Shown here: in pieces, positions 1-55,205 of the stretch
How positions within the stretch are numbered: the first letter of the stretch is position 1
Layout of the letters: every line of letters starts with the position of its first letter
Source: Thermogemmata fonticola
GTDB taxonomy: Bacteria > Planctomycetota > Planctomycetia > Gemmatales > Gemmataceae
Direction: 5' to 3'
Length of the DNA stretch: 55,205 bases
NCBI RefSeq assembly: GCF_013694095.1
Contig: NZ_JACEFB010000021.1
Coordinates: forward strand, 1-55,205
Made by a program: the position numbers and the translations under genes
The notes under the pieces: generated by a model
Databases searched by the model: none
What the model saw: the letters and a program-made list of their open reading frames with translations, nothing else
Told to the model about the DNA's origin: nothing

Positions 1-2
1 AG

Positions 3-845
3 GATGTCAATGGATCGGATTTGACAAACGGCACTTCCGCGGCTGCCACAGGAACATCTCCGGGAGTTAACGGCAGTCATTCCACGACGGCGAATGGTCA
101 TGCGGAAGCAAAAATTGGCCAAAATCCGGGGGAATCTGGGCCTGCGAATGTTGCACCTGGTGGTTCCACCGCTTCGACTTCTTCCGAAAATGGTTCCCCG
201 TCTTCGTCCCCGAAGATAAGCTCTGAGAAGTTTGTCAGTTACAATCCAAAGGATATTCACACAGATTTGACAGTGGAAGCTGGGGAGGCATCGGCAGGTG
301 CAACGGCGGACGGCTCGGCTTTTTCGACTGCCGAAAGCGGGGAAAAATCGGGGACTGTCAAGCCGGCTCCAGGGACCGAAACGGCAGCGGGGGAGAACGG
401 GGACGAGCTGGACAATGGGGCTTGGACCGAGGACGAGGCGGCTTGGGACGAAGAGGGCGAGGACTGGGACGGGGAGGACGAGGATTGGGACGAAGGGGAT
501 GAGGAGGACGGCGGTTGGGACGAGGAAGACGAGGAGGGGCCGAACGGGCCGGGGAATGGCAGCGGCGGTCCGGGTGGTGGTGATGGCGATGGTTCCGGCG
601 GCGGCGGTTCGAGTGGTGGTGGTGATGGCGGTTCCCCGCGGGGTGGTCGAGGCGGACCTCGTGGCGGGCGTGGTGGGCCGGGTGCAGCGGGTGGCAGTGG
701 CGGAGCGGCGGGTTCTTCTCACAGTGACAGCGGTTTGTCCCAACGCAGTCGAAAATTCGATCCGTCGCAATTCTTCCGCTTCGGCATCCTGGACATTGGC
801 CCGCGGAATGAGGCCCGTTGCCGACGGGGCAGGAAGGCGGTGCGT
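3..845 (+). CDS. C-terminal part of a low-complexity acidic/RGG-rich protein (5' end outside window, 3' end unresolved)
   Basis: The frame is open from the first bases, so the start lies to the left of the window. The readable part is a Ser/Thr/Gly/Asn-rich stretch, then a strongly acidic block with repeated WDE/EDWD units (about bases 410-540), then a Gly-rich block ending in RGG/PRGG repeats (about 545-700). Acidic plus RGG tails are known on RNA-binding proteins such as helicases and pseudouridine synthases, but no catalytic domain is visible here, so the family is unknown. The first 300 bases are less GC-rich than the rest. No in-frame stop occurs before the transketolase gene, which ends on the opposite strand at 846. 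Either the stop was lost by an indel in the G-rich repeats or the gene overlaps the transketolase tail. The end given is only where the protein stops looking plausible. Confidence 0.45.
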
Positions 846-2900
846 TCAGCCTCCGAGTTGGGCCTTGGCCGCCGCCGCGACTGCTTCCGGGGTGAAGCCG
901 AAGTGGCGGGTGACATCCTTGAGGGGGGCCGAAGCGCCGAAGGAACGCATGGCCAGGATGGCTCCCGTGGGACCAGCGTAACGTTCCCAGCCGAGGGGGG
1001 ACGCCATTTCGACGCAGACGCGGGCGGTGAGGTGGGGCGGCAGGACGGCGTCGCGGTAGTCACGGGGTTGCTCTTCAAAGAGTTCCCAGGAGGGCATGCT
1101 GACGACACGGGCGGGGATGTTTTCCCGGTCCAGGAGTTCCGCAGCCGCGAGGCAGAGATGGACTTCACTCCCGCTGGCGATGAGGAGGACGCGGGGGTCG
1201 GGGGCGTCGCGGAGGACGTAAGCCCCGCGGGCCAGTCCGGAAGCCGGGGCGAGGCGGGAACGGTCCAGCGTGGGGACGGCCTGGCGGGTCAGGGCCAGAA
1301 GGACGGGGCGATGGGTTTGGGCCAGGGCAACGCGGTAGGCTTCCACGACTTCGTTGGCGTCGCAGGGGCGAATGACCAGGAGGTTCGGGATGGCGCGGAG
1401 GGCGGCGAGGTGCTCCACGGGCTGGTGGGTGGGTCCATCTTCGCCGACGGCTATGGAGTCATGGGTGAAGATGTAGAGGACGGGCAGGTGCATGAGGGCG
1501 GAGAGGCGGATGGCGGGCCGGCAGTAGTCGGTGAAGACGAGGAAGGAGGAACCGTAGGGGCGAAGGTGGGACAGGGCCAGGCCGTTGAGGATGGCAGCCA
1601 TCGCGTGTTCGCGGACTCCGAAGTGGATGTTGCGGCCCTGGGGGGAAGCGGCGGTGAAGACACCGGCTTCGGGGAACTTGAGGAAGGTCTTGGTGGAGGG
1701 GTTGAGGTCAGCGGAGCCACCCAAAAGCCAGGGGATGCGTTGGGCCAGGAGGTTGAGGACCTGGCCGGAGCTGTCGCGGGTGGCCAGTCCTTTGGGGTCC
1801 GGGGGAAAGGCCGGCAGGTCGCGGTCCCAGTGCGGCGGCAGCCGGCGTTGGAGCAGGAGCAGGAGCTGCTCCGCCAGTTCCGGGAACTGGTGGCGGTAAC
1901 GTTCCCAGAGGGCGTGCCAGAGTTGACGCGCTTGAGCACCGCGGCGTGCGAGGAGCTGCCGGAAGTGGTGGGCAGCCTCGGGGGGCACGAGGAACTGGGC
2001 GTCTTCGGGCCAGCCGTAGAAGCGTTTGGTGAGGCGGACCTCTTCGGCACCGAGGGGTTCGCCATGGGCGGCATGGGTGTCCTGCTTATGGGGGGCGCCG
2101 TAGCCGATGTGGGTGCGCAGGCAGATGAGGGTGGGGCGGTCGCGGACGCGGCGGGCTTCGTGGAAGGCCTCGGCGATGGCCTGAAGGTCATTCCCGTCGG
2201 CCACACGCAGGACGTGCCAGTGGCAGGCGCGGAAGCGGGCGGCCACGTCCTCGGTGAAGGCCAGCTCGGTCGGCCCGTCGATGGTGATGTGGTTGTCGTC
2301 GTAGAGGAGCGTCAGGTTGCCCAGGCGCAGATGCCCGGCGAGGGAGACGGCTTCAGCGGCGACGCCCTCCATGAGGCAGCCATCCCCGCAGAAGGCGTAG
2401 ATGTGGTGATCGAAGAGACCCTCGAAACCGGGGCGGGTAAAGTGGGCGGCCAGCCAGCGCTGGGCGATGGCCATCCCCACGGCATTGGCCACCCCTTGGC
2501 CGAGCGGGCCGGTGGTGGTCTCGACACCGGCGGTGAGGTGGTATTCGGGGTGTCCCGGCGTGCGGCTGCCGAGCTGGCGGAAGGCCTGGATTTGCTCCAG
2601 GGGCAAGGCCGGTTCCTCGGTGACTCGTCCCTGGTCATCGACATGGCGGATGCCAGCCAGATGGATCAGGGCGTACAGCAGCATGGAGGCATGGCCATTG
2701 GACAGGACGAAGCGATCGCGGTTGGGCCAGAGGGGATCGTCGGGATCATAGGTGAGGAAGCGGGACCAGAGGACGTAGGCGGCGGGGGCCAATCCCATCG
2801 GGGCGCCGGGGTGGCCGGAGTTGGCCTTCTGCACGGCGTCCATCGCCAGAGTCCGAATGGTGGTGATAGCCAGGCGATCCAGATCGGTGAATTCCTCCAT
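846..2900 (-). CDS. tkt: Transketolase
   Basis: This is a thiamine-diphosphate enzyme of the non-oxidative pentose phosphate pathway that moves two-carbon ketol units between sugar phosphates in the cytosol. The 684-residue product is of normal length. Visible family motifs include NSGHPGAPMG (His30), SNGHASML (His70), TPGHPEY (His117), the ThDP/metal motif GDGCLMEG near residue 172, FGVREHAMAAI with the catalytic glutamate of the pyrimidine domain, and HDSIAVGEDGPTHQPVE, the substrate-phosphate/His loop. The ATG at 2900 is preceded by GAGGAG at good spacing; the frame stays open further upstream but with no family similarity. It diverges from the HU-like gene at 3205 and converges on the partial gene at the left edge. 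There is no other pentose phosphate gene next to it. Confidence 0.96.
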   Translation of the reverse strand: MEEFTDLDRLAITTIRTLAMDAVQKANSGHPGAPMGLAPAAYVLWSRFLTYDPDDPLWPNRDRFVLSNGHASMLLYALIHLAGIRHVDDQGRVTEEPALPLEQIQAFRQLGSRTPGHPEYHLTAGVETTTGPLGQGVANAVGMAIAQRWLAAHFTRPGFEGLFDHHIYAFCGDGCLMEGVAAEAVSLAGHLRLGNLTLLYDDNHITIDGPTELAFTEDVAARFRACHWHVLRVADGNDLQAIAEAFHEARRVRDRPTLICLRTHIGYGAPHKQDTHAAHGEPLGAEEVRLTKRFYGWPEDAQFLVPPEAAHHFRQLLARRGAQARQLWHALWERYRHQFPELAEQLLLLLQRRLPPHWDRDLPAFPPDPKGLATRDSSGQVLNLLAQRIPWLLGGSADLNPSTKTFLKFPEAGVFTAASPQGRNIHFGVREHAMAAILNGLALSHLRPYGSSFLVFTDYCRPAIRLSALMHLPVLYIFTHDSIAVGEDGPTHQPVEHLAALRAIPNLLVIRPCDANEVVEAYRVALAQTHRPVLLALTRQAVPTLDRSRLAPASGLARGAYVLRDAPDPRVLLIASGSEVHLCLAAAELLDRENIPARVVSMPSWELFEEQPRDYRDAVLPPHLTARVCVEMASPLGWERYAGPTGAILAMRSFGASAPLKDVTRHFGFTPEAVAAAAKAQLGG

Positions 2901-3077
2901 GCATCTCCTCACACAGCAGGGATCGGGAAAAACAGCCCCGTTGCCGATGATGATAGGAAGGCTGCCCCGGCCCCGGCGAGAGGCGGACAAGGCGGGCCAC
3001 GGCGCCCAGGAGGTCGGAATAGTCGCCGTTTCTGGCACAAACGGGCGAAAAAAGCGGTAAAAACTAGCAAAAATCGC

Positions 3078-3105
3078 TTGACAAGAGCCGAAAAGATAGA
3101 AAAAT
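3078..3105 (+). promoter_or_regulatory. Candidate sigma70-type promoter for the HU-like gene
   Basis: A perfect -35 hexamer TTGACA (3078-3083) is followed after 16 bases by AAAAAT (3100-3105, four of six matches to TATAAT). It sits in an A-rich patch that is unusual for this GC-rich DNA, about 100 bases upstream of the HU start codon. It was read by eye and has no experimental support. Confidence 0.5.
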
Positions 3106-3204
3106 GCCTCATATTTGAGGGAAGAACGGCCAAGTCGCGGCGACTCTGGCCAATTTTGCCGGAGGTTCCGGGGTATCTGTCCCCTAGTAGTGGAGAAGCA
3201 TGTC

Positions 3205-3552
3205 ATGGCCAAAGCCAACGGTGCCAAGAGTGCGAGCAAGTCTCTGACCAAGAGCCAGTTCTTCACCGAGATCGCAGAGCGAACGGGCTTGAAGAAGGCC
3301 GATGTGGCGAAGGTCTTCGATGCCATCGCCGACATCATGAAGAAGCAACTGCGCGTCAGCAAGAACGACTCGGTCAAGTCGCTGACCTTGCCCGGCCTGC
3401 TCAAGGTGCGGGCCAAGTACGTCCCCGCGCAGAAGGGCGGCAAGGAGATGATCAATCGCTTCACCGGCGAGAAGATGATCACCAAGGACAAGCCGGCTTC
3501 CGTGCGGGTGACAGCGCGTGCTCTGAAGGCCCTGAAAGAGAAACTCATGTAA
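3205..3552 (+). CDS. HU/IHF-family DNA-binding protein
   Basis: This is a small nucleoid-associated protein of 115 residues that should bind and bend DNA as a dimer. An Ala/Lys/Ser N-terminal extension of about 13 residues precedes the HU fold: SLTKSQFFTEIAERTGLKK (helix 1), a helix with VAKVFDAIADIMKKQL, then the beta-arm region with a TLPGLLKVRAK strand and GEKMITKDKPASVRV, and a C-terminal helix. Canonical HU is about 90 residues; the longer planctomycete type differs in the arm. The ATG at 3205 has GGAG nine bases upstream; an in-frame ATG at 3115 would add 30 residues with no HU similarity. A TTGACA promoter lies about 100 bases upstream and a hairpin-T-run lies 52 bases after the stop, so the gene is probably monocistronic. 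Confidence 0.93.
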   Translation: MAKANGAKSASKSLTKSQFFTEIAERTGLKKADVAKVFDAIADIMKKQLRVSKNDSVKSLTLPGLLKVRAKYVPAQKGGKEMINRFTGEKMITKDKPASVRVTARALKALKEKLM

Positions 3553-3603
3553 GCCCGTCCCCTCTTCCTTCCCGATCGACCGTCTCGCTGCCGCTTGGCC
3601 CTG

Positions 3604-3625
3604 CTCCCGCGGCGTGGGAGTTTGT
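3604..3625 (+). terminator. Candidate intrinsic terminator after the HU-like gene
   Basis: CTCCCG (3604-3609) and TGGGAG (3615-3620) can form a six-pair stem, with one G-T pair, around a five-base loop. TTTGT follows directly. The short T-tract makes it a moderate candidate. Confidence 0.4.
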
Positions 3626-4007
3626 ATGGGACTCTGCGGCGTCCACGCCCCTCGATTCCTGCTCCCAGCGGGTGCTGCCCTCGCTGGCGCCGTACTGGCG
3701 GAGACGAGGCGCTGCCGGTGACACCGCCACGGGCGCTTCCGCCGAGGCGTTCCCTCCTTCCGCTGAGACCACCGTGAAAGCCGAGGGGAGCACGGAAACC
3801 TCCCGGCAAGCGGGCGGGGGCTTGACTGCCATTTTGGATCATTTGTACATTATATACGGGTATTCAGAAAAGGAAACAGTTTTCCGGCGGAAAATTCGGG
3901 AAGGGTCAGGCGGCAAGCGCGGGGCTGCTCCGGGAGCAGGGAGCCGGGACGGGGCTGATGACACAGCCCGGTCAGTTGACATCCGTGGGTCCGGTGTCAG
4001 CGGGTGG
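3626..4007. other. Intergenic region between HU-like gene and acyl-CoA dehydrogenase gene end
   Basis: There is no convincing coding potential. Short open frames on both strands are Pro/Arg/Gly-rich with no recognisable motif. Around 3836-3895 there is a locally AT-rich patch (TTTGTACATTATATACGGG and AAAAGGAAACAG). It could hold a promoter, but no gene follows it on the plus strand and on the minus strand it points back towards HU. Confidence 0.4.
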
Positions 4008-5963
<1,956 letters not shown>

Positions 5964-6032
5964 CGCCGCTTCTCCAAAGACAGGTTAGCGGGAACAAAGA
6001 CCCTGCCAGGCACGCCGGAGGACAAGACACCC

Positions 6033-8270
6033 TCATGGCCGGGCCTCCTGGGGATGAGAGGACTGAGCGGCGGGGGCCGCCCCGGCGGGGACGCGTTCGG
6101 AGGAGGCGGCGGGGTAGAAATCCCGCTCCTCGCTGGCCAGCATGCGGAGGAGGGCCGCAGGAGTAAAGCGGGGGCCAAAGCGGCGCTGGAGCACGTCCAA
6201 TTCCCGCACGACGCGGGGGATGCCCAAAGCATCGGCGGTGTGCAGCGGGCCGCCTCGGAAGGGTGCAAAACCAGTCCCCAGCACCATCGCCAGATCAATG
6301 ATCCAGGCTTCCTCGGCCACGCCGCTTTCCAGGCACCGGGCCGCCTCGTTGATCATCGGATAGATCAGCCGCTGCTGGAGTTCGCTCAGGCCGTTCTCCA
6401 CCTCTTCATCGCTCACGCTGGCCACAGCTTCCCCGCCGCGGACTTGCCCCCAGGGACTGACCCCCTTCTTCTTCTCCCCGTCATAGCGGTAGAAGCCGCG
6501 CCCGCTCTTTTTGCCCAAGGCTCCGTCCGCGACCATCGCGGCGAAGTACTCTGGGGTGGGACTGGGTTCGGCGGCCAAGGCAGCGAAGGTCCGGCTCACA
6601 TCCGCGGCGATGTCCACGCCGATTTGGTCCAGAAGTTCCAGCGGCCCCATCGGCATCCCGAAACGCACCGCGGCCCGATCGATTGCCTCCGCCGCTATCC
6701 CCTCCCGCAGCAAACGCACCGCCTCGTCCAGATACGGAAAGAGGATGCGATTGACCACAAAGCCGGGGCTATCGTTCACGACCACAGGCACCTTGCCGAC
6801 TTTGCGAACCAGTTCCACCAGGGCGGCGATGGCCTCTTCGCTGGTGAACGGGGTGCGGACCACTTCGACCAGGGGCATCTTGTGGACCGGGTTGAAGAAG
6901 TGCAGGCCGGCCACGCGCGGGGGCTGATCCACCGCTTCCGCCAGGCGCGTGATCGACAGGGCCGAGGTGTTCGACACCAGCACCGCCTCCGCTCCCAACT
7001 GCTCCGCGAGTTGCCGGAACACTTCCCGCTTGACCTCTTCCTTCTCGACGACGGCTTCGATGGCCAGGTCGGCTCCCGCCGCGGGTCCCCACTCCGCTGT
7101 CGCTGTCAGGCGCTGCAAGGCGGCTTCCGCCTCCGCTGCGGGCAAGACCCCTTTGCTGACCGCCGCGCGCGTCAGCTCCTCGACACGCTGGCGGGCCGCC
7201 GCGGCCAGGTCGGGTTGAATCTCCTTGATGACTACAGACAGGCCGTTGACAGCGAGCAGTTGGGCGATGCCGCTGCCCATGACGCCGCCGCCAACCACCA
7301 CGGCTTTCTGGAAGGCTCTCGGCCGTACGGCGGCACGCACCCAGGTCGAAGCTTTCCGGGCCTTCTCGCGTGCAAAGAACAGCTCGATGAGGCGCCGGGA
7401 CTGCGGCGTAAAGACCACTCGGCGGAACTCTTCCCGTTCCGCAGCGTATCCCTGCTCCACGCCGCCGCGCATCCCCGCTTCGATGGCCCGCAGCGCTGCC
7501 AGGAGCGCCGGATAATGCTCCGCCTTGATCCCCAGCCGCTTGCGCGCTTGCACCAGCAGCCACCAGCGCCCCGCCCAGGTGCCATCTACCAGCCGGTCCG
7601 TCAGGCTCCGCCGCGGATAGGGCACCGGCAAGTCCCGCAAGCGATCTGCCAGGAACGACTCAATCCCGGCCTCCCAGCTCTCCGGCGGATACACCGCATC
7701 GACCAGACCCGCTTCCCACGCTTTGCGGGCATGGAGGGTCGAGCCTTCAAGGATCATCGTCACCGCCCGGCGCCAGCCGATCAGCCGCGGCAGCCGTTGT
7801 GTTCCGCCCCAACCCGGAATCAAGCCCAATTGCACCTCCGGCAAGCCCAAGCGGGTCGAAGGATCATCCCGTGCGATGCGGAAGCGGCAGGCCAAAGCGA
7901 ACTCCAGGCCGCCCCCCAAGCACGGACCGTGGATCGCTGCGAGGGTCGGGCACGTCAGCCGTTCCAAGCGCGTGAACAAATCCTGCCCCGCCCGCAGCAC
8001 CGCCTCGACTTCCTCCTCCGTCTGCAACCGCTGGATTTGCTTGACATCCGCCCCGGCCAGAAACCCCGACGCCTTCCCGCTGCGGAACACCACAGCCCGC
8101 GGCAGGCTCCTTTCCCACCGCTCCACCAGCGACCGCAGCTCGGCAAACAACCCCTCCGTGAAGATGTTCACCGGCGAACCGCTCACATCGAAAGTCACCA
8201 CCTCCACCTCACGCTCATCCCGTTCCCATCGCAAATGCTCCCACGCTTCCTGAGCCACGATGGCCGCCAT
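6033..8270 (-). CDS. Fatty acid oxidation multifunctional protein (enoyl-CoA hydratase / 3-hydroxyacyl-CoA dehydrogenase)
   Basis: This bifunctional beta-oxidation alpha subunit resembles FadB/FadJ and has 745 residues (family about 715-730). The N-terminal crotonase domain shows the oxyanion-hole segment HGPCLGGGLEFALACRFRIA with Glu123, and GLPEVQLGLIPGWGGTQRLP with Glu145, the two catalytic glutamates of hydratases. The C-terminal half is a 3-hydroxyacyl-CoA dehydrogenase with the NAD-binding segment VVVGGGVMGSGIAQ, SNTSALSI, the signature LHFFNPVHKMPLVEVV carrying the catalytic histidine, and NDSPGFVVNRIL. A Pro/Ala-rich tail ends the protein. GGGAGG lies ahead of the ATG at 8270. It is the first gene of a two-gene unit with the acyl-CoA dehydrogenase 69 bases downstream. 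FadB and FadJ cannot be told apart from this sequence alone. Confidence 0.94.
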   Translation of the reverse strand: MAAIVAQEAWEHLRWERDEREVEVVTFDVSGSPVNIFTEGLFAELRSLVERWERSLPRAVVFRSGKASGFLAGADVKQIQRLQTEEEVEAVLRAGQDLFTRLERLTCPTLAAIHGPCLGGGLEFALACRFRIARDDPSTRLGLPEVQLGLIPGWGGTQRLPRLIGWRRAVTMILEGSTLHARKAWEAGLVDAVYPPESWEAGIESFLADRLRDLPVPYPRRSLTDRLVDGTWAGRWWLLVQARKRLGIKAEHYPALLAALRAIEAGMRGGVEQGYAAEREEFRRVVFTPQSRRLIELFFAREKARKASTWVRAAVRPRAFQKAVVVGGGVMGSGIAQLLAVNGLSVVIKEIQPDLAAAARQRVEELTRAAVSKGVLPAAEAEAALQRLTATAEWGPAAGADLAIEAVVEKEEVKREVFRQLAEQLGAEAVLVSNTSALSITRLAEAVDQPPRVAGLHFFNPVHKMPLVEVVRTPFTSEEAIAALVELVRKVGKVPVVVNDSPGFVVNRILFPYLDEAVRLLREGIAAEAIDRAAVRFGMPMGPLELLDQIGVDIAADVSRTFAALAAEPSPTPEYFAAMVADGALGKKSGRGFYRYDGEKKKGVSPWGQVRGGEAVASVSDEEVENGLSELQQRLIYPMINEAARCLESGVAEEAWIIDLAMVLGTGFAPFRGGPLHTADALGIPRVVRELDVLQRRFGPRFTPAALLRMLASEERDFYPAASSERVPAGAAPAAQSSHPQEARP

Positions 8271-9009
8271 GATCGTTCCTCCCCGGTTGAAGGTGCCGCG
8301 TCCTGCTTGCGTTCCGTCACATCCCGCTTTTCCCCGGCTCTTCGACTCTCACCCCTAGCTTACCCCATTCTACTCTCCCGCAACACCCAAACTCCAGGAA
8401 TTATCCTCCTCCAATTCCTACTACCATCAACTCCGACTGCCCTTCCTCTTCCTCCTGACCTCCCCCGGCAAGACACGTCCCTCCCCGGCTTGACAGACCG
8501 GCCGCCCGGTGCATCGCCGAAATGGACCGCCCGCAATCGATATGAGGGACAGAGGTATGTCACCGGCCTGCTTCCGCCCTCGCGGGAGAAGCTGCGGTTC
8601 CCGGTGGTCAACGACTGCCACCTGCTCCTGCTGGCCAGGGACTGCCAATGGTTCCTACTGGTCAACGAGTGCCACCTGCTCCTGCTGGCCAGGGACTGCT
8701 ACTTACGGGGAAAGCCTCGGCGGAAGAGGACCAACCGTAGTCCTGGAGCGTCGGTCGGACTGCGGCGGGGGAAGGAGAAACCTCAGCGGCAGGTCGAGAG
8801 GCGGGGCGAGACGGAGAAACTCCAGAGAAGACGGAAGCGAACGCCGCGGACAGAGCGGGCGTATAAAACATATCCGTCCATCCGACGCATGGCACGGTGC
8901 GGGGAGACGGCCCGCAAGGTGTCGGAGAGCGGGCGGATTCCGGCTGTGCCGCTGAGACCAGCGGTAAGTGGCAGAGTTGAGGGCTGTCGAGCGGAACGGG
9001 AGCAACGCC
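8271..9009. other. 739-base non-coding region upstream of the ABC permease gene
   Basis: This lies between the divergent beta-oxidation and permease genes. Besides the 27-bp tandem array listed separately (8606-8699) it contains pyrimidine-rich DNA at about 8370-8510 and purine-rich DNA at about 8760-8850. The open frames here are Arg/Ser/Pro-rich, and on the minus strand they simply translate the tandem repeat. I found no protein-like sequence. Confidence 0.5.
8606..8699. repeat. Tandem array, 27-bp degenerate unit (54-bp higher-order period)
   Basis: GGTCAACGACTGCCACCTGC at 8606 recurs with one change at 8660, giving a 54-bp period. Each 54-bp unit is itself two related 27-bp units, one beginning GGTCAACGA and the other GGCCAGGGACTGCC. 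About 3.5 units of 27 bp are present, about 310 bp upstream of the permease start codon. Confidence 0.8.
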
Positions 9010-10287
9010 ATGGGCGCGTGGCTGAGCGATCCAAGCATCCTCCTGGCGGGTTTGTTTTTAGCGTTGGTGCAATTTTTGGCGGCGTTGCCGTGGCTGTATG
9101 TGGTGGACCCGCGGGGCTTCCGCCGAGCTTTGGTCACTCCCTCGGCGATGATGTCGGTGGGATTGGGCTTATTGGCAGCAGGTGTGGCCCTGGCCATCTA
9201 CATGGGCTACAACACGGACTCGCGGACCCTCTCCTGGAACGGGCGGTACATCTACGGCGGCCTGTTGCATTTGCAACTCCTCATCGACCTGCTCATCGTG
9301 ATTCCCTACGGCGTGGTGGCGCTCTGGCCCAAGGGTGGAGCGGTGGCCTACGCGGCCTATCGGGAGGCGTGCCGGCAGCCGATGTTCTGGCTCATCACCC
9401 TGGGCGGCGTGCTTTTGACCTGGCTGTCGGTCTGCATCCCCTATTTCACCTTCGGCGACGACTACAAGATGATGAAGCAGATCGGCTTCGACATCGCCAT
9501 GCTAGCGGCGATCATCTTCGGCGTGCTTTCGGCGAGCATGTCGATCAGCGAGGAGATCGAGGGCCGGACGGCGGTCACCCTCATGAGCAAGCCGGTGAAT
9601 CGGCGGCAGTTTTTGATCGGCAAGTATGTGGGGATCATACTCGCCTGCCTGATCCTGACCCTGTTTTTGGGCTGGAACCTGACGTATGCCTTGCGAGCTG
9701 TGCGGGAGTTCGACCAGATCAACAACGATCCGGACCCGGTGGATCCCTATGCGCCGCTGAGCAAGGTCGTCGATCCGATGACTTTCCAAGCCCAGCGGAG
9801 TGTAGTGCCCTTGTTCGAGACTCCCGTGCCTTCCTCGCCTGGCAAGGCGGTGGCGCGGGGGGCGGGCCTGTGGTTTTCCGACGTAACGGCCCACACCCTC
9901 GGCCAGATGCTTGGCTTCGGCAAGGTGATGATCCTCGTGGCCATTGCTGCGGCGCTGGCGACACGCTTGAGCTTCGTCGTCAATATCGTGCTCTGCCTGC
10001 TCATCTACTTCCTGGGGCATTTGGCGCCGGTGGTGGTCCGCGTGACGGAATCAGCTTCCGGCACAGCGGTAGGGGCGGGATTGGTAGCCTTCCTCGGCAG
10101 GCTCTTCGACGTGCTCCTGCCCGCCCTGGAGTTCTTCAACATGGGTCCGGCCATCATCCGCGAAGCTCCGCTGGACCTGTGGCGATTCGGCGGCTACGTC
10201 CTCACTGTGCTGGGTTATTCCGTCCTCTACGCAGCCATCGCCCTCATCGTGGGCCTTCTCCTCTTCGAGGATCGGGACTTGGCCTGA
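9010..10287 (+). CDS. ABC-2-type transporter permease
   Basis: This 425-residue polytopic inner-membrane protein has an N-terminal helix (ILLAGLFLALVQFLAALPWL), several further hydrophobic segments in the first 150 residues, and a strongly hydrophobic C-terminal third. The segment with SASMSISEEIEGRTAVTLMS and KPVNRRQFLIGKYVG is the typical cytoplasmic loop of ABC-2 permeases ('EI..GT...L..KPV.R..F..GK'), known to contact the ATPase. The ATG at 9010 has GGGAG seven bases upstream; a GTG at 8968 is a weaker alternative start. No ATP-binding subunit is present nearby, so the ATPase must be encoded elsewhere. The substrate cannot be told. A large loop around residues 240-300 (Asp/Pro-rich) probably faces the periplasm. 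Confidence 0.85.
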   Translation: MGAWLSDPSILLAGLFLALVQFLAALPWLYVVDPRGFRRALVTPSAMMSVGLGLLAAGVALAIYMGYNTDSRTLSWNGRYIYGGLLHLQLLIDLLIVIPYGVVALWPKGGAVAYAAYREACRQPMFWLITLGGVLLTWLSVCIPYFTFGDDYKMMKQIGFDIAMLAAIIFGVLSASMSISEEIEGRTAVTLMSKPVNRRQFLIGKYVGIILACLILTLFLGWNLTYALRAVREFDQINNDPDPVDPYAPLSKVVDPMTFQAQRSVVPLFETPVPSSPGKAVARGAGLWFSDVTAHTLGQMLGFGKVMILVAIAAALATRLSFVVNIVLCLLIYFLGHLAPVVVRVTESASGTAVGAGLVAFLGRLFDVLLPALEFFNMGPAIIREAPLDLWRFGGYVLTVLGYSVLYAAIALIVGLLLFEDRDLA

Positions 10288-10725
10288 CAAGCGTCCGAGG
10301 ATGGGAAACTTCGCCGACTTGGCGCCTTTCCCGCTTCCCAGCCCAGCGGACCGTTCGCGAAACAACCCGCCCGTCACGAACACGGACCAGCGCCTGCTCT
10401 GCGGATACCCGGACCGGTCAACCTGAATCGGGGAAACGGCCAGAGCCAAACCGGTCCACGCGGCCGGGTGTTCCCCTTTTGACTCGACAAACTGTCGGCC
10501 CGCGGATAAGGTGAAAGAGATTCGCGGGCATCCCGTGTGGGCTTCCGATAAAAGCAGATTGAGCGGGGATTCTGCCCGTGCCGTTTCTTACCCCAGGAGA
10601 CATTCCAGCATACTCATCGGAGCAACGGCGCATTTCCCCGGCATCGCGCCCCGGAAAGTCTCCCGTTGTCCCCGAGTAGCCTTGGTTTCACCTTCCATTC
10701 CGGTTCCTTGACGAGGAGGTATCCC
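10288..10725. other. Intergenic region between permease and TerB-like genes
   Basis: This is 438 bases with no credible gene. A possible terminator lies at 10429-10480 and the TerB ribosome-binding site GAGGAGGT at 10713-10720. No clear promoter hexamers were recognised. Confidence 0.5.
10429..10480 (+). terminator. Weak candidate terminator downstream of the permease gene
   Basis: CGGGGAAACGGCC near 10429-10441 is largely complementary to GGCC...TTCCCC at about 10462-10476, and TTTT follows at 10477-10480. The loop is long (about 20 bases) and the stem is interrupted. Confidence 0.3.
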
Positions 10726-11166
10726 ATGGGTCTGTTTGACAGCATTTTCGGCGAGCGAGGGCAGCGGGAGCTGACCAAGCAAGAAGCATTCGCGGGCATC
10801 CTGATGGGAGCCATTGCTTCGGATGGCCACATCAGCAGCGAGGAGGCCCAAGGACTGTGTACCATCCTCTCCCGGATGAAACTTTACGACAACTGGACCG
10901 AGGAGAAATTCAACAACATGCTCAATCGGCTCTTGGGCATGATCAAGCGGCAGGGGGTGGAGAGCGTACTGCGGGCTTGCGCCCAGGTGCTGCCGGAGAG
11001 GCTCCACGAGACGGCCTTTGCCAACGCCTGCGATCTGGTCCTCGCCGACGGCGTTGTGGAAGAGGAAGAGAAGGAATACCTCAATCAGCTCCAGCAGATT
11101 TTGGGGATCAGCGGGGACCAAGCGATCACCATTGTGGAAGTGATGATCATCAAAAACCGCGGCTGA
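10726..11166 (+). CDS. TerB-family (tellurite-resistance-like) small acidic protein
   Basis: This 146-residue cytosolic protein has an all-helical TerB-like pattern. FAGILMGAIASDGHISSEEA and a second copy of the same kind, ANACDLVLADGVVEEEEKEY, contain the DG.I...E acidic motif that in TerB-type domains coordinates metal. The N-terminus MGLFDSIFGERG is typical of stand-alone planctomycete and cyanobacterial TerB proteins. The start is well supported by GAGGAGGT five bases before the ATG. The gene stands alone between a long leader and a degenerate nuclease remnant. The family is associated with stress and membrane-linked functions; the exact role is unknown. Confidence 0.8.
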   Translation: MGLFDSIFGERGQRELTKQEAFAGILMGAIASDGHISSEEAQGLCTILSRMKLYDNWTEEKFNNMLNRLLGMIKRQGVESVLRACAQVLPERLHETAFANACDLVLADGVVEEEEKEYLNQLQQILGISGDQAITIVEVMIIKNRG

Positions 11167-11435
11167 GCCAGCAGCTCCGCTGACACCGCCCCGCATCCTC
11201 CGCTCCGAGGGGAACCGGGTCGGTCAATCCCTCAAACTCCCAAAGCGACTCCGTCCGCCACCTTCCGAGAGGGAACCCCCTTCTTCCTACTTCGTCGGTG
11301 AAATCCGACCAATCAGCCATCAAGGTTGTAGGCGAGCAGACGGCGGGGCTTGTGGCTGCGGGTGAGTTGGCGGGGGAGGCAGCAGGAGGCGGCCCGCCTC
11401 CCCGGAGAAACCCGATGGCCGGTGAGTAGGACACG

Positions 11436-11788
11436 GTGACACGCATCCTGCTCGAACCCTGCGGCCAGGATTGGCTCGCCGCCCTCGCCCCCCGACTCCA
11501 CCTCATCCCGCCTATCGAACCCGAAAACCCCGATCCCGCCCTCGCCACCATCCAACGCCTCCCCGACAGAGTCTTCCGCTCCACTACCCCCAACCCTACC
11601 TCCTCCATCTCGAAGTCCAATCGAGTTGGGAATCCACCCTTCCTCAGCGGCTGCTGGAATACAATGTTTTGCTCCGTAGTCGACGGCGTCTGCCGGTGCA
11701 GAGTGTGGGGCCTTTGCTCCATCGTCGGGTGGAGCCTCCCGCCTCCTGTGGTCTTCGGGAGTATCGGGACGAAGCCGGGTGTACCTAG
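11436..11788 (+). pseudogene. Frameshifted remnant of an Rpn/YhgA-like PD-(D/E)XK nuclease (transposase-like) gene
   Basis: Two adjacent frames together read like one Rpn/DUF4351-type protein. The upstream frame gives QDWLAALAPRL and DPALATIQRLPDRVFR, which matches the N-terminal part ('DWL..L', 'D..L.T....DKV.RV'). The downstream frame gives HYPQPYLLHLEVQSSWE and LPQRLLEYNVLLRSRRRLPV, matching the catalytic ExQ segment (LEVQS) and the following 'RLLRYNVLL..R..LPV.SV' block. The switch is a -1 shift near 11577-11583. Past LPVQSV the reading degenerates and stops at 11788, far short of the usual 250-300 residues. The family is widespread and often decays in planctomycetes and cyanobacteria. 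The flanking bases 11167-11435 and 11789-11972 show nothing else recognisable. Confidence 0.65.
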
Positions 11789-11972
11789 ATTCTCTGGGGG
11801 TGGGGGCTGAACCCGCGAGGTGTTTCCCCAGACTTAGCAGAGCTGCCCGGCAGGGACCCTCCAGAAAATCTGGCTGCACCCAACGTGTAGGACTTGGCGG
11901 GTTGGGCTTGACGGCGAGGGAAGCGGTGGGGTGTAGTAGGCAGGGTGTGGGGCGAAGGGAAGGGATAGCTCA

Positions 11973-14333
11973 ATGGCTCGGATAGGTGAGTTAGCTGTGA
12001 CGTGGCACGAGGCGAAGAGCGGCAGGATGACTTTAGGGCAAATCTGGCAGATTCCTGTGTTTCTGCTCGGAGTGGCGGTGTTTACGGCGGCGCATTTGGG
12101 CTGGCTGCCGTCGTGGACGGAGGACGAAGCGTCGGCCTACGGTCGGCTGGTGGAGCAACTCCAGGAGGCATGCCAGCGGGTAACGCCAGACCGGGAGGAG
12201 ATTCGGACCCTGGTCGAGGCACTGGCGGCGCGCGGCGACCCACCGGCACAGTGGGAGCAGCAGGGGCGGTATGCTTTGGGGAGCGGTTACGTTCGGCTGG
12301 CGGAACTGACCGGTGACGAAACCGAGGCGCAGTCCTACTGGCAGGCCGCGCTGAAGCAATTGGAGCAGGTGCAGGCTGAGGCCCTGGACCCCAGCGAGCG
12401 TCCGCGGTGGACATTCCGGCTGACTAAGGCGCGGGCAGCGGCGCAACAGCAACCTCCGCCCGCCGAGGGGGACATCCGCGTCTGGATCGCGGTGCTCGCC
12501 GCGGTGCCCTACGGGGAAGATGCCGGGGACGCAGGGCGCCTGCAAGCGGAGCTGGCCCTGCGCCTGTCCCCGCCGGATTGGCCCACAGCACGGGAGGGAT
12601 TGACGAAGTATCTGCTTGGTGCGGGTCTGGCGACGCCGCCGCCATCCCTTGCCCGCGCCAAGCTGAAGCTGGGGGAACTCCTCGTCCGCCGCAAAGACTG
12701 GGCCCAGGCCCGCAAGTGGCTGGAGCAGATCGGTCCGGAGGCGGCCGTAGCTGTGCAGGCGTCGGGCCGCTTTCTCCTAGCTCAGGTCAAAATTGCGGAG
12801 GATGACTGGCAAGGTGCCGCACGAGACCTGGAGCTGCTCCGCGGGTTGAGCGGGATTGATCCGTCCCTGCGCCGCCGGGCCGCCTATCATTTGGCCTGGT
12901 GCAAGCAGCAAATGCGGGAATACCACGCTGCACTGTCCCTCTACGAAGAAGCTGCGGGAGGCGAACCGCCGGAGTCCCAAGCGGCAGCCTTGCGCCTGGC
13001 TGAGTTGCTGCTCAAAGAGCCGACCTCGGAGCGTCGGCGGCGGGCCGTCCCGTATCTGCAACAGGCTACCCGCGGGCTGTCCGGCCCTCAGTCTTGGCGC
13101 AATCCGTTTCTGCGCCTGAATGAAGCGGTGCCCATCTTCGAGCTGGCCGCAGGAGTGCTGACAGAAGATGGACAGTTCGAGGCCGCTCTGAGCGTGGTGG
13201 AAGCCTACCGTCCCCTCTGTCAGCAAGGACGGGAGCGGGAGAAGCGCGCCGAGGTGCTATCCGCCTGGGTGGAGGCGTTGCAGCGTCGGGGCGAACCGCT
13301 GGCTGAGCGGGCTATGGCCGCCGCGCAGGAATACGAACAATTGGCCGGCGTGTCCGCGCCGTCCGCCCAACAAGGCGAATGGCTCCGCCGCGCTGCCCTC
13401 CTCTACCGCCAGGCTGGACAATTGCCGCTGGCCATCGCCACGCTTCGCCGGGCCGTCCGGCTCCCTGACCTGCCCGAATCCCTCGCCGGAACACTCTGGG
13501 CGGAACTCGCCGAAACCCTCATTGCCGCCGAACAGCCCCTTCCCGACATCCTCCAAGCCTTCAACGAAGCCCTGGCGAGTTCCGGTCCCGCTGCCACACG
13601 CGTCCGCTATCGCTTGGCCCGCCGCTTCATCGACAGCCGGGACAACCGCCTGCGCCCCCTCGCCCTCGCCCTCTTTGAACAGATCGCCACCCAGCAGACC
13701 CTCTCCGAAACCGAGCGGGACTACCACGAACGCGCCCTCATCGAGCTGGCCCATGACCACATCCGCGCCGGACGATTCGCCGAAGCCGAAGTCTGGCTGC
13801 GCAAGCAGATCGCCCTTTACCCTGCGGGTCCCGAAGCTCCCTTGGCCCGCTTGCTCCTGGGCATTTGCCTCGTGCAGCGTTCCACTGCCCCGCCGCCGCT
13901 TCAGCCCGACCCCTCCGCCGCCCAACGCTTGCGTGAAGAGGCCGCCCAACTGTTCCGTCAAGTCATCGACGAAATGGAACGCCACCACCAGCGGCACGGC
14001 CAACTCGACGAACGGCAAGCCTGGCTCCGCCTCCAGGCCCACCTGCGGCTCCTGCAAACTTACCTGCTCCTGAATACCCCAAAATCCCTCAATGAACTCC
14101 TCTTCGAGGCCGACCGCCTCCGCGAACACCACCGCGGCACCGTGGAGGAACTCATCATCCTCAGCCTCATGTATCACGCCTTCAAACTCAAGGGTGACCC
14201 CGTCCGCGAACGCCAAATCCGCGACCAGATGAAGGAACTGTTCGACCGCCTTCCCCCAGATGCTTTCCCAGCCAGCAGCGGCGAATACAGCCGTTCCTAT
14301 TGGCAAAAGGTCTGGTTCGCCAGCGAACGCTGA
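11973..14333 (+). CDS. Large membrane-anchored tetratricopeptide-repeat protein
   Basis: This is a 786-residue protein with one N-terminal membrane helix (about residues 24-42, WQIPVFLLGVAVFTAAHLGW) and otherwise helical, Ala/Leu/Arg-rich sequence with degenerate TPR-type pairs, for example LARAKLKLGELLVRRKDWAQ, the segment after LRRRAAYHLAWCKQQ, and ALIELAHDHIRAGRFAEAEV. Such proteins are scaffolds; the soluble part is probably periplasmic or cytosolic with the helix as anchor. The ATG at 11973 has a GAAGGG-like site a little far upstream; an in-frame ATG at 12027 would still retain the helix. Codon use shifts from G/C-ending to strongly C-ending in the second half. It is a single gene ahead of a convergent DUF1559 gene. 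No enzyme motif is seen. Confidence 0.82.
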   Translation: MARIGELAVTWHEAKSGRMTLGQIWQIPVFLLGVAVFTAAHLGWLPSWTEDEASAYGRLVEQLQEACQRVTPDREEIRTLVEALAARGDPPAQWEQQGRYALGSGYVRLAELTGDETEAQSYWQAALKQLEQVQAEALDPSERPRWTFRLTKARAAAQQQPPPAEGDIRVWIAVLAAVPYGEDAGDAGRLQAELALRLSPPDWPTAREGLTKYLLGAGLATPPPSLARAKLKLGELLVRRKDWAQARKWLEQIGPEAAVAVQASGRFLLAQVKIAEDDWQGAARDLELLRGLSGIDPSLRRRAAYHLAWCKQQMREYHAALSLYEEAAGGEPPESQAAALRLAELLLKEPTSERRRRAVPYLQQATRGLSGPQSWRNPFLRLNEAVPIFELAAGVLTEDGQFEAALSVVEAYRPLCQQGREREKRAEVLSAWVEALQRRGEPLAERAMAAAQEYEQLAGVSAPSAQQGEWLRRAALLYRQAGQLPLAIATLRRAVRLPDLPESLAGTLWAELAETLIAAEQPLPDILQAFNEALASSGPAATRVRYRLARRFIDSRDNRLRPLALALFEQIATQQTLSETERDYHERALIELAHDHIRAGRFAEAEVWLRKQIALYPAGPEAPLARLLLGICLVQRSTAPPPLQPDPSAAQRLREEAAQLFRQVIDEMERHHQRHGQLDERQAWLRLQAHLRLLQTYLLLNTPKSLNELLFEADRLREHHRGTVEELIILSLMYHAFKLKGDPVRERQIRDQMKELFDRLPPDAFPASSGEYSRSYWQKVWFASER

Positions 14334-14382
14334 GCGTCCAGGAGCATGGCCGTCCTTCCCTCGGATTGCCGCAGAAGTGCCG

Positions 14383-14413
14383 AAGCCGTCTCTGCCGAAG
14401 GCTTGAGTTTTTT
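14383..14413 (+). terminator. Weak candidate terminator after the TPR gene
   Basis: AAGCC (14383-14387) can pair with GGCTT (14400-14404) around a 12-base loop, and a run of six T follows three bases later (14408-14413). The short stem makes it a weak candidate. Confidence 0.3.
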
Positions 14414-14461
14414 CAGCCAGAGACTGGACGTGCGGGAAGAGGAGGATGGGACATAGGGCTG

Positions 14462-15343
14462 TCACCAGTCGGGGCCGAGGACTTCGCCGCCGTTGGGACT
14501 CACCGCTGCCCAGAACGTCTGCGGACTGATCTGAGGAGAGATCATCCGCACGCTGCCGTCCGCCAACCCTGCCAACAGGCCATGCGTGTAGGGACTCTGA
14601 GGAATGCGGGGGTCGGCCTCCTCGATCTTGGGACGGAGCTGGAAGGTCACGCTCTGCGCCTCCGCCGACCCCGGCAAGACATCCCGACAATACGGATTGG
14701 CAAACGTCGGCGGCAAAATATCGAATTCACCTCCCCCCACGCCAAATAGGGGCCGATTCACAAACCAATTCCAGAATTTCTTAGAGACATGTGTTTTTTG
14801 TCCTTTTTGTTTCATGATATTTGCATAGTGTGTTGTGATTTCAATGGTGTTGGACATCCCATCACGGATTATAGCTAATCTCCGGGAATTGAACTCCTTG
14901 TGAATCAATCCATTGACGCCGTAACTAGATACTTGATTTTCCTGGATAAAGAGCGAAGGGTCATCCTGGTTGAGATAGGGTGGCATTTTGATAGTTTCAT
15001 ATGTCGTATCGTTGGGACCATTAGGATAAACCATTTTGTAATAGACACCTTGTTCGAGATAGGGCAGGATACCGATAAATGGTTTATCACTACCGATCCA
15101 GTCATGGTTATCGGCATACATATGGATCGCCAGCGTGATCTGTTTGACCTTGTTTTTCTCCCGCAGCAGGGAAGCAGCCGAGCGCACCTTCTGCACCGCG
15201 GGCAGGAGCAAGGCCAGCAGGATCGCCACAATGGCAACCGCTACTAAAAACTCCAGCAGGCTGAGCGCCGGGCGGTTTTCGCATCCTCCAGGGTTTGTGT
15301 TTTCCCCAGCTCCTCTCTTCCTGATGTGACGAACCATTGACAT
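14462..15343 (-). CDS. Divergent DUF1559 prepilin-like protein
   Basis: This 293-residue protein has the planctomycete DUF1559 layout: a positively charged N-terminus, a pilin-like hydrophobic helix (LSLLEFLVAVAIVAILLALL, then [12 protein letters not shown]), the later VSSYGVNG and RDGMSNTIEITTHYA segments, and a C-terminal H-type block with LAGLADGSVRMISPQIS. The family is thought to be exported and assembled by a type II/IV-like system. It is unusual in lacking the standard G-FTLIELL cleavage site seen in its two paralogues in this window; it reads PALSLLEFLV instead, although the Glu at position 5 is kept. The central part (about 14760-15120) is clearly more AT-rich than neighbouring genes. 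GGGGGAGG precedes the ATG at 15343. No partner lipoprotein gene is adjacent. Confidence 0.88.
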   Translation of the reverse strand: MSMVRHIRKRGAGENTNPGGCENRPALSLLEFLVAVAIVAILLALLLPAVQKVRSAASLLREKNKVKQITLAIHMYADNHDWIGSDKPFIGILPYLEQGVYYKMVYPNGPNDTTYETIKMPPYLNQDDPSLFIQENQVSSYGVNGLIHKEFNSRRLAIIRDGMSNTIEITTHYANIMKQKGQKTHVSKKFWNWFVNRPLFGVGGGEFDILPPTFANPYCRDVLPGSAEAQSVTFQLRPKIEEADPRIPQSPYTHGLLAGLADGSVRMISPQISPQTFWAAVSPNGGEVLGPDW

Positions 15344-15646
15344 GACAGAACCTCCCCCTCACCATCCGAAACTTCGGGGTTCACCTGGGAATTGATGGAG
15401 ATAGGTCCTCCGAAATACGGAGAACGCAAGATATCGAACAAACACGATGGGAAGATGTTGTTACAACCATAAGCGTAATTGATCTTCGGAGTGCAAGCAA
15501 GAGGGATAGGTAAAAGTTTTTTGGTTGGCAGATGAAGGGGGAGAGGGACGGGGAGTGAGCTGTCCCCTTTTCGGTGGCGGGTTGCTGTTGGAGTGGTATG
15601 GTCTCGTTCCGCGTAGGGTCAGCAGGACGGGCGTGCCCGTAGGGTG
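15344..15646. other. Upstream region of the divergent DUF1559 gene
   Basis: This is a locally AT-rich stretch of about 300 bases. On the minus strand a TTGCAC-like -35 element (15491-15496) lies near a poor -10 around 15468-15473, a weak candidate promoter for the DUF1559 gene. No coding sequence was recognised. Confidence 0.35.
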
Positions 15647-16642
15647 TCAGCGTGAGGTGATGCGGAGGAGGATTTTGCCGCCTTTGCCGGGGCGTTGGGC
15701 GTGATCGAGGGCGTCGCGGAACTGTTCGAGGGGATAGACGGCGGCGATGGCGGACTGGAGGATGCCGCGCTGGATGAGCTGGCGGACGGAGCGGAAGAAG
15801 CGGAGGAGGCGGAGGACGTTTTGTTGGCGGAGCCAGCGGGCGAGCCAAAAGCCCTGGATGTGCAGGCCGGTGCTGATGAGGAAGCGGGGGTCCACCTGAA
15901 GAGGGGCCTCGGCGAGGGAGCCGTAGATGAGGCAGCGGGCTTGGGGGGCGAGGGCGGCGAGGAGTTGGGAGCCGAGTTCCCCGCCGACGCAATCGACGGC
16001 ATAGCGGACGCCTTGGGGAGCCAGGCGCGCCACCTGCTGAGGGAGCGGTTCGCCGGAAGCAAGGAGGACGGCATCGGCGCCGAGGCGGCGCAATTCCTCG
16101 ATCTGTTCCGGGCGGCGGACGACGTTGAGGGTTCGGAAACGATAGAGCTGTGCGAGGCGGATGATCATTTTGCCGACTTCGCTGGCAGCAGCGGATTGGA
16201 GGAGCCATTCTCCCGGCGGCACCTGGAGGACATAGCGGACCATCGCCAGGGCGGTGGCGGGATTGACGAAGAAGGTGGCGGCTTGCTCGTCGGTCCAGGC
16301 ATCGGGAACGGGGAAGACCTGGCGAGCGGAGGCGATGGTGTACTCGGCCCAGGTGCCGAGGCGCGGTCCAAGGACAGCGACGCGGCGTCCGCCGCGGAGG
16401 CGGGCCAGCCAGCCGCCGCCGTGGGATTCGACCACGCCGACGCCTTCAAAGCCCGGCACGGCGGGGAGAGTCGGTTGCAGGCCGTAGCGCCCGGAAATGT
16501 ACATCAGGTCGGAGGGGTTGATCGGGGCGGCGAGCATCCGGATGAGCACTTCCCCGCGCTGCAAGGGGGGCACGGGGACATCCTCCTGCAAGCGGAGGAC
16601 CTGGCGCGGTTCGCCGGGTTGTTCAAAGACCAATCGTTTCAC
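15647..16642 (-). CDS. Zinc-independent MDR-family enoyl thioester reductase / quinone oxidoreductase
   Basis: This is a 331-residue NAD(P)H-dependent medium-chain dehydrogenase/reductase. The GroES-like N-terminal domain has APINPSDLMYISGRYG and VPGFEGVGVV, which resembles mitochondrial-type 2-enoyl thioester reductase (Etr1/MECR) more than zinc alcohol dehydrogenases, and it lacks the zinc-binding cysteines. The nucleotide-binding domain starts near residue 145 (LLQSAAASEVGKMIIRLAQL; the usual 'A.S.VG' cofactor motif) and includes VRYAVDCVGGELG. The likely reaction is reduction of a carbon-carbon double bond in an enoyl thioester or quinone, but the substrate is not certain. It uses a GTG start with GAGGAG nine bases upstream. 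It is divergent from cardiolipin synthase with 99 bases between the start codons. Confidence 0.85.
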   Translation of the reverse strand: MKRLVFEQPGEPRQVLRLQEDVPVPPLQRGEVLIRMLAAPINPSDLMYISGRYGLQPTLPAVPGFEGVGVVESHGGGWLARLRGGRRVAVLGPRLGTWAEYTIASARQVFPVPDAWTDEQAATFFVNPATALAMVRYVLQVPPGEWLLQSAAASEVGKMIIRLAQLYRFRTLNVVRRPEQIEELRRLGADAVLLASGEPLPQQVARLAPQGVRYAVDCVGGELGSQLLAALAPQARCLIYGSLAEAPLQVDPRFLISTGLHIQGFWLARWLRQQNVLRLLRFFRSVRQLIQRGILQSAIAAVYPLEQFRDALDHAQRPGKGGKILLRITSR

Positions 16643-16726
16643 GCGCAGCGCTCCTCGTGCAGATTCCAGGGGAGGATCGGGCCGCCGAGGTCAGCGGTGG
16701 GAAAGCGGCGGCAGCACCGTCCCTTT

Positions 16727-16735
16727 TGCTATACT
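16727..16735 (+). promoter_or_regulatory. Candidate extended -10 promoter of cls, possibly giving a leaderless transcript
   Basis: TGCTATACT (16727-16735) matches an extended -10 element (TGnTATAAT) with one mismatch. It lies seven bases ahead of the cls start codon at 16742, so transcription would begin at or next to the ATG. There is only a GAGG three bases before the ATG, too close for a usual Shine-Dalgarno site. No good -35 was seen. Confidence 0.35.
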
Positions 16736-16741
16736 GAGGTC

Positions 16742-18190
16742 ATGACGGCGATGCAATTCATCGAGCGATTCTGGCAGGACATAGCCGCCTGGGCGCTGCT
16801 CATCGACATCATCGTCACTGGCTTGACTTTGGTGTGGGTGCTGCATTTGAAGCGGGAGACGATGTCGGCGATCGCCTGGAGCCTGACGGTGATTTTGGTG
16901 CCGTTTCTGGGGGCGTTTTTATTTTTCCTGTTTGGCTATCAGTGGGTGGCGCGGCCTTTACGGCGGAAGCAACAGCGGCGGCGATTATTCCGGCAGATTT
17001 GCGCCTGGTCGTCGGAGGCGAGCGTACCCGTGCCGCGGCGGTGGCAGATGCTGGCCCGGCTGGCGGAACATGCGGAAGGCTTTCCGGTGACGGCGGGGAA
17101 CGCGGTGGAGTTTTACCACGAGGGGAAGCCGCTGTATGCGGCGCTTTTGGAGGCCATCGGAGCGGCCCGGCATCACGTGCATATCGAGTTTTTCATCTTC
17201 CGGTCCGACGCTTGCGGGGAACAGTTCATCGAAGCGTTGAGCGCGGCAGCGCGGCGGGGGGTGATCGTCCGCTTCCTGTACGATTCGATTGGGGCGCATG
17301 ATCTGTCCCGGCGGCTGTTGCGGCACGTGCGCCGAGCAGGCGGCCGGCATGCCCCCTTCCTCCCCGTGCTCAATCCGCTCTACCGCCTGCGGGTGAATCT
17401 CCGCAATCACCGCAAGATCGTCGTGGTGGATGGCCGCGTGGCGTTTACCGGCGGGTTCAACATCGGGCAGGAGTATTTGGGTCTGGACCGGCGTTACGGG
17501 TTTTGGCGCGACACGCACATGCGCCTGGAAGGGCCGGTGGTGGCGGGTTTGCAGCGGCTGTTTTTGGAAGACTGGCATTTCGCAACGGGCGAGGCGGTGA
17601 AAGGCGAGGAGTATTATCCGAAGTGGTCCGAGCCGCAGGGCGAAGTATTGGCCCAGGTGGTGGCATCCGGTCCGGACGGGGAATACAAGGCGATCCGGGA
17701 GACGTATTTTGCGGCGATCGTGCAGGCCCGGCGGCGGGTGTGGCTGGCCAGTCCCTACTTCGTCCCGGATAGCGGCCTGCGCGATGCCCTGTGCCTGGCG
17801 GCCCGCAGCGGCGTCGACGTGCGCTTCCTCACCCTCTTCCGCCCGGACAAATGGCTCCCCTTTCTCGCCGCCCGCTTCTACTGGAGCGACCTGCTCGACG
17901 CCGGCGGCAAAATCTACCAGTACATTCCCGGCATGCTCCACTCCAAATATCTGCTGGTGGATGGACAATGGGCTTCGGTGGGGACGGCCAACTTCGACAA
18001 CCGCAGCCTCTTTCTCAACTTCGAGGTCAACTGCCAGTTCTTTGACACCGCCGTGACGCAGAAGCTGGAGGAGCAGTTTCTCTCCGATTTAGCCCAGGCG
18101 GTACGGGTGGACCGGGAGGTGTTTGCCCAAAGGCCGTGGATGAGCCGCATCTTCGAGAATGGCGCCCGGCTCTTTTCTCCGGTGCTATGA
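16742..18190 (+). CDS. cls: Cardiolipin synthase (phospholipase D superfamily)
   Basis: This is a 482-residue membrane enzyme that joins two phosphatidyl groups to make cardiolipin. Two N-terminal membrane helices (about residues 13-35 and 40-62; WALLIDIIVTGLTLVWVLHL and the segment ending LFFLFGYQW) are followed by two HKD phosphodiesterase motifs: NHRKIVVVDGRVAFTGGFNI (His223) and HSKYLLVDGQWASVGTANFD (His400), both with the Lys and Asp in place. Length and layout match bacterial Cls. The frame is open far upstream, but that part is antisense to the reductase gene and has no family similarity; the ATG at 16742 gives the expected N-terminus. It probably uses its own promoter between the divergent genes. 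Confidence 0.95.
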   Translation: MTAMQFIERFWQDIAAWALLIDIIVTGLTLVWVLHLKRETMSAIAWSLTVILVPFLGAFLFFLFGYQWVARPLRRKQQRRRLFRQICAWSSEASVPVPRRWQMLARLAEHAEGFPVTAGNAVEFYHEGKPLYAALLEAIGAARHHVHIEFFIFRSDACGEQFIEALSAAARRGVIVRFLYDSIGAHDLSRRLLRHVRRAGGRHAPFLPVLNPLYRLRVNLRNHRKIVVVDGRVAFTGGFNIGQEYLGLDRRYGFWRDTHMRLEGPVVAGLQRLFLEDWHFATGEAVKGEEYYPKWSEPQGEVLAQVVASGPDGEYKAIRETYFAAIVQARRRVWLASPYFVPDSGLRDALCLAARSGVDVRFLTLFRPDKWLPFLAARFYWSDLLDAGGKIYQYIPGMLHSKYLLVDGQWASVGTANFDNRSLFLNFEVNCQFFDTAVTQKLEEQFLSDLAQAVRVDREVFAQRPWMSRIFENGARLFSPVL

Positions 18191-18244
18191 GGCGGACCGG
18201 AGCGGGAAAGCGGCGTTCCAGGGCCGGGGTTCGTTCAGCCAGTG

Positions 18245-20053
18245 TCAGGGGGGCGTCTGACTGGAGACGGCGGACAACGCCGGCCCCACGAGACCGCTGA
18301 TGCGGGCCTTGGGCTTGACCAAATCGACGAGGATGGGATCGCGGGTGACCACTTCGCGGATGTTGCCGGCGGCGTCGCGGGCTGTGACTTTGAGATAAAC
18401 ACGGGGAGGCAACCCCGCGGGCACGCGCCAGGCATAGCTGCCGGTGTTAGCGATCCACTGGCCGGTGGAAGGACCGGCGGCCGCACTCGCCGCCGCTTGC
18501 TGGACTTCACTGGTGCTGGTGACAACCGGCTGCCAGGGGCCGTTCGCTTTCTCGCTCCACTGCAAGAGAATGGGATGGGCGCCCCAGTGCTTGTCCACCG
18601 CCTTCCATTGTAAGAGCAAGGTCTGGGGCTGCTGCGGGTCCCCCACGGGCGGATAGACTTCCACCTGCGGCGGGGTGACATCGACGATGACGCGCAGGTC
18701 GGGGGCATCGCCGCTGATTGGCTCGCGCTCGCTCAGTCCGGCGCCGCTGACCGGCACGATGCGGAAGCCGTAGCTCCCCTCCGGCTGCGGATTCGAGGGC
18801 AGATTCAAATTGACGCGAACGGTGGAACCCTGTGGTTCGTGTTGGCTCCATTTCATCCAAGTGCGGCCGTTATCGCGGGTGACCCAAAGGTCCAGTCGGC
18901 TCAGGCCGGAGGGTCCGCGTGCTTCGACTTCGTAGGCCAAATCGAAGGCCAAGTAATTGATGACGGTCGCGCGTGTTTCCTCCACCTGGGGCGGGCCGGA
19001 AGCGGTCGGGGACGGCCAAGTGGGAACCGGAGCTGTGGCCAGCGGAGAGGCCGAAGAGGCGAGCGGCGAAGCGGCTGCCGGGCGGGATTCCACCGTGGGC
19101 AGAGGGCGTTCGCCAGCGGGGGCCGTCGGAGGCGGCGAGGAAGCGGATCCTGGGGCCAAAGGCGGCATCGGAGAGAGCGGCGAAGCCGAGGACGGAGTGG
19201 GCAGGTTTCCTGGGGGAACAAGCGGCGGAGCAGGCGGTAGCGTCGGAGCTACCGGGAACGGCGGCGTGCCCGGTCCCGGCACCGCGGGCGCGGCGGGTGC
19301 AGACGGGGCCAGCGGCGCCGGCGGAGGAATGCCCCCCGCTTCGGGAACGGGCACCCCCGTGGAAGAAGCCGGTGCAATCGGCCCGGTTCCTGGGCCAGCG
19401 CTAGCGGTAGCCGCCCCTGCGCGCCACCCCTCCGCCGCCGGTACCACCTGGACCACTTCCCCCTTGTTCCCCGCGAGATCATAGGCGGTGACGCGCAGCT
19501 CCACGGCTTGCGGCGCACGCATCGGGAAGCGGACGCCATGATACACCCCCGGCGCCAGCCGCACTTCCTGCCATTCTCCGCCGGAGCCAACGGGGCGCAC
19601 GTGGACCTGCGTCTTGGCTTCCGCCGGATAGGTATCCTCGATCATCCACTCCGCGATGATCTCCTCTCCCTGCCGCTGCAAAGTCGTCAAACGTACACGA
19701 GGCGGCGTCGTGTCAATGAGCACCTTGAGGTCCGGAAGCGTGCGGGTCAAATCCGCGGGCACTTGCCGACCCTGCACATCCTCCTCGACCATGATGAACC
19801 AATACAGCCCGTCTTCCTTGGCGTGAAAGGTGAAATGGTCCTGATCTGGCGAGACCGCCGCTTCCTGATACCAGGTATTCTCTCCATTGCGGGCGACGAA
19901 TAATTTCATCTGCCGGATGTGCCGCCGGTCCTTTTCGTACTTGATGGGCAGCTTGAGCGTACGGGAGTTGATCGGGATGTAGTCTCCGCCGGGCGAAGGG
20001 TTCGGTGGTTGGGCCACACTCCATCCCATAAGAAAGACTATCGCGTAGGACAT
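18245..20053 (-). CDS. Secreted protein with Ig-like/fibronectin-like domains and a long Pro-rich linker
   Basis: This 602-residue protein has a short hydrophobic N-terminus (MSYAIVFLMGWSVA), consistent with export. Residues about 20-230 hold beta-rich Ig-like modules (IDTTPPRVRLTTLQRQGEEI, VTAYDLAGNKGEV). Then comes a Pro/Ala/Ser-rich linker of about 130 residues, and then a second set of related modules (LWVTRDNGRTWMKWSQHEPQ, VDVTPPQVEVYPPVGDPQQP, VTARDAAGNIREVVTRDPI). The 'TPP.V' and 'D.AGN' motifs are those of Ig-like repeats in bacterial surface proteins. The start at 20053 has GGGAGGGGG just ahead; a longer frame to 20110 lacks support. It converges on cls. It is probably a cell-surface or periplasmic structural or binding protein; no catalytic motif is seen. 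Confidence 0.82.
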   Translation of the reverse strand: MSYAIVFLMGWSVAQPPNPSPGGDYIPINSRTLKLPIKYEKDRRHIRQMKLFVARNGENTWYQEAAVSPDQDHFTFHAKEDGLYWFIMVEEDVQGRQVPADLTRTLPDLKVLIDTTPPRVRLTTLQRQGEEIIAEWMIEDTYPAEAKTQVHVRPVGSGGEWQEVRLAPGVYHGVRFPMRAPQAVELRVTAYDLAGNKGEVVQVVPAAEGWRAGAATASAGPGTGPIAPASSTGVPVPEAGGIPPPAPLAPSAPAAPAVPGPGTPPFPVAPTLPPAPPLVPPGNLPTPSSASPLSPMPPLAPGSASSPPPTAPAGERPLPTVESRPAAASPLASSASPLATAPVPTWPSPTASGPPQVEETRATVINYLAFDLAYEVEARGPSGLSRLDLWVTRDNGRTWMKWSQHEPQGSTVRVNLNLPSNPQPEGSYGFRIVPVSGAGLSEREPISGDAPDLRVIVDVTPPQVEVYPPVGDPQQPQTLLLQWKAVDKHWGAHPILLQWSEKANGPWQPVVTSTSEVQQAAASAAAGPSTGQWIANTGSYAWRVPAGLPPRVYLKVTARDAAGNIREVVTRDPILVDLVKPKARISGLVGPALSAVSSQTPP

Positions 20054-20299
20054 CGCCCCCTCCCGTGGACGAGCGGGTTTGCCGCTTTTCCCCCTTAGGG
20101 CGAGGCGCACACCCGCGCCTCTTCCGTTTGTATCGGTCCGCGGGGTTGGAAAATTGAATCCGAATGAAAGGAATCAAGCGAGACTGGCGAAGGCAGCGAA
20201 GATCCGGGCTTTGCGGTCCCTCCCTGGCCAGATCAGGACATGCGGCGAATGATCCCGCGAGGGGAAAAGGCTCGCCCAGCAGAAGGGGCGGAGGATGCG

Positions 20300-21118
20300 A
20301 TGCTTGCGGAAGGTGAGCTGCGGAGTTTGCTGGAAGCGGTGCGTCAAGGATCGCTGAGCGTGGAGGCGGCGATGCAGCGTTTGAGCCAGCCGGCAGTGGC
20401 GGAGCTGGGATACGCCACGTTGGACTTGCAGCGGGCGCAGCGCTGCGGCTTCCCGGAGGTGGTGTTCGCGGAAGGAAAAACCAAGGAATGGATCGAAGGG
20501 GCCGTTCGGCGCCTGCGGGAGGCGGGACAGGACTGCTTCGTGACACGGGTCAATGAGGAACAAGCCCGGCATCTGGCGGCCTGCTTTCCGGAGGCGGAGC
20601 AGGATCGTCTGGCGCGGACCTTCTGGTGGCCGGCTGCCGGGGAACGGCCCGCACCGCAGGGGCGCGTCTGCGTGGTCACTGCCGGGACGAGCGATTTGCC
20701 CGTGGCTCAGGAAGCGCTGGTCACCGCGCGGGTCATGGGAGCGGCGGTGGAGATGATCGTGGATGTGGGGGTAGCCGGAGTGCACCGGATTCTGCGGCAG
20801 CGGGACCGGCTGGCTCAGGCCGATGCCGTGGTCGTGGTCGCCGGAATGGATGGCGCTCTGCCCAGCGTTGTCGGCGGTTTGGTCTCCTGCCCGGTGATTG
20901 CCTGCCCGACCAGTGTCGGCTATGGGGCCTCCTTCGGGGGGCTGGCGGCGCTTCTGACCATGCTCAACAGTTGTGCCGCCGGCGTAGCCGTTGTCAACAT
21001 CGACGCGGGTTTCAAAGCCGGGGACATTGCCGCGCGCATCGCACGCCGGGCCGCTGGAGCTGCTCCGGTTCCCGCCCCCCGTTCTACCCCTACCGATCCG
21101 GCATGCTCCTCCCCCTAA
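20300..21118 (+). CDS. larB: Nickel-pincer cofactor biosynthesis protein LarB
   Basis: LarB carboxylates and hydrolyses nicotinic acid adenine dinucleotide, the first step towards the nickel-pincer nucleotide cofactor of lactate racemase-type enzymes. The 272-residue product shows the PurE-like core TAGTSDLPVAQEALVTARVM, VVVAGMDGALPSVVGGLVSC and PTSVGYGASFGGLAALLTML, then NSCAAGVAVVNIDAGFKAGD, all close to the LarB signature. The N-terminal part (GYATLDLQRAQRCGFPEVVF) is the usual LarB pre-domain. The ATG at 20300 has GGAGG six to seven bases upstream; an ATG at 20240 is possible. No larA, larC or larE gene lies next to it in this window, so cofactor synthesis must be completed from elsewhere. 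Confidence 0.92.
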   Translation: MLAEGELRSLLEAVRQGSLSVEAAMQRLSQPAVAELGYATLDLQRAQRCGFPEVVFAEGKTKEWIEGAVRRLREAGQDCFVTRVNEEQARHLAACFPEAEQDRLARTFWWPAAGERPAPQGRVCVVTAGTSDLPVAQEALVTARVMGAAVEMIVDVGVAGVHRILRQRDRLAQADAVVVVAGMDGALPSVVGGLVSCPVIACPTSVGYGASFGGLAALLTMLNSCAAGVAVVNIDAGFKAGDIAARIARRAAGAAPVPAPRSTPTDPACSSP

Positions 21119-21258
21119 CTTCCCCGGTATTTCGCCGTCTCATCTGGTGGGAAGAAGGTGCCTTTTGATTACCCACCTTCCCCCTTCTTTGCACTCATTC
21201 CCCCCTCTTTGCACTCCGCGGGGATGGAAAAAGCATGGTCCATGCAGTTTGCGGCGAC

Positions 21259-21873
21259 TCACTGGGGCAAGCCAGGCGGCGGTGTGGGAGGCAGGACAGG
21301 CATGTTGCCCATCGCACCGGGCGGCGGAGGCGGCAGGGGACCGGGGTCGTGCAAGCCGAGCGGAGCCGGTGACAACGGGGTGGCCGGCGCCCAGTTGCTC
21401 TTCCCCGGAGCCGACGTCCCGGCAGCCGGCGGACCACCCACGGGAGCGGACAAATCCTGCGGCGGCGGGAATTGCGGCGCGGAACCGTTGGCGGGCATCA
21501 CCGTGCTGCCCCCGGAAGCGGTCCCCGCGGGAGGTGGGACCCGGCGCGTTGCCGAAGCCGGACTGGCGGGTACCATGCCGCTACTCATACGGGAATCCGA
21601 GCTGCGGGGTGTTGAGGGCGGTGGGGTCGAAGCCGCAGCCGGACCCGGCGGCAGCGTCGGCGTCCCCGGCAAGCCGACTGGGGGGTGCGACGTGGAGGAG
21701 AGTATGCGGTTGGGTCCACGGGAGCGGCACGCCTCGCACTCCGACGTGCGACACCCCGTGGTCATGAGCAAAAACAAACTGCCGAAACATGCGACGGTGC
21801 CGAGCCACCGCGGCGGATTTCTCGGAGTAGAGTCGGGCCATCCCTGGCCCCTGACGCGCCATCCTTGGCCCAT
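21259..21873 (-). CDS. Pro/Gly-rich lipoprotein of unknown function
   Basis: This 204-residue protein begins with a basic segment and a short hydrophobic stretch ending in a lipobox-like LFLLMTTGC (Cys about residue 41). It continues as a Pro/Ala/Ser/Gly-rich disordered tail with PPP runs. The signal suggests outer- or inner-membrane anchoring. No family is recognised. The ATG at 21873 has a G-rich stretch upstream but not at ideal spacing; the N-terminus also carries the internal duplication GQGWRV / GQGWPD. The next gene on the same strand (22065-22367) is also a small Pro-rich lipoprotein, so these may form a unit with a 191-base gap. Confidence 0.6.
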   Translation of the reverse strand: MGQGWRVRGQGWPDSTPRNPPRWLGTVACFGSLFLLMTTGCRTSECEACRSRGPNRILSSTSHPPVGLPGTPTLPPGPAAASTPPPSTPRSSDSRMSSGMVPASPASATRRVPPPAGTASGGSTVMPANGSAPQFPPPQDLSAPVGGPPAAGTSAPGKSNWAPATPLSPAPLGLHDPGPLPPPPPGAMGNMPVLPPTPPPGLPQ

Positions 21874-22064
21874 GATGGATGTTCCCCCCTGTTTTAGGTG
21901 TGAGGCCGGAGTCCGAAGCGAGCCATCCGTGCCGCCCTCGACTCCGGCGTCTGGGGGGCATAGCAGCGGTGTGCCGCCGGTGCAAGAGGAACCAGCCTTT
22001 GGAGGCGTGCGCCGGGGCTGGCAAAACCTGCCGGGGAAGCACCGGCTCTAAGAGCAAGAGGCGC

Positions 22065-22367
22065 TCACTGCTTCGGAGCCGGAGCAGGCGCCGGCACAGG
22101 AACGGGAGCAGGAGGGGGCGCCGGAGCAGCGCCGCCCCCTTGACGAGGCCCGCCGCCCGCGATGTCTTCCGCCGTGGCCATGCTGGCCAGCTCACGAGGC
22201 AGCGGATGAGCCGGGTCCGGAGCAAAATACTGGGGATAATGCTGCAAATAGCGCCCGCTGGGGAGAGTCATGCCGCCGTACCACGTCTGGCACCCCGTCG
22301 CCACCACCAGAGCGCCGACCGCACCCCCCAATCCCCGGAGCCACTGCCCGACCTTCGCTCTGCTCAT
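22065..22367 (-). CDS. Small Pro-rich lipoprotein
   Basis: This 100-residue protein has the start MSRAKVGQWLRGLGG and a lipobox ALVVATGC (Cys about residue 26). It is followed by a planctomycete-type motif with YGGMTLPSGRYLQHYPQYFA and a Pro/Ala tail. GGGAGG just before the ATG at 22367 supports this start over one 39 bases upstream. It is a candidate cell-envelope protein; the function is not known. It is co-directional with the Pro-rich lipoprotein downstream at 21259-21873. Confidence 0.65.
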   Translation of the reverse strand: MSRAKVGQWLRGLGGAVGALVVATGCQTWYGGMTLPSGRYLQHYPQYFAPDPAHPLPRELASMATAEDIAGGGPRQGGGAAPAPPPAPVPVPAPAPAPKQ

Positions 22368-22806
22368 GCCCACCTCCCGGCCGCAACCGCCAAAGCGGCT
22401 TGGCACTGCCTGCTCTCCTCAGGTCCATACCACTCGCGCCTGTGGTATCGACTCCGCCGCCTGAAAAACTTGAAAGGATTTTGCCAGAAATATGGCCCTT
22501 CCTGACGAGAAGCTGGGGGATCAAGGTAGGAACATGGGGAGGCAGCCGGTCCGTCTCAATCCCTTCCCTTTGTCCAGTCTGCCAACTTGTTCAGGACAGA
22601 GGACGAAACGATGGACAGGATGGGAAAGCCGCGCTCCCGGGGAAAAATGCGGGGAAACGGCAAAAATGCAAGTGGGAGACGGTGAAAGCGGATGGGAAAC
22701 GGATGTCCCCTGTTGACCGGCCTGCCGCGGCTTTCTAGCATGGCAACCGCATGGAGTGTATCGCCGCGGAAAGCGGAGAGGAAGCTGGAGGAGGCGAGGA
22801 TCAGCA
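22368..22806. other. Intergenic region, no gene recognised
   Basis: This is 439 bases between divergent genes. The local open frames on both strands lack any recognisable motif or a convincing ribosome-binding site. An AT-richer patch around 22464-22492 could hold the promoter for the small lipoprotein gene. Confidence 0.4.
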
Positions 22807-23628
22807 ATGGGAGCGCTGCGGCCACAGGAGCGATCGGCGTTGGAGCTGCATTGGGGGGGAAGCCAGCCGCTGCCCCGGCGGTGGGTGGCCGTACCGGGCA
22901 CTTGCTCGACACCCGCCGCCCGGCGGTCCCGCCCTGACAGCGCCCGCGCCGGTTCAGCCTGGGACTTTTCCGCAGCAATGACCCGCTTGTGCGCCGACAT
23001 CGTCGCCCGCTGTCCGGAGCTGTCCCATATACGCATGGACCAGGTGCTGGTCACCTTCACTCCCAGCCGCAGCCGCAGCCGCTATGGCCTGCAAGCCCGT
23101 GTCACACCCTTGCGCTTCCGCCACGGGGCGCTCACCCGCCGCCAGGGTACCTGCGAATACCAGGTCCAGCGCTTCTTCGTCGAGGGCCGGGAAATCCTCT
23201 ACCTGATTACCTTCTGCCTGCCCCGCTTTCTGGATCAGACGTTCGCCGAAAAGCTCACAACTGTCTTTCACGAGCTGTATCACATCAACCCGGCCTTCAA
23301 TGGGGACCTGCGCCGCCATGCCGGGCGCTACTGCCTGCATACCCACTCCAAGGCTTCCTATGATGCCCACATGCACCGCCTGGCCCAGGAATATCTGCGC
23401 GGGCATCGGCAGCCCCAGGTGTACGAGTTTCTGCGCTACGACGCCCGGAAGTTGGCGGAACGGCACGGCGGAATTGTAGCGGCCATCGTCCCCCGGCCCA
23501 AAATCCTACCCATCGGCTGGACCACGTTGCGCACCGCCGCCCGCAACCGTCGACTGCTCACCCCGGATCACGCCCCTCCCGCCGATGCGGAGGCTCGCCT
23601 CTCGCCAGAGATCGACGCCGCTTCCTGA
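22807..23628 (+). CDS. Putative HExxH-like zinc metallopeptidase
   Basis: This 273-residue protein has the metal-binding motif FHELYH (HExxH) in VFHELYHINPAFNGDLRR, followed by HAGRYCLHTHSKASYDAHMH, where a third ligand may lie. The middle contains a beta-rich block (QVLVTFTPSRSRSRYGLQAR). A similar protein type occurs widely in planctomycetes and in some phages as 'putative metallopeptidase'; the substrate is unknown. The start is uncertain: ATG at 22807 follows a purine-rich GGAGGCGAGG; ATG at 22978 would cut off an Arg-rich leader but keep the whole catalytic part. It converges on the AAA+ gene, 84 bases apart. Confidence 0.65.
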   Translation: MGALRPQERSALELHWGGSQPLPRRWVAVPGTCSTPAARRSRPDSARAGSAWDFSAAMTRLCADIVARCPELSHIRMDQVLVTFTPSRSRSRYGLQARVTPLRFRHGALTRRQGTCEYQVQRFFVEGREILYLITFCLPRFLDQTFAEKLTTVFHELYHINPAFNGDLRRHAGRYCLHTHSKASYDAHMHRLAQEYLRGHRQPQVYEFLRYDARKLAERHGGIVAAIVPRPKILPIGWTTLRTAARNRRLLTPDHAPPADAEARLSPEIDAAS

Positions 23629-23712
23629 GCAGCGCGGCCCCTCGCAAGCTCCGCCCCGGCTTGAACCGCCAGCGGAACAAGACAGTAAAAGCGCTCCAGG
23701 TCAAGCCGACAT

Positions 23713-24792
23713 TCAGTGGAGGCCGAGATATTGCGGTATCTTGTCGCGGAGCAACTTCATCTCTTGCAGGGTTTCTCCCAGATACTGGAGCAGTTGCAGG
23801 TCCTCCCGGCAGACCACGCCGCCATGAAAGAGCCAGGCGCGGACGCGCAGGAGCTTGTAGAGCTTGACCACCTTGCGGTCGCTGACGAAGATGCCGTCCT
23901 CCTTGCTGATCGTGCGGATCAGGCGGTAGAACTCTCGCAGCACATCTTCCGGAAAATACTGGGTGCGGTCGTTGATGAGTTCGCCGCTGGGGAAGTCCTG
24001 GCGGGACTCGCTGAAGAGGTACATGAAGTAGCGGTGGGCCTTGAGGAAATCCGCCAAGGTGGCATGCCCTTGGCACCAGGGCTTTTGATTGAGCATCCTC
24101 CAGGCTTCGTTGCGCAGACCCTGGTCGATCAGCTCCACGAACCTCTCCGCCTCGCTATGGACGGAGCGGCTTTCCACCTTCAGGACGAAGCGGTCGCGCA
24201 GGGCGGCCAGCTCCCCATGCTCCGGGATCTCGTTGGTGGCGGCGAAGAGAATCCGCAGCGGAACCGGTTCCGGCCGGCCTTCCTGGTAAAACTTCCGTTC
24301 GTTGAGAATGGTGAGCAAGATGTTCAAAATGGCGGAGTTTGACTTGAAAATCTCGTCGAGGAAGGCGATGCGCGCCGTCGGCAGCTTCCCCTCTTTGCGG
24401 CGGACATAGCGCCCTTCGCGCAGCTCCTGGATGTCGATGGCCCCGAGGATTTCGCTCGGTTCCGTAAAGCGCGTCAGCATGTACTCGAAGTACTCCCCGT
24501 CGGGGACACCCAGCGCTTCCTTGAATTTGATGACCAGGTCGGACTTGGCGGTGCCGGGCGGGCCGACCAAGAGCAGCGGTTCCTGGGCGATCGCCGCCAC
24601 GCACATCAGATCGATGATCTCCTGTTTTTGGACGAAAAAACGACCCAGGGACTGGCGGAAAAGATGGAGCCGCTGGCGGAGGTCTTCCGCTTGCTCCTGC
24701 AACTCCTCGTAGCTCCACTGCTCCTCGTCCTCTTGGAGGGCAACGGCTGGGGGCGGCTGGTCGGTCCAATTCGGCGGGGCAGGTCGGTTCAT
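23713..24792 (-). CDS. MoxR/RavA-type AAA+ ATPase
   Basis: This is a 359-residue ATPase of the MoxR branch (RavA-like). Walker A is LLVGPPGTAKSDL; the sensor region carries FTEPSEILGAIDIQELR; Walker B is IAFLDEIFKSNSAILNILLT; then come NERKFYQEG and FAATNEIPEHGELAALRDRF, the sensor-1/arginine-finger region of the family. MoxR proteins act as chaperones for assembly of metal-binding or VWA-domain partners; no VWA partner is encoded next to it in this window. The ATG at 24792 has an AGGA about nine bases upstream. A Glu/Gln-rich N-terminal segment of about 45 residues precedes the ATPase core. The C-terminal 100 residues are helical and probably form the family lid domain. Confidence 0.9.
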   Translation of the reverse strand: MNRPAPPNWTDQPPPAVALQEDEEQWSYEELQEQAEDLRQRLHLFRQSLGRFFVQKQEIIDLMCVAAIAQEPLLLVGPPGTAKSDLVIKFKEALGVPDGEYFEYMLTRFTEPSEILGAIDIQELREGRYVRRKEGKLPTARIAFLDEIFKSNSAILNILLTILNERKFYQEGRPEPVPLRILFAATNEIPEHGELAALRDRFVLKVESRSVHSEAERFVELIDQGLRNEAWRMLNQKPWCQGHATLADFLKAHRYFMYLFSESRQDFPSGELINDRTQYFPEDVLREFYRLIRTISKEDGIFVSDRKVVKLYKLLRVRAWLFHGGVVCREDLQLLQYLGETLQEMKLLRDKIPQYLGLH

Positions 24793-24956
24793 GTTTTGGG
24801 TCCTAGGAGGCTCGTCTGGTTTCTCCCTAGGCTGGCCAAGGGGCGGCGTGGCTGCCGTCCCCGCCAGCTCAACACTCGGTGTGATTGTAAAGGACCCAGG
24901 GGCGGCGATACAAGCACAGCAGGCCGGGACCGCACCAGGGCCGCAAAAACGCCGGG

Positions 24957-25009
24957 AGAAATCAGTCCCCCATGCTGCAGGAGACAGGAGAAATCAGTCC
25001 CCCATGCTG
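24957..25009. repeat. 32-33-bp direct duplication at the 3' end of hom
   Basis: GAGAAATCAGTCCCCCATGC occurs twice in a row, at about 24957 and 24989. The second copy contains the stop codon and last codons of the homoserine dehydrogenase gene; the first lies just beyond the stop. Confidence 0.8.
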
Positions 25010-26319
25010 TAATAGACGGCGGGGGTGGCGACGGTGGGCAGGCGATTGATCTGCTCGACGGCGGCGAGGAAATGGCCGGTCGTGGCGTAATGGGTGACAA
25101 TGACCAAGGGGACCGGTTCGCCATCGCCTTCCGGGGCTTCGTGCTGGACCACGCTGGAGATGCTGATGGTGTGCTGGGCGAGGATGCGGGCGATGTCGGC
25201 GAGGACGCCGGGTTTGTCGGCGACGAGCAGGCGGAGGTAGAAGCGGCTCTGGACCTGTTCCGGCGGGTCGAGGACGAAGCCGCGATCAGCGCGGGACCAA
25301 AGTCGGGCGGCGGCGAAGGTACGTTGGGCACGGCCCACCGCCAGGTCGATGAGGTCGGCCAGCACGGAGCTGGTCGTCGGACCGCGGCCGGCGCCGGGGC
25401 CTTGATAGAGCGTCTCGCCCACAATATCGCCATAGACGGCAATGGCGTTGTAAGCCCCACGAACCTGGGCCAAAAGATCGGTATGCCGCAACAGGACCGG
25501 GGCGACATGCAAGGCCACGCCTCGCGGCCCGTCCGGATGCTGGGGGTCGCTGCGGGTCCAGGCTTCGGCCAGCAGTTTGATCGTGTAACCAAGTTCCTGG
25601 GCGAAGCGGATGTCCATCGGGTGGAGCTGATCGATTCCCTGACGGGTGATGTCCTGAGGCCGGGCGATGACACCGAAGGCAATCTGGGCCAAGATGGCCA
25701 ATTTGTGGGCGGCGTCGGAGCCGTCGACATCGAGGCTGGGGTCGGCCTCGGCGTAGCCGTGCGCTTGGGCTTCCTCCAGGGCCTGAGCGTAGGGCAAGCC
25801 GCGCTCCGCCATCGCCGTGAGAATATAATTGCTCGTTCCGTTGAGGATGCCCTGGATGGCGGTGATCTGATTGGCGGCCAGGCTTTCGCCCAGGGCGCGG
25901 ATGATCGGGACTCCCCCGGCGACCGCCGCCTCGAAGCAGACGGTCCGCTCGGCGCGCCGGGCGGCTTCAAAAATGTCCGGCCCCGCCTCCGCCAGCAGGG
26001 CTTTGTTGGCTGTCACCACATGTTTGCCGGCCGCTAGTGAGGAGAGCACCACTTCGCGCGCCGCTGTCGTCCCGCCGATCAGTTCCACCACCACCTGCAC
26101 CGCCGCATCCTGGAGCACCGGGGCGAGGCTATCCGTGAGCAACTCGCGGGGAACGAACGGCTCGCGGGGCTTGTGCCGGTCGCGCACGACGATGTGGCGC
26201 AATTGCAAGGGCCGGCCCGCGCGTTGCGCCAGGCGATCCCGGTGCCGCAGCAGAGCTTCCACCACCCCGCCGCCCACCGTCCCGCATCCCACCACGGCAA
26301 TTCCCAAGGCGTCGCTCAT
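24994..26319 (-). CDS. hom: Homoserine dehydrogenase
   Basis: This enzyme reduces aspartate semialdehyde to homoserine with NAD(P)H in threonine/methionine biosynthesis. The 441-residue length is standard. The N-terminal Rossmann segment is VVGCGTVGGGVVEAL, with ELIGGTTAAREVVLSSLAAG and TANKALLAE following, then the catalytic domain with GVPIIRALGESLAANQITAI, GILNGTSNYILTAM and AEADPSLDVDGSDAAHKLAI, and a C-terminal ACT-type domain with FYLRLLVADKPGVLADIARI that in the family senses threonine. The ATG at 26319 has a G-rich site about 11 bases upstream. The gene has no neighbouring pathway partner. Its 3' end is duplicated as a short tandem repeat just downstream. Confidence 0.95.
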   Translation of the reverse strand: MSDALGIAVVGCGTVGGGVVEALLRHRDRLAQRAGRPLQLRHIVVRDRHKPREPFVPRELLTDSLAPVLQDAAVQVVVELIGGTTAAREVVLSSLAAGKHVVTANKALLAEAGPDIFEAARRAERTVCFEAAVAGGVPIIRALGESLAANQITAIQGILNGTSNYILTAMAERGLPYAQALEEAQAHGYAEADPSLDVDGSDAAHKLAILAQIAFGVIARPQDITRQGIDQLHPMDIRFAQELGYTIKLLAEAWTRSDPQHPDGPRGVALHVAPVLLRHTDLLAQVRGAYNAIAVYGDIVGETLYQGPGAGRGPTTSSVLADLIDLAVGRAQRTFAAARLWSRADRGFVLDPPEQVQSRFYLRLLVADKPGVLADIARILAQHTISISSVVQHEAPEGDGEPVPLVIVTHYATTGHFLAAVEQINRLPTVATPAVYYSMGD

Positions 26320-26765
26320 GATGCAGTACTCCCCCCAATGCGGATTGTAGCATTTATTATCATGCCCCTGCCGACAGCCCGGCCACAGAACCCCGGCGGA
26401 GCGGGAACTTCACCTGGCCCGGCCCCCCTGCCCTCTTCACCACCGGCGCCGTGGCATGTCTCCGCGCCATCCTCCGCCCCTTGGCCTCCGCCTTCCGAGA
26501 AAACCCGCCATCCCAACAGCGGCTGTCCCGCTAACAGCGTGGCGGCCCCCGCCCGCCGATGCCAGCGGAATGCGACCGAAAACGAAATAGAGTCCGGTTC
26601 CACCACCGGCCGGCGGAAAAGCAGCCAGGGAACACCAGAGCACCCATCCCGTTGCGGGAGTGGAATGCTAGCATAACTTCAGAGCACAGAACCAGACGGC
26701 ATCGCACTCCGGAGCGGGGGAAAGCTCCGAGCGGTCCAGGGTATTGGCCAGTCACGGGAGGGAAT
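26320..26765. other. Intergenic region between hom and the M42 peptidase gene
   Basis: This is 446 bases between divergent genes. It holds the ribosome-binding sites of both and probably their promoters, though I could not pick clear hexamers. Open frames here are Pro/Arg/Gly-rich with no recognisable motif. Confidence 0.4.
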
Positions 26766-27836
26766 ATGGAGCCGCAGGCGGAAGAGTTCTTCCACCGGTT
26801 ATTGCACACACCAAGTCCATCCGGTTTCGAGCAGCCGATCCAGCAAGTGGTGCGCGAGTATGCCCAGGGTTTCGCCGATGAAGTGCGGACGGATGTGCAC
26901 GGCAACGTCTATGCCATCCGGCGGGCGCAGGGGCGGTCGGCAGGGTCCGTGCGTGTGATGCTCGCCGGCCACTGTGACCAGATCGGCCTGATGGTGCAGC
27001 ATATCGACACGGAAGGTTTCCTCTACGTGCAGCCGATCGGCGGCTGGGACATGCAAATCCTTTTGGGGCAGTGCCTGACGGTCTGGACGCGGCAGGGACC
27101 GATCAGCGGCGTGGTCGCCCGGCGGGCCGTCCATCTGCTCAAACCGGAGGAGAAAAACAAAGTCCCGGACTTTCCCGACATCTGGCTGGACATCGGGGCG
27201 CGCAATCGGGCCGAGGCCGAGGAATGGGTCCGCATTGGCGATCCGGTGACGTTCGCCTTGGGCTGGCGGCCGCTGCGCAATGATCTGCTCGCCGGGCCGG
27301 GAATGGATGACAAAGTCGGCCTATGGGTCTGCCTGGAAGCCTTGCGGCTCCTGCGCGACCGACCTTTACACGTGGACCTCTACGCCGTCTCGACCGTGGC
27401 GGAAGAGATCGGCTTGCGCGGGGCGACCACCGCCGCCTACACCGTGCAACCCACCGTGGGGATCGCTGTCGATGTCTGCCATGCCACGGATACACCCGGC
27501 AACGATCGCAAAACCCAAGGGGAAATCCGCTGCGGCGGGGGACCCGTTGTCTTCCGCGGCCCGAACATCAACCCGCGGGTGTTCGACCGCTTGGAAGCGG
27601 CAGCTAGCCGCCTGGAGTTGGCCATTCAAGTCCGGGGCGTTCCCCGCGCCACGGGCACCGATGCCAACGCCATCCAGATCAGCCGTCACGGAGTCGCTTG
27701 CGGTCTCATCGGTATCCCCAACCGCTATATGCACAGCCCGGTGGAAGTGGTGCACCGGCAGGACCTGGTACAAGCAGCCCAACTCCTCGCCGAGTTCTGC
27801 GCCTCTCTCACCCCCGACCTGGACTGGACGCCGTGA
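26766..27836 (+). CDS. M42-family aminopeptidase (glutamyl aminopeptidase/endoglucanase-like)
   Basis: This 356-residue cobalt/zinc aminopeptidase forms, in the family, large tetrahedral cytosolic complexes that trim peptides. Candidate metal-binding and catalytic residues are visible in order: AGHCDQIGLMV (His69), GPGMDDKVG (Asp181/182), the catalytic pair in TVAEEIGLRGA (Glu213/214), GIAVDVCHATDT (Asp236) and RYMHSPVEVVH (His323). The PDZ-like middle insertion of the family spans roughly residues 75-165. The ATG at 26766 is supported by GGGAGGGA directly ahead; the frame continues upstream through Arg/Pro-rich sequence with no similarity. No partner gene is adjacent. Confidence 0.92.
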   Translation: MEPQAEEFFHRLLHTPSPSGFEQPIQQVVREYAQGFADEVRTDVHGNVYAIRRAQGRSAGSVRVMLAGHCDQIGLMVQHIDTEGFLYVQPIGGWDMQILLGQCLTVWTRQGPISGVVARRAVHLLKPEEKNKVPDFPDIWLDIGARNRAEAEEWVRIGDPVTFALGWRPLRNDLLAGPGMDDKVGLWVCLEALRLLRDRPLHVDLYAVSTVAEEIGLRGATTAAYTVQPTVGIAVDVCHATDTPGNDRKTQGEIRCGGGPVVFRGPNINPRVFDRLEAAASRLELAIQVRGVPRATGTDANAIQISRHGVACGLIGIPNRYMHSPVEVVHRQDLVQAAQLLAEFCASLTPDLDWTP

Positions 27837-28210
27837 ATGAGCCGTGCAAGCCCATGAACGACCCTGGCCAGCCTCCGGGGTGCAGAACCATCGGCTCAAG
27901 GGAGGCCACGCGCTCCACGGAAGCATTCATTCGATGGAGGCCATCGCCAAACCGGGAACGACTTCGCCTTCCTCGTACTCCTCGTGAAGGGAATCCGCTC
28001 CACGGCCGGCAAACCACGAGAGGCAGAACCCGGACAACGTGACGGAATGGCAACGGCAGAATGACCAGGAACCGTGACGAAATGGCAACGGCAGAATGAC
28101 CAGGAACCGTGACGAAATGGCAACGGCAGAATGACCAGGAACTGTAAAACCAGCTAAAGGTAAGTACCCCCATCTCCGGCAAAACGGAAGTCCGACGCAG
28201 GGCGATCGTT
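27837..28210. other. Intergenic region carrying the 35-bp repeat array
   Basis: This is 374 bases with no gene recognised. The main content is the 35-bp tandem array at 28037-28142 described separately. The next gene begins 69 bases after it. Confidence 0.5.
28037..28142. repeat. Tandem array, three copies of a 35-bp unit
   Basis: The unit begins AATGGCAACGGCAGAATGAC and continues CAGGAACCGTGACGA. Copies start at 28046, 28081 and 28116 and are nearly identical; only the first differs at one flanking base. The array ends about 70 bp upstream of the membrane-TPR gene at 28211. No spacer sequence separates the copies, so it is not a CRISPR. Confidence 0.85.
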
Positions 28211-31195
28211 ATGGTGACGCAAAGCGAAGTGCAGTCGGTTAGGCCAGCCGCCGTGGTGGGGCCAATCCGGTCCTGGACACGGGCACGGGATCGGTTCCTG
28301 GTGATTTTGGTGGCGATGGTAGCTGGCGCCAGCGCTTCGTTTGTCGCCCGCAATTCGGACGTTTGGCTCCATCGGGCAGTCGGGCGGCTGCTGGCCCAGG
28401 GAGAGTACCAGTTCGGCGTCGATCCCTTCGGGCAAGAGACCGCGGGGCGGTACTGGACGAACCACGCCTGGCTTTACGACTGGGGTTTGTACGTCCTGTG
28501 GAAATACGCGGGGGAACAAGTGGTGATGGCCGTTAAGGCCGCGTTGGCCGCCCTCCTGGCTGGGCTGCTCTGGCAGATGAGCCGGCGCGGGGCCGGGGAC
28601 TGGCTCGCCGCAGCCCTGGTCCTGCTGGCCATCCTCGCCCTCAGTCCCCGCTTGCTGCTCCAACCGACACTCCTGTCCCTATTGGCGCTGGCCGCGGTGC
28701 TCTGGTGCTGTCAGCAAGGGGGGCGCCGGCTCTGGGGTCTGCCCCTGCTCACGGCGGGGTGGGTGAACTTGGACAGTTGGTTTTTCCTCGGCCCGCTCGC
28801 GGCTCTGGCGGAAGTGTTGCGCCCGCGGCAGGTGGAAGAAGGAAAGCGGCCCTGGGGGGTGCTCCTGGTGACGGGGCTGGCCAGTCTGTGTAGTCCCCAT
28901 CATTGGCACGCGTGGACCTGGCCGGTCGAGTTATCCCCGGCGGTCTGGTGGTACGGCTGGCCGAGCGATCCACGCCTCTCCGGCGTCTTTGCCGCGCCGT
29001 GGTCGGGCGTGCGGTGGAGAAACGGTGACATACCGCTGCCCCTGGCGGCATTGTTGTTGCTCCTGGGATTGTGGCTACTGGCCGTCATTGCCTTGGTTCG
29101 CCGTCGGCAGTGGTCTGCTCCCCTGCTGCTGGGACTTGTGCTCTGCCCCCTGGCCTTGTGGCAGGCGCGGCTGGCCCCTCTCTGGACCGTGGCGGCCGTT
29201 CCCGTGATCGCGGCGCATCTGGGCCGGCTCTTCACCGCCTGGCACGGGGCGCGCGGTCCCTTCGCCCTGACGACCCTGGCCGCGTTGGTGCTCCTGGGAG
29301 CGCTAATCTTCCCTGGAAGTTTGGGCCTTTGGCCGCGAGATCGGGAGGGCTTGAGCTGGCGGATTTCCGAGCATCCCACTTTGCGCCGCGTCGCGGAAGC
29401 CGTGCAACGGTGGCAGGCCAACAGCGGTTCCTCCCCCCCGCCCCTGTTCACTACGCATCCCGATGTGGCACACTATCTGGCCTGGTTCGCCCCCGGAGTA
29501 CGCAGCTCCTATGACTCCCGCTTGACACTCTTCGCGGACCGCGCTCCGCAGGTCCGGCAGCTCTCCGCACAACTCGGCCTGCTTCCCTCGACAACGGAAG
29601 GGGAAAGCCCAACTGAAGCGGCGACCGCAGGTGAAGCGTCGGCAGTCGAAGCGGCGGTCCCTCCCGGTTTGCTGGCGGTGCTGTACGACCCGGATCGCGG
29701 GCGCTGGAGTGCGGCTTTGAAAGAGGTCTATCAGAACCGCGGCGCGTGGCGGCCCGTGCAGGTGGCCGGCAGCGCTCTGGTGCTGCTCCGAGCGCCGGGA
29801 CGTGCCGAGGACTGGCAGCAGCTCCTGGAGCGGGATTGGCAGGACCGGCAGTTGCAACCGGAGGGGGGCGGCCCGGCATTCCTGGCGCTGCCGCAGCCCT
29901 GGTGGCGGTGGTCCTGGCCGCGCAGCCGCAGCGGTTCCTCCCAGGCGGATGCCGCCAGTGTGTACCTGCGGTTGCAAGAGCTGATGCCCGCCGACACGTC
30001 GGAACCGCGGGCAGCCCTGCTGGCGTTGCGCGCCGCCCGCTGCGGCCTGGAACAGGACCCGGCGGATGCCCTGGCCTGGCTCCTCGCCGCTCGCACCGCC
30101 CAAATGCTCCTCCAGCATCCGTGGGAAAGCACTCCTCCCTTCCCCCCGTTGCAACAACTGCGCCTGGCCCAATACCGCGCCGCCCTGGTGCAAGCCGTCC
30201 GGCATCAGCCCGACTGGCTCGCCGTCCAGGAAGCCCTCGTGCACGCCTGGCTCAACCTCCCCGCCTGGGACATCGCCTGGACCCACGTCCAGCAGGTCCT
30301 GCACTGGCAACGGCGGACCGGCCCGCTCCCCGGAGAAGACGCCGCCGCCTTCCAGCAGCGCTGCGCCCAGTGGCAGGAGCTAGCCGCCCAGATCGAACAG
30401 CAGCTCCGGGACAACGAGAATCGCTTTATCCTGCGCAGTAGCGGCCTGGCCGGACAACCCCTGCTGCGCGCGCGTCTGGCGGCCCAGTTGGGCCTTTACG
30501 AAACCGCTCTGGAAGTGCTCCAAAGCTCCTCCGCCGAGCTGTACGGATCAGAAGGCGTGGTCCTGCTCCTGGAGTTGCTCGTGCAAACGGGTCGGGTCGC
30601 GGAAGCCCGCATCCTGCTGGATCGGAATGAGTGGCGCCAGCAGCCGCTGTCCCTGGGTCTGTACGAGGTGCCCTTGCCGGATGACTCCGGTCCGCGCTCC
30701 CGCTCCCGCCCCCGCACCTACCAGTTACCGGCCTACCTCTGGTTCGAGTTGTTGACCGCAGTCGCCGCGGGACAGTATCGCCAAGCTCAGGAGGCGGCGG
30801 AGGCCATCCGCCGTTTCCTCCACGAGGAACGGGAACGGTTGCTCCCCGCTTCCCTGCCGGTCGCCTTGGCTCAGGCGGTAGGAAGCGAGGTCGGGCTATC
30901 CGCTCCGGGCAGCGGCCTGCTCGCCTTCCGCTGGCTGGGACACTGGAAAACCGCCCGCCTCACCCAAAGCTGGGAACACGCCCAAACCCTCCGCTTGGCT
31001 GCGGCCGATTTCGCCCTCCTTAGCGGCCTGCTCGCCCTGGAAAGCGGAGACTTCGCCCTGGCACGCCGTGTTCTCACCGAGGCCGACCGCGGTTATCATG
31101 AGGAGGAAGCCCCCGGCTCGAATCACCCGGGCCGGCACCTTCTGGAGCGCTACCGGAAGCTGCTCCCTGAGCCGCCGCTGAAGGCAGCCTTATGA
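28211..31195 (+). CDS. Large polytopic membrane protein with C-terminal TPR-like region
   Basis: This 994-residue protein has a first half with about ten predicted membrane helices (for example LVILVAMVAGASASFVARNS, VMAVKAALAALLAGLLWQMS, LLALAAVLWCCQQ, LALLLLLLGLWLLAVIALV, LLLGLVLCPLALWQA). This arrangement resembles planctomycete glycosyltransferase-like or O-antigen-type membrane proteins, but no catalytic motif is evident. The second half (about 480-994) is helical with TPR-like pairs (LVQTGRVAEARILLDRNEW, AAGQYRQAQEAAEAIRRFLH). The start ATG at 28211 has a weak AGGG upstream. The stop overlaps the first possible start of the next gene by an ATGA. It lies directly after a 35-bp tandem array. 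The role is unknown; envelope assembly is a guess. Confidence 0.8.
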   Translation: MVTQSEVQSVRPAAVVGPIRSWTRARDRFLVILVAMVAGASASFVARNSDVWLHRAVGRLLAQGEYQFGVDPFGQETAGRYWTNHAWLYDWGLYVLWKYAGEQVVMAVKAALAALLAGLLWQMSRRGAGDWLAAALVLLAILALSPRLLLQPTLLSLLALAAVLWCCQQGGRRLWGLPLLTAGWVNLDSWFFLGPLAALAEVLRPRQVEEGKRPWGVLLVTGLASLCSPHHWHAWTWPVELSPAVWWYGWPSDPRLSGVFAAPWSGVRWRNGDIPLPLAALLLLLGLWLLAVIALVRRRQWSAPLLLGLVLCPLALWQARLAPLWTVAAVPVIAAHLGRLFTAWHGARGPFALTTLAALVLLGALIFPGSLGLWPRDREGLSWRISEHPTLRRVAEAVQRWQANSGSSPPPLFTTHPDVAHYLAWFAPGVRSSYDSRLTLFADRAPQVRQLSAQLGLLPSTTEGESPTEAATAGEASAVEAAVPPGLLAVLYDPDRGRWSAALKEVYQNRGAWRPVQVAGSALVLLRAPGRAEDWQQLLERDWQDRQLQPEGGGPAFLALPQPWWRWSWPRSRSGSSQADAASVYLRLQELMPADTSEPRAALLALRAARCGLEQDPADALAWLLAARTAQMLLQHPWESTPPFPPLQQLRLAQYRAALVQAVRHQPDWLAVQEALVHAWLNLPAWDIAWTHVQQVLHWQRRTGPLPGEDAAAFQQRCAQWQELAAQIEQQLRDNENRFILRSSGLAGQPLLRARLAAQLGLYETALEVLQSSSAELYGSEGVVLLLELLVQTGRVAEARILLDRNEWRQQPLSLGLYEVPLPDDSGPRSRSRPRTYQLPAYLWFELLTAVAAGQYRQAQEAAEAIRRFLHEERERLLPASLPVALAQAVGSEVGLSAPGSGLLAFRWLGHWKTARLTQSWEHAQTLRLAAADFALLSGLLALESGDFALARRVLTEADRGYHEEEAPGSNHPGRHLLERYRKLLPEPPLKAAL

Positions 31196-31248
31196 GTGCA
31201 TCCTTCGGATGTTGTTTTTCCCCGGAAGTCCTCCGCAGGAGTCCTCCG

Positions 31249-32832
31249 ATGCGCTGTCCTCATCTCGTCTGGAGCTGGTGGATTGTGCCGGGTCTTGTGG
31301 TACTGCTCGCGGGGTGTCAGGGTTCCCAGGAACCGACGGCCCCCACCCCTCCTGGTGGCGACGGAGGGTCTGCATCGTCTCCACCGCCGCCGGCGGATTT
31401 GGAGCAGCGCATTCAGCATTTTTGCGGCGCCGCCTGCCATGCCTATCCGCCGCCGGATACTTTCCCGCGGGAACACTGGCGTATGGAGGTGGAGCGGGCC
31501 TATGGCTTTTTCGAGCGTTCCGGGATGGCCATGACGCCGCCGCGGATGGCTGATGTGATCCGGTACTATCAGGAACGGGCGCCGGAACACTTCCCGCCGC
31601 TCAAGGCCCAGTATGCCCGCGAGCCGTTGCCAATCCGGCTGGAACGTGGGAAAGTACCGCCGCCGGTGGGATCAGGCCGGGCAATGATCTCGCACGTCCA
31701 GGCGGTACGGCTGCCTCGTGGATTATCTACGCCGGAGCAACGGGCCGCCGCCCCTCTAGAGTTGCTCGCGTGTGACATGCAAGGGGGACGGATTCTGCTC
31801 TATCGCCCCGCCGCTTCGCCCCCGCAGTGGCAACTGCTAGGCAGTGTACGCAATCCGGCGCGGGCCACGGTCGTCGATTTGGACGGCGACGGTATTCTCG
31901 ATCTCGTGGTGGCGGACCTGGGCAGCTTTCCGCCGACGGATCAGCGCTGCGGCCGGGTCGTCTGGCTCCGCGGACAAGCCGATGGCACCTTCCAACCTCA
32001 TACGCTCCTGGAAAACGTCGGGCGCGTGGCGGACGTCCGAGCCGCTCCCTTCCGCCGTCCGGATCGCCTCGATTTGGTCGTGGCCGTCTTCGGCTTGCAT
32101 GAAGTTGGCGAAGTGCTCCTCCTGGAAAACCACACGAGCGATTGGCACCGGCCCCACTTCGTCCCCCGCCAGCTCGACGGCCGCACCGGCGCCATCCACG
32201 TCCCCGTGGCGGACCTGAACGAGGACGGGCGCCCCGACTTCGTCGCCGTTTTCGCCCAGGAACATGAAACCATCGTCGCCTTCCTCAACGACGGCCAAGG
32301 CCAGTTCCGCAAGCAAACCCTCTACTCCGCCCCTCATCCCGGCTGGGGCAGCAGCGGCATCGAGCTGGTCGATCTCAACGGCGACGGACGCCTGGACATC
32401 CTTTCCACCAACGGCGACATTCTCGATGAACCGTATCTGTGGAAGCCGTACCACGGCTTAGGCTGGCTGGAAAACCTCGGCGGCCTCCGCTTTCGCTACC
32501 ATCGCATCGCCGACATGTACGGCATCCATCACGCTGTAGCCGGACCGATCTGCGGCGGCCCCCTGCCCGACATCCTCGCCGTCAGCTTCCTCCCGGCCGA
32601 CAAGTTCCGCGATCGCCACCAGATGCAGGCGGATGCCGTCGTGCTCTTCCGCCAGACCGCACCAGGCCAGTTTGACCGACACGTGCTGCTCCGGGGGGAT
32701 TGCGATGCCGTCAGTTGCTGCCTCGCCGATCTGAGCGGCCAGGGCCGCCTCGACCTCATCGTCGGCAATTACAGCCATCCCCAGGATCAACAGCCCCTGT
32801 GGATTTGGCACAATGCCGGTCCGGGCAAGTGA
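31249..32832 (+). CDS. VCBS/FG-GAP-repeat lipoprotein with a CX3CH haem-like motif
   Basis: This 527-residue exported protein starts MRCPHLVWSWWIVPGLVVLL then AGC, giving a lipobox with Cys23. A short disordered linker precedes HFCGAACHAYPPPD (Cys59, Cys63, His64). In related planctomycete proteins this position carries a CxxCH c-type haem site; here one extra residue makes CxxxCH. The rest is a beta-propeller of FG-GAP/VCBS repeats with Ca-binding-like loops: VVDLDGDGILDLVVADLG, VADLNEDGRPDFVAVF, VDLNGDGRLDILSTNGD, LADLSGQGRLDLIVGNY. The ATG at 31249 is preceded by AGGAG at ideal spacing; an upstream ATG at 31192 overlaps the previous stop. It is probably co-transcribed with the membrane-TPR gene and sits in the envelope. 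Confidence 0.87.
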   Translation: MRCPHLVWSWWIVPGLVVLLAGCQGSQEPTAPTPPGGDGGSASSPPPPADLEQRIQHFCGAACHAYPPPDTFPREHWRMEVERAYGFFERSGMAMTPPRMADVIRYYQERAPEHFPPLKAQYAREPLPIRLERGKVPPPVGSGRAMISHVQAVRLPRGLSTPEQRAAAPLELLACDMQGGRILLYRPAASPPQWQLLGSVRNPARATVVDLDGDGILDLVVADLGSFPPTDQRCGRVVWLRGQADGTFQPHTLLENVGRVADVRAAPFRRPDRLDLVVAVFGLHEVGEVLLLENHTSDWHRPHFVPRQLDGRTGAIHVPVADLNEDGRPDFVAVFAQEHETIVAFLNDGQGQFRKQTLYSAPHPGWGSSGIELVDLNGDGRLDILSTNGDILDEPYLWKPYHGLGWLENLGGLRFRYHRIADMYGIHHAVAGPICGGPLPDILAVSFLPADKFRDRHQMQADAVVLFRQTAPGQFDRHVLLRGDCDAVSCCLADLSGQGRLDLIVGNYSHPQDQQPLWIWHNAGPGK

Positions 32833-33009
32833 CCGGACGCCTCGCATCGCTCGAGGAGGTTGGAAGACCATTCTCCCCGGCGGCTCACTTCGAGAGAAAA
32901 GCGACGCGAGGAATTGGATAACGGGCGGGTAAGGAACGGGGGGGGAAAGCCCCACGCTAGCGGGGAATGCGGATACGGAGCGCGGGGAATCTCACGGCGC
33001 GGGGAAGTT

Positions 33010-34464
33010 TCACGGCGCGGGGGATTGCAGGAAGGCGCGGTGGAAGGCGGCGCGTCCCTCTTCGCCACGCTGCTCATACAAGCGGGCCAAAGTGGCGTGG
33101 GCCGGGCGGAAGTGCGGGTCTAGACTGAGCGCCGATTTGAGCCAGTTTTCCGCGGCGGCTTCCTGGCCATTCTGGAGGAGCAGGACGGCCATTTCGTAGT
33201 GCAAGGCGGGGTTGAGAGGCTGTTCCGGCAAGCGGCGGGTTTGCAATTCGCTGAGGCGGGCCTGGCGTTCGCGCAGGGATTCCACCACGGCCAACTGCTG
33301 GCGGGCCGCCTCGGTGTCTCCGGAGTGCTGAAGGGCCTGGAACAGCAACTGCTGGGCCAGATAATCCGTGGGGCGCTGACGGACCACTTCTCGCAAGGCG
33401 GCGATGGCGCGGGGCAGGTCCGGTCCTTGGGGCTGGCTCAAGGCGATCTGCGCTGCCGTCCGTAGGCAGAGCGGATGCTGCGGGTCCTGCCGCAAGGCGA
33501 TTTGGAGGAGGTGTTCCGCCTCGTCCTGCCGGCCGAGCATGTTGTAGCAGCGGGCCAGGTGAGCCAGGAGCGTGGGGTCATCGTGCCATTTCTGCCGCAG
33601 GATTTCCAGGTGGCCTGCCGCTTCCTGATAGGCGCTCAGGGCGATGAGCGCTTCGGCCAGTTTCCAGCGCGTGAGTTCCCGCTCCGGGGCCAATTCCAGC
33701 ACCCGCTTGTAATCTTCCACCCCCCGGCTGACACCCTGGCCGGCGATGTAAGTCTGGCCCCGCAGTTCCAAGGCCCGCACCTGATCCGGTTCCCGTTTGA
33801 GCCAGTGATTGAGCACGCTCATGGCATCCGGCAGGCGGGAGACGCGGAAGTATCCCACGGCCAGGGCTTCCCAGATGAGCGGGCGGAGTTCCGGCCAGCG
33901 GTCGGCCTGCTTTTGCAGATACTCTTCCGTTTCCAGGACGTTGCCGGCGCTGGCTTCGAGCAAAGCCCACTGCAAAGCGGTTTGTTCATCCGCGCCGCCG
34001 CGCAAGCGCTGGGCGAAATGCAGATGCTGCCGGGCGGTGTCGTAATCTTCGAGCTGCCGCTGGGCCTGAGCGTAGAGCAGATGGGTGGCGCTCCAGCGAG
34101 ACCAGGGCCACAGCTTCAGACAGAATTGCAAGGCTTGCCGCGCTTGTCCCGGGCGCCAGGCAGCCAGTTCCCGGCGGGCCTGAAAGTAACGCCAAGCAGC
34201 CCCTACCTGAGGGCCGCTCAGGACCAGCAAAAGCCCCAAAATGCCCCAGCGCAGCCAACGGCGCCGGCTCGACCGGCCAGAATGCACCGCTCGACTCGGC
34301 GAGCTGGGAGCGGCTTCCACCGGCGGAGCCAACACGGAGGAGGAACCCAACCCGGAAGACGGGCCGGCCTCCGCAACCGAGGCTTCGGACCCTCCGGCCG
34401 GAAGGGAGGCTTCCGAACGCTGTTCCGAACCCTGCTGTTGAGCGTTGTCTGATCGTGCATTCAT
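33010..34464 (-). CDS. Membrane-anchored TPR protein (second of an overlapping pair)
   Basis: This 484-residue protein has a Ser/Ala/Gly-rich cytoplasmic N-terminus, an Arg-rich stop (GRSSRRRWLRW) and one membrane helix (about residues 71-88, WGILGLLLVLSGPQVGAAW). A large TPR array follows (YAQAQRQLEDYDTARQHLHF, YNMLGRQDEAEHLLQIALRQ, PTDYLAQQLLFQALQHSGDT, YEMAVLLLQNGQEAAAENWL). Its ATG overlaps the stop of the upstream TPR gene by four bases (ATGA), so the two are translationally coupled. The proteins resemble each other in layout (N-tail, one helix, TPR array) and are probably distant paralogues or partners. The stop lies beside small G-rich direct repeats at about 32979-33020. Confidence 0.88.
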   Translation of the reverse strand: MNARSDNAQQQGSEQRSEASLPAGGSEASVAEAGPSSGLGSSSVLAPPVEAAPSSPSRAVHSGRSSRRRWLRWGILGLLLVLSGPQVGAAWRYFQARRELAAWRPGQARQALQFCLKLWPWSRWSATHLLYAQAQRQLEDYDTARQHLHFAQRLRGGADEQTALQWALLEASAGNVLETEEYLQKQADRWPELRPLIWEALAVGYFRVSRLPDAMSVLNHWLKREPDQVRALELRGQTYIAGQGVSRGVEDYKRVLELAPERELTRWKLAEALIALSAYQEAAGHLEILRQKWHDDPTLLAHLARCYNMLGRQDEAEHLLQIALRQDPQHPLCLRTAAQIALSQPQGPDLPRAIAALREVVRQRPTDYLAQQLLFQALQHSGDTEAARQQLAVVESLRERQARLSELQTRRLPEQPLNPALHYEMAVLLLQNGQEAAAENWLKSALSLDPHFRPAHATLARLYEQRGEEGRAAFHRAFLQSPAP

Positions 34465-35993
34465 GGCGGTGGCTGGATTTTCGAACTGTCCTCAGTCTTT
34501 TGCCGGTCCGTATCACGAGCCAAAGCGCGGTGCCGGGCGGCTAAGGCGGGTTGCCCAGACTCCTCATAGTACACCATCAACACGCGGTGCGTGGGCGCAT
34601 GCTGGGGGTCGATCCGCAGGGCGGAGTGGAACCAGCGTAACGCCTCGGTGATCTGGCCCGCCCGCAAGGCAATCATGCCGATCTCATGGTGAATGGCCGC
34701 GTTGTTTGGCTCCCGTTGGAGCGGCCCTTCGATCAGGGCCTTGATCCGCTCGCCGTCGGCTTCCAATTGCGCGATGAGCTTCCGCTGTTGGGCCGCCTCC
34801 TCTTCTCGCCCCTGCTGCGACAGAACCATGGCATACTGATGCCGAATGGCCAGATCGCCGGGATCATAATGAACAGCCTCCGCCAGATAGCGGAGCGCTT
34901 CCCCAGGCTGCTCCTGGAACAGGGCCACTTTACCGCGTTCCGCCAAGGCTGCGGGGTAGTGCGGATGTTCGCTCAAAACGGCATCGAGGGCCGCCTGCGC
35001 CTCGTCCAGCCGGCCGAGGAGAACCAGGGTCCTGGCCCAGAGCACCTGGACTTCGCGGGGCGGAGGATTCAGGCGGGTCAGCAAGAAGCGGACGTGCGGT
35101 TCGGCTTCTTCCCCGTGGCGGGTTTGCACCAGGAGCTGGGCCAAGCGCTGGCGGGCCTCGTCATGTTCCGGGTCCGATTCCACCAGTCGGCGGTAGTATT
35201 CCTTGGCTCCTTCCACATCATCCCGCTGTTCCTGGAGCCGCCCGAAGAGGTAGAGCGCCCACGGGTCCTCGGGGCTGTCCGCCAGCCACTGGGTCAGGAA
35301 TTGTCCCGCCTCACCCCAGCGGAAGCGGGCTAACAGACCGCTGATCCACGCCTCCTGGATGAGCCGGCGTTCCGCCGTGTTGCGTTGCATACGTTCCCGC
35401 AGCCGGGCGGCTACGGCATCCACATCGCCGCGGGCCGCTTGCAAGAGCAGCCGCTCCAGGACCAGCGGTTCTTCATCGCCGTAGAGCTGCCAATACTGAT
35501 CCAGCAAGTTCTCGGCACTTTCCAGGTGGCCGCTCCGCCGGGCGATCTGAGCACTCAGCAGGATCACTTCCCGCTGTTCGGGCCGCCGTTGGATGCACCA
35601 TTCCAGGGCGCGGATCGCCGCTTGGGTATGGCCTCGTTCGGCTTCCAGGCGGGCACGGCTTAGCGTGGCACGGAAGCGCCACTCGTCCCACACGGCCCAG
35701 CCACCGACACCGAGACCAGCGAGTAACAGCCCTGTTACAATGACCCGCTGCCATGACTGAAACCGCGGACCGCAGCGGCGGGGAATCGCCCCCGTTCCTG
35801 GGCAGACCGGGGAAGGCGCTTCGCCAGTTTTTCCAACATTGGGAATCGCCGCGGGAATGGAGGCCCCAATCTCTTGCAAGGGAGATGGCGAACAAGCCGA
35901 TGCAGACGCATCCGGTGCGGCTCTGCTCCCCTCCGGCTCATCGGGAGCTGGAGTCCGAGCCGGCTCCGCTGGCAATCCGCTGTCTGAACTCAT
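34461..35993 (-). CDS. Membrane-anchored TPR protein (first of an overlapping pair)
   Basis: This is a 510-residue protein with a Pro/Ala/Ser-rich N-terminus of about 80 residues and a membrane helix (VIVTGLLLAGLGVGGWAVW, about 84-102). TPR repeats follow, for example LEWCIQRRPEQREVILLSAQ, LYLFGRLQEQRDDVEGAKEY, LAERGKVALFQEQPGEALRY, GMIALRAGQITEALRWFHSA. The chosen start is ATG at 35993 with AGGTGGGG ahead; a TTG at 36008 is possible. It follows the carboxypeptidase-like lipoprotein gene by 38 bases and overlaps the next TPR gene by four bases, which places both TPR proteins in the DUF1559-lipoprotein operon. They may act as a scaffold for export or assembly of the DUF1559 protein; that is inference from position only. 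Confidence 0.88.
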   Translation of the reverse strand: MSSDSGLPAEPARTPAPDEPEGSRAAPDASASACSPSPLQEIGASIPAAIPNVGKTGEAPSPVCPGTGAIPRRCGPRFQSWQRVIVTGLLLAGLGVGGWAVWDEWRFRATLSRARLEAERGHTQAAIRALEWCIQRRPEQREVILLSAQIARRSGHLESAENLLDQYWQLYGDEEPLVLERLLLQAARGDVDAVAARLRERMQRNTAERRLIQEAWISGLLARFRWGEAGQFLTQWLADSPEDPWALYLFGRLQEQRDDVEGAKEYYRRLVESDPEHDEARQRLAQLLVQTRHGEEAEPHVRFLLTRLNPPPREVQVLWARTLVLLGRLDEAQAALDAVLSEHPHYPAALAERGKVALFQEQPGEALRYLAEAVHYDPGDLAIRHQYAMVLSQQGREEEAAQQRKLIAQLEADGERIKALIEGPLQREPNNAAIHHEIGMIALRAGQITEALRWFHSALRIDPQHAPTHRVLMVYYEESGQPALAARHRALARDTDRQKTEDSSKIQPPP

Positions 35994-36031
35994 GCCCCAC
36001 CTGGCCAAGCGCGGCGGGCTGCCCTTCCCCG

Positions 36032-36550
36032 TCAGTCGCTCAGATTGATGTCATACGTCTGGTTCCCACCCCGAAAATCGAACTTCAGGCCTGATTGGTC
36101 CGGGTCGGCATACTTACGGGGAATGGGCACGTAACGATCCATCTGAGCTCCCGGTGAAGCCATTTTATACCCGTAATCCGCCGGATTGCCGGGCAAATTC
36201 AACTTGGGGGGCAGATTCTCCTTCGGCGGACCTTCCTTGGACACGCTCTTGAACGGCACGCCTTTCGTCTCCCCCTGCGGCTTGAGCGACTCCGTCTCGA
36301 CCGTGACCTTGTAACTCCCGCCAGTGATTTTGGGAATCTGATAGCTGCCGTCTTCCTGAATCGGAGCGGAAAATGTCTGCCCGCCGCTGGAGTTGATAAA
36401 GGCGACGTACCCCCCCTTGAGCGGCTGGCCTTTGTAGGTCACCTTGCCACTGACCGATCCCGTGGGCGGCGAACAGGCCAAGATGCCCAGAGCAAGCACC
36501 GCGGCCCCTACCACTCCCCGGCTTAGCGAAAACCCTACGCGTGCATTCAT
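36032..36550 (-). CDS. Carboxypeptidase-regulatory-like lipoprotein (copy 1)
   Basis: This 172-residue protein has a signal peptide with a lipobox-like LALGILAC (Cys26). The beta-sandwich segment TGSVSGKVTYKGQPLKGGYV and DGSYQIPKITGGSYKVTVET is the carboxypeptidase-regulatory-like (transthyretin-like) fold. A linker follows, and then a C-terminal block RYVPIPRKYADPDQSGLKFD ending in DINLSD. The paralogue at 38112-38648 shares exactly this plan and end motif. In planctomycetes such genes typically sit directly downstream of DUF1559 genes, as here (271 bases after the DUF1559 stop). The start at 36550 is an ATG. The role is probably a periplasmic or outer-membrane partner of the DUF1559 protein; not proven. 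Confidence 0.88.
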   Translation of the reverse strand: MNARVGFSLSRGVVGAAVLALGILACSPPTGSVSGKVTYKGQPLKGGYVAFINSSGGQTFSAPIQEDGSYQIPKITGGSYKVTVETESLKPQGETKGVPFKSVSKEGPPKENLPPKLNLPGNPADYGYKMASPGAQMDRYVPIPRKYADPDQSGLKFDFRGGNQTYDINLSD

Positions 36551-36821
36551 AGCCGTGCCCCTTCATTCGTGTGGAACAAGAAAGAACCGTGGCCGAGTCC
36601 GCCCCAAGGTCCGCACCTTGGCGGTTGGAAACTCGACCCGCGAACCTGATTCGCCAGAATTCATCGGGAACGAATCGTTGCCGAGCCGCTCAGCTCGTCG
36701 TCGCTCGGTGGGACGGAAGGCCAATCGGTTTGTTGGACGGATGCCAATCTCAAGATGGACGATGGGGGAGAGAGGATAGAGTCCCCTCTCCCCGAACGGG
36801 CGAAGAGGATGCTCCCAGGGA

Positions 36822-37709
36822 TTACCAATCGTTACCCAACTGATCCCCGACATTGGGGGTGAGAGCGGCCCACCAGGTCAGACCGGAAACCCGCTGCGAC
36901 ACAAAGCGCACGCTGCCATCCCCCAACGCCGTCTGAATCCCACCCACGTGCGGCGAACTGGCCCGACCGCCATCACAAATCCCGATACCATTGGAGGTCG
37001 GCGGCTGAATCTGCGGGGCCGATGCCGCACCCGTCGGCGTGCCTCCTAAGTCCGGCGAAGAGAACACCGGACCCCAATCCGGCCAATAGTTCTCGTTGTA
37101 GTTCCCGGAATTGCACCGCGCCAACTTCTCGGAGAAGAAGATCGTATTGGACGTGCCATCCGTGATGGCCGCGGGATAGCGAGTGTAGCCCAAGCCCCAA
37201 CCCGGATACACATTCCGGAAGACGCGGCCATTCACCCCATAACTCGAACGCGCCCAATTGTCCTGCGGGTCCGTATACTCCGCCGGACACAACAACTTCT
37301 TCGTCCGACCACGATCCGGCACATACACCCACTGCGAATAGGTTATGAAACTCCCATTCCGACCATCCGGGTCCGGCTGCGAACGCGTCTGGTCAAACAT
37401 CACTTGCTCTTCGATAAACGGCAGGATGTGCAGAAAGATACCGCCGTTGGAGTTATAGTTGGCCTGGGCATTGCGGGGATAGAGGCCGATGGACGGCGGC
37501 AGCTTCCCCTCATGCGTGTCCGCCGCATTGATCGTCGCCAACGCAATCTGCTTCAAACGATTCGAACAATCCGCACGCGCCGCCGCCTCCCGCACCTTCT
37601 GCACCGCGGGCAACAGCAACCCAATCAAAATCGCAATAATCGCAATCACTACCAACAACTCAATCAGCGTAAAACCACGACGCCACCCCAGGAGTGAGTA
37701 ACCTCTCAT
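36822..37709 (-). CDS. DUF1559 prepilin-like protein (copy 1)
   Basis: This 295-residue protein has a classic prepilin N-terminus, [20 protein letters not shown] followed by the hydrophobic helix and [17 protein letters not shown]. Cleavage would fall at G-F and Glu5 of the mature protein is present. The remaining DUF1559 domain shows [36 protein letters not shown] and the C-terminal block [23 protein letters not shown]1559 proteins are massively expanded in Planctomycetota and their function is unsettled. GGAGG seven bases before the ATG at 37709 fixes the start. It is nearly the same sequence as the gene at 38845-39765, with long stretches identical at DNA level. Confidence 0.95.
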   Translation of the reverse strand: MRGYSLLGWRRGFTLIELLVVIAIIAILIGLLLPAVQKVREAAARADCSNRLKQIALATINAADTHEGKLPPSIGLYPRNAQANYNSNGGIFLHILPFIEEQVMFDQTRSQPDPDGRNGSFITYSQWVYVPDRGRTKKLLCPAEYTDPQDNWARSSYGVNGRVFRNVYPGWGLGYTRYPAAITDGTSNTIFFSEKLARCNSGNYNENYWPDWGPVFSSPDLGGTPTGAASAPQIQPPTSNGIGICDGGRASSPHVGGIQTALGDGSVRFVSQRVSGLTWWAALTPNVGDQLGNDW

Positions 37710-38111
37710 GACAAACCTCCGAGACGGGAACAAATAGAAAGACAAAAACTCCGTAAGCGGTGAGTCCAGGCTGCTTACGTAACGGAAAATGCTCGACGCA
37801 TCTCCGTCAATTATGCAGCCTAACTGTTCCCGATCCCGGAGTCAAGGAAAAAACTTTACATTTTCATACAAATTTTCCCACTTCGCCCGTCCTGCGACGG
37901 GTTCTGCTATCACCTCCTGGGTCCTTGACCCGATCTATCGCCTCAGGCTCTTGCTGGGTTGAGGCCTGACGCGGTTGGGACCATCCCGGCTGCCCGGCTT
38001 GGCGTGAAGTCCCAATTCACCATTCCTGTCTCGGCGAAACAGGCCGCAATCGTCCCGCGGTTAGGACCTCCCCCTTCCCAGACGAATCCCCAATGGGGGG
38101 TCTGAGGCGGC
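37710..38111. other. Intergenic region upstream of DUF1559 copy 1
   Basis: This is 402 bases without a gene. It holds the candidate promoter at 37817-37845 and a strongly AT-rich patch (about 37845-37885). The remainder is ordinary GC-rich spacer after the second lipoprotein gene. Confidence 0.5.
37817..37845 (-). promoter_or_regulatory. Candidate promoter of DUF1559 copy 1
   Basis: On the minus strand TTGACT (37845-37840) and TAGGCT (37822-37817) are separated by 17 bases. The promoter would start transcription about 100 bases before the start codon at 37709. An A/T-rich tract lies directly upstream like an UP element. The paralogue has an equivalent element at 39872-39900, which strengthens the call. 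Confidence 0.5.
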
Positions 38112-38648
38112 TCAGTCTTTCAAATCAATGTTGTGAGTCTGTGTCCCTCCGGGGAAATCGTAGGTGAGTCCCGACTCATTCACATCGGCGTACTTTTTCG
38201 GGATCGCCACATAACGCTTTTTGGGGTCGTAATCCGGGTTGGCCTTGGGCTGGGAGTAGCCGAAGGCGGACGGATCGACGGGGAGTTTCTCCGTGGGCGG
38301 TGCAGTCGCTTCCTTGGGAAGTTGATCTTTGCTCGGCAGTTTCATGCCGGCGGGGGTTTTGAACGCAAACGGGCTGCCCCCACCTCCGCTTTTGAGGGAT
38401 TCCGTCTCAATGCTGATCTTGTAGCTGCCGGAGTACATCTTCGGGATTTCGTAACTGCCATCGAGCTTGATATCCGTGGAATAGGTGTACGGGCCGAGGA
38501 AGGTAATGGTGCCTCCTTTCAGGGGTTCCCCTTTGTAAGTAACCTTGCCGCTGAGCGAACCGCTCCGTGGACCGCAAGCAGTCAGCGGCACGATCACCAC
38601 AGCCAGCAGAAGCCAACCCGAGGGACGGGACCTGATTTGTGCCTTCAT
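38112..38648 (-). CDS. Carboxypeptidase-regulatory-like lipoprotein (copy 2)
   Basis: This 178-residue paralogue of the protein at 36032-36550 has a signal peptide with lipobox VIVPLTAC (Cys25). The domain carries SGSLSGKVTYKGEPLKGGTI and DGSYEIPKMYSGSYKISIET, and the end block RYVAIPKKYADVNESGLTYD is followed by NIDLKD. Compared with copy 1 the middle linker is different and contains a Gly run (SGGGGSPF). The gene lies 196 bases downstream of DUF1559 copy 2, mirroring the copy 1 arrangement. No distinct promoter was seen, so it is probably read through from the DUF1559 promoter. Confidence 0.88.
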   Translation of the reverse strand: MKAQIRSRPSGWLLLAVVIVPLTACGPRSGSLSGKVTYKGEPLKGGTITFLGPYTYSTDIKLDGSYEIPKMYSGSYKISIETESLKSGGGGSPFAFKTPAGMKLPSKDQLPKEATAPPTEKLPVDPSAFGYSQPKANPDYDPKKRYVAIPKKYADVNESGLTYDFPGGTQTHNIDLKD

Positions 38649-38844
38649 ACGTCAGCCACTCCAGCAACAGAGGAAAAGGAACGGGATGGAATACGGCCAA
38701 CGGTTCGTTCACTGTCTCGTTGTGGTTTGCTATCGGCGTGAGGAGTAGGGCGAGGAGTTGGCAGCAGTCATCCGGCAACAGTTTGAACCGACGGAGCGAT
38801 GAGGGGGCGATCACACACCGCCCCAGCGGCCGGATGACAGGCGG

Positions 38845-39765
38845 TTACCAGTCGTTACCCAGTTGGTCTCCCAAGTTGGGGGTCAGGGCGGCCCACCAGG
38901 TCAGACCGGAAACCCGCTGCGACACAAAGCGCACGCTGCCGTCCCCCAACGCCGTCTGAATCCCACCCACGTGCGGCGAACTGGCCCGCGCTCCGTTGCA
39001 GATTCCCACACCGTTGGAGGTCGGCGGCTGAATCTGCGGCGCCGAGGCCGCACCCGTCGGCGTGCCGCTCATGTCTTGTGGCATCGGGTAGAGGATCGAT
39101 CCCCAGTCCGGCCAGTAGTTCTCGTTGTACGCGCCGCTGCTCCACTCCAACCCCAGGGTGGAGGAATTGCACCGCGCCAACTTCTCCGTGAAGAAAATCG
39201 TGTTCGACGTTCCATCGGTGATATGGGACGGATAGCGGGTGTAGCCCAGACCCCAGCCTGGATACACATGCCGGAAGATGCGGCCATTCACCCCATAACT
39301 CGAACGCGCCCAATTGTCCTGCGGGTCCGTATACTCCGCCGGACACAACAACTTCTTCGTCCGACCACGATCCGGCACATACACCCACTGCGAATAGGTT
39401 ATGAAACTCCCATTCCGACCATCCGGGTCCGGCTGCGAACGCGTCTGTTCCAGCATCGGCTGTTCTTCGATGAACTGCAAAATGTGGAGGTACAGCCCGC
39501 CATTCGTGTTGTAATGGGCTTGGGCATTGCGGGGGTAGAGGCCGATGGACGGCGGCAGCTTCCCCTCATGCGTGTCCGCCGCATTGATCGTCGCCAACGC
39601 AATCTGCTTCAAACGATTCGAACAGTCCGCACGCGCCGCCGCCTCCCGCACCTTCTGCACCGCGGGCAACAGCAACCCAATCAAAATCGCAATAATCGCA
39701 ATCACCACCAACAACTCAATCAGCGTAAAACCACGACGCCACACCGGAGAAGAAAACCCTCTCAT
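38845..39765 (-). CDS. DUF1559 prepilin-like protein (copy 2)
   Basis: This 306-residue protein has the start [20 protein letters not shown], preceded by GAGGAGG. The N-terminal helix, [36 protein letters not shown] and the C-terminal block [20 protein letters not shown] are the same as in copy 1. It differs from copy 1 mainly by an insertion after LARCNS ([20 protein letters not shown]) and a different loop before the final domain ([11 protein letters not shown]). The paralogues alternate between identical DNA blocks and diverged segments. It should be exported and processed at G-F by a prepilin peptidase. Confidence 0.95.
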
Positions 39766-40133
39766 GATCAACCTCCTCAAAGAAGACCGAGGTGCATCGA
39801 CGAGGCTTTCGTGAGCCACGAGTCTAGACTCACGAGGACGAAGAGTGCGAGTCTCTCTTCATCAAATCCCCAGATTAACGCCATTTATGAGATTCGTCAA
39901 GGTTTTTCTTCATTTTTTTGAAAAGGGATTGACGTGCCGCCTACCATCCGCAGCCAGCAAGCGGCGGCGCCAAGATCGAGTAACACTCGACTCTCATACC
40001 GAGAAAAAGAGGGGAAAGGGGCGGTTTCCCGCGCTCAGGGAAGGCGGAATGCCCCGAGGCAGCCGCGAGACGGGACGACCGGCGGAAGGGAAGAGGCTGG
40101 AGTGGCCTCGGCGGCCAGGGGAGCTTCCGCGCT
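39766..40133. other. Intergenic region upstream of DUF1559 copy 2
   Basis: This is 368 bases without a gene. It holds the candidate promoter at 39872-39900 with an AT-rich tract upstream (about 39900-39930), and GC-rich spacer next to the end of the HEAT-repeat gene. Confidence 0.5.
39872..39900 (-). promoter_or_regulatory. Candidate promoter of DUF1559 copy 2
   Basis: On the minus strand TTGACG (39900-39895) and TAATCT (39877-39872) are separated by exactly 17 bases, about 105 bases before the start codon. A T-rich tract lies just upstream. Spacing, distance and flanking composition match the promoter proposed for copy 1. Confidence 0.55.
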
Positions 40134-43100
40134 TCAGTTGCCCAATTTGAGGCGCTTCAAGGCCACCCGGCCCGCGGCATTGATTTGGGGATTGGAGTCG
40201 TTCTCAGCCAGGTAGGTCAGGCGTTTGACCACACGCTCGCGCAGCTCGGAGTTCAGGTCGTTGAGCCGCAATCGGCCCAGAGTATCGATGGCCCAGGAGC
40301 GATAGTCGAGGGGATAGGGCACGTTCCGCTGTCCTCCGGCGCGGCTGGGAGGCTTCCAGGCGGAAGTGGCCAGGAGCATTTCGTTCACAATCACCGTGTT
40401 GGGCCGACGGATGACCGCTTCCGCGATGGCCGGCCGCACCTTCTCGCTCTGCTCTGCCAGCTCGATCAGGGCCAGGAGAATCTCATCGGACTGATCGTTC
40501 AGGCTGGCCAGATGGATGCCGATCGCTTCGCGGGCTGGAAAGCTGAGGCGGGTATTGCGGCAGTGCGCTTCGAGAATGTTACGCCCGCGGGTGCCGAAGG
40601 AACCCAGCGCCTGGATCGCCGCGATGAGCAGTTCCTCCTGCGGGCTGATCTTGCCGTTTTCCCCGCCCTCCTCGGCCTTCAATTCGGGATGGGGCGTGTA
40701 GTTGGTCAGGATTTGATCCAGTATAGGGATGACCTTGTCCGCCACACGTGGGCCAATAGCCTGAAGGGCCTGCACCGCGGCGGCGCGCACCCGCAGGTCC
40801 TCATCCTTCTGAAGCCGCTCGATCAGATCGGGAACCGCCTCGGACGCATCCGTTTTCATTTCCTTGAGGCGCAGGGCGGCCTCCCGGCGGACCGGACCAT
40901 GCGAATGCCGCAACAAATCCCGCAACAGAATCAGATGCTGCGTCTCCGGCGGTACGACCATCGCCAGCAGAAGGGCGACTTCCTGAGCCAGCTCCGGGTT
41001 ATCTTCCGTCATCCCCTGATAACGGGCGATCAGTTCAACGAGCAAGCCGCGGGCTAGTTGGGGACGCTGTTGCAAACACTGCACCGCCATCCGGCGAATC
41101 GAGAGATCGGTATCCTTGAACAGAGGCGGGACGAGTTGTTCGAGTTGAGCTTGCAATAGCGGGTGCTTCAAGGCGTTTTGCGCAGCCAGGCGGCGGATTT
41201 CTAGGTTCGGGTCCCGGATCGCCTCGACCCAGATTTTCGCCTGTTCTGCCTCGCTACAGAGGGGCACCAGCAGGGTCAGGGCGCGCTGCCGAACCTCGGG
41301 ATGGTTATGGCGCAGCTTCTCCAGGAGCAGCGGCTTGTCATTGATATGGGCTTGGCCGTAGGTGGCGAGCAATTCCTTGGCTAGCTCCGCAATCTCAGCG
41401 TCGGGGTCCGCCACGCCTTCCAGGACCACTCCCAGCGCCACGCTGCGACCCGCCAGACCGGCCTGCTTGAGGATTTTGTACAAGTCCCGGCGTGCTTCCC
41501 CCTGGGCGACCTTGAGCAATTCCACTGCCAACGCGAGCTGTTCCTGCGGCAACGGCGGCGTATTGTTGGCAAACATGCGGATGGCGTAATTCCGCAAAGC
41601 CGGCGAGGGAGACTGCAAGCACTTGACCAGGTGAGCGGTGCAGGAGGCATCCGGCGGCGGCAGCGCATAGAGCTTGGCGATCAACTCCGCCTGCACTGTA
41701 CCCTGCGTGATCTCGGCCAGTTCGATGAGGCGGATGTGGCTCAGCTCGCCGTTTTTTCCAATGGCGGTAACGAGCAGTTTCTGGATTTCCGGCGGATACT
41801 TCGACAGTTTGGCGACGAGAATCGCAACGTCGACGTCGGGAAGGGTCGGCGTACCCTGGGCGAACATCTTGGCGGCGTAAAGGCGAGCGGCGGGGGAGGA
41901 GGAATCCAGAGCATCGAGGAGCGCCTTGGCCATCTCCGGGGACGGCGCTCCCAAGAGATAGAGAATCTGTTCAATCTCCTGTTGCAACTTCGGATCCGCC
42001 GTCGGCAGTAGGCGCAGCAGCACCGGAATGGCCGCCTGAGCACGGGACTTTTGCTCTCCGAGCTTCTGGAGGGCCTTGCTCCGTTCCTCGGCCGTCCCTT
42101 TTTCAACGACTTGGAGCAATTGCTCAACGTATTGCTTGGCCTGCGCCTCGGCCCTCGCCTGCCGTCCGCGAACCGGCGTCCAGGTCTGATTCTGCTTTTT
42201 GAAGTATTCGTTGACCAGATTTTCGATTTCGGAAACACGGATGTTGAAGCAGGTCTGGCGGTTCCGGGGATTGCGTTGCACCATCAGCCCCACCAATTCG
42301 CCATTGTCGTTGGCCACGGGTCCACCGTTGACATCCTTGTCGCTGACCGTGCGGGTGGCGAAGACCGCCTGTCGATTTTCGGGCATGTTTGGATCCACCA
42401 GCTTCCTGAGGCTTCGCAACATCTGGCGCTCGCTGTCGATCATCTCCTGGAGTTCATCGGCTTTCATCTCTTCGGCCAGCTCATCGAGGCCGAAAGTCTC
42501 AAGCATCTGCTTACTCCCTTGGAGAAGTTTTTCATTGGCATCGAGCAAATCCTCGAGGTCGTCGAGGAAGTTGTTATTCTTCTTGGGCTGGACCGTGTCC
42601 TGCGTCAGCTGCCACAATTTCGAGCGGCCCGCCACCGTGTTGCGCAGGGTGTAGACCTTCTGGTCCGGTTGCACCGTGGATTGCAATGGAAGAACGGCGG
42701 CCTGAGCGTTCGGAGCAAGCTGCTGCAGTTGGAGCAAAACCAGGTTGGCCTGCGAATAGAGCAGGACCGCTCGGCCCTTCGTGCGGAATGCTGGGGAAGA
42801 GCTGCTCTTGTACCGCGAGAAGTCATGGACCAGATTGTTCGAGGTTTTCTCGTACATCGGGAAATAGACCGTAATCTCCGGGTTGTTTTGCTGGGTGAAG
42901 ATTTGGCTACTGGTGACCGCCAGGCGATGGGAGGTGTCGATGATGCAACCCGTTTGGTAGTAGGTCCGTAAACCTTTCTTGACGGCCAGGAGGACCGAGC
43001 AGCGGGTCATCTCCCGCGCGATGTCCTGAGGAGACAGGGGGCCATCCGAGGGCGGCGGAGGTGGCGGGATGTCAGGAGGCGATCCGTCCCCATTGCCCCC

Positions 43101-43739
43101 ACCGCCGCCAGGCGGTTGCGATCCTCCCCCATCGCCGGAACCCCCTCCACCCTGGGATACATTTTCGTTTTTGACGTATTGCGTGTAGTAGTAATAACCC
43201 CCGATGCCGGCGCCGGCGAGCAGGATCAGGAAAAGGGGGATGCCGATGAGGAGGAGGATCAGTCCCGTGGAGGAGGGGGAGGAGGGCGTTGGCGCAGCGG
43301 GGGCGGCGGGGGGAACGGGACGGCGGGCTACCCCAGAACCGGCTCCCATTCGGCCAGCCGGAGCGGCGGGGGCCGGCAACCCCACTGCGGAAGGTGGGCG
43401 TGCTCCCGGTGCGGAAGCCGGCGGCGGACTGTAAGCCAGCGGAACGGCGGCAGGAGCCGGAGGGGTAGGCAGCGGCGGAGGCGGCACGATGCGGGCGGGC
43501 GTAATCGGAATCGGTGCGGCAGGCGGAGCGGCAGGGGTAGCGGGGCGCGGCGGCCCGGCAGAAGCCGCGGGTGTGCCCTCTGCACCGCCAGGATTCCATG
43601 AGGACCCCGGCGTCACCGCTCCTTCGCGAGCCAGTGGCACCAAAGCGACCCCACAGCCAGGACAGTGTGCCTTGGCCGAGGTGGTTTGCATCACATAGGA
43701 CTCCCCGCACTTCGGGCAAAACCAGCGGTTCAGATTCAT
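40134..43739 (-). CDS. Zinc-ribbon / inactive trypsin-like / HEAT-repeat membrane protein
   Basis: This 1201-residue protein has an N-terminal zinc ribbon with Cys8, Cys11, Cys26 and Cys29 (FCPKCGESY, AHCPGCG). A Pro/Ala-rich linker follows (to about 158), then a membrane helix (about 159-181) and a Gly-rich segment. A trypsin-like fold follows (about 225-500), in which all three catalytic positions appear replaced: TSSQIF where T..HV is expected (Gln279 for His), ANLVLLQL for DLALLQL (Asn332 for Asp) and DVNGGPVAND for GNSGGP (Asn471 for Ser). A charged helical insertion lies at about 380-455. The remainder (about 500-1201) is a long HEAT-repeat array. GGGAGGTG supports the ATG at 43739. It is probably a scaffold or regulator, not a protease. 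It has no operon partner. Confidence 0.88.
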   Translation of the reverse strand: MNLNRWFCPKCGESYVMQTTSAKAHCPGCGVALVPLAREGAVTPGSSWNPGGAEGTPAASAGPPRPATPAAPPAAPIPITPARIVPPPPLPTPPAPAAVPLAYSPPPASAPGARPPSAVGLPAPAAPAGRMGAGSGVARRPVPPAAPAAPTPSSPSSTGLILLLIGIPLFLILLAGAGIGGYYYYTQYVKNENVSQGGGGSGDGGGSQPPGGGGGNGDGSPPDIPPPPPPSDGPLSPQDIAREMTRCSVLLAVKKGLRTYYQTGCIIDTSHRLAVTSSQIFTQQNNPEITVYFPMYEKTSNNLVHDFSRYKSSSSPAFRTKGRAVLLYSQANLVLLQLQQLAPNAQAAVLPLQSTVQPDQKVYTLRNTVAGRSKLWQLTQDTVQPKKNNNFLDDLEDLLDANEKLLQGSKQMLETFGLDELAEEMKADELQEMIDSERQMLRSLRKLVDPNMPENRQAVFATRTVSDKDVNGGPVANDNGELVGLMVQRNPRNRQTCFNIRVSEIENLVNEYFKKQNQTWTPVRGRQARAEAQAKQYVEQLLQVVEKGTAEERSKALQKLGEQKSRAQAAIPVLLRLLPTADPKLQQEIEQILYLLGAPSPEMAKALLDALDSSSPAARLYAAKMFAQGTPTLPDVDVAILVAKLSKYPPEIQKLLVTAIGKNGELSHIRLIELAEITQGTVQAELIAKLYALPPPDASCTAHLVKCLQSPSPALRNYAIRMFANNTPPLPQEQLALAVELLKVAQGEARRDLYKILKQAGLAGRSVALGVVLEGVADPDAEIAELAKELLATYGQAHINDKPLLLEKLRHNHPEVRQRALTLLVPLCSEAEQAKIWVEAIRDPNLEIRRLAAQNALKHPLLQAQLEQLVPPLFKDTDLSIRRMAVQCLQQRPQLARGLLVELIARYQGMTEDNPELAQEVALLLAMVVPPETQHLILLRDLLRHSHGPVRREAALRLKEMKTDASEAVPDLIERLQKDEDLRVRAAAVQALQAIGPRVADKVIPILDQILTNYTPHPELKAEEGGENGKISPQEELLIAAIQALGSFGTRGRNILEAHCRNTRLSFPAREAIGIHLASLNDQSDEILLALIELAEQSEKVRPAIAEAVIRRPNTVIVNEMLLATSAWKPPSRAGGQRNVPYPLDYRSWAIDTLGRLRLNDLNSELRERVVKRLTYLAENDSNPQINAAGRVALKRLKLGN

Positions 43740-44512
43740 CGCTCTCACCTCCCGATGGAATACAGCCCAGCTTTTTTTTTCCGGCGGAAGAACGCCCCAA
43801 CGCCTCCGATGCTGCTCAACTTCACGAGCTTCCTGGACGGCAACGCGGACCTTCCCCCACGGGCGATCAAGCGGTAACTCCCAATACCATGAAGCGCTGG
43901 AAGGAGGATCCGCAGGTGGTAGCGGTACCACTGAGGCCGACGTCGCGTGAAATTGTAATGCGCTCGCACAAGTCATGCAAGCTCGGTAGGCGTTTTTTTC
44001 ATTGGAATATACTAACGATGATCAGAATTTTCTATACGTCTCGGAAGTGAAAGGGCACACATTGCCGCTTGGCACCACGAAGGGAGGAATAGGCCGTCCC
44101 CCCCGTGGGAGCTGCTCTTCATTCCCGAATCCCGACAGAATGCGGATCAACAGGATGAGGATCAGACAAAATGCGGTGCCGCCGGTGACAACTGCGTGAG
44201 GAAGCAGCAGGGAGGAGCGGCGAGCGGAGAAATCGGCGAACTACCGAGAGGCTAGCGGGCCGAGGAAAAGCCGGCCCTCGACTCTGGCCGGCGCCGATAG
44301 AGCCAACGTGGCTTTGAGCTGAACGGGCCGAGGAAAAGCCGGCCCTCGACTCTGGCCGGCGCCGACAGAGCCAACGTGGCTTTGAGCTGAACGGGCCGAG
44401 GAAAAGCCGGCCCTCGACTCTGGCCGGCGCCGACAGGGCTAGCTTGGCTTTACAACCGCAGGCGAACGGCACCAGGGTGAAGGGTCAGGAAAAGCGGACG
44501 GATGGGGAGGAC
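43740..44512. other. Intergenic region with 68-bp hairpin repeats
   Basis: This is 773 bases between the HEAT-repeat gene and the acidic-protein gene. The parts outside the repeat array (43740-44255 and 44458-44512) show no convincing gene; AT-rich spots at 43990-44045 could hold a promoter for the HEAT gene. Frames across the array only translate the repeat. Confidence 0.5.
44256..44457. repeat. Three 68-bp direct repeats with two hairpins per unit
   Basis: The unit begins CGGGCCGAGGAAAAGCCGGC. Starts at 44256, 44324 and 44392 give an exact 68-bp period; the third copy diverges after about 48 bases. Each unit contains GCCGGCC-9-GGCCGGC (a seven-pair stem) and the smaller AGCCA-3-TGGCT (five pairs; intact in the first two). 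No T-run follows the stems. Confidence 0.9.
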
Positions 44513-44917
44513 TCAATCCTCGTCCTCATCGTCATCGTCCTCATCCTCGTCATAGTCCTCGTCTTCGTCGTCCTCGTCCTCGTACTCATCGAAGTCGTCA
44601 TCCTCGTCGAAATCTTCCTCCTCGTCGAAGTCTTCGAGTTCGTCTTCATCCTCGAAGTCTTCGTCGAAGTCGTCATCCTCATCGAATTCGTCGTCGAGGT
44701 CTTCGTCGTCGAAGTCCTCATCCTCGTCGTCGAAGTCCTCATCCTCGTCGTCGTCGTAGTCCTCGTCGTCATCGTCGTAGTCGTCCTCATCGTCATCATC
44801 GTAAGCGAAGAGGTCGGGGAGGACGGGGAGAGCGCGGAGATCGTCCTGATCTTCCAGGGTTGGCGGCATGGGCCAGGTACGGGATGTCAAGGGTTCGAGC
44901 AGAATGCGTGCAGTCAT
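44513..44917 (-). CDS. Very acidic Asp/Glu-rich protein
   Basis: This 134-residue protein has an ordinary N-terminal 40 residues (MTARILLEPLTSRTWPMPPT and DDLRALPVLPDLFAYDDDD), followed by about 95 residues that are almost only Asp and Glu with regularly spaced Tyr/Phe (for example YDDDDEDYDDDEDEDFDDED). GAGGAA eight bases before the ATG at 44917 supports the start. Acidic tails of this type can bind basic proteins, metal ions or mimic DNA; there is no direct clue to which. The DNA is a diverging GAN/GAY triplet repeat, so the tail may vary in length between strains. Confidence 0.72.
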   Translation of the reverse strand: MTARILLEPLTSRTWPMPPTLEDQDDLRALPVLPDLFAYDDDDEDDYDDDDEDYDDDEDEDFDDEDEDFDDEDLDDEFDEDDDFDEDFEDEDELEDFDEEEDFDEDDDFDEYEDEDDEDEDYDEDEDDDDEDED

Positions 44918-45377
44918 GGGCAATTCCTCAAGTATAGGTGACGGCCGTGGGCCGCTGCCGACAAGGCCAACGGCGGCAGGCCGCTGTCCACTGTCACACG
45001 GGGGAAAATCCTCCTGGGGGTGTCTGCCCTCACAGACAGATCAATCCCCTTATACGGAAGCTCAGGGGGAGAGGCTAGAGCGTCAGGGTGGCGTGCAGGG
45101 CCACGAGCCAACGGCGGCCTCCTCCCGGAGCAAGGTAGATGCTTCTTAGGGAAGCGGAGCGAGGGCGTCAAGCCAGAGCCTGTTTTTTTCCTGCCAATCC
45201 TAAGTTATTGTGAAAAATTGATTTAGGATGCCGAAAGCCGAAGGGAACGAGGGACGCTCCAGCACCCCGCGGCAGCGCAAGAGCGGACTCGGAAGGGCGC
45301 TGTGGAAAACTCGGAATCTCGAAGGCGGATCGGCAAACAGGTAGGCAGGCGCGCTAGGGGAGACGGCATCCTGACAG

Positions 45378-45387
45378 GTGTCGACAC
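45378..45387. promoter_or_regulatory. Perfect 10-bp palindrome, possible operator
   Basis: GTGTCGACAC lies about 45 bases ahead of the candidate TTGACA promoter of the DUF1549/DUF1553 gene. Its size fits one half of a dimeric-regulator site, but a palindrome of this length can also occur by chance. Confidence 0.25.
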
Positions 45388-45431
45388 ATGGGTAGGCGGA
45401 GAACAAGGGCGGCGGTGCGAGAAAAAAATCC

Positions 45432-45463
45432 TTGACAGGACGGCGGGAAGGTATCAGGATAAA
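45432..45463 (+). promoter_or_regulatory. Candidate promoter of the DUF1549/DUF1553 gene
   Basis: TTGACA (45432-45437) is followed by GATAAA (45458-45463) after 20 bases, longer than optimal. The start codon lies about 75 bases further on. It is moderate evidence only. Confidence 0.35.
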
Positions 45464-45539
45464 AGGGAACCTGCCTGAAAAGATATTCCCGCCTACGTGT
45501 TCGTATCTCAGGTTTTGTCGAATCCTAGGGAAAAGAGCC

Positions 45540-48014
45540 ATGAAGCCAGTCCAGCAGCGTGGGTTGCGGGTGTATTGGGGTGTGTGCCTTCTGGTGCTCT
45601 GGGGTGGCGAGCGGGTGTGGTCCGCGGAAGGTCCGCAAGGGGGGGAGGGAAAGCTGGTGGTGTATCCGGCCGAGGTGAAGCTGACCGGCCGGCGGGCGGA
45701 GCAGCGGCTAGTGGTGCTAGGGCCGGCGGGAGCTGGCGGAGTGCGCGACTGGAGCCGGGAGGCGCAGTGGCAGGTCGAGAATGAGCAGGTGGCGGCGGTG
45801 GAAGGGGGCGTGGTGCGTCCGCGGGGTGATGGGCAGACGGTGGTGCGCGTGCGGGCGGGGGGACAGGAGGCGGCGGTCCCGGTGCGGGTGGAGCGCTACG
45901 CGGCGGATGAACTCGTGGATTTCGTGCGGGAAGTGGAACCGATCCTGACCAAGGCGGGATGCAACAGCGGCGGGTGCCATGGGGCGGCGTTGGGACGCGG
46001 CGGCTTCCGGCTGTCGCTCTTCGGGTTCGACCCGGCCTTCGATTATGCCCAGATCGTGCGGAGCAGCGAAGGGCGGCGCGTGGTGGTGGCCGAGCCGGAC
46101 CGGAGCATTCTACTGGCTAAGCCGGCCTTGGTCATGGAGCACGGGGGCGGGGAACGCCTGCGGCGGGGCAGCCGGGATTACGAAGTCCTGGCCCAATGGC
46201 TGGCGGACGGAGCGCCGGGACCGAGCGGCACCGACGTGGAAGTCGTGGGCCTGGAGGTGTTCCCCCCAGCGCGGAGCTTGGGAAACGGGGAGCAGCAGCA
46301 ACTGGCGGTGACGGCGATCTGGTCCGATGGACGGCGGACAGATGCCACACGGCATGCCCAGTACGACAGCCTCAACGAAGGCGTCGCGGAAGTGACAAGT
46401 GACGGCTTGGTGCGGGCGAAAGGGCCGGGGCAGACGCACATCATGATCCGCTTCGGCGGCCAGGCAAGTGTGGCTCAGATCACCTGGCCATATGCCCGGC
46501 TGACTTCTTTCCCGGAATATCCGACGGAGAACATCATCGATCGGCTGCTAGTGGAAAAGTGGAAGGAGCTGGGGCTGACGCCGTCGCCGGTGTGCAGTGA
46601 TGAGGAGTTCCTGCGGCGGCTGTATCTGGATGCGCTGGGTCGGCTGCCGACACCGGCGGAAGTGCGGGCTTTCCTGGCGGACTCCGGCGCGGACAAGCGC
46701 CAGCGAGCGGTGGAGACGGTGCTCCAGCGGGGCGAATTCGCGGATTGGTGGGCCTTGCGCTGGGGGGACCTGCTGCGGATCAACCGCACGGCGTTGCAAG
46801 AGAAAGGCATGTGGAGTTTCCACAACTGGGTGCGGGCGCAGATGCGGGACAACGTGCCGCTGGACCGCTTCGTGCGCGAAATCATCACGGCGGAAGGCAG
46901 CACCTTCATGGACGGCCCGGCGAACTTCTTCCGCATCGGACGGACGGCGGAGGACTGGGCGGAAAGTACGGCCCAAGTGTTTCTGGGAATCCGTATCGGG
47001 TGTGCCCGGTGCCATCACCATCCGTTCGAGAAATGGAGCCAGGATGATTACTACGGCCTGACGGCCTTTTTCGTCCGGATCGGCACGAAGGGAAGCCAGG
47101 AGTTCGGCCTGTTCGGCCAAGAGACGGTGGTATTCGTGCGCTCGACGGGTGAGGCCATGCATCCGCGCCGCGGGAGCTTTGTCGCGCCTCGGCCTCTGGA
47201 TGGAGACAAGAAGCAATCCTGGGACGATCCGCTGGATCGGCGCTTCCGCCTGGCCGAGTGGCTGACCAGTCCGGAGAACCGCCTCTTCGCCCGGAACCTG
47301 GCCAACCGCATCTGGGGTTACACGATGGGCCGGGGATTGGTGGAACCGCTGGACGACATGCGGGCGACAAACCCGCCGGTGCATCCCGCCCTGCTGGAAG
47401 CCCTGGCCGACGAGTTGATCCGCAGCAAATACGACCTCAAGCATCTGTTGCGGCTCATCTTCACCAGCCGAGCCTATCAGCTCTCGGCCCAGGTGACGCC
47501 TGGGAACCAGGCGGATGCCGCCAATGTCTATTTCACCCGGCGGGTGGTGCGGCGACTGACAGCGGAACAACTGGCGGACGCCCTGGACGACCTGACGGGC
47601 AGTCCAGAGAAGTATCCGGGGTTGCCGCCGGGAACGCGCGCCGTGCAGTTGCCGGATAGCGAGGTGGCGTCCTACTTCCTGGACACCTTTGGGCGTCCGG
47701 CCCGGCAGGTGCTCTGCGAATGCGAGCGGACCAGCACACCTAACCTGGCCCAAGCGATGCATCTGCTCAACGGCGCGGTCCTCCAGCGGAAGCTGGCCGA
47801 TCCCAACGGGCGGATCGACAAACTGCTGGCCGCTAAGACGCCGCTGCCGCAGATCGTCGAGGAGTTGTACCTGGCCGCCTGGTCACGCCGCCCCAGTGCC
47901 GATGAACTTAAGAAGGCGGAAAGCTGGGTCCGCTCCGCGCCGAACCTGCGCGAGGGATTGCAGGACCTGGTCTGGGTGCTGGCCAACAGCCGGGAGTTCC
48001 TGTTCAACTACTGA
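45540..48014 (+). CDS. DUF1549/DUF1553 cytochrome-type planctomycete protein
   Basis: This 824-residue exported protein has the hydrophobic signal segment YWGVCLLVLWGGERVWSA. A bacterial Ig-like module follows (about 35-125), then a PSCyt1-type CNSGGCHGAALGRGGFRLSL (Cys141, Cys146, His147), a second Ig-like BIG2 region, and the DUF1549 part (LYLDALGRLPTPAEVRAFLA) with GCARCHHHPFEKWSQDDYYG (Cys488, Cys491, His492, a CxxCH haem site). The C-terminal DUF1553 domain has FARNLANRIWGYTMGRGLVE and AEQLADALDDLTG. In this family it usually pairs with a DUF1501 gene; none is adjacent here. A TTGACA element lies about 100 bases ahead of the ATG. The role is probably periplasmic redox or polysaccharide-related; it is not established. 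Confidence 0.94.
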   Translation: MKPVQQRGLRVYWGVCLLVLWGGERVWSAEGPQGGEGKLVVYPAEVKLTGRRAEQRLVVLGPAGAGGVRDWSREAQWQVENEQVAAVEGGVVRPRGDGQTVVRVRAGGQEAAVPVRVERYAADELVDFVREVEPILTKAGCNSGGCHGAALGRGGFRLSLFGFDPAFDYAQIVRSSEGRRVVVAEPDRSILLAKPALVMEHGGGERLRRGSRDYEVLAQWLADGAPGPSGTDVEVVGLEVFPPARSLGNGEQQQLAVTAIWSDGRRTDATRHAQYDSLNEGVAEVTSDGLVRAKGPGQTHIMIRFGGQASVAQITWPYARLTSFPEYPTENIIDRLLVEKWKELGLTPSPVCSDEEFLRRLYLDALGRLPTPAEVRAFLADSGADKRQRAVETVLQRGEFADWWALRWGDLLRINRTALQEKGMWSFHNWVRAQMRDNVPLDRFVREIITAEGSTFMDGPANFFRIGRTAEDWAESTAQVFLGIRIGCARCHHHPFEKWSQDDYYGLTAFFVRIGTKGSQEFGLFGQETVVFVRSTGEAMHPRRGSFVAPRPLDGDKKQSWDDPLDRRFRLAEWLTSPENRLFARNLANRIWGYTMGRGLVEPLDDMRATNPPVHPALLEALADELIRSKYDLKHLLRLIFTSRAYQLSAQVTPGNQADAANVYFTRRVVRRLTAEQLADALDDLTGSPEKYPGLPPGTRAVQLPDSEVASYFLDTFGRPARQVLCECERTSTPNLAQAMHLLNGAVLQRKLADPNGRIDKLLAAKTPLPQIVEELYLAAWSRRPSADELKKAESWVRSAPNLREGLQDLVWVLANSREFLFNY

Positions 48015-48066
48015 TCGCCTACTGCCATCCGACCGTCCCGATACGCCCGCCTGACGGAAACCCGCC

Positions 48067-48175
48067 GGTTCAACGCAACAGGGTCCCAAGGGTTCGACAT
48101 GATTCAGTGCCACCGGTTCGACACGATTCAGTCCCGCCGGTTCGACCCATTGGAGTCCCACCGGTTTGAGATGGA
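48067..48175. repeat. Tandem array, five units of 24 bp
   Basis: Units beginning GGTTC/GGTTT start exactly at 48067, 48091, 48115, 48139 and 48163. The central units read GGTTCGACATGATTCAGTGC CACC with several changes from unit to unit. On the minus strand the array reads as an eight-residue repeat (VEPAGLNR-like). It ends about 30 bases before the start codon of the PSCyt1/WD40 gene. Confidence 0.85.
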
Positions 48176-48206
48176 CAGCTTGCCGTTTCTGTTGAGGGTC
48201 TAGTTC

Positions 48207-49958
48207 ATGAGGAAATGCCGGACAACCGTATTGGGTCGCTGCCGGCTAGCGTTGCTGGGAGCTGGGGCCGTGGTGGGATTACTGCTGCCGCTGGCGGCGG
48301 CCCAAGGGCCAGGCGGGTCTTCGCCCAAAGTCAAGGGGTCGTCATCGGGAAGCGACGGGTCGGCGTCAAAAGCCAAGGGATCACCACCGACTAGCGGCGG
48401 GTCGGCACCGGAAGCCAAAGGGCAAGCCGCCCAGAGTCCCACTTGGTGGCAGGATGTCCGCCCGATTTTGCGCCGCAATTGCACGGTCTGCCACAACGAG
48501 CGACGGCGGGAGGAAGTGGATATTTCCGCCGGGATTGCCCTGGATCAGCTCGCGAGCATCCGCCAGGGAGCGCGGCAAGGCCAGCCGCTAGTCACCCCGG
48601 GCCAGCCGGAAAAGTCCCTGCTTTACCTCTGCTTGGTGACGACGGATGTCAAGAAGCGCATGCCGCTGGAGGCGGACCCCCTGCCGCCCCAGGAGATCGA
48701 GACGATCCGGCGGTGGATTGCAGCGGGGTTGCCGGAAGGGGAACGGCGGGTGGAGACGGAAGCGCCGGCCACGCCGCTGCGGGTGGTGCGCACCCTGCCG
48801 GTGTCTTTGCCGACACGGGCCAGTCCGCCGCCGACTTTGAAACTGTCCGGCACACTGCAAGTTTCCGCACCGATCGGCCCGCTGCCTCCGGTGGCCGCCG
48901 TGGCGTTTTCCGCGGATGGGCAGCTCCTGGCGACAGGCTGCTATGGGCTGGCTACCGTTTGGGACCTGGGTCGGGTCCAGCCGCTCTGGTCCTCGACCCA
49001 CGTGCTGGGGATGATCCACGACGTCAAGTTTTCGCCGAACGGGCAGCTTCTGGCTGTGGCAGGGGGTCAACCGGCAGGACGGGGGGAAGTGCGGCTCTTC
49101 GACGCCCGCAGCGGCCAACTCCGCCGCACCCTCACGGGACACCGGGATGCTGTCTCGGCTATTGCTTTTTCGCCGGATGGCCGCCTGCTCGCTTCGGCCA
49201 GCTTCGACAAGACCGTCCGCCTCTGGGACGTGGAGAGCGGGCAGATGCGCCACAGTTTCAGTGGGCATTCGGACTTTGTCTATGCCGTGGCCTTCGCTCC
49301 CGATGGTCAGTGGTATGTCACCGCAAGCAAGGACCGCACGGGGCGGATCGTGGACGCCGCCACCGGCCAGGGCCGACTGACACTCAGCGGGATGAATGAC
49401 GAGGTCCTGGCAGCGGCGGTGCAGCCCGGCGGGCAACTCGTGGTCACCAGCGGTCTGGAGACAGCGATCAACTGGTGGGATGCGCGAACGGCGGAGCGGA
49501 AGAACCGCACAGGCGGTCCCGGCGTAGCTGTGCACGAGCTAGCCTTCGATGGAGGTGGGAAAATCCTGGCGGCAGCGGGCGGGGATGGCACGGTGCGCCT
49601 CTACAACGGCAGCAACGGTGCTCTGCTGCGCTCCGTCCGGGTCGCGGATGCCGTCTTCGCCGTGGCCCTCGACGCCTCCGGCCAACGGGTGGCGACCGGC
49701 AGCTCGGACGGCCTGGTCCGCCTCTGGGCCACGGCGGACCTGCGCCCCTTGCTCACGCTCTGGAGCGGCCGGGACAACCTCTGGATCGCCCTCGCGCCCG
49801 AAGGATACTACGCCGCCGCCGCCCCCCTGACCGGCCGGCTCCAATGGTCCGCTGCTGGCCGAAACCTGGACGATCCCAAGCTCCTGCGCCCCTTGCTCAA
49901 TCCAGAGGCCCTGAGCAAAGCCGCCCGCGGCGAGAAACTGCCGGCCCCCCAATGGTGA
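48207..49958 (+). CDS. Secreted PSCyt1 (c-type cytochrome) / WD40-repeat protein
   Basis: This 583-residue protein has a signal peptide (ALLGAGAVVGLLLPLAAAQG). A disordered segment of imperfect G-S-S/K-A-K-G repeats follows, then a cytochrome domain with VRPILRRNCTVCHNERRREE (Cys92, Cys95, His96), and a seven-blade-type WD40 region (AVAFSADGQLLATGCYG, VKFSPNGQLLAVAGG, IAFSPDGRLLASASFDKTVR, AFAPDGQWYVTASKDRTG, VALDASGQRVATGSSDGLVR). It is periplasmic. The ATG at 48207 has GAGGG at good spacing. It starts 192 bases after the DUF1549/DUF1553 gene and directly after a 24-bp repeat array. WD40 and cytochrome fusion proteins accompany DUF1549/DUF1553 genes in planctomycetes. Confidence 0.92.
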   Translation: MRKCRTTVLGRCRLALLGAGAVVGLLLPLAAAQGPGGSSPKVKGSSSGSDGSASKAKGSPPTSGGSAPEAKGQAAQSPTWWQDVRPILRRNCTVCHNERRREEVDISAGIALDQLASIRQGARQGQPLVTPGQPEKSLLYLCLVTTDVKKRMPLEADPLPPQEIETIRRWIAAGLPEGERRVETEAPATPLRVVRTLPVSLPTRASPPPTLKLSGTLQVSAPIGPLPPVAAVAFSADGQLLATGCYGLATVWDLGRVQPLWSSTHVLGMIHDVKFSPNGQLLAVAGGQPAGRGEVRLFDARSGQLRRTLTGHRDAVSAIAFSPDGRLLASASFDKTVRLWDVESGQMRHSFSGHSDFVYAVAFAPDGQWYVTASKDRTGRIVDAATGQGRLTLSGMNDEVLAAAVQPGGQLVVTSGLETAINWWDARTAERKNRTGGPGVAVHELAFDGGGKILAAAGGDGTVRLYNGSNGALLRSVRVADAVFAVALDASGQRVATGSSDGLVRLWATADLRPLLTLWSGRDNLWIALAPEGYYAAAAPLTGRLQWSAAGRNLDDPKLLRPLLNPEALSKAARGEKLPAPQW

Positions 49959-50212
49959 GAATCTGGCCCAGGGCCAACTTCCCCACGTGAACTGGGAGGA
50001 TGACTTTCCCCCCCGCTTTGGGGCGAACAGCACCGAGGCGAACCAACACTCATCGGGAACCTGCCGAGATGGACCGACACCCTTCGGGAAGCAGTGGAGC
50101 GAACTGGCGGCGGACCGGAGGCGTATGCAGTCGTATAACAGTCCGCAAGCGTCGGGCTGCGGGCTAGCCGACGGCATTCGGTGCACACGGACCTTACAAG
50201 GAGTCGTTCGCA

Positions 50213-50929
50213 ATGAAATTGTGCCTCTGCTTCCGTCTGGCAACTGGTTTGGCTGCACTTCTGGTCGCGGGCCATTTGTCCGCCCAAGAGATCGGAGCGA
50301 GCAAAGCGGCGCCTACTCAAACGAAACCTGCTGAACAAACGAAACCCGCCGAAGCGGCCACCCAACCCAAATCCAACCCCGCTTCCTCCTCCGACGTCAG
50401 CAGCTACTTCCCCCTCATTCCCAAAAGCAAGTGGGTTTACAAGGTTCAGGACCAATCCGTCGAGGTCCTGGTCGATAAAGACGAGAAGTTTAAGGATGAG
50501 AAGTGCACCAAGGTGGACACGCTCGTGAGCGGTAAGGTGGTGGCTTCGGAGTTGTACTGCGTCAAAAGCGACGGCCTCTATCGGGTCAAGGTCAAAGATG
50601 ACGAAATCAACCCGCCAGTCCAGGTGCTCCCGCAGTCCATTCAGAAGGGCAAAAGCTGGGAGATCAACAGCAAAGTCGGGACGCAAGGCGGGCAATTGGT
50701 CAAAGGGACCTTCCGCATCGTCAATGACAAGGAAAAGATCAAAGTCCCCGCCGGGGAGTTTGAAGCGGTCCTGGTGGAAGGCACCGATATGGATGTCGGG
50801 GGAACCAAGACGACGGTGCGCCTGTGGTTCGCCAAAGGTGTCGGCCTGGTCAAGCTGAGCTACAAGATCGCGGATACGGAATCGACCCTGGAACTGGAGA
50901 AGTACGAACCGGCGACGGTCAAGGGTTGA
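50213..50929 (+). CDS. Small secreted protein of unknown family
   Basis: This 238-residue protein has a signal peptide (MKLCLCFRLATGLAALLVAG, then HLSAQ), a short Lys/Pro/Thr-rich repeat linker (TKPAEQTKPAEAATQP) and a mostly beta domain. The start of that domain, SYFPLIPKSKWVYKVQDQSV, resembles DUF3108-like exported proteins ('YFPL..G..W.Y'), and it ends in TTVRLWFAKGVGLVKLSYKI. AAGGAG ahead of the ATG at 50213 supports the start. It lies in the middle of the series of secreted-protein genes and is probably co-expressed with them. No catalytic motif is visible; a lipid- or polysaccharide-binding role is a guess. Confidence 0.8.
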   Translation: MKLCLCFRLATGLAALLVAGHLSAQEIGASKAAPTQTKPAEQTKPAEAATQPKSNPASSSDVSSYFPLIPKSKWVYKVQDQSVEVLVDKDEKFKDEKCTKVDTLVSGKVVASELYCVKSDGLYRVKVKDDEINPPVQVLPQSIQKGKSWEINSKVGTQGGQLVKGTFRIVNDKEKIKVPAGEFEAVLVEGTDMDVGGTKTTVRLWFAKGVGLVKLSYKIADTESTLELEKYEPATVKG

Positions 50930-50936
50930 CCGGCCC

Positions 50937-51027
50937 GAAAGAGGGGCGATTCTGAGTCCCAAAGAGGGGCGGTTCTGGGGCGAACAGCCCTTTGGGGTGA
51001 ACGGCCCCTTTGGGGCGAACGGTCCCA
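50937..51027. repeat. Short degenerate tandem repeats ahead of the PPC gene
   Basis: AAAGAGGGGCGATTCTG and a closely similar copy (50939, 50961), then GGGGCGAACAGCCC-type units at 50977, 50994 and 51012 (spacing 17 and 18). The two parts share a GGGGC core. The array ends about 90 bases before the PPC protein start. Confidence 0.65.
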
Positions 51028-51116
51028 GGTGTGAATAGTCCGGCAGCGAACGGTTCGAGCGGTAAACGCCGGGTCCTGTGAACTGGCAGTATGAATTGCC
51101 GGAGGGAGGGCAAGTT

Positions 51117-53225
51117 ATGGTCCGTGTGCGAGCCATCCTCGGCGGTGTGGCGGGGTGCCTGGCCGGCTTGCTATGGGGCGGGCCGGTCTGGGGGCAGACC
51201 TCCTTTCCCATGATCACGCATACCCACCCCACGGCGGTCACGCGGGGCAGCACGCAGGAGGTGACGGTCTTTGCGAACGGCGGCTCCTTCGCCGAGGCGC
51301 TCGCGGTGCACATCGAAGGGGAAGGAGTGACGGCAGAAATCGTCCCGCCCAAGGAGGCGCCAAAGGCCGCACCCACCGCTCCGGTGCCGGCGGTCCGCCA
51401 GTTGACCCTGCGGATCAAGGCCGCCGCCGACGCTCCACTCGGAGTGCGCGAGTTCCGCATCCGCACGGCCCACGGCATCTCCTCCCTCGGCCAGTTACTC
51501 ATCGTGGACGATCCCGTCGTCCTGGAAAACGGCAGCAACAACACGCCGGACAAAGCCCAAACTGTAACCGTCCCCTGCGTCCTGTGCGGGCGGATCGACC
51601 GCGCGGAAAGCGTCGATTACTACACCTTTTCGGCCAAAGCGGGCCAGACTCTGACGATCGAAGTCCACTGCGCCCGCTTGCAGGACAAAATCCACGACTT
51701 GCAGAAGCACGCCGACCCGCTCGTGAGCATCGCCGACGCCTCCGGGCGAGAACTGGCCAGTAGCGACGATGACCGCTTCGCCGATCCGCTTCTGGTCTTT
51801 ACGCCGCCCGCTGATGGCCTCTACCGCCTGGCCATTCGCGACGCCAAGTACGACGGCGATTCCCGCTGGAGCTACGCCGTCACGATCACGGACCGGCCCT
51901 ATGTGAAGCAAATTTTCCCGATCGGGGTGCCGCCGTCAGCCTCCGTGGTCTTCGAGCCGGTCCTATCCACGCCGCAACGGCCCCAGTGGACCGCCGTTAC
52001 GCCGGCCGCTCCGGGCCTGCACAGCGTTAGTCTCCGTCCGCCGGGCAGCAGCCGCGTGACCAATCCCGTGCCGCTCGTCGTCAGCACCCTGCCCATCCAG
52101 CGGGAACAGGAACCGAACGACTCGCCCGCCCAGGCCAACCCCCTGCCCGTGCCCGGCGGCGTCAACGGCCGCATCGGCCAGCGACGCGACCTCGACCACT
52201 TCCGCCTCTCCCTCAAAAAGGGACAGACCGTCGTCCTCGAAGTCTTCGCCCGCCGCTTCGGCACCGAACTGACCAGCCGCCTTGACGCCCAACTGGACCT
52301 ACTCTCCGCCGACGGCAAAAACGTGCTCGTGACTAACGACGACCAATCCCCCGCGATGAAGGACAGCGCCCTGGTCTTCACCGCCCCCGCTGACGGCGAT
52401 TACCTCCTGCGACTGCGCGACCTCAACAACAAAGGCGGCGAGGAGTACGCCTACTTCCTCACCTGCGACTTGGCCAAGCCAGACTTCTCCCTCAAGGTGG
52501 ACCCCTCCATCGCCCTGATCGGCCCTGGTTCCAGCGCCGCCTGGTACGTGCAGGTCAACCGGAAGCACGGCTTCGCGGGTCCGGTGGCGATCAGCGTGGA
52601 TGGGCTGCCGCCGGGCGTCCGCGTCAACCCCTTGATCATTCCAGCGAATATGACCCAGGGGCTGCTGGTGCTGACGGCAGATGCCGGCGCTCCGCTTGGC
52701 GGCGGACCGGTGCGGGTCGTCGGCACCGCCACGGTCGAACACAACGGCCAAAAGGAAACCCTCCAGCGCACGGCGACGGCAGTGGAGGAAATCTACTTCC
52801 CCGGCGGCGGGCGCGGACGCTTCGATGTCCGCATGCAGGCCCTGGCCGTGACCCAAACCTCGGACGTTCTCCGCGTCCAGGTCCAACCGAATCGCATCAC
52901 CCTCAAGCCCGGTCAGGAAGTCACCCTCAACGTCACGGTGGAGCGCTCCCCCCGCTATGCCGGCAAACCGGTTACGCTCGACGTGTTGCTCCGCCACCTC
53001 GGCACGGTCTACGGCAACCCCTTGCCCCCCGGCGTGACCCTCGTGGATGGAAAAAGCAAAACGCTCCTGGGCGCCGGCGACCGCGGCACGATCACCCTCC
53101 GCGCCGCCCCGGATGCCCCGCCCTGCACCGATGTCCCCATCTGCGTCCAGGCCTTCGTCCCGATCAACTTCGTGGTCAAAATCGGCTATGCCAGCGAACC
53201 GATCTTGCTGACCGTGGAAAAGTGA
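51117..53225 (+). CDS. Secreted protein with PPC domains
   Basis: This 702-residue exported protein has a signal peptide (ILGGVAGCLAGLLWGGPVWG). At least two PPC-type beta modules follow (pre-peptidase C-terminal; RAESVDYYTFSAKAGQTLTI with DPLLVFTPPADGLYRLAIRD, and a second copy RDLDHFRLSLKKGQTVVLEV with TAPADGDYLLRLRDLNNKGG), and then Ig-like beta modules with no catalytic motif. PPC domains usually flank secreted hydrolases; here none is attached, so the protein may bind polysaccharide or another secreted partner. The ATG at 51117 has GGAGGGAGGG just ahead; a GTG at 51078 is weaker. It follows the small secreted protein gene by 187 bases. Confidence 0.87.
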   Translation: MVRVRAILGGVAGCLAGLLWGGPVWGQTSFPMITHTHPTAVTRGSTQEVTVFANGGSFAEALAVHIEGEGVTAEIVPPKEAPKAAPTAPVPAVRQLTLRIKAAADAPLGVREFRIRTAHGISSLGQLLIVDDPVVLENGSNNTPDKAQTVTVPCVLCGRIDRAESVDYYTFSAKAGQTLTIEVHCARLQDKIHDLQKHADPLVSIADASGRELASSDDDRFADPLLVFTPPADGLYRLAIRDAKYDGDSRWSYAVTITDRPYVKQIFPIGVPPSASVVFEPVLSTPQRPQWTAVTPAAPGLHSVSLRPPGSSRVTNPVPLVVSTLPIQREQEPNDSPAQANPLPVPGGVNGRIGQRRDLDHFRLSLKKGQTVVLEVFARRFGTELTSRLDAQLDLLSADGKNVLVTNDDQSPAMKDSALVFTAPADGDYLLRLRDLNNKGGEEYAYFLTCDLAKPDFSLKVDPSIALIGPGSSAAWYVQVNRKHGFAGPVAISVDGLPPGVRVNPLIIPANMTQGLLVLTADAGAPLGGGPVRVVGTATVEHNGQKETLQRTATAVEEIYFPGGGRGRFDVRMQALAVTQTSDVLRVQVQPNRITLKPGQEVTLNVTVERSPRYAGKPVTLDVLLRHLGTVYGNPLPPGVTLVDGKSKTLLGAGDRGTITLRAAPDAPPCTDVPICVQAFVPINFVVKIGYASEPILLTVEK

Positions 53226-53277
53226 CGCTCTCTTGTCTCTCCCCCGGCCCCGCCCTGCATGCTGCGGAGGAATGACC

Positions 53278-54657
53278 ATGCTGCCCGCCGCCTGCCGCTT
53301 CCGCTTTGGTCCTGCCCTGCTCGCTGCCGCCATGCTGACCTCCGCCGGTCTGTCCCTGACCCCCGCTGCTGATCCCGCGGCCGACCCGGCGACCCCCCAA
53401 CCGCCCCGCGGCTTCACCGCCCTCTTCAATGGCCGAGACCTCTCCGGCTGGCACGGCTGGGACATCCACGCCAAAGGGGCCAGTCCCGCTGACCTGGAAA
53501 AACTCCCGCCCCAGGAACAAGCCCAACGCTTCGCCGCCTGGACCGAACAGGCCCGCAAACACTGGCGCGTTGAAAACGGCGAGCTAATCAACGATGGCCG
53601 CGGTCCCTACCTCGCCACCGAGCGCGCCTTCGGCGACATCGAGCTGCTCGTGGAATACAAAACCGTCCCCGGTGCGGATAGCGGCATCTACCTGCGCAAC
53701 ACCCCCCAGGTACAAATCTGGGACCCCAACCAGAAATACGACCCGAAAAATCCCCACCGCAAGCCCCACCTCGGCTCTGGCGGCCTCTTCAACAACTCCC
53801 CCGGCGCCCCAGGACGTGACCCCCTCGTCCGGGCGGATAAGCCCTTCGGCCAGTGGAACCGCTTCCGCATCCTCCAAATCGGCGAACGCACCACCGTCTA
53901 CCTCAACGACCAGCTCGTCGTCGATCATGCCCGCATGGAGAACTACTGGAATCGCAAGGCCCCCCTGCCCCGCACCGGCAAAATCCTCCTCCAGACCCAC
54001 GGCGGCGAAATCCGCTGGCGCAACCTCTTCGTCCGCGAGATTCCCCCGGAGGAAGCCAACGAACGCCTCCGCCAGCACCGCGCCGACCGCTTCCGCCCCC
54101 TCTTCAACGGCCGGGACCTCACCGGCTGGACCGGCGACACCGCCTCCTACACCGTCGAACAGGGGCAGATCATCTGCCAGCCCCGCAAAAGCGGCGTCCT
54201 CTACACCCGCGAGCAGTTTGCGGACTTCACCGTGCGACTGGAATACCGCCTCCCCCCCGGCGGCAACAACGGCCTGGCCATCCGCTACCCCGGCAAAGGC
54301 CGCCCCTCCACCGACGGCATGTGCGAAATCCAAATCCTCGACGATGACCACCCCCGCTATGCCCGCCTCGATCCCCGCCAATTCAACGGCTCCGCCTACG
54401 GCATCGCCCCCGCCACCCGCGGCTACCTCCGCCCCGCCGGCCAGTGGAACTTTCTGGAAGTCTCGGTACGACAATCCACCGTCACCGTCGAACTCAACGG
54501 TACCCGCATCCTCCACGCCGATCTAGCCGCCATCACCACCTTCAAGGACAATCAGCCCCATCCCGGCATCACACGGCGCAGCGGCCACTTCGGCTTCGCC
54601 GGGCATGGTGACCCGGTCGCCTTCCGCCACATCGCCATCGAAACCCTGACGGATTAG
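53278..54657 (+). CDS. Secreted protein with two DUF1080 domains
   Basis: This 459-residue exported protein has an Ala-rich signal peptide (RFGPALLAAAMLTSAGLSLT). Two 3-keto-disaccharide hydrolase-type (DUF1080; concanavalin-like) domains each start with the family motif FNGRDL.GW: TALFNGRDLSGWHGWDIHAK (about residue 45) and RPLFNGRDLTGWTGD (about 280). In the first, YKTVPGADSGIYLRNTPQVQ is typical; in the second, YRLPPGGNNGLAIRYPGKG. The likely action is binding or cleaving sugar chains outside the cytoplasm. GGAGG seven bases before the ATG at 53278 is better placed than for the ATG at 53272. It follows the PPC gene by 52 bases. Confidence 0.92.
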   Translation: MLPAACRFRFGPALLAAAMLTSAGLSLTPAADPAADPATPQPPRGFTALFNGRDLSGWHGWDIHAKGASPADLEKLPPQEQAQRFAAWTEQARKHWRVENGELINDGRGPYLATERAFGDIELLVEYKTVPGADSGIYLRNTPQVQIWDPNQKYDPKNPHRKPHLGSGGLFNNSPGAPGRDPLVRADKPFGQWNRFRILQIGERTTVYLNDQLVVDHARMENYWNRKAPLPRTGKILLQTHGGEIRWRNLFVREIPPEEANERLRQHRADRFRPLFNGRDLTGWTGDTASYTVEQGQIICQPRKSGVLYTREQFADFTVRLEYRLPPGGNNGLAIRYPGKGRPSTDGMCEIQILDDDHPRYARLDPRQFNGSAYGIAPATRGYLRPAGQWNFLEVSVRQSTVTVELNGTRILHADLAAITTFKDNQPHPGITRRSGHFGFAGHGDPVAFRHIAIETLTD

Positions 54658-54704
54658 TCAAAACTCCAGGAGTTCCCCCTGGCTTCGGAGTGCCCACCAG
54701 CCGC

Positions 54705-55205
54705 TCACTTCCACACCAACACCTGACGATCATCACCCCCCGCCACCACCACCCCACCATCACCACTCACGGAAACACCCCACACCCCACCCCTGTGCCC
54801 CGCCAGCCGATGCCGCAACTGACCACTCTCCCCATCCCACACCAACACCTGACCATCACCACCCCCCGACACCACCACACCACCATCACCACTCACGGAA
54901 ACACACTTCACCTCACCCCTGTGCCCCTCCAGCCGATGCCGCAACTGACCACTCCTCCCATCCCACACCAGCACCTGACCATCAACACCCCCTGCCACCA
55001 CCACCTTGCCATCAGCACTCACGGAAACACACTTCACCTCACCCCTGTGCCCCTTCAGCCGATGCCGCAACTGACCACGCACACCATCCCACACCAACAC
55101 CTGACCATCACTACCCCCCGACACCACCACCCCACCATCACCACTCACAGAAACATCATACACCCGACCCTTGTGCCCCTCCAGCCGATGCCGCAACTGA
55201 CCACT
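54705..55205 (-). CDS. C-terminal part of a WD40-repeat protein with nearly identical repeats (5' end outside window)
   Basis: The gene continues past the right edge; only the last 166 codons are visible. They hold four WD40 units of 42 residues (SGQLRHRLEGHRGEVKCVSV, then SGDGGVVVSGGGDGQVLVWD) and a final truncated blade ending QVLVWK. Adjacent repeats differ at only a few residues and repeat with an exact 126-base period in DNA. Such highly similar WD40 arrays are typical of recently amplified repeats in large cyanobacterial and planctomycete sensor proteins, some with NTPase or protease domains at the N-terminus. The N-terminal domain here is unknown. It converges on the DUF1080 gene with 47 bases between. 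Confidence 0.88.
   Translation of the reverse strand, partial: SGQLRHRLEGHKGRVYDVSVSGDGGVVVSGGSDGQVLVWDGVRGQLRHRLKGHRGEVKCVSVSADGKVVVAGGVDGQVLVWDGRSGQLRHRLEGHRGEVKCVSVSGDGGVVVSGGGDGQVLVWDGESGQLRHRLAGHRGGVWGVSVSGDGGVVVAGGDDRQVLVWK
54708..55205. repeat. 126-bp tandem repeat (WD40 coding)
   Basis: The segment CAGCCGATGCCGCAACTGAC starts at 54804, 54930, 55056 and 55182, an exact 126-base spacing. Copies are almost identical and the array continues past the window edge. Confidence 0.92.

Follow-up and report, generated by a model that had tools for sequence, protein, structure and literature searches.

A protein of 1201 aa encoded by Thermogemmata fonticola was found to carry an S1 (HtrA/Deg-type) domain in which all catalytic residues are replaced, placed between a single membrane helix (TM) and a long HEAT solenoid. 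With a probability of roughly 60%, as judged from sequence comparison and predicted structure, this protein belongs, as a non-catalytic and membrane-anchored member, to a Gemmatales zinc ribbon-TM-S1-HEAT family, and the dead S1 domain would act as a structural or binding module. According to this proposal, the S1 domain has lost its entire catalytic apparatus, retained its two-barrel core and acquired a helical hairpin. A cytoplasmic location is probable for the zinc ribbon, and the dead S1 domain and the solenoid probably lie beyond the membrane and join partner proteins or peptides there; the S1 domain, located at the end of the solenoid nearest the membrane, would be a structural or binding module. 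The fold, the catalytic loss, the homology along the chain, the active relatives, the protease-less sisters and the selection acting on the sister scaffold come from sequence and prediction; the topology, the binding role and the partners are inferred.

The analyzed DNA (55,205 bp; hereafter the window) is the complete contig C21 of a 4.81-Mb genome. The ORF at positions 40134–43976 of the minus strand is open throughout, and the ATG at position 43739 was used as the start (CDS 40134–43739, stop codon included). A Shine-Dalgarno-like sequence, GGGAGGTGA, can be read 5 bases upstream of this ATG (43745–43753, minus strand). The other two frames of the same strand contain 22–33 stops (7 to 36 across other frames), and the GC3 is of the coding type in both the protease and the HEAT parts of the gene. 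Frameshift decay or an assembly error was ruled out, with frame and GC3 both intact.

The chain begins with a zinc ribbon, CPKC (residues 8–11)-x14-CPGC (residues 26–29) (43653–43718, minus strand, as are all features below), whose CxxC pairs are co-located in many relatives. A Pro/Ala-rich linker leads to the membrane helix (residues 159–182; 43194–43265), recognized by direct reading and hydrophobicity at a position shared with relatives, and a Gly/Pro linker leads on to the S1 domain (residues 236–516; 42192–43034), which was delimited by alignments and the predicted fold. The zinc ribbon and membrane helix of the original prediction thus fit residues 8–29 and 159–182. The HEAT solenoid with a C-terminal module (residues ~540–1201; 40137–42122) was defined by Pfam (HEAT_2, 8e-24), the full-length model and the HEAT tree; the repeats proposed earlier are therefore present, and their extent is ~650 residues (~545–1201) rather than about 700. 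Since basic residues outnumber acidic ones N-terminal to the membrane helix in most relatives, a cytoplasmic zinc ribbon and an S1-HEAT part outside the membrane are suggested. A scan of the protein against NCBIfam returned HEAT look-alikes only, far below the cut-off. A defence-system reading was rejected, the PADLOC matches being confined to the HEAT part.

The AlphaFold model of the S1 domain, built on an alignment with 47 relatives, is confident (mean pLDDT 86.7, pTM 0.85) and shows a DegS/DegP-like double beta-barrel. Foldseek (best E 4e-11) and VIA-align matched it with DegQ, DegP, DegS, HtrA1 and Rv3671c, and DegS/HtrA were the closest solved structures (Z 22–23); the comparison with HtrA/DegS that had been proposed as a check thus yielded a confident S1 fold (Z ~23). 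Pfam Trypsin_2 matched weakly, under the curated cut-off (E 0.011 for the whole protein, 0.00058 for the domain alone), and an E of 1.7e-73 was obtained with a profile that contains the domain itself and so matches by construction. Independent support for the S1 assignment is given by the best pairwise match in other genomes (3e-13, 30% identity) together with the fold and, judged from these, the S1 identity of the domain is no chance resemblance. The full-length model (pTM 0.40) does not fix the packing of the S1 domain against the HEAT part. The helical insertion claimed earlier was recovered as a 58-residue hairpin (residues 390–447; 42399–42572) with predicted helices at 390–415 and 419–447, absent from the aligned relatives. 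The single-domain active protease of the congener (L014/L191) also has an insertion in about this place, but a different and shorter one.

Alignments with 17 and with 47 related domains agree that Q279 (42903–42905), N332 (42744–42746) and N471 occupy the catalytic His, Asp and Ser columns, as originally predicted, and a mechanical triad survey of profile-matched S1 domains again returned Q/N/N. The equivalents of Gly193 and Asp194 are also replaced (alignment with the 17 related domains), so that D469-V470-N471 (42327–42335) stands in place of the oxyanion/nucleophile G-D-S. The fold motifs around these positions are kept, in line with the earlier reading: VTSSQIF aligns with LTNYHVV of the relatives, ANLVLLQL with DLALVQL, and DVNGGPVANDNGELVGL with GDSGGPVVNDRGELVGV; likewise retained are the invariant F, W and G residues of the 47-relative alignment. 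An intact triad at other positions, the finding that would have spoken against the original prediction, was looked for in alignments with active relatives and ruled out. On the basis of these replacements the S1 domain is predicted with high confidence to be catalytically dead. That other residues of the domain support catalysis is most improbable: enzymes are in general able to recruit alternative residues, but here the triad, Gly193 and Asp194 have all been exchanged, and none of the triad positions is occupied by Ser, Cys or His.

The search for active relatives proved successful, since homologs of the same layout with H/D/S were found, the triad being mostly intact in Gemmatales relatives with this layout. 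Gemmatales proteins of related layout with H/D/S include L063, L066, L174, L177 and L071, among others, and the window protein is collinear with the active relatives L107, L108 and L113 from the S1 domain into the HEAT part. It therefore shows both the domain order and the collinear homology by which the zinc ribbon-TM-S1-HEAT family was defined in this analysis; no name for this family and, in the open-access literature, no paper describing it was found. Its domain order is shared by L063/L108, L177, L066/L107 and L174/L113 (the last two pairs without the ribbon), which differ from it in keeping H/D/S and, where aligned, in lacking the 390–447 hairpin. The CxxC pairs, present before the membrane helix in the window protein, are missing in L066, L071 and L174, and L063 contains a second S1 domain within its HEAT part.

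Degenerate triads recur among HEAT-linked S1 domains: S/D/N in L180 (layout zinc ribbon-TM-S1-HEAT), R/D/S and Q/A/G in the first and second domains of L064, N/E/S in the second domain of L068, S/I/S in L076 and Q/N/N in the window protein. Counted by domain, 6/18 HEAT-linked S1 domains are degenerate vs 0/62 in single-domain S1 proteins (0/44 once loci obtained by the GDSGGP pattern are dropped); the probability that chance would place all six in the HEAT set is 6e-5 (3e-4 for the smaller set), uncorrected for kinship and locus choice. The original prediction had named, as the case against it, homologs that retain H/D/S with this copy as an isolated decay; the former is what was observed, and the latter does not hold, with degenerate copies recurring among HEAT-linked members. 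A single clade for all HEAT-linked S1 domains was rejected (AU p 2.6e-5), so HEAT linkage arose more than once or was lost repeatedly. The window S1 domain is compatible with a place within the core HEAT clade (AU p 0.77), but its branch is too long for placement by S1 alone. In L070/L143 (KatS3mg105), a protease-HEAT gene is broken by a frameshift within the S1 domain, reflecting either a sequencing error or decay.

The C-terminal module used as a query matched proteins of two other genomes, G054 and G057 (E 1e-17). These proteins, L226 and L227, respectively, consist of a zinc ribbon, a Pro linker, a TM and HEAT repeats with the C-terminal module of the window protein, to which they are nearest in these last two parts, and they lack a protease domain. 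In the HEAT tree the three proteins group together (support 100/99), nested in a group with protease-HEAT members (94/94); a three-protein profile revealed no additional member across the order. The dN/dS of L226 vs L227 (0.25 overall; zinc ribbon 0.14, HEAT 0.23) indicates that the protease-less scaffold is under purifying selection, which lends indirect support to the scaffold role proposed earlier. Most members of this family have an active S1 domain, several a dead one and the two nearest relatives of the window protein none, which suggests that the scaffold is more important than cutting. The simplest history would run from an active protease through inactivation to deletion in the sister line, its root, and hence its direction, being inferred. 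Given the recurrent degenerate HEAT-linked copies and the protease-less nearest relatives, the window protein is a step in a recurrent active-dead-deleted series and no isolated accident.

The window's genome offers a second case. On contig 6 it encodes a protein of 720 aa (L036; G000:C6:116855-118054), with a counterpart in the congener (L190 in G001), that combines a pair of S1 domains with TPR-like repeats behind them; the first S1 domain has H/D/S and the second A/Q/P. The second S1 domain is degenerate in all 11 tandem proteins retrieved (11/11), and a single clade unites these domains (SH-aLRT 99). When the two species of the genus are compared, the dead domain (57% identity, dN 0.37) is conserved to the same degree as its active partner (56%, dN 0.38; dS saturated), hence this lineage is able to maintain dead S1 domains. 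L036/L190 thus represent an active and pseudoprotease pair conserved within one chain.

No close ortholog of the window protein was present in 95 genomes of the family, including the congener G001, or among 392 genomes sampled from the phylum, and the S1 domain had no match in GTDB 220 contigs, a scan from which the window's own genome or very close ones may be missing. In G001, one flank of the locus is conserved (a DUF1549 gene and an acidic protein) and is followed by phosphoesterase-like and epimerase-like genes (named from sequence); the opposite flank ends at the contig end. The phosphoesterase ortholog sits elsewhere in the window's genome, which indicates that the region has been rearranged. 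The acidic frame (44513–44923, minus strand) is small and extremely rich in Asp/Glu, and its position is conserved in the congener. A tandem pair of very similar DUF1559 prepilin-like genes is located at 36822–37745 and 38845–39819; the congener contig ends within this repeat.

The main rival explanation, possible but rather doubtful, is that proteolysis is no longer needed and the S1 domain is a vestige under relaxed constraint, tolerated as a folded spacer, which the sisters deleted. In the S1 trees, the branch of the window protein exceeds all others by a wide margin (2.43 vs a median of 0.37), and in the HEAT tree its branch amounts to 2.5 times the median (1.5 vs 0.6); the two lengths fit relaxed constraint on the S1 domain. 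The protease-less sisters sharing zinc ribbon, TM and HEAT, and the congener without an ortholog, where one conserved flank gives way to other genes, point in the same direction. However, the core fold and the frame are intact with confidently predicted strands, a structured helical hairpin has been gained and the alignment-invariant F, W and G positions are retained. A 1201-codon frame still open at ~30% identity makes neutral drift hardly plausible, and so do the coding GC3, the intact fold and the newly acquired hairpin, although the constraint on the S1 domain may be relaxed.

The preferred reading, a structural or binding module, may be extended to a transmembrane pseudoprotease receptor or scaffold, in which the extracytoplasmic S1 cleft would bind peptides uncut, the HEAT part would hold clients and the cytoplasmic ribbon would relay their state inward. 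We regard this extension as unlikely; if true, the protein would be the product of a family that repeatedly converts proteases to non-catalytic modules and then discards them. The earlier suggestion that the dead domain senses something is unproven, with no telling neighbor gene and no ortholog in which Q/N/N could be compared.

The window protein adds to a known kind, the bacterial S1 pseudoproteases, few of which, to our knowledge, have been characterized in detail; the characterized example found in the literature, MamO, is the closest precedent. MamO is a metal-binding, trypsin-like pseudoprotease of the magnetosome required for MamE-dependent proteolysis, and pseudoproteases in magnetosome systems arose repeatedly (PMC4794232). 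The two share a bacterial trypsin-like domain, a membrane location, active HtrA kin, and the degenerate triad with a non-glycine residue at position 193 that typify MamO (PMC4794232). Unlike the window protein, MamO has a TauE-like transporter domain (absent from the window protein in the Pfam scan), no HEAT repeats or zinc ribbon, a known function and a defined gene cluster with an active partner. A corresponding role, in which the dead protease would stimulate or control an active S1 paralog of the same cell, e.g. in a mixed oligomer, is quite improbable: besides the MamO precedent (PMC4794232), several active S1 proteins occur in the window's genome and the tandem protein joins an active and a dead S1 domain, but no active S1 gene lies next to the window gene. 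With DegS/HtrA (S1C) the window protein shares the S1C fold and a membrane anchor; it differs in its zinc ribbon ahead of the membrane helix, its helical insertion, HEAT repeats instead of C-terminal PDZ domain(s) as in DegP/DegS (Pfam), and in having Q279/N332/N471 and D469 instead of the His-Asp-Ser triad and oxyanion glycine of active S1C proteases.

Within one family, a single membrane scaffold thus occurs with an active, a partly damaged or a fully dead protease, or with none, and catalytic loss is concentrated in the HEAT-linked and tandem contexts; this lets one test when and why a cell retains a protease fold after catalysis is lost.

The C-terminal module accompanies kinases and proteases alike, an example being a Ser/Thr protein kinase-TM-HEAT fusion in G044 (L229:789-4022) that contains the module of the window protein. 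Elsewhere in the window, a 3497-aa open frame (21–10514, plus strand) runs antisense to genes for transketolase, acyl-CoA dehydrogenase and fatty oxidation; since it has no Pfam match, it is very likely a spurious antisense frame.
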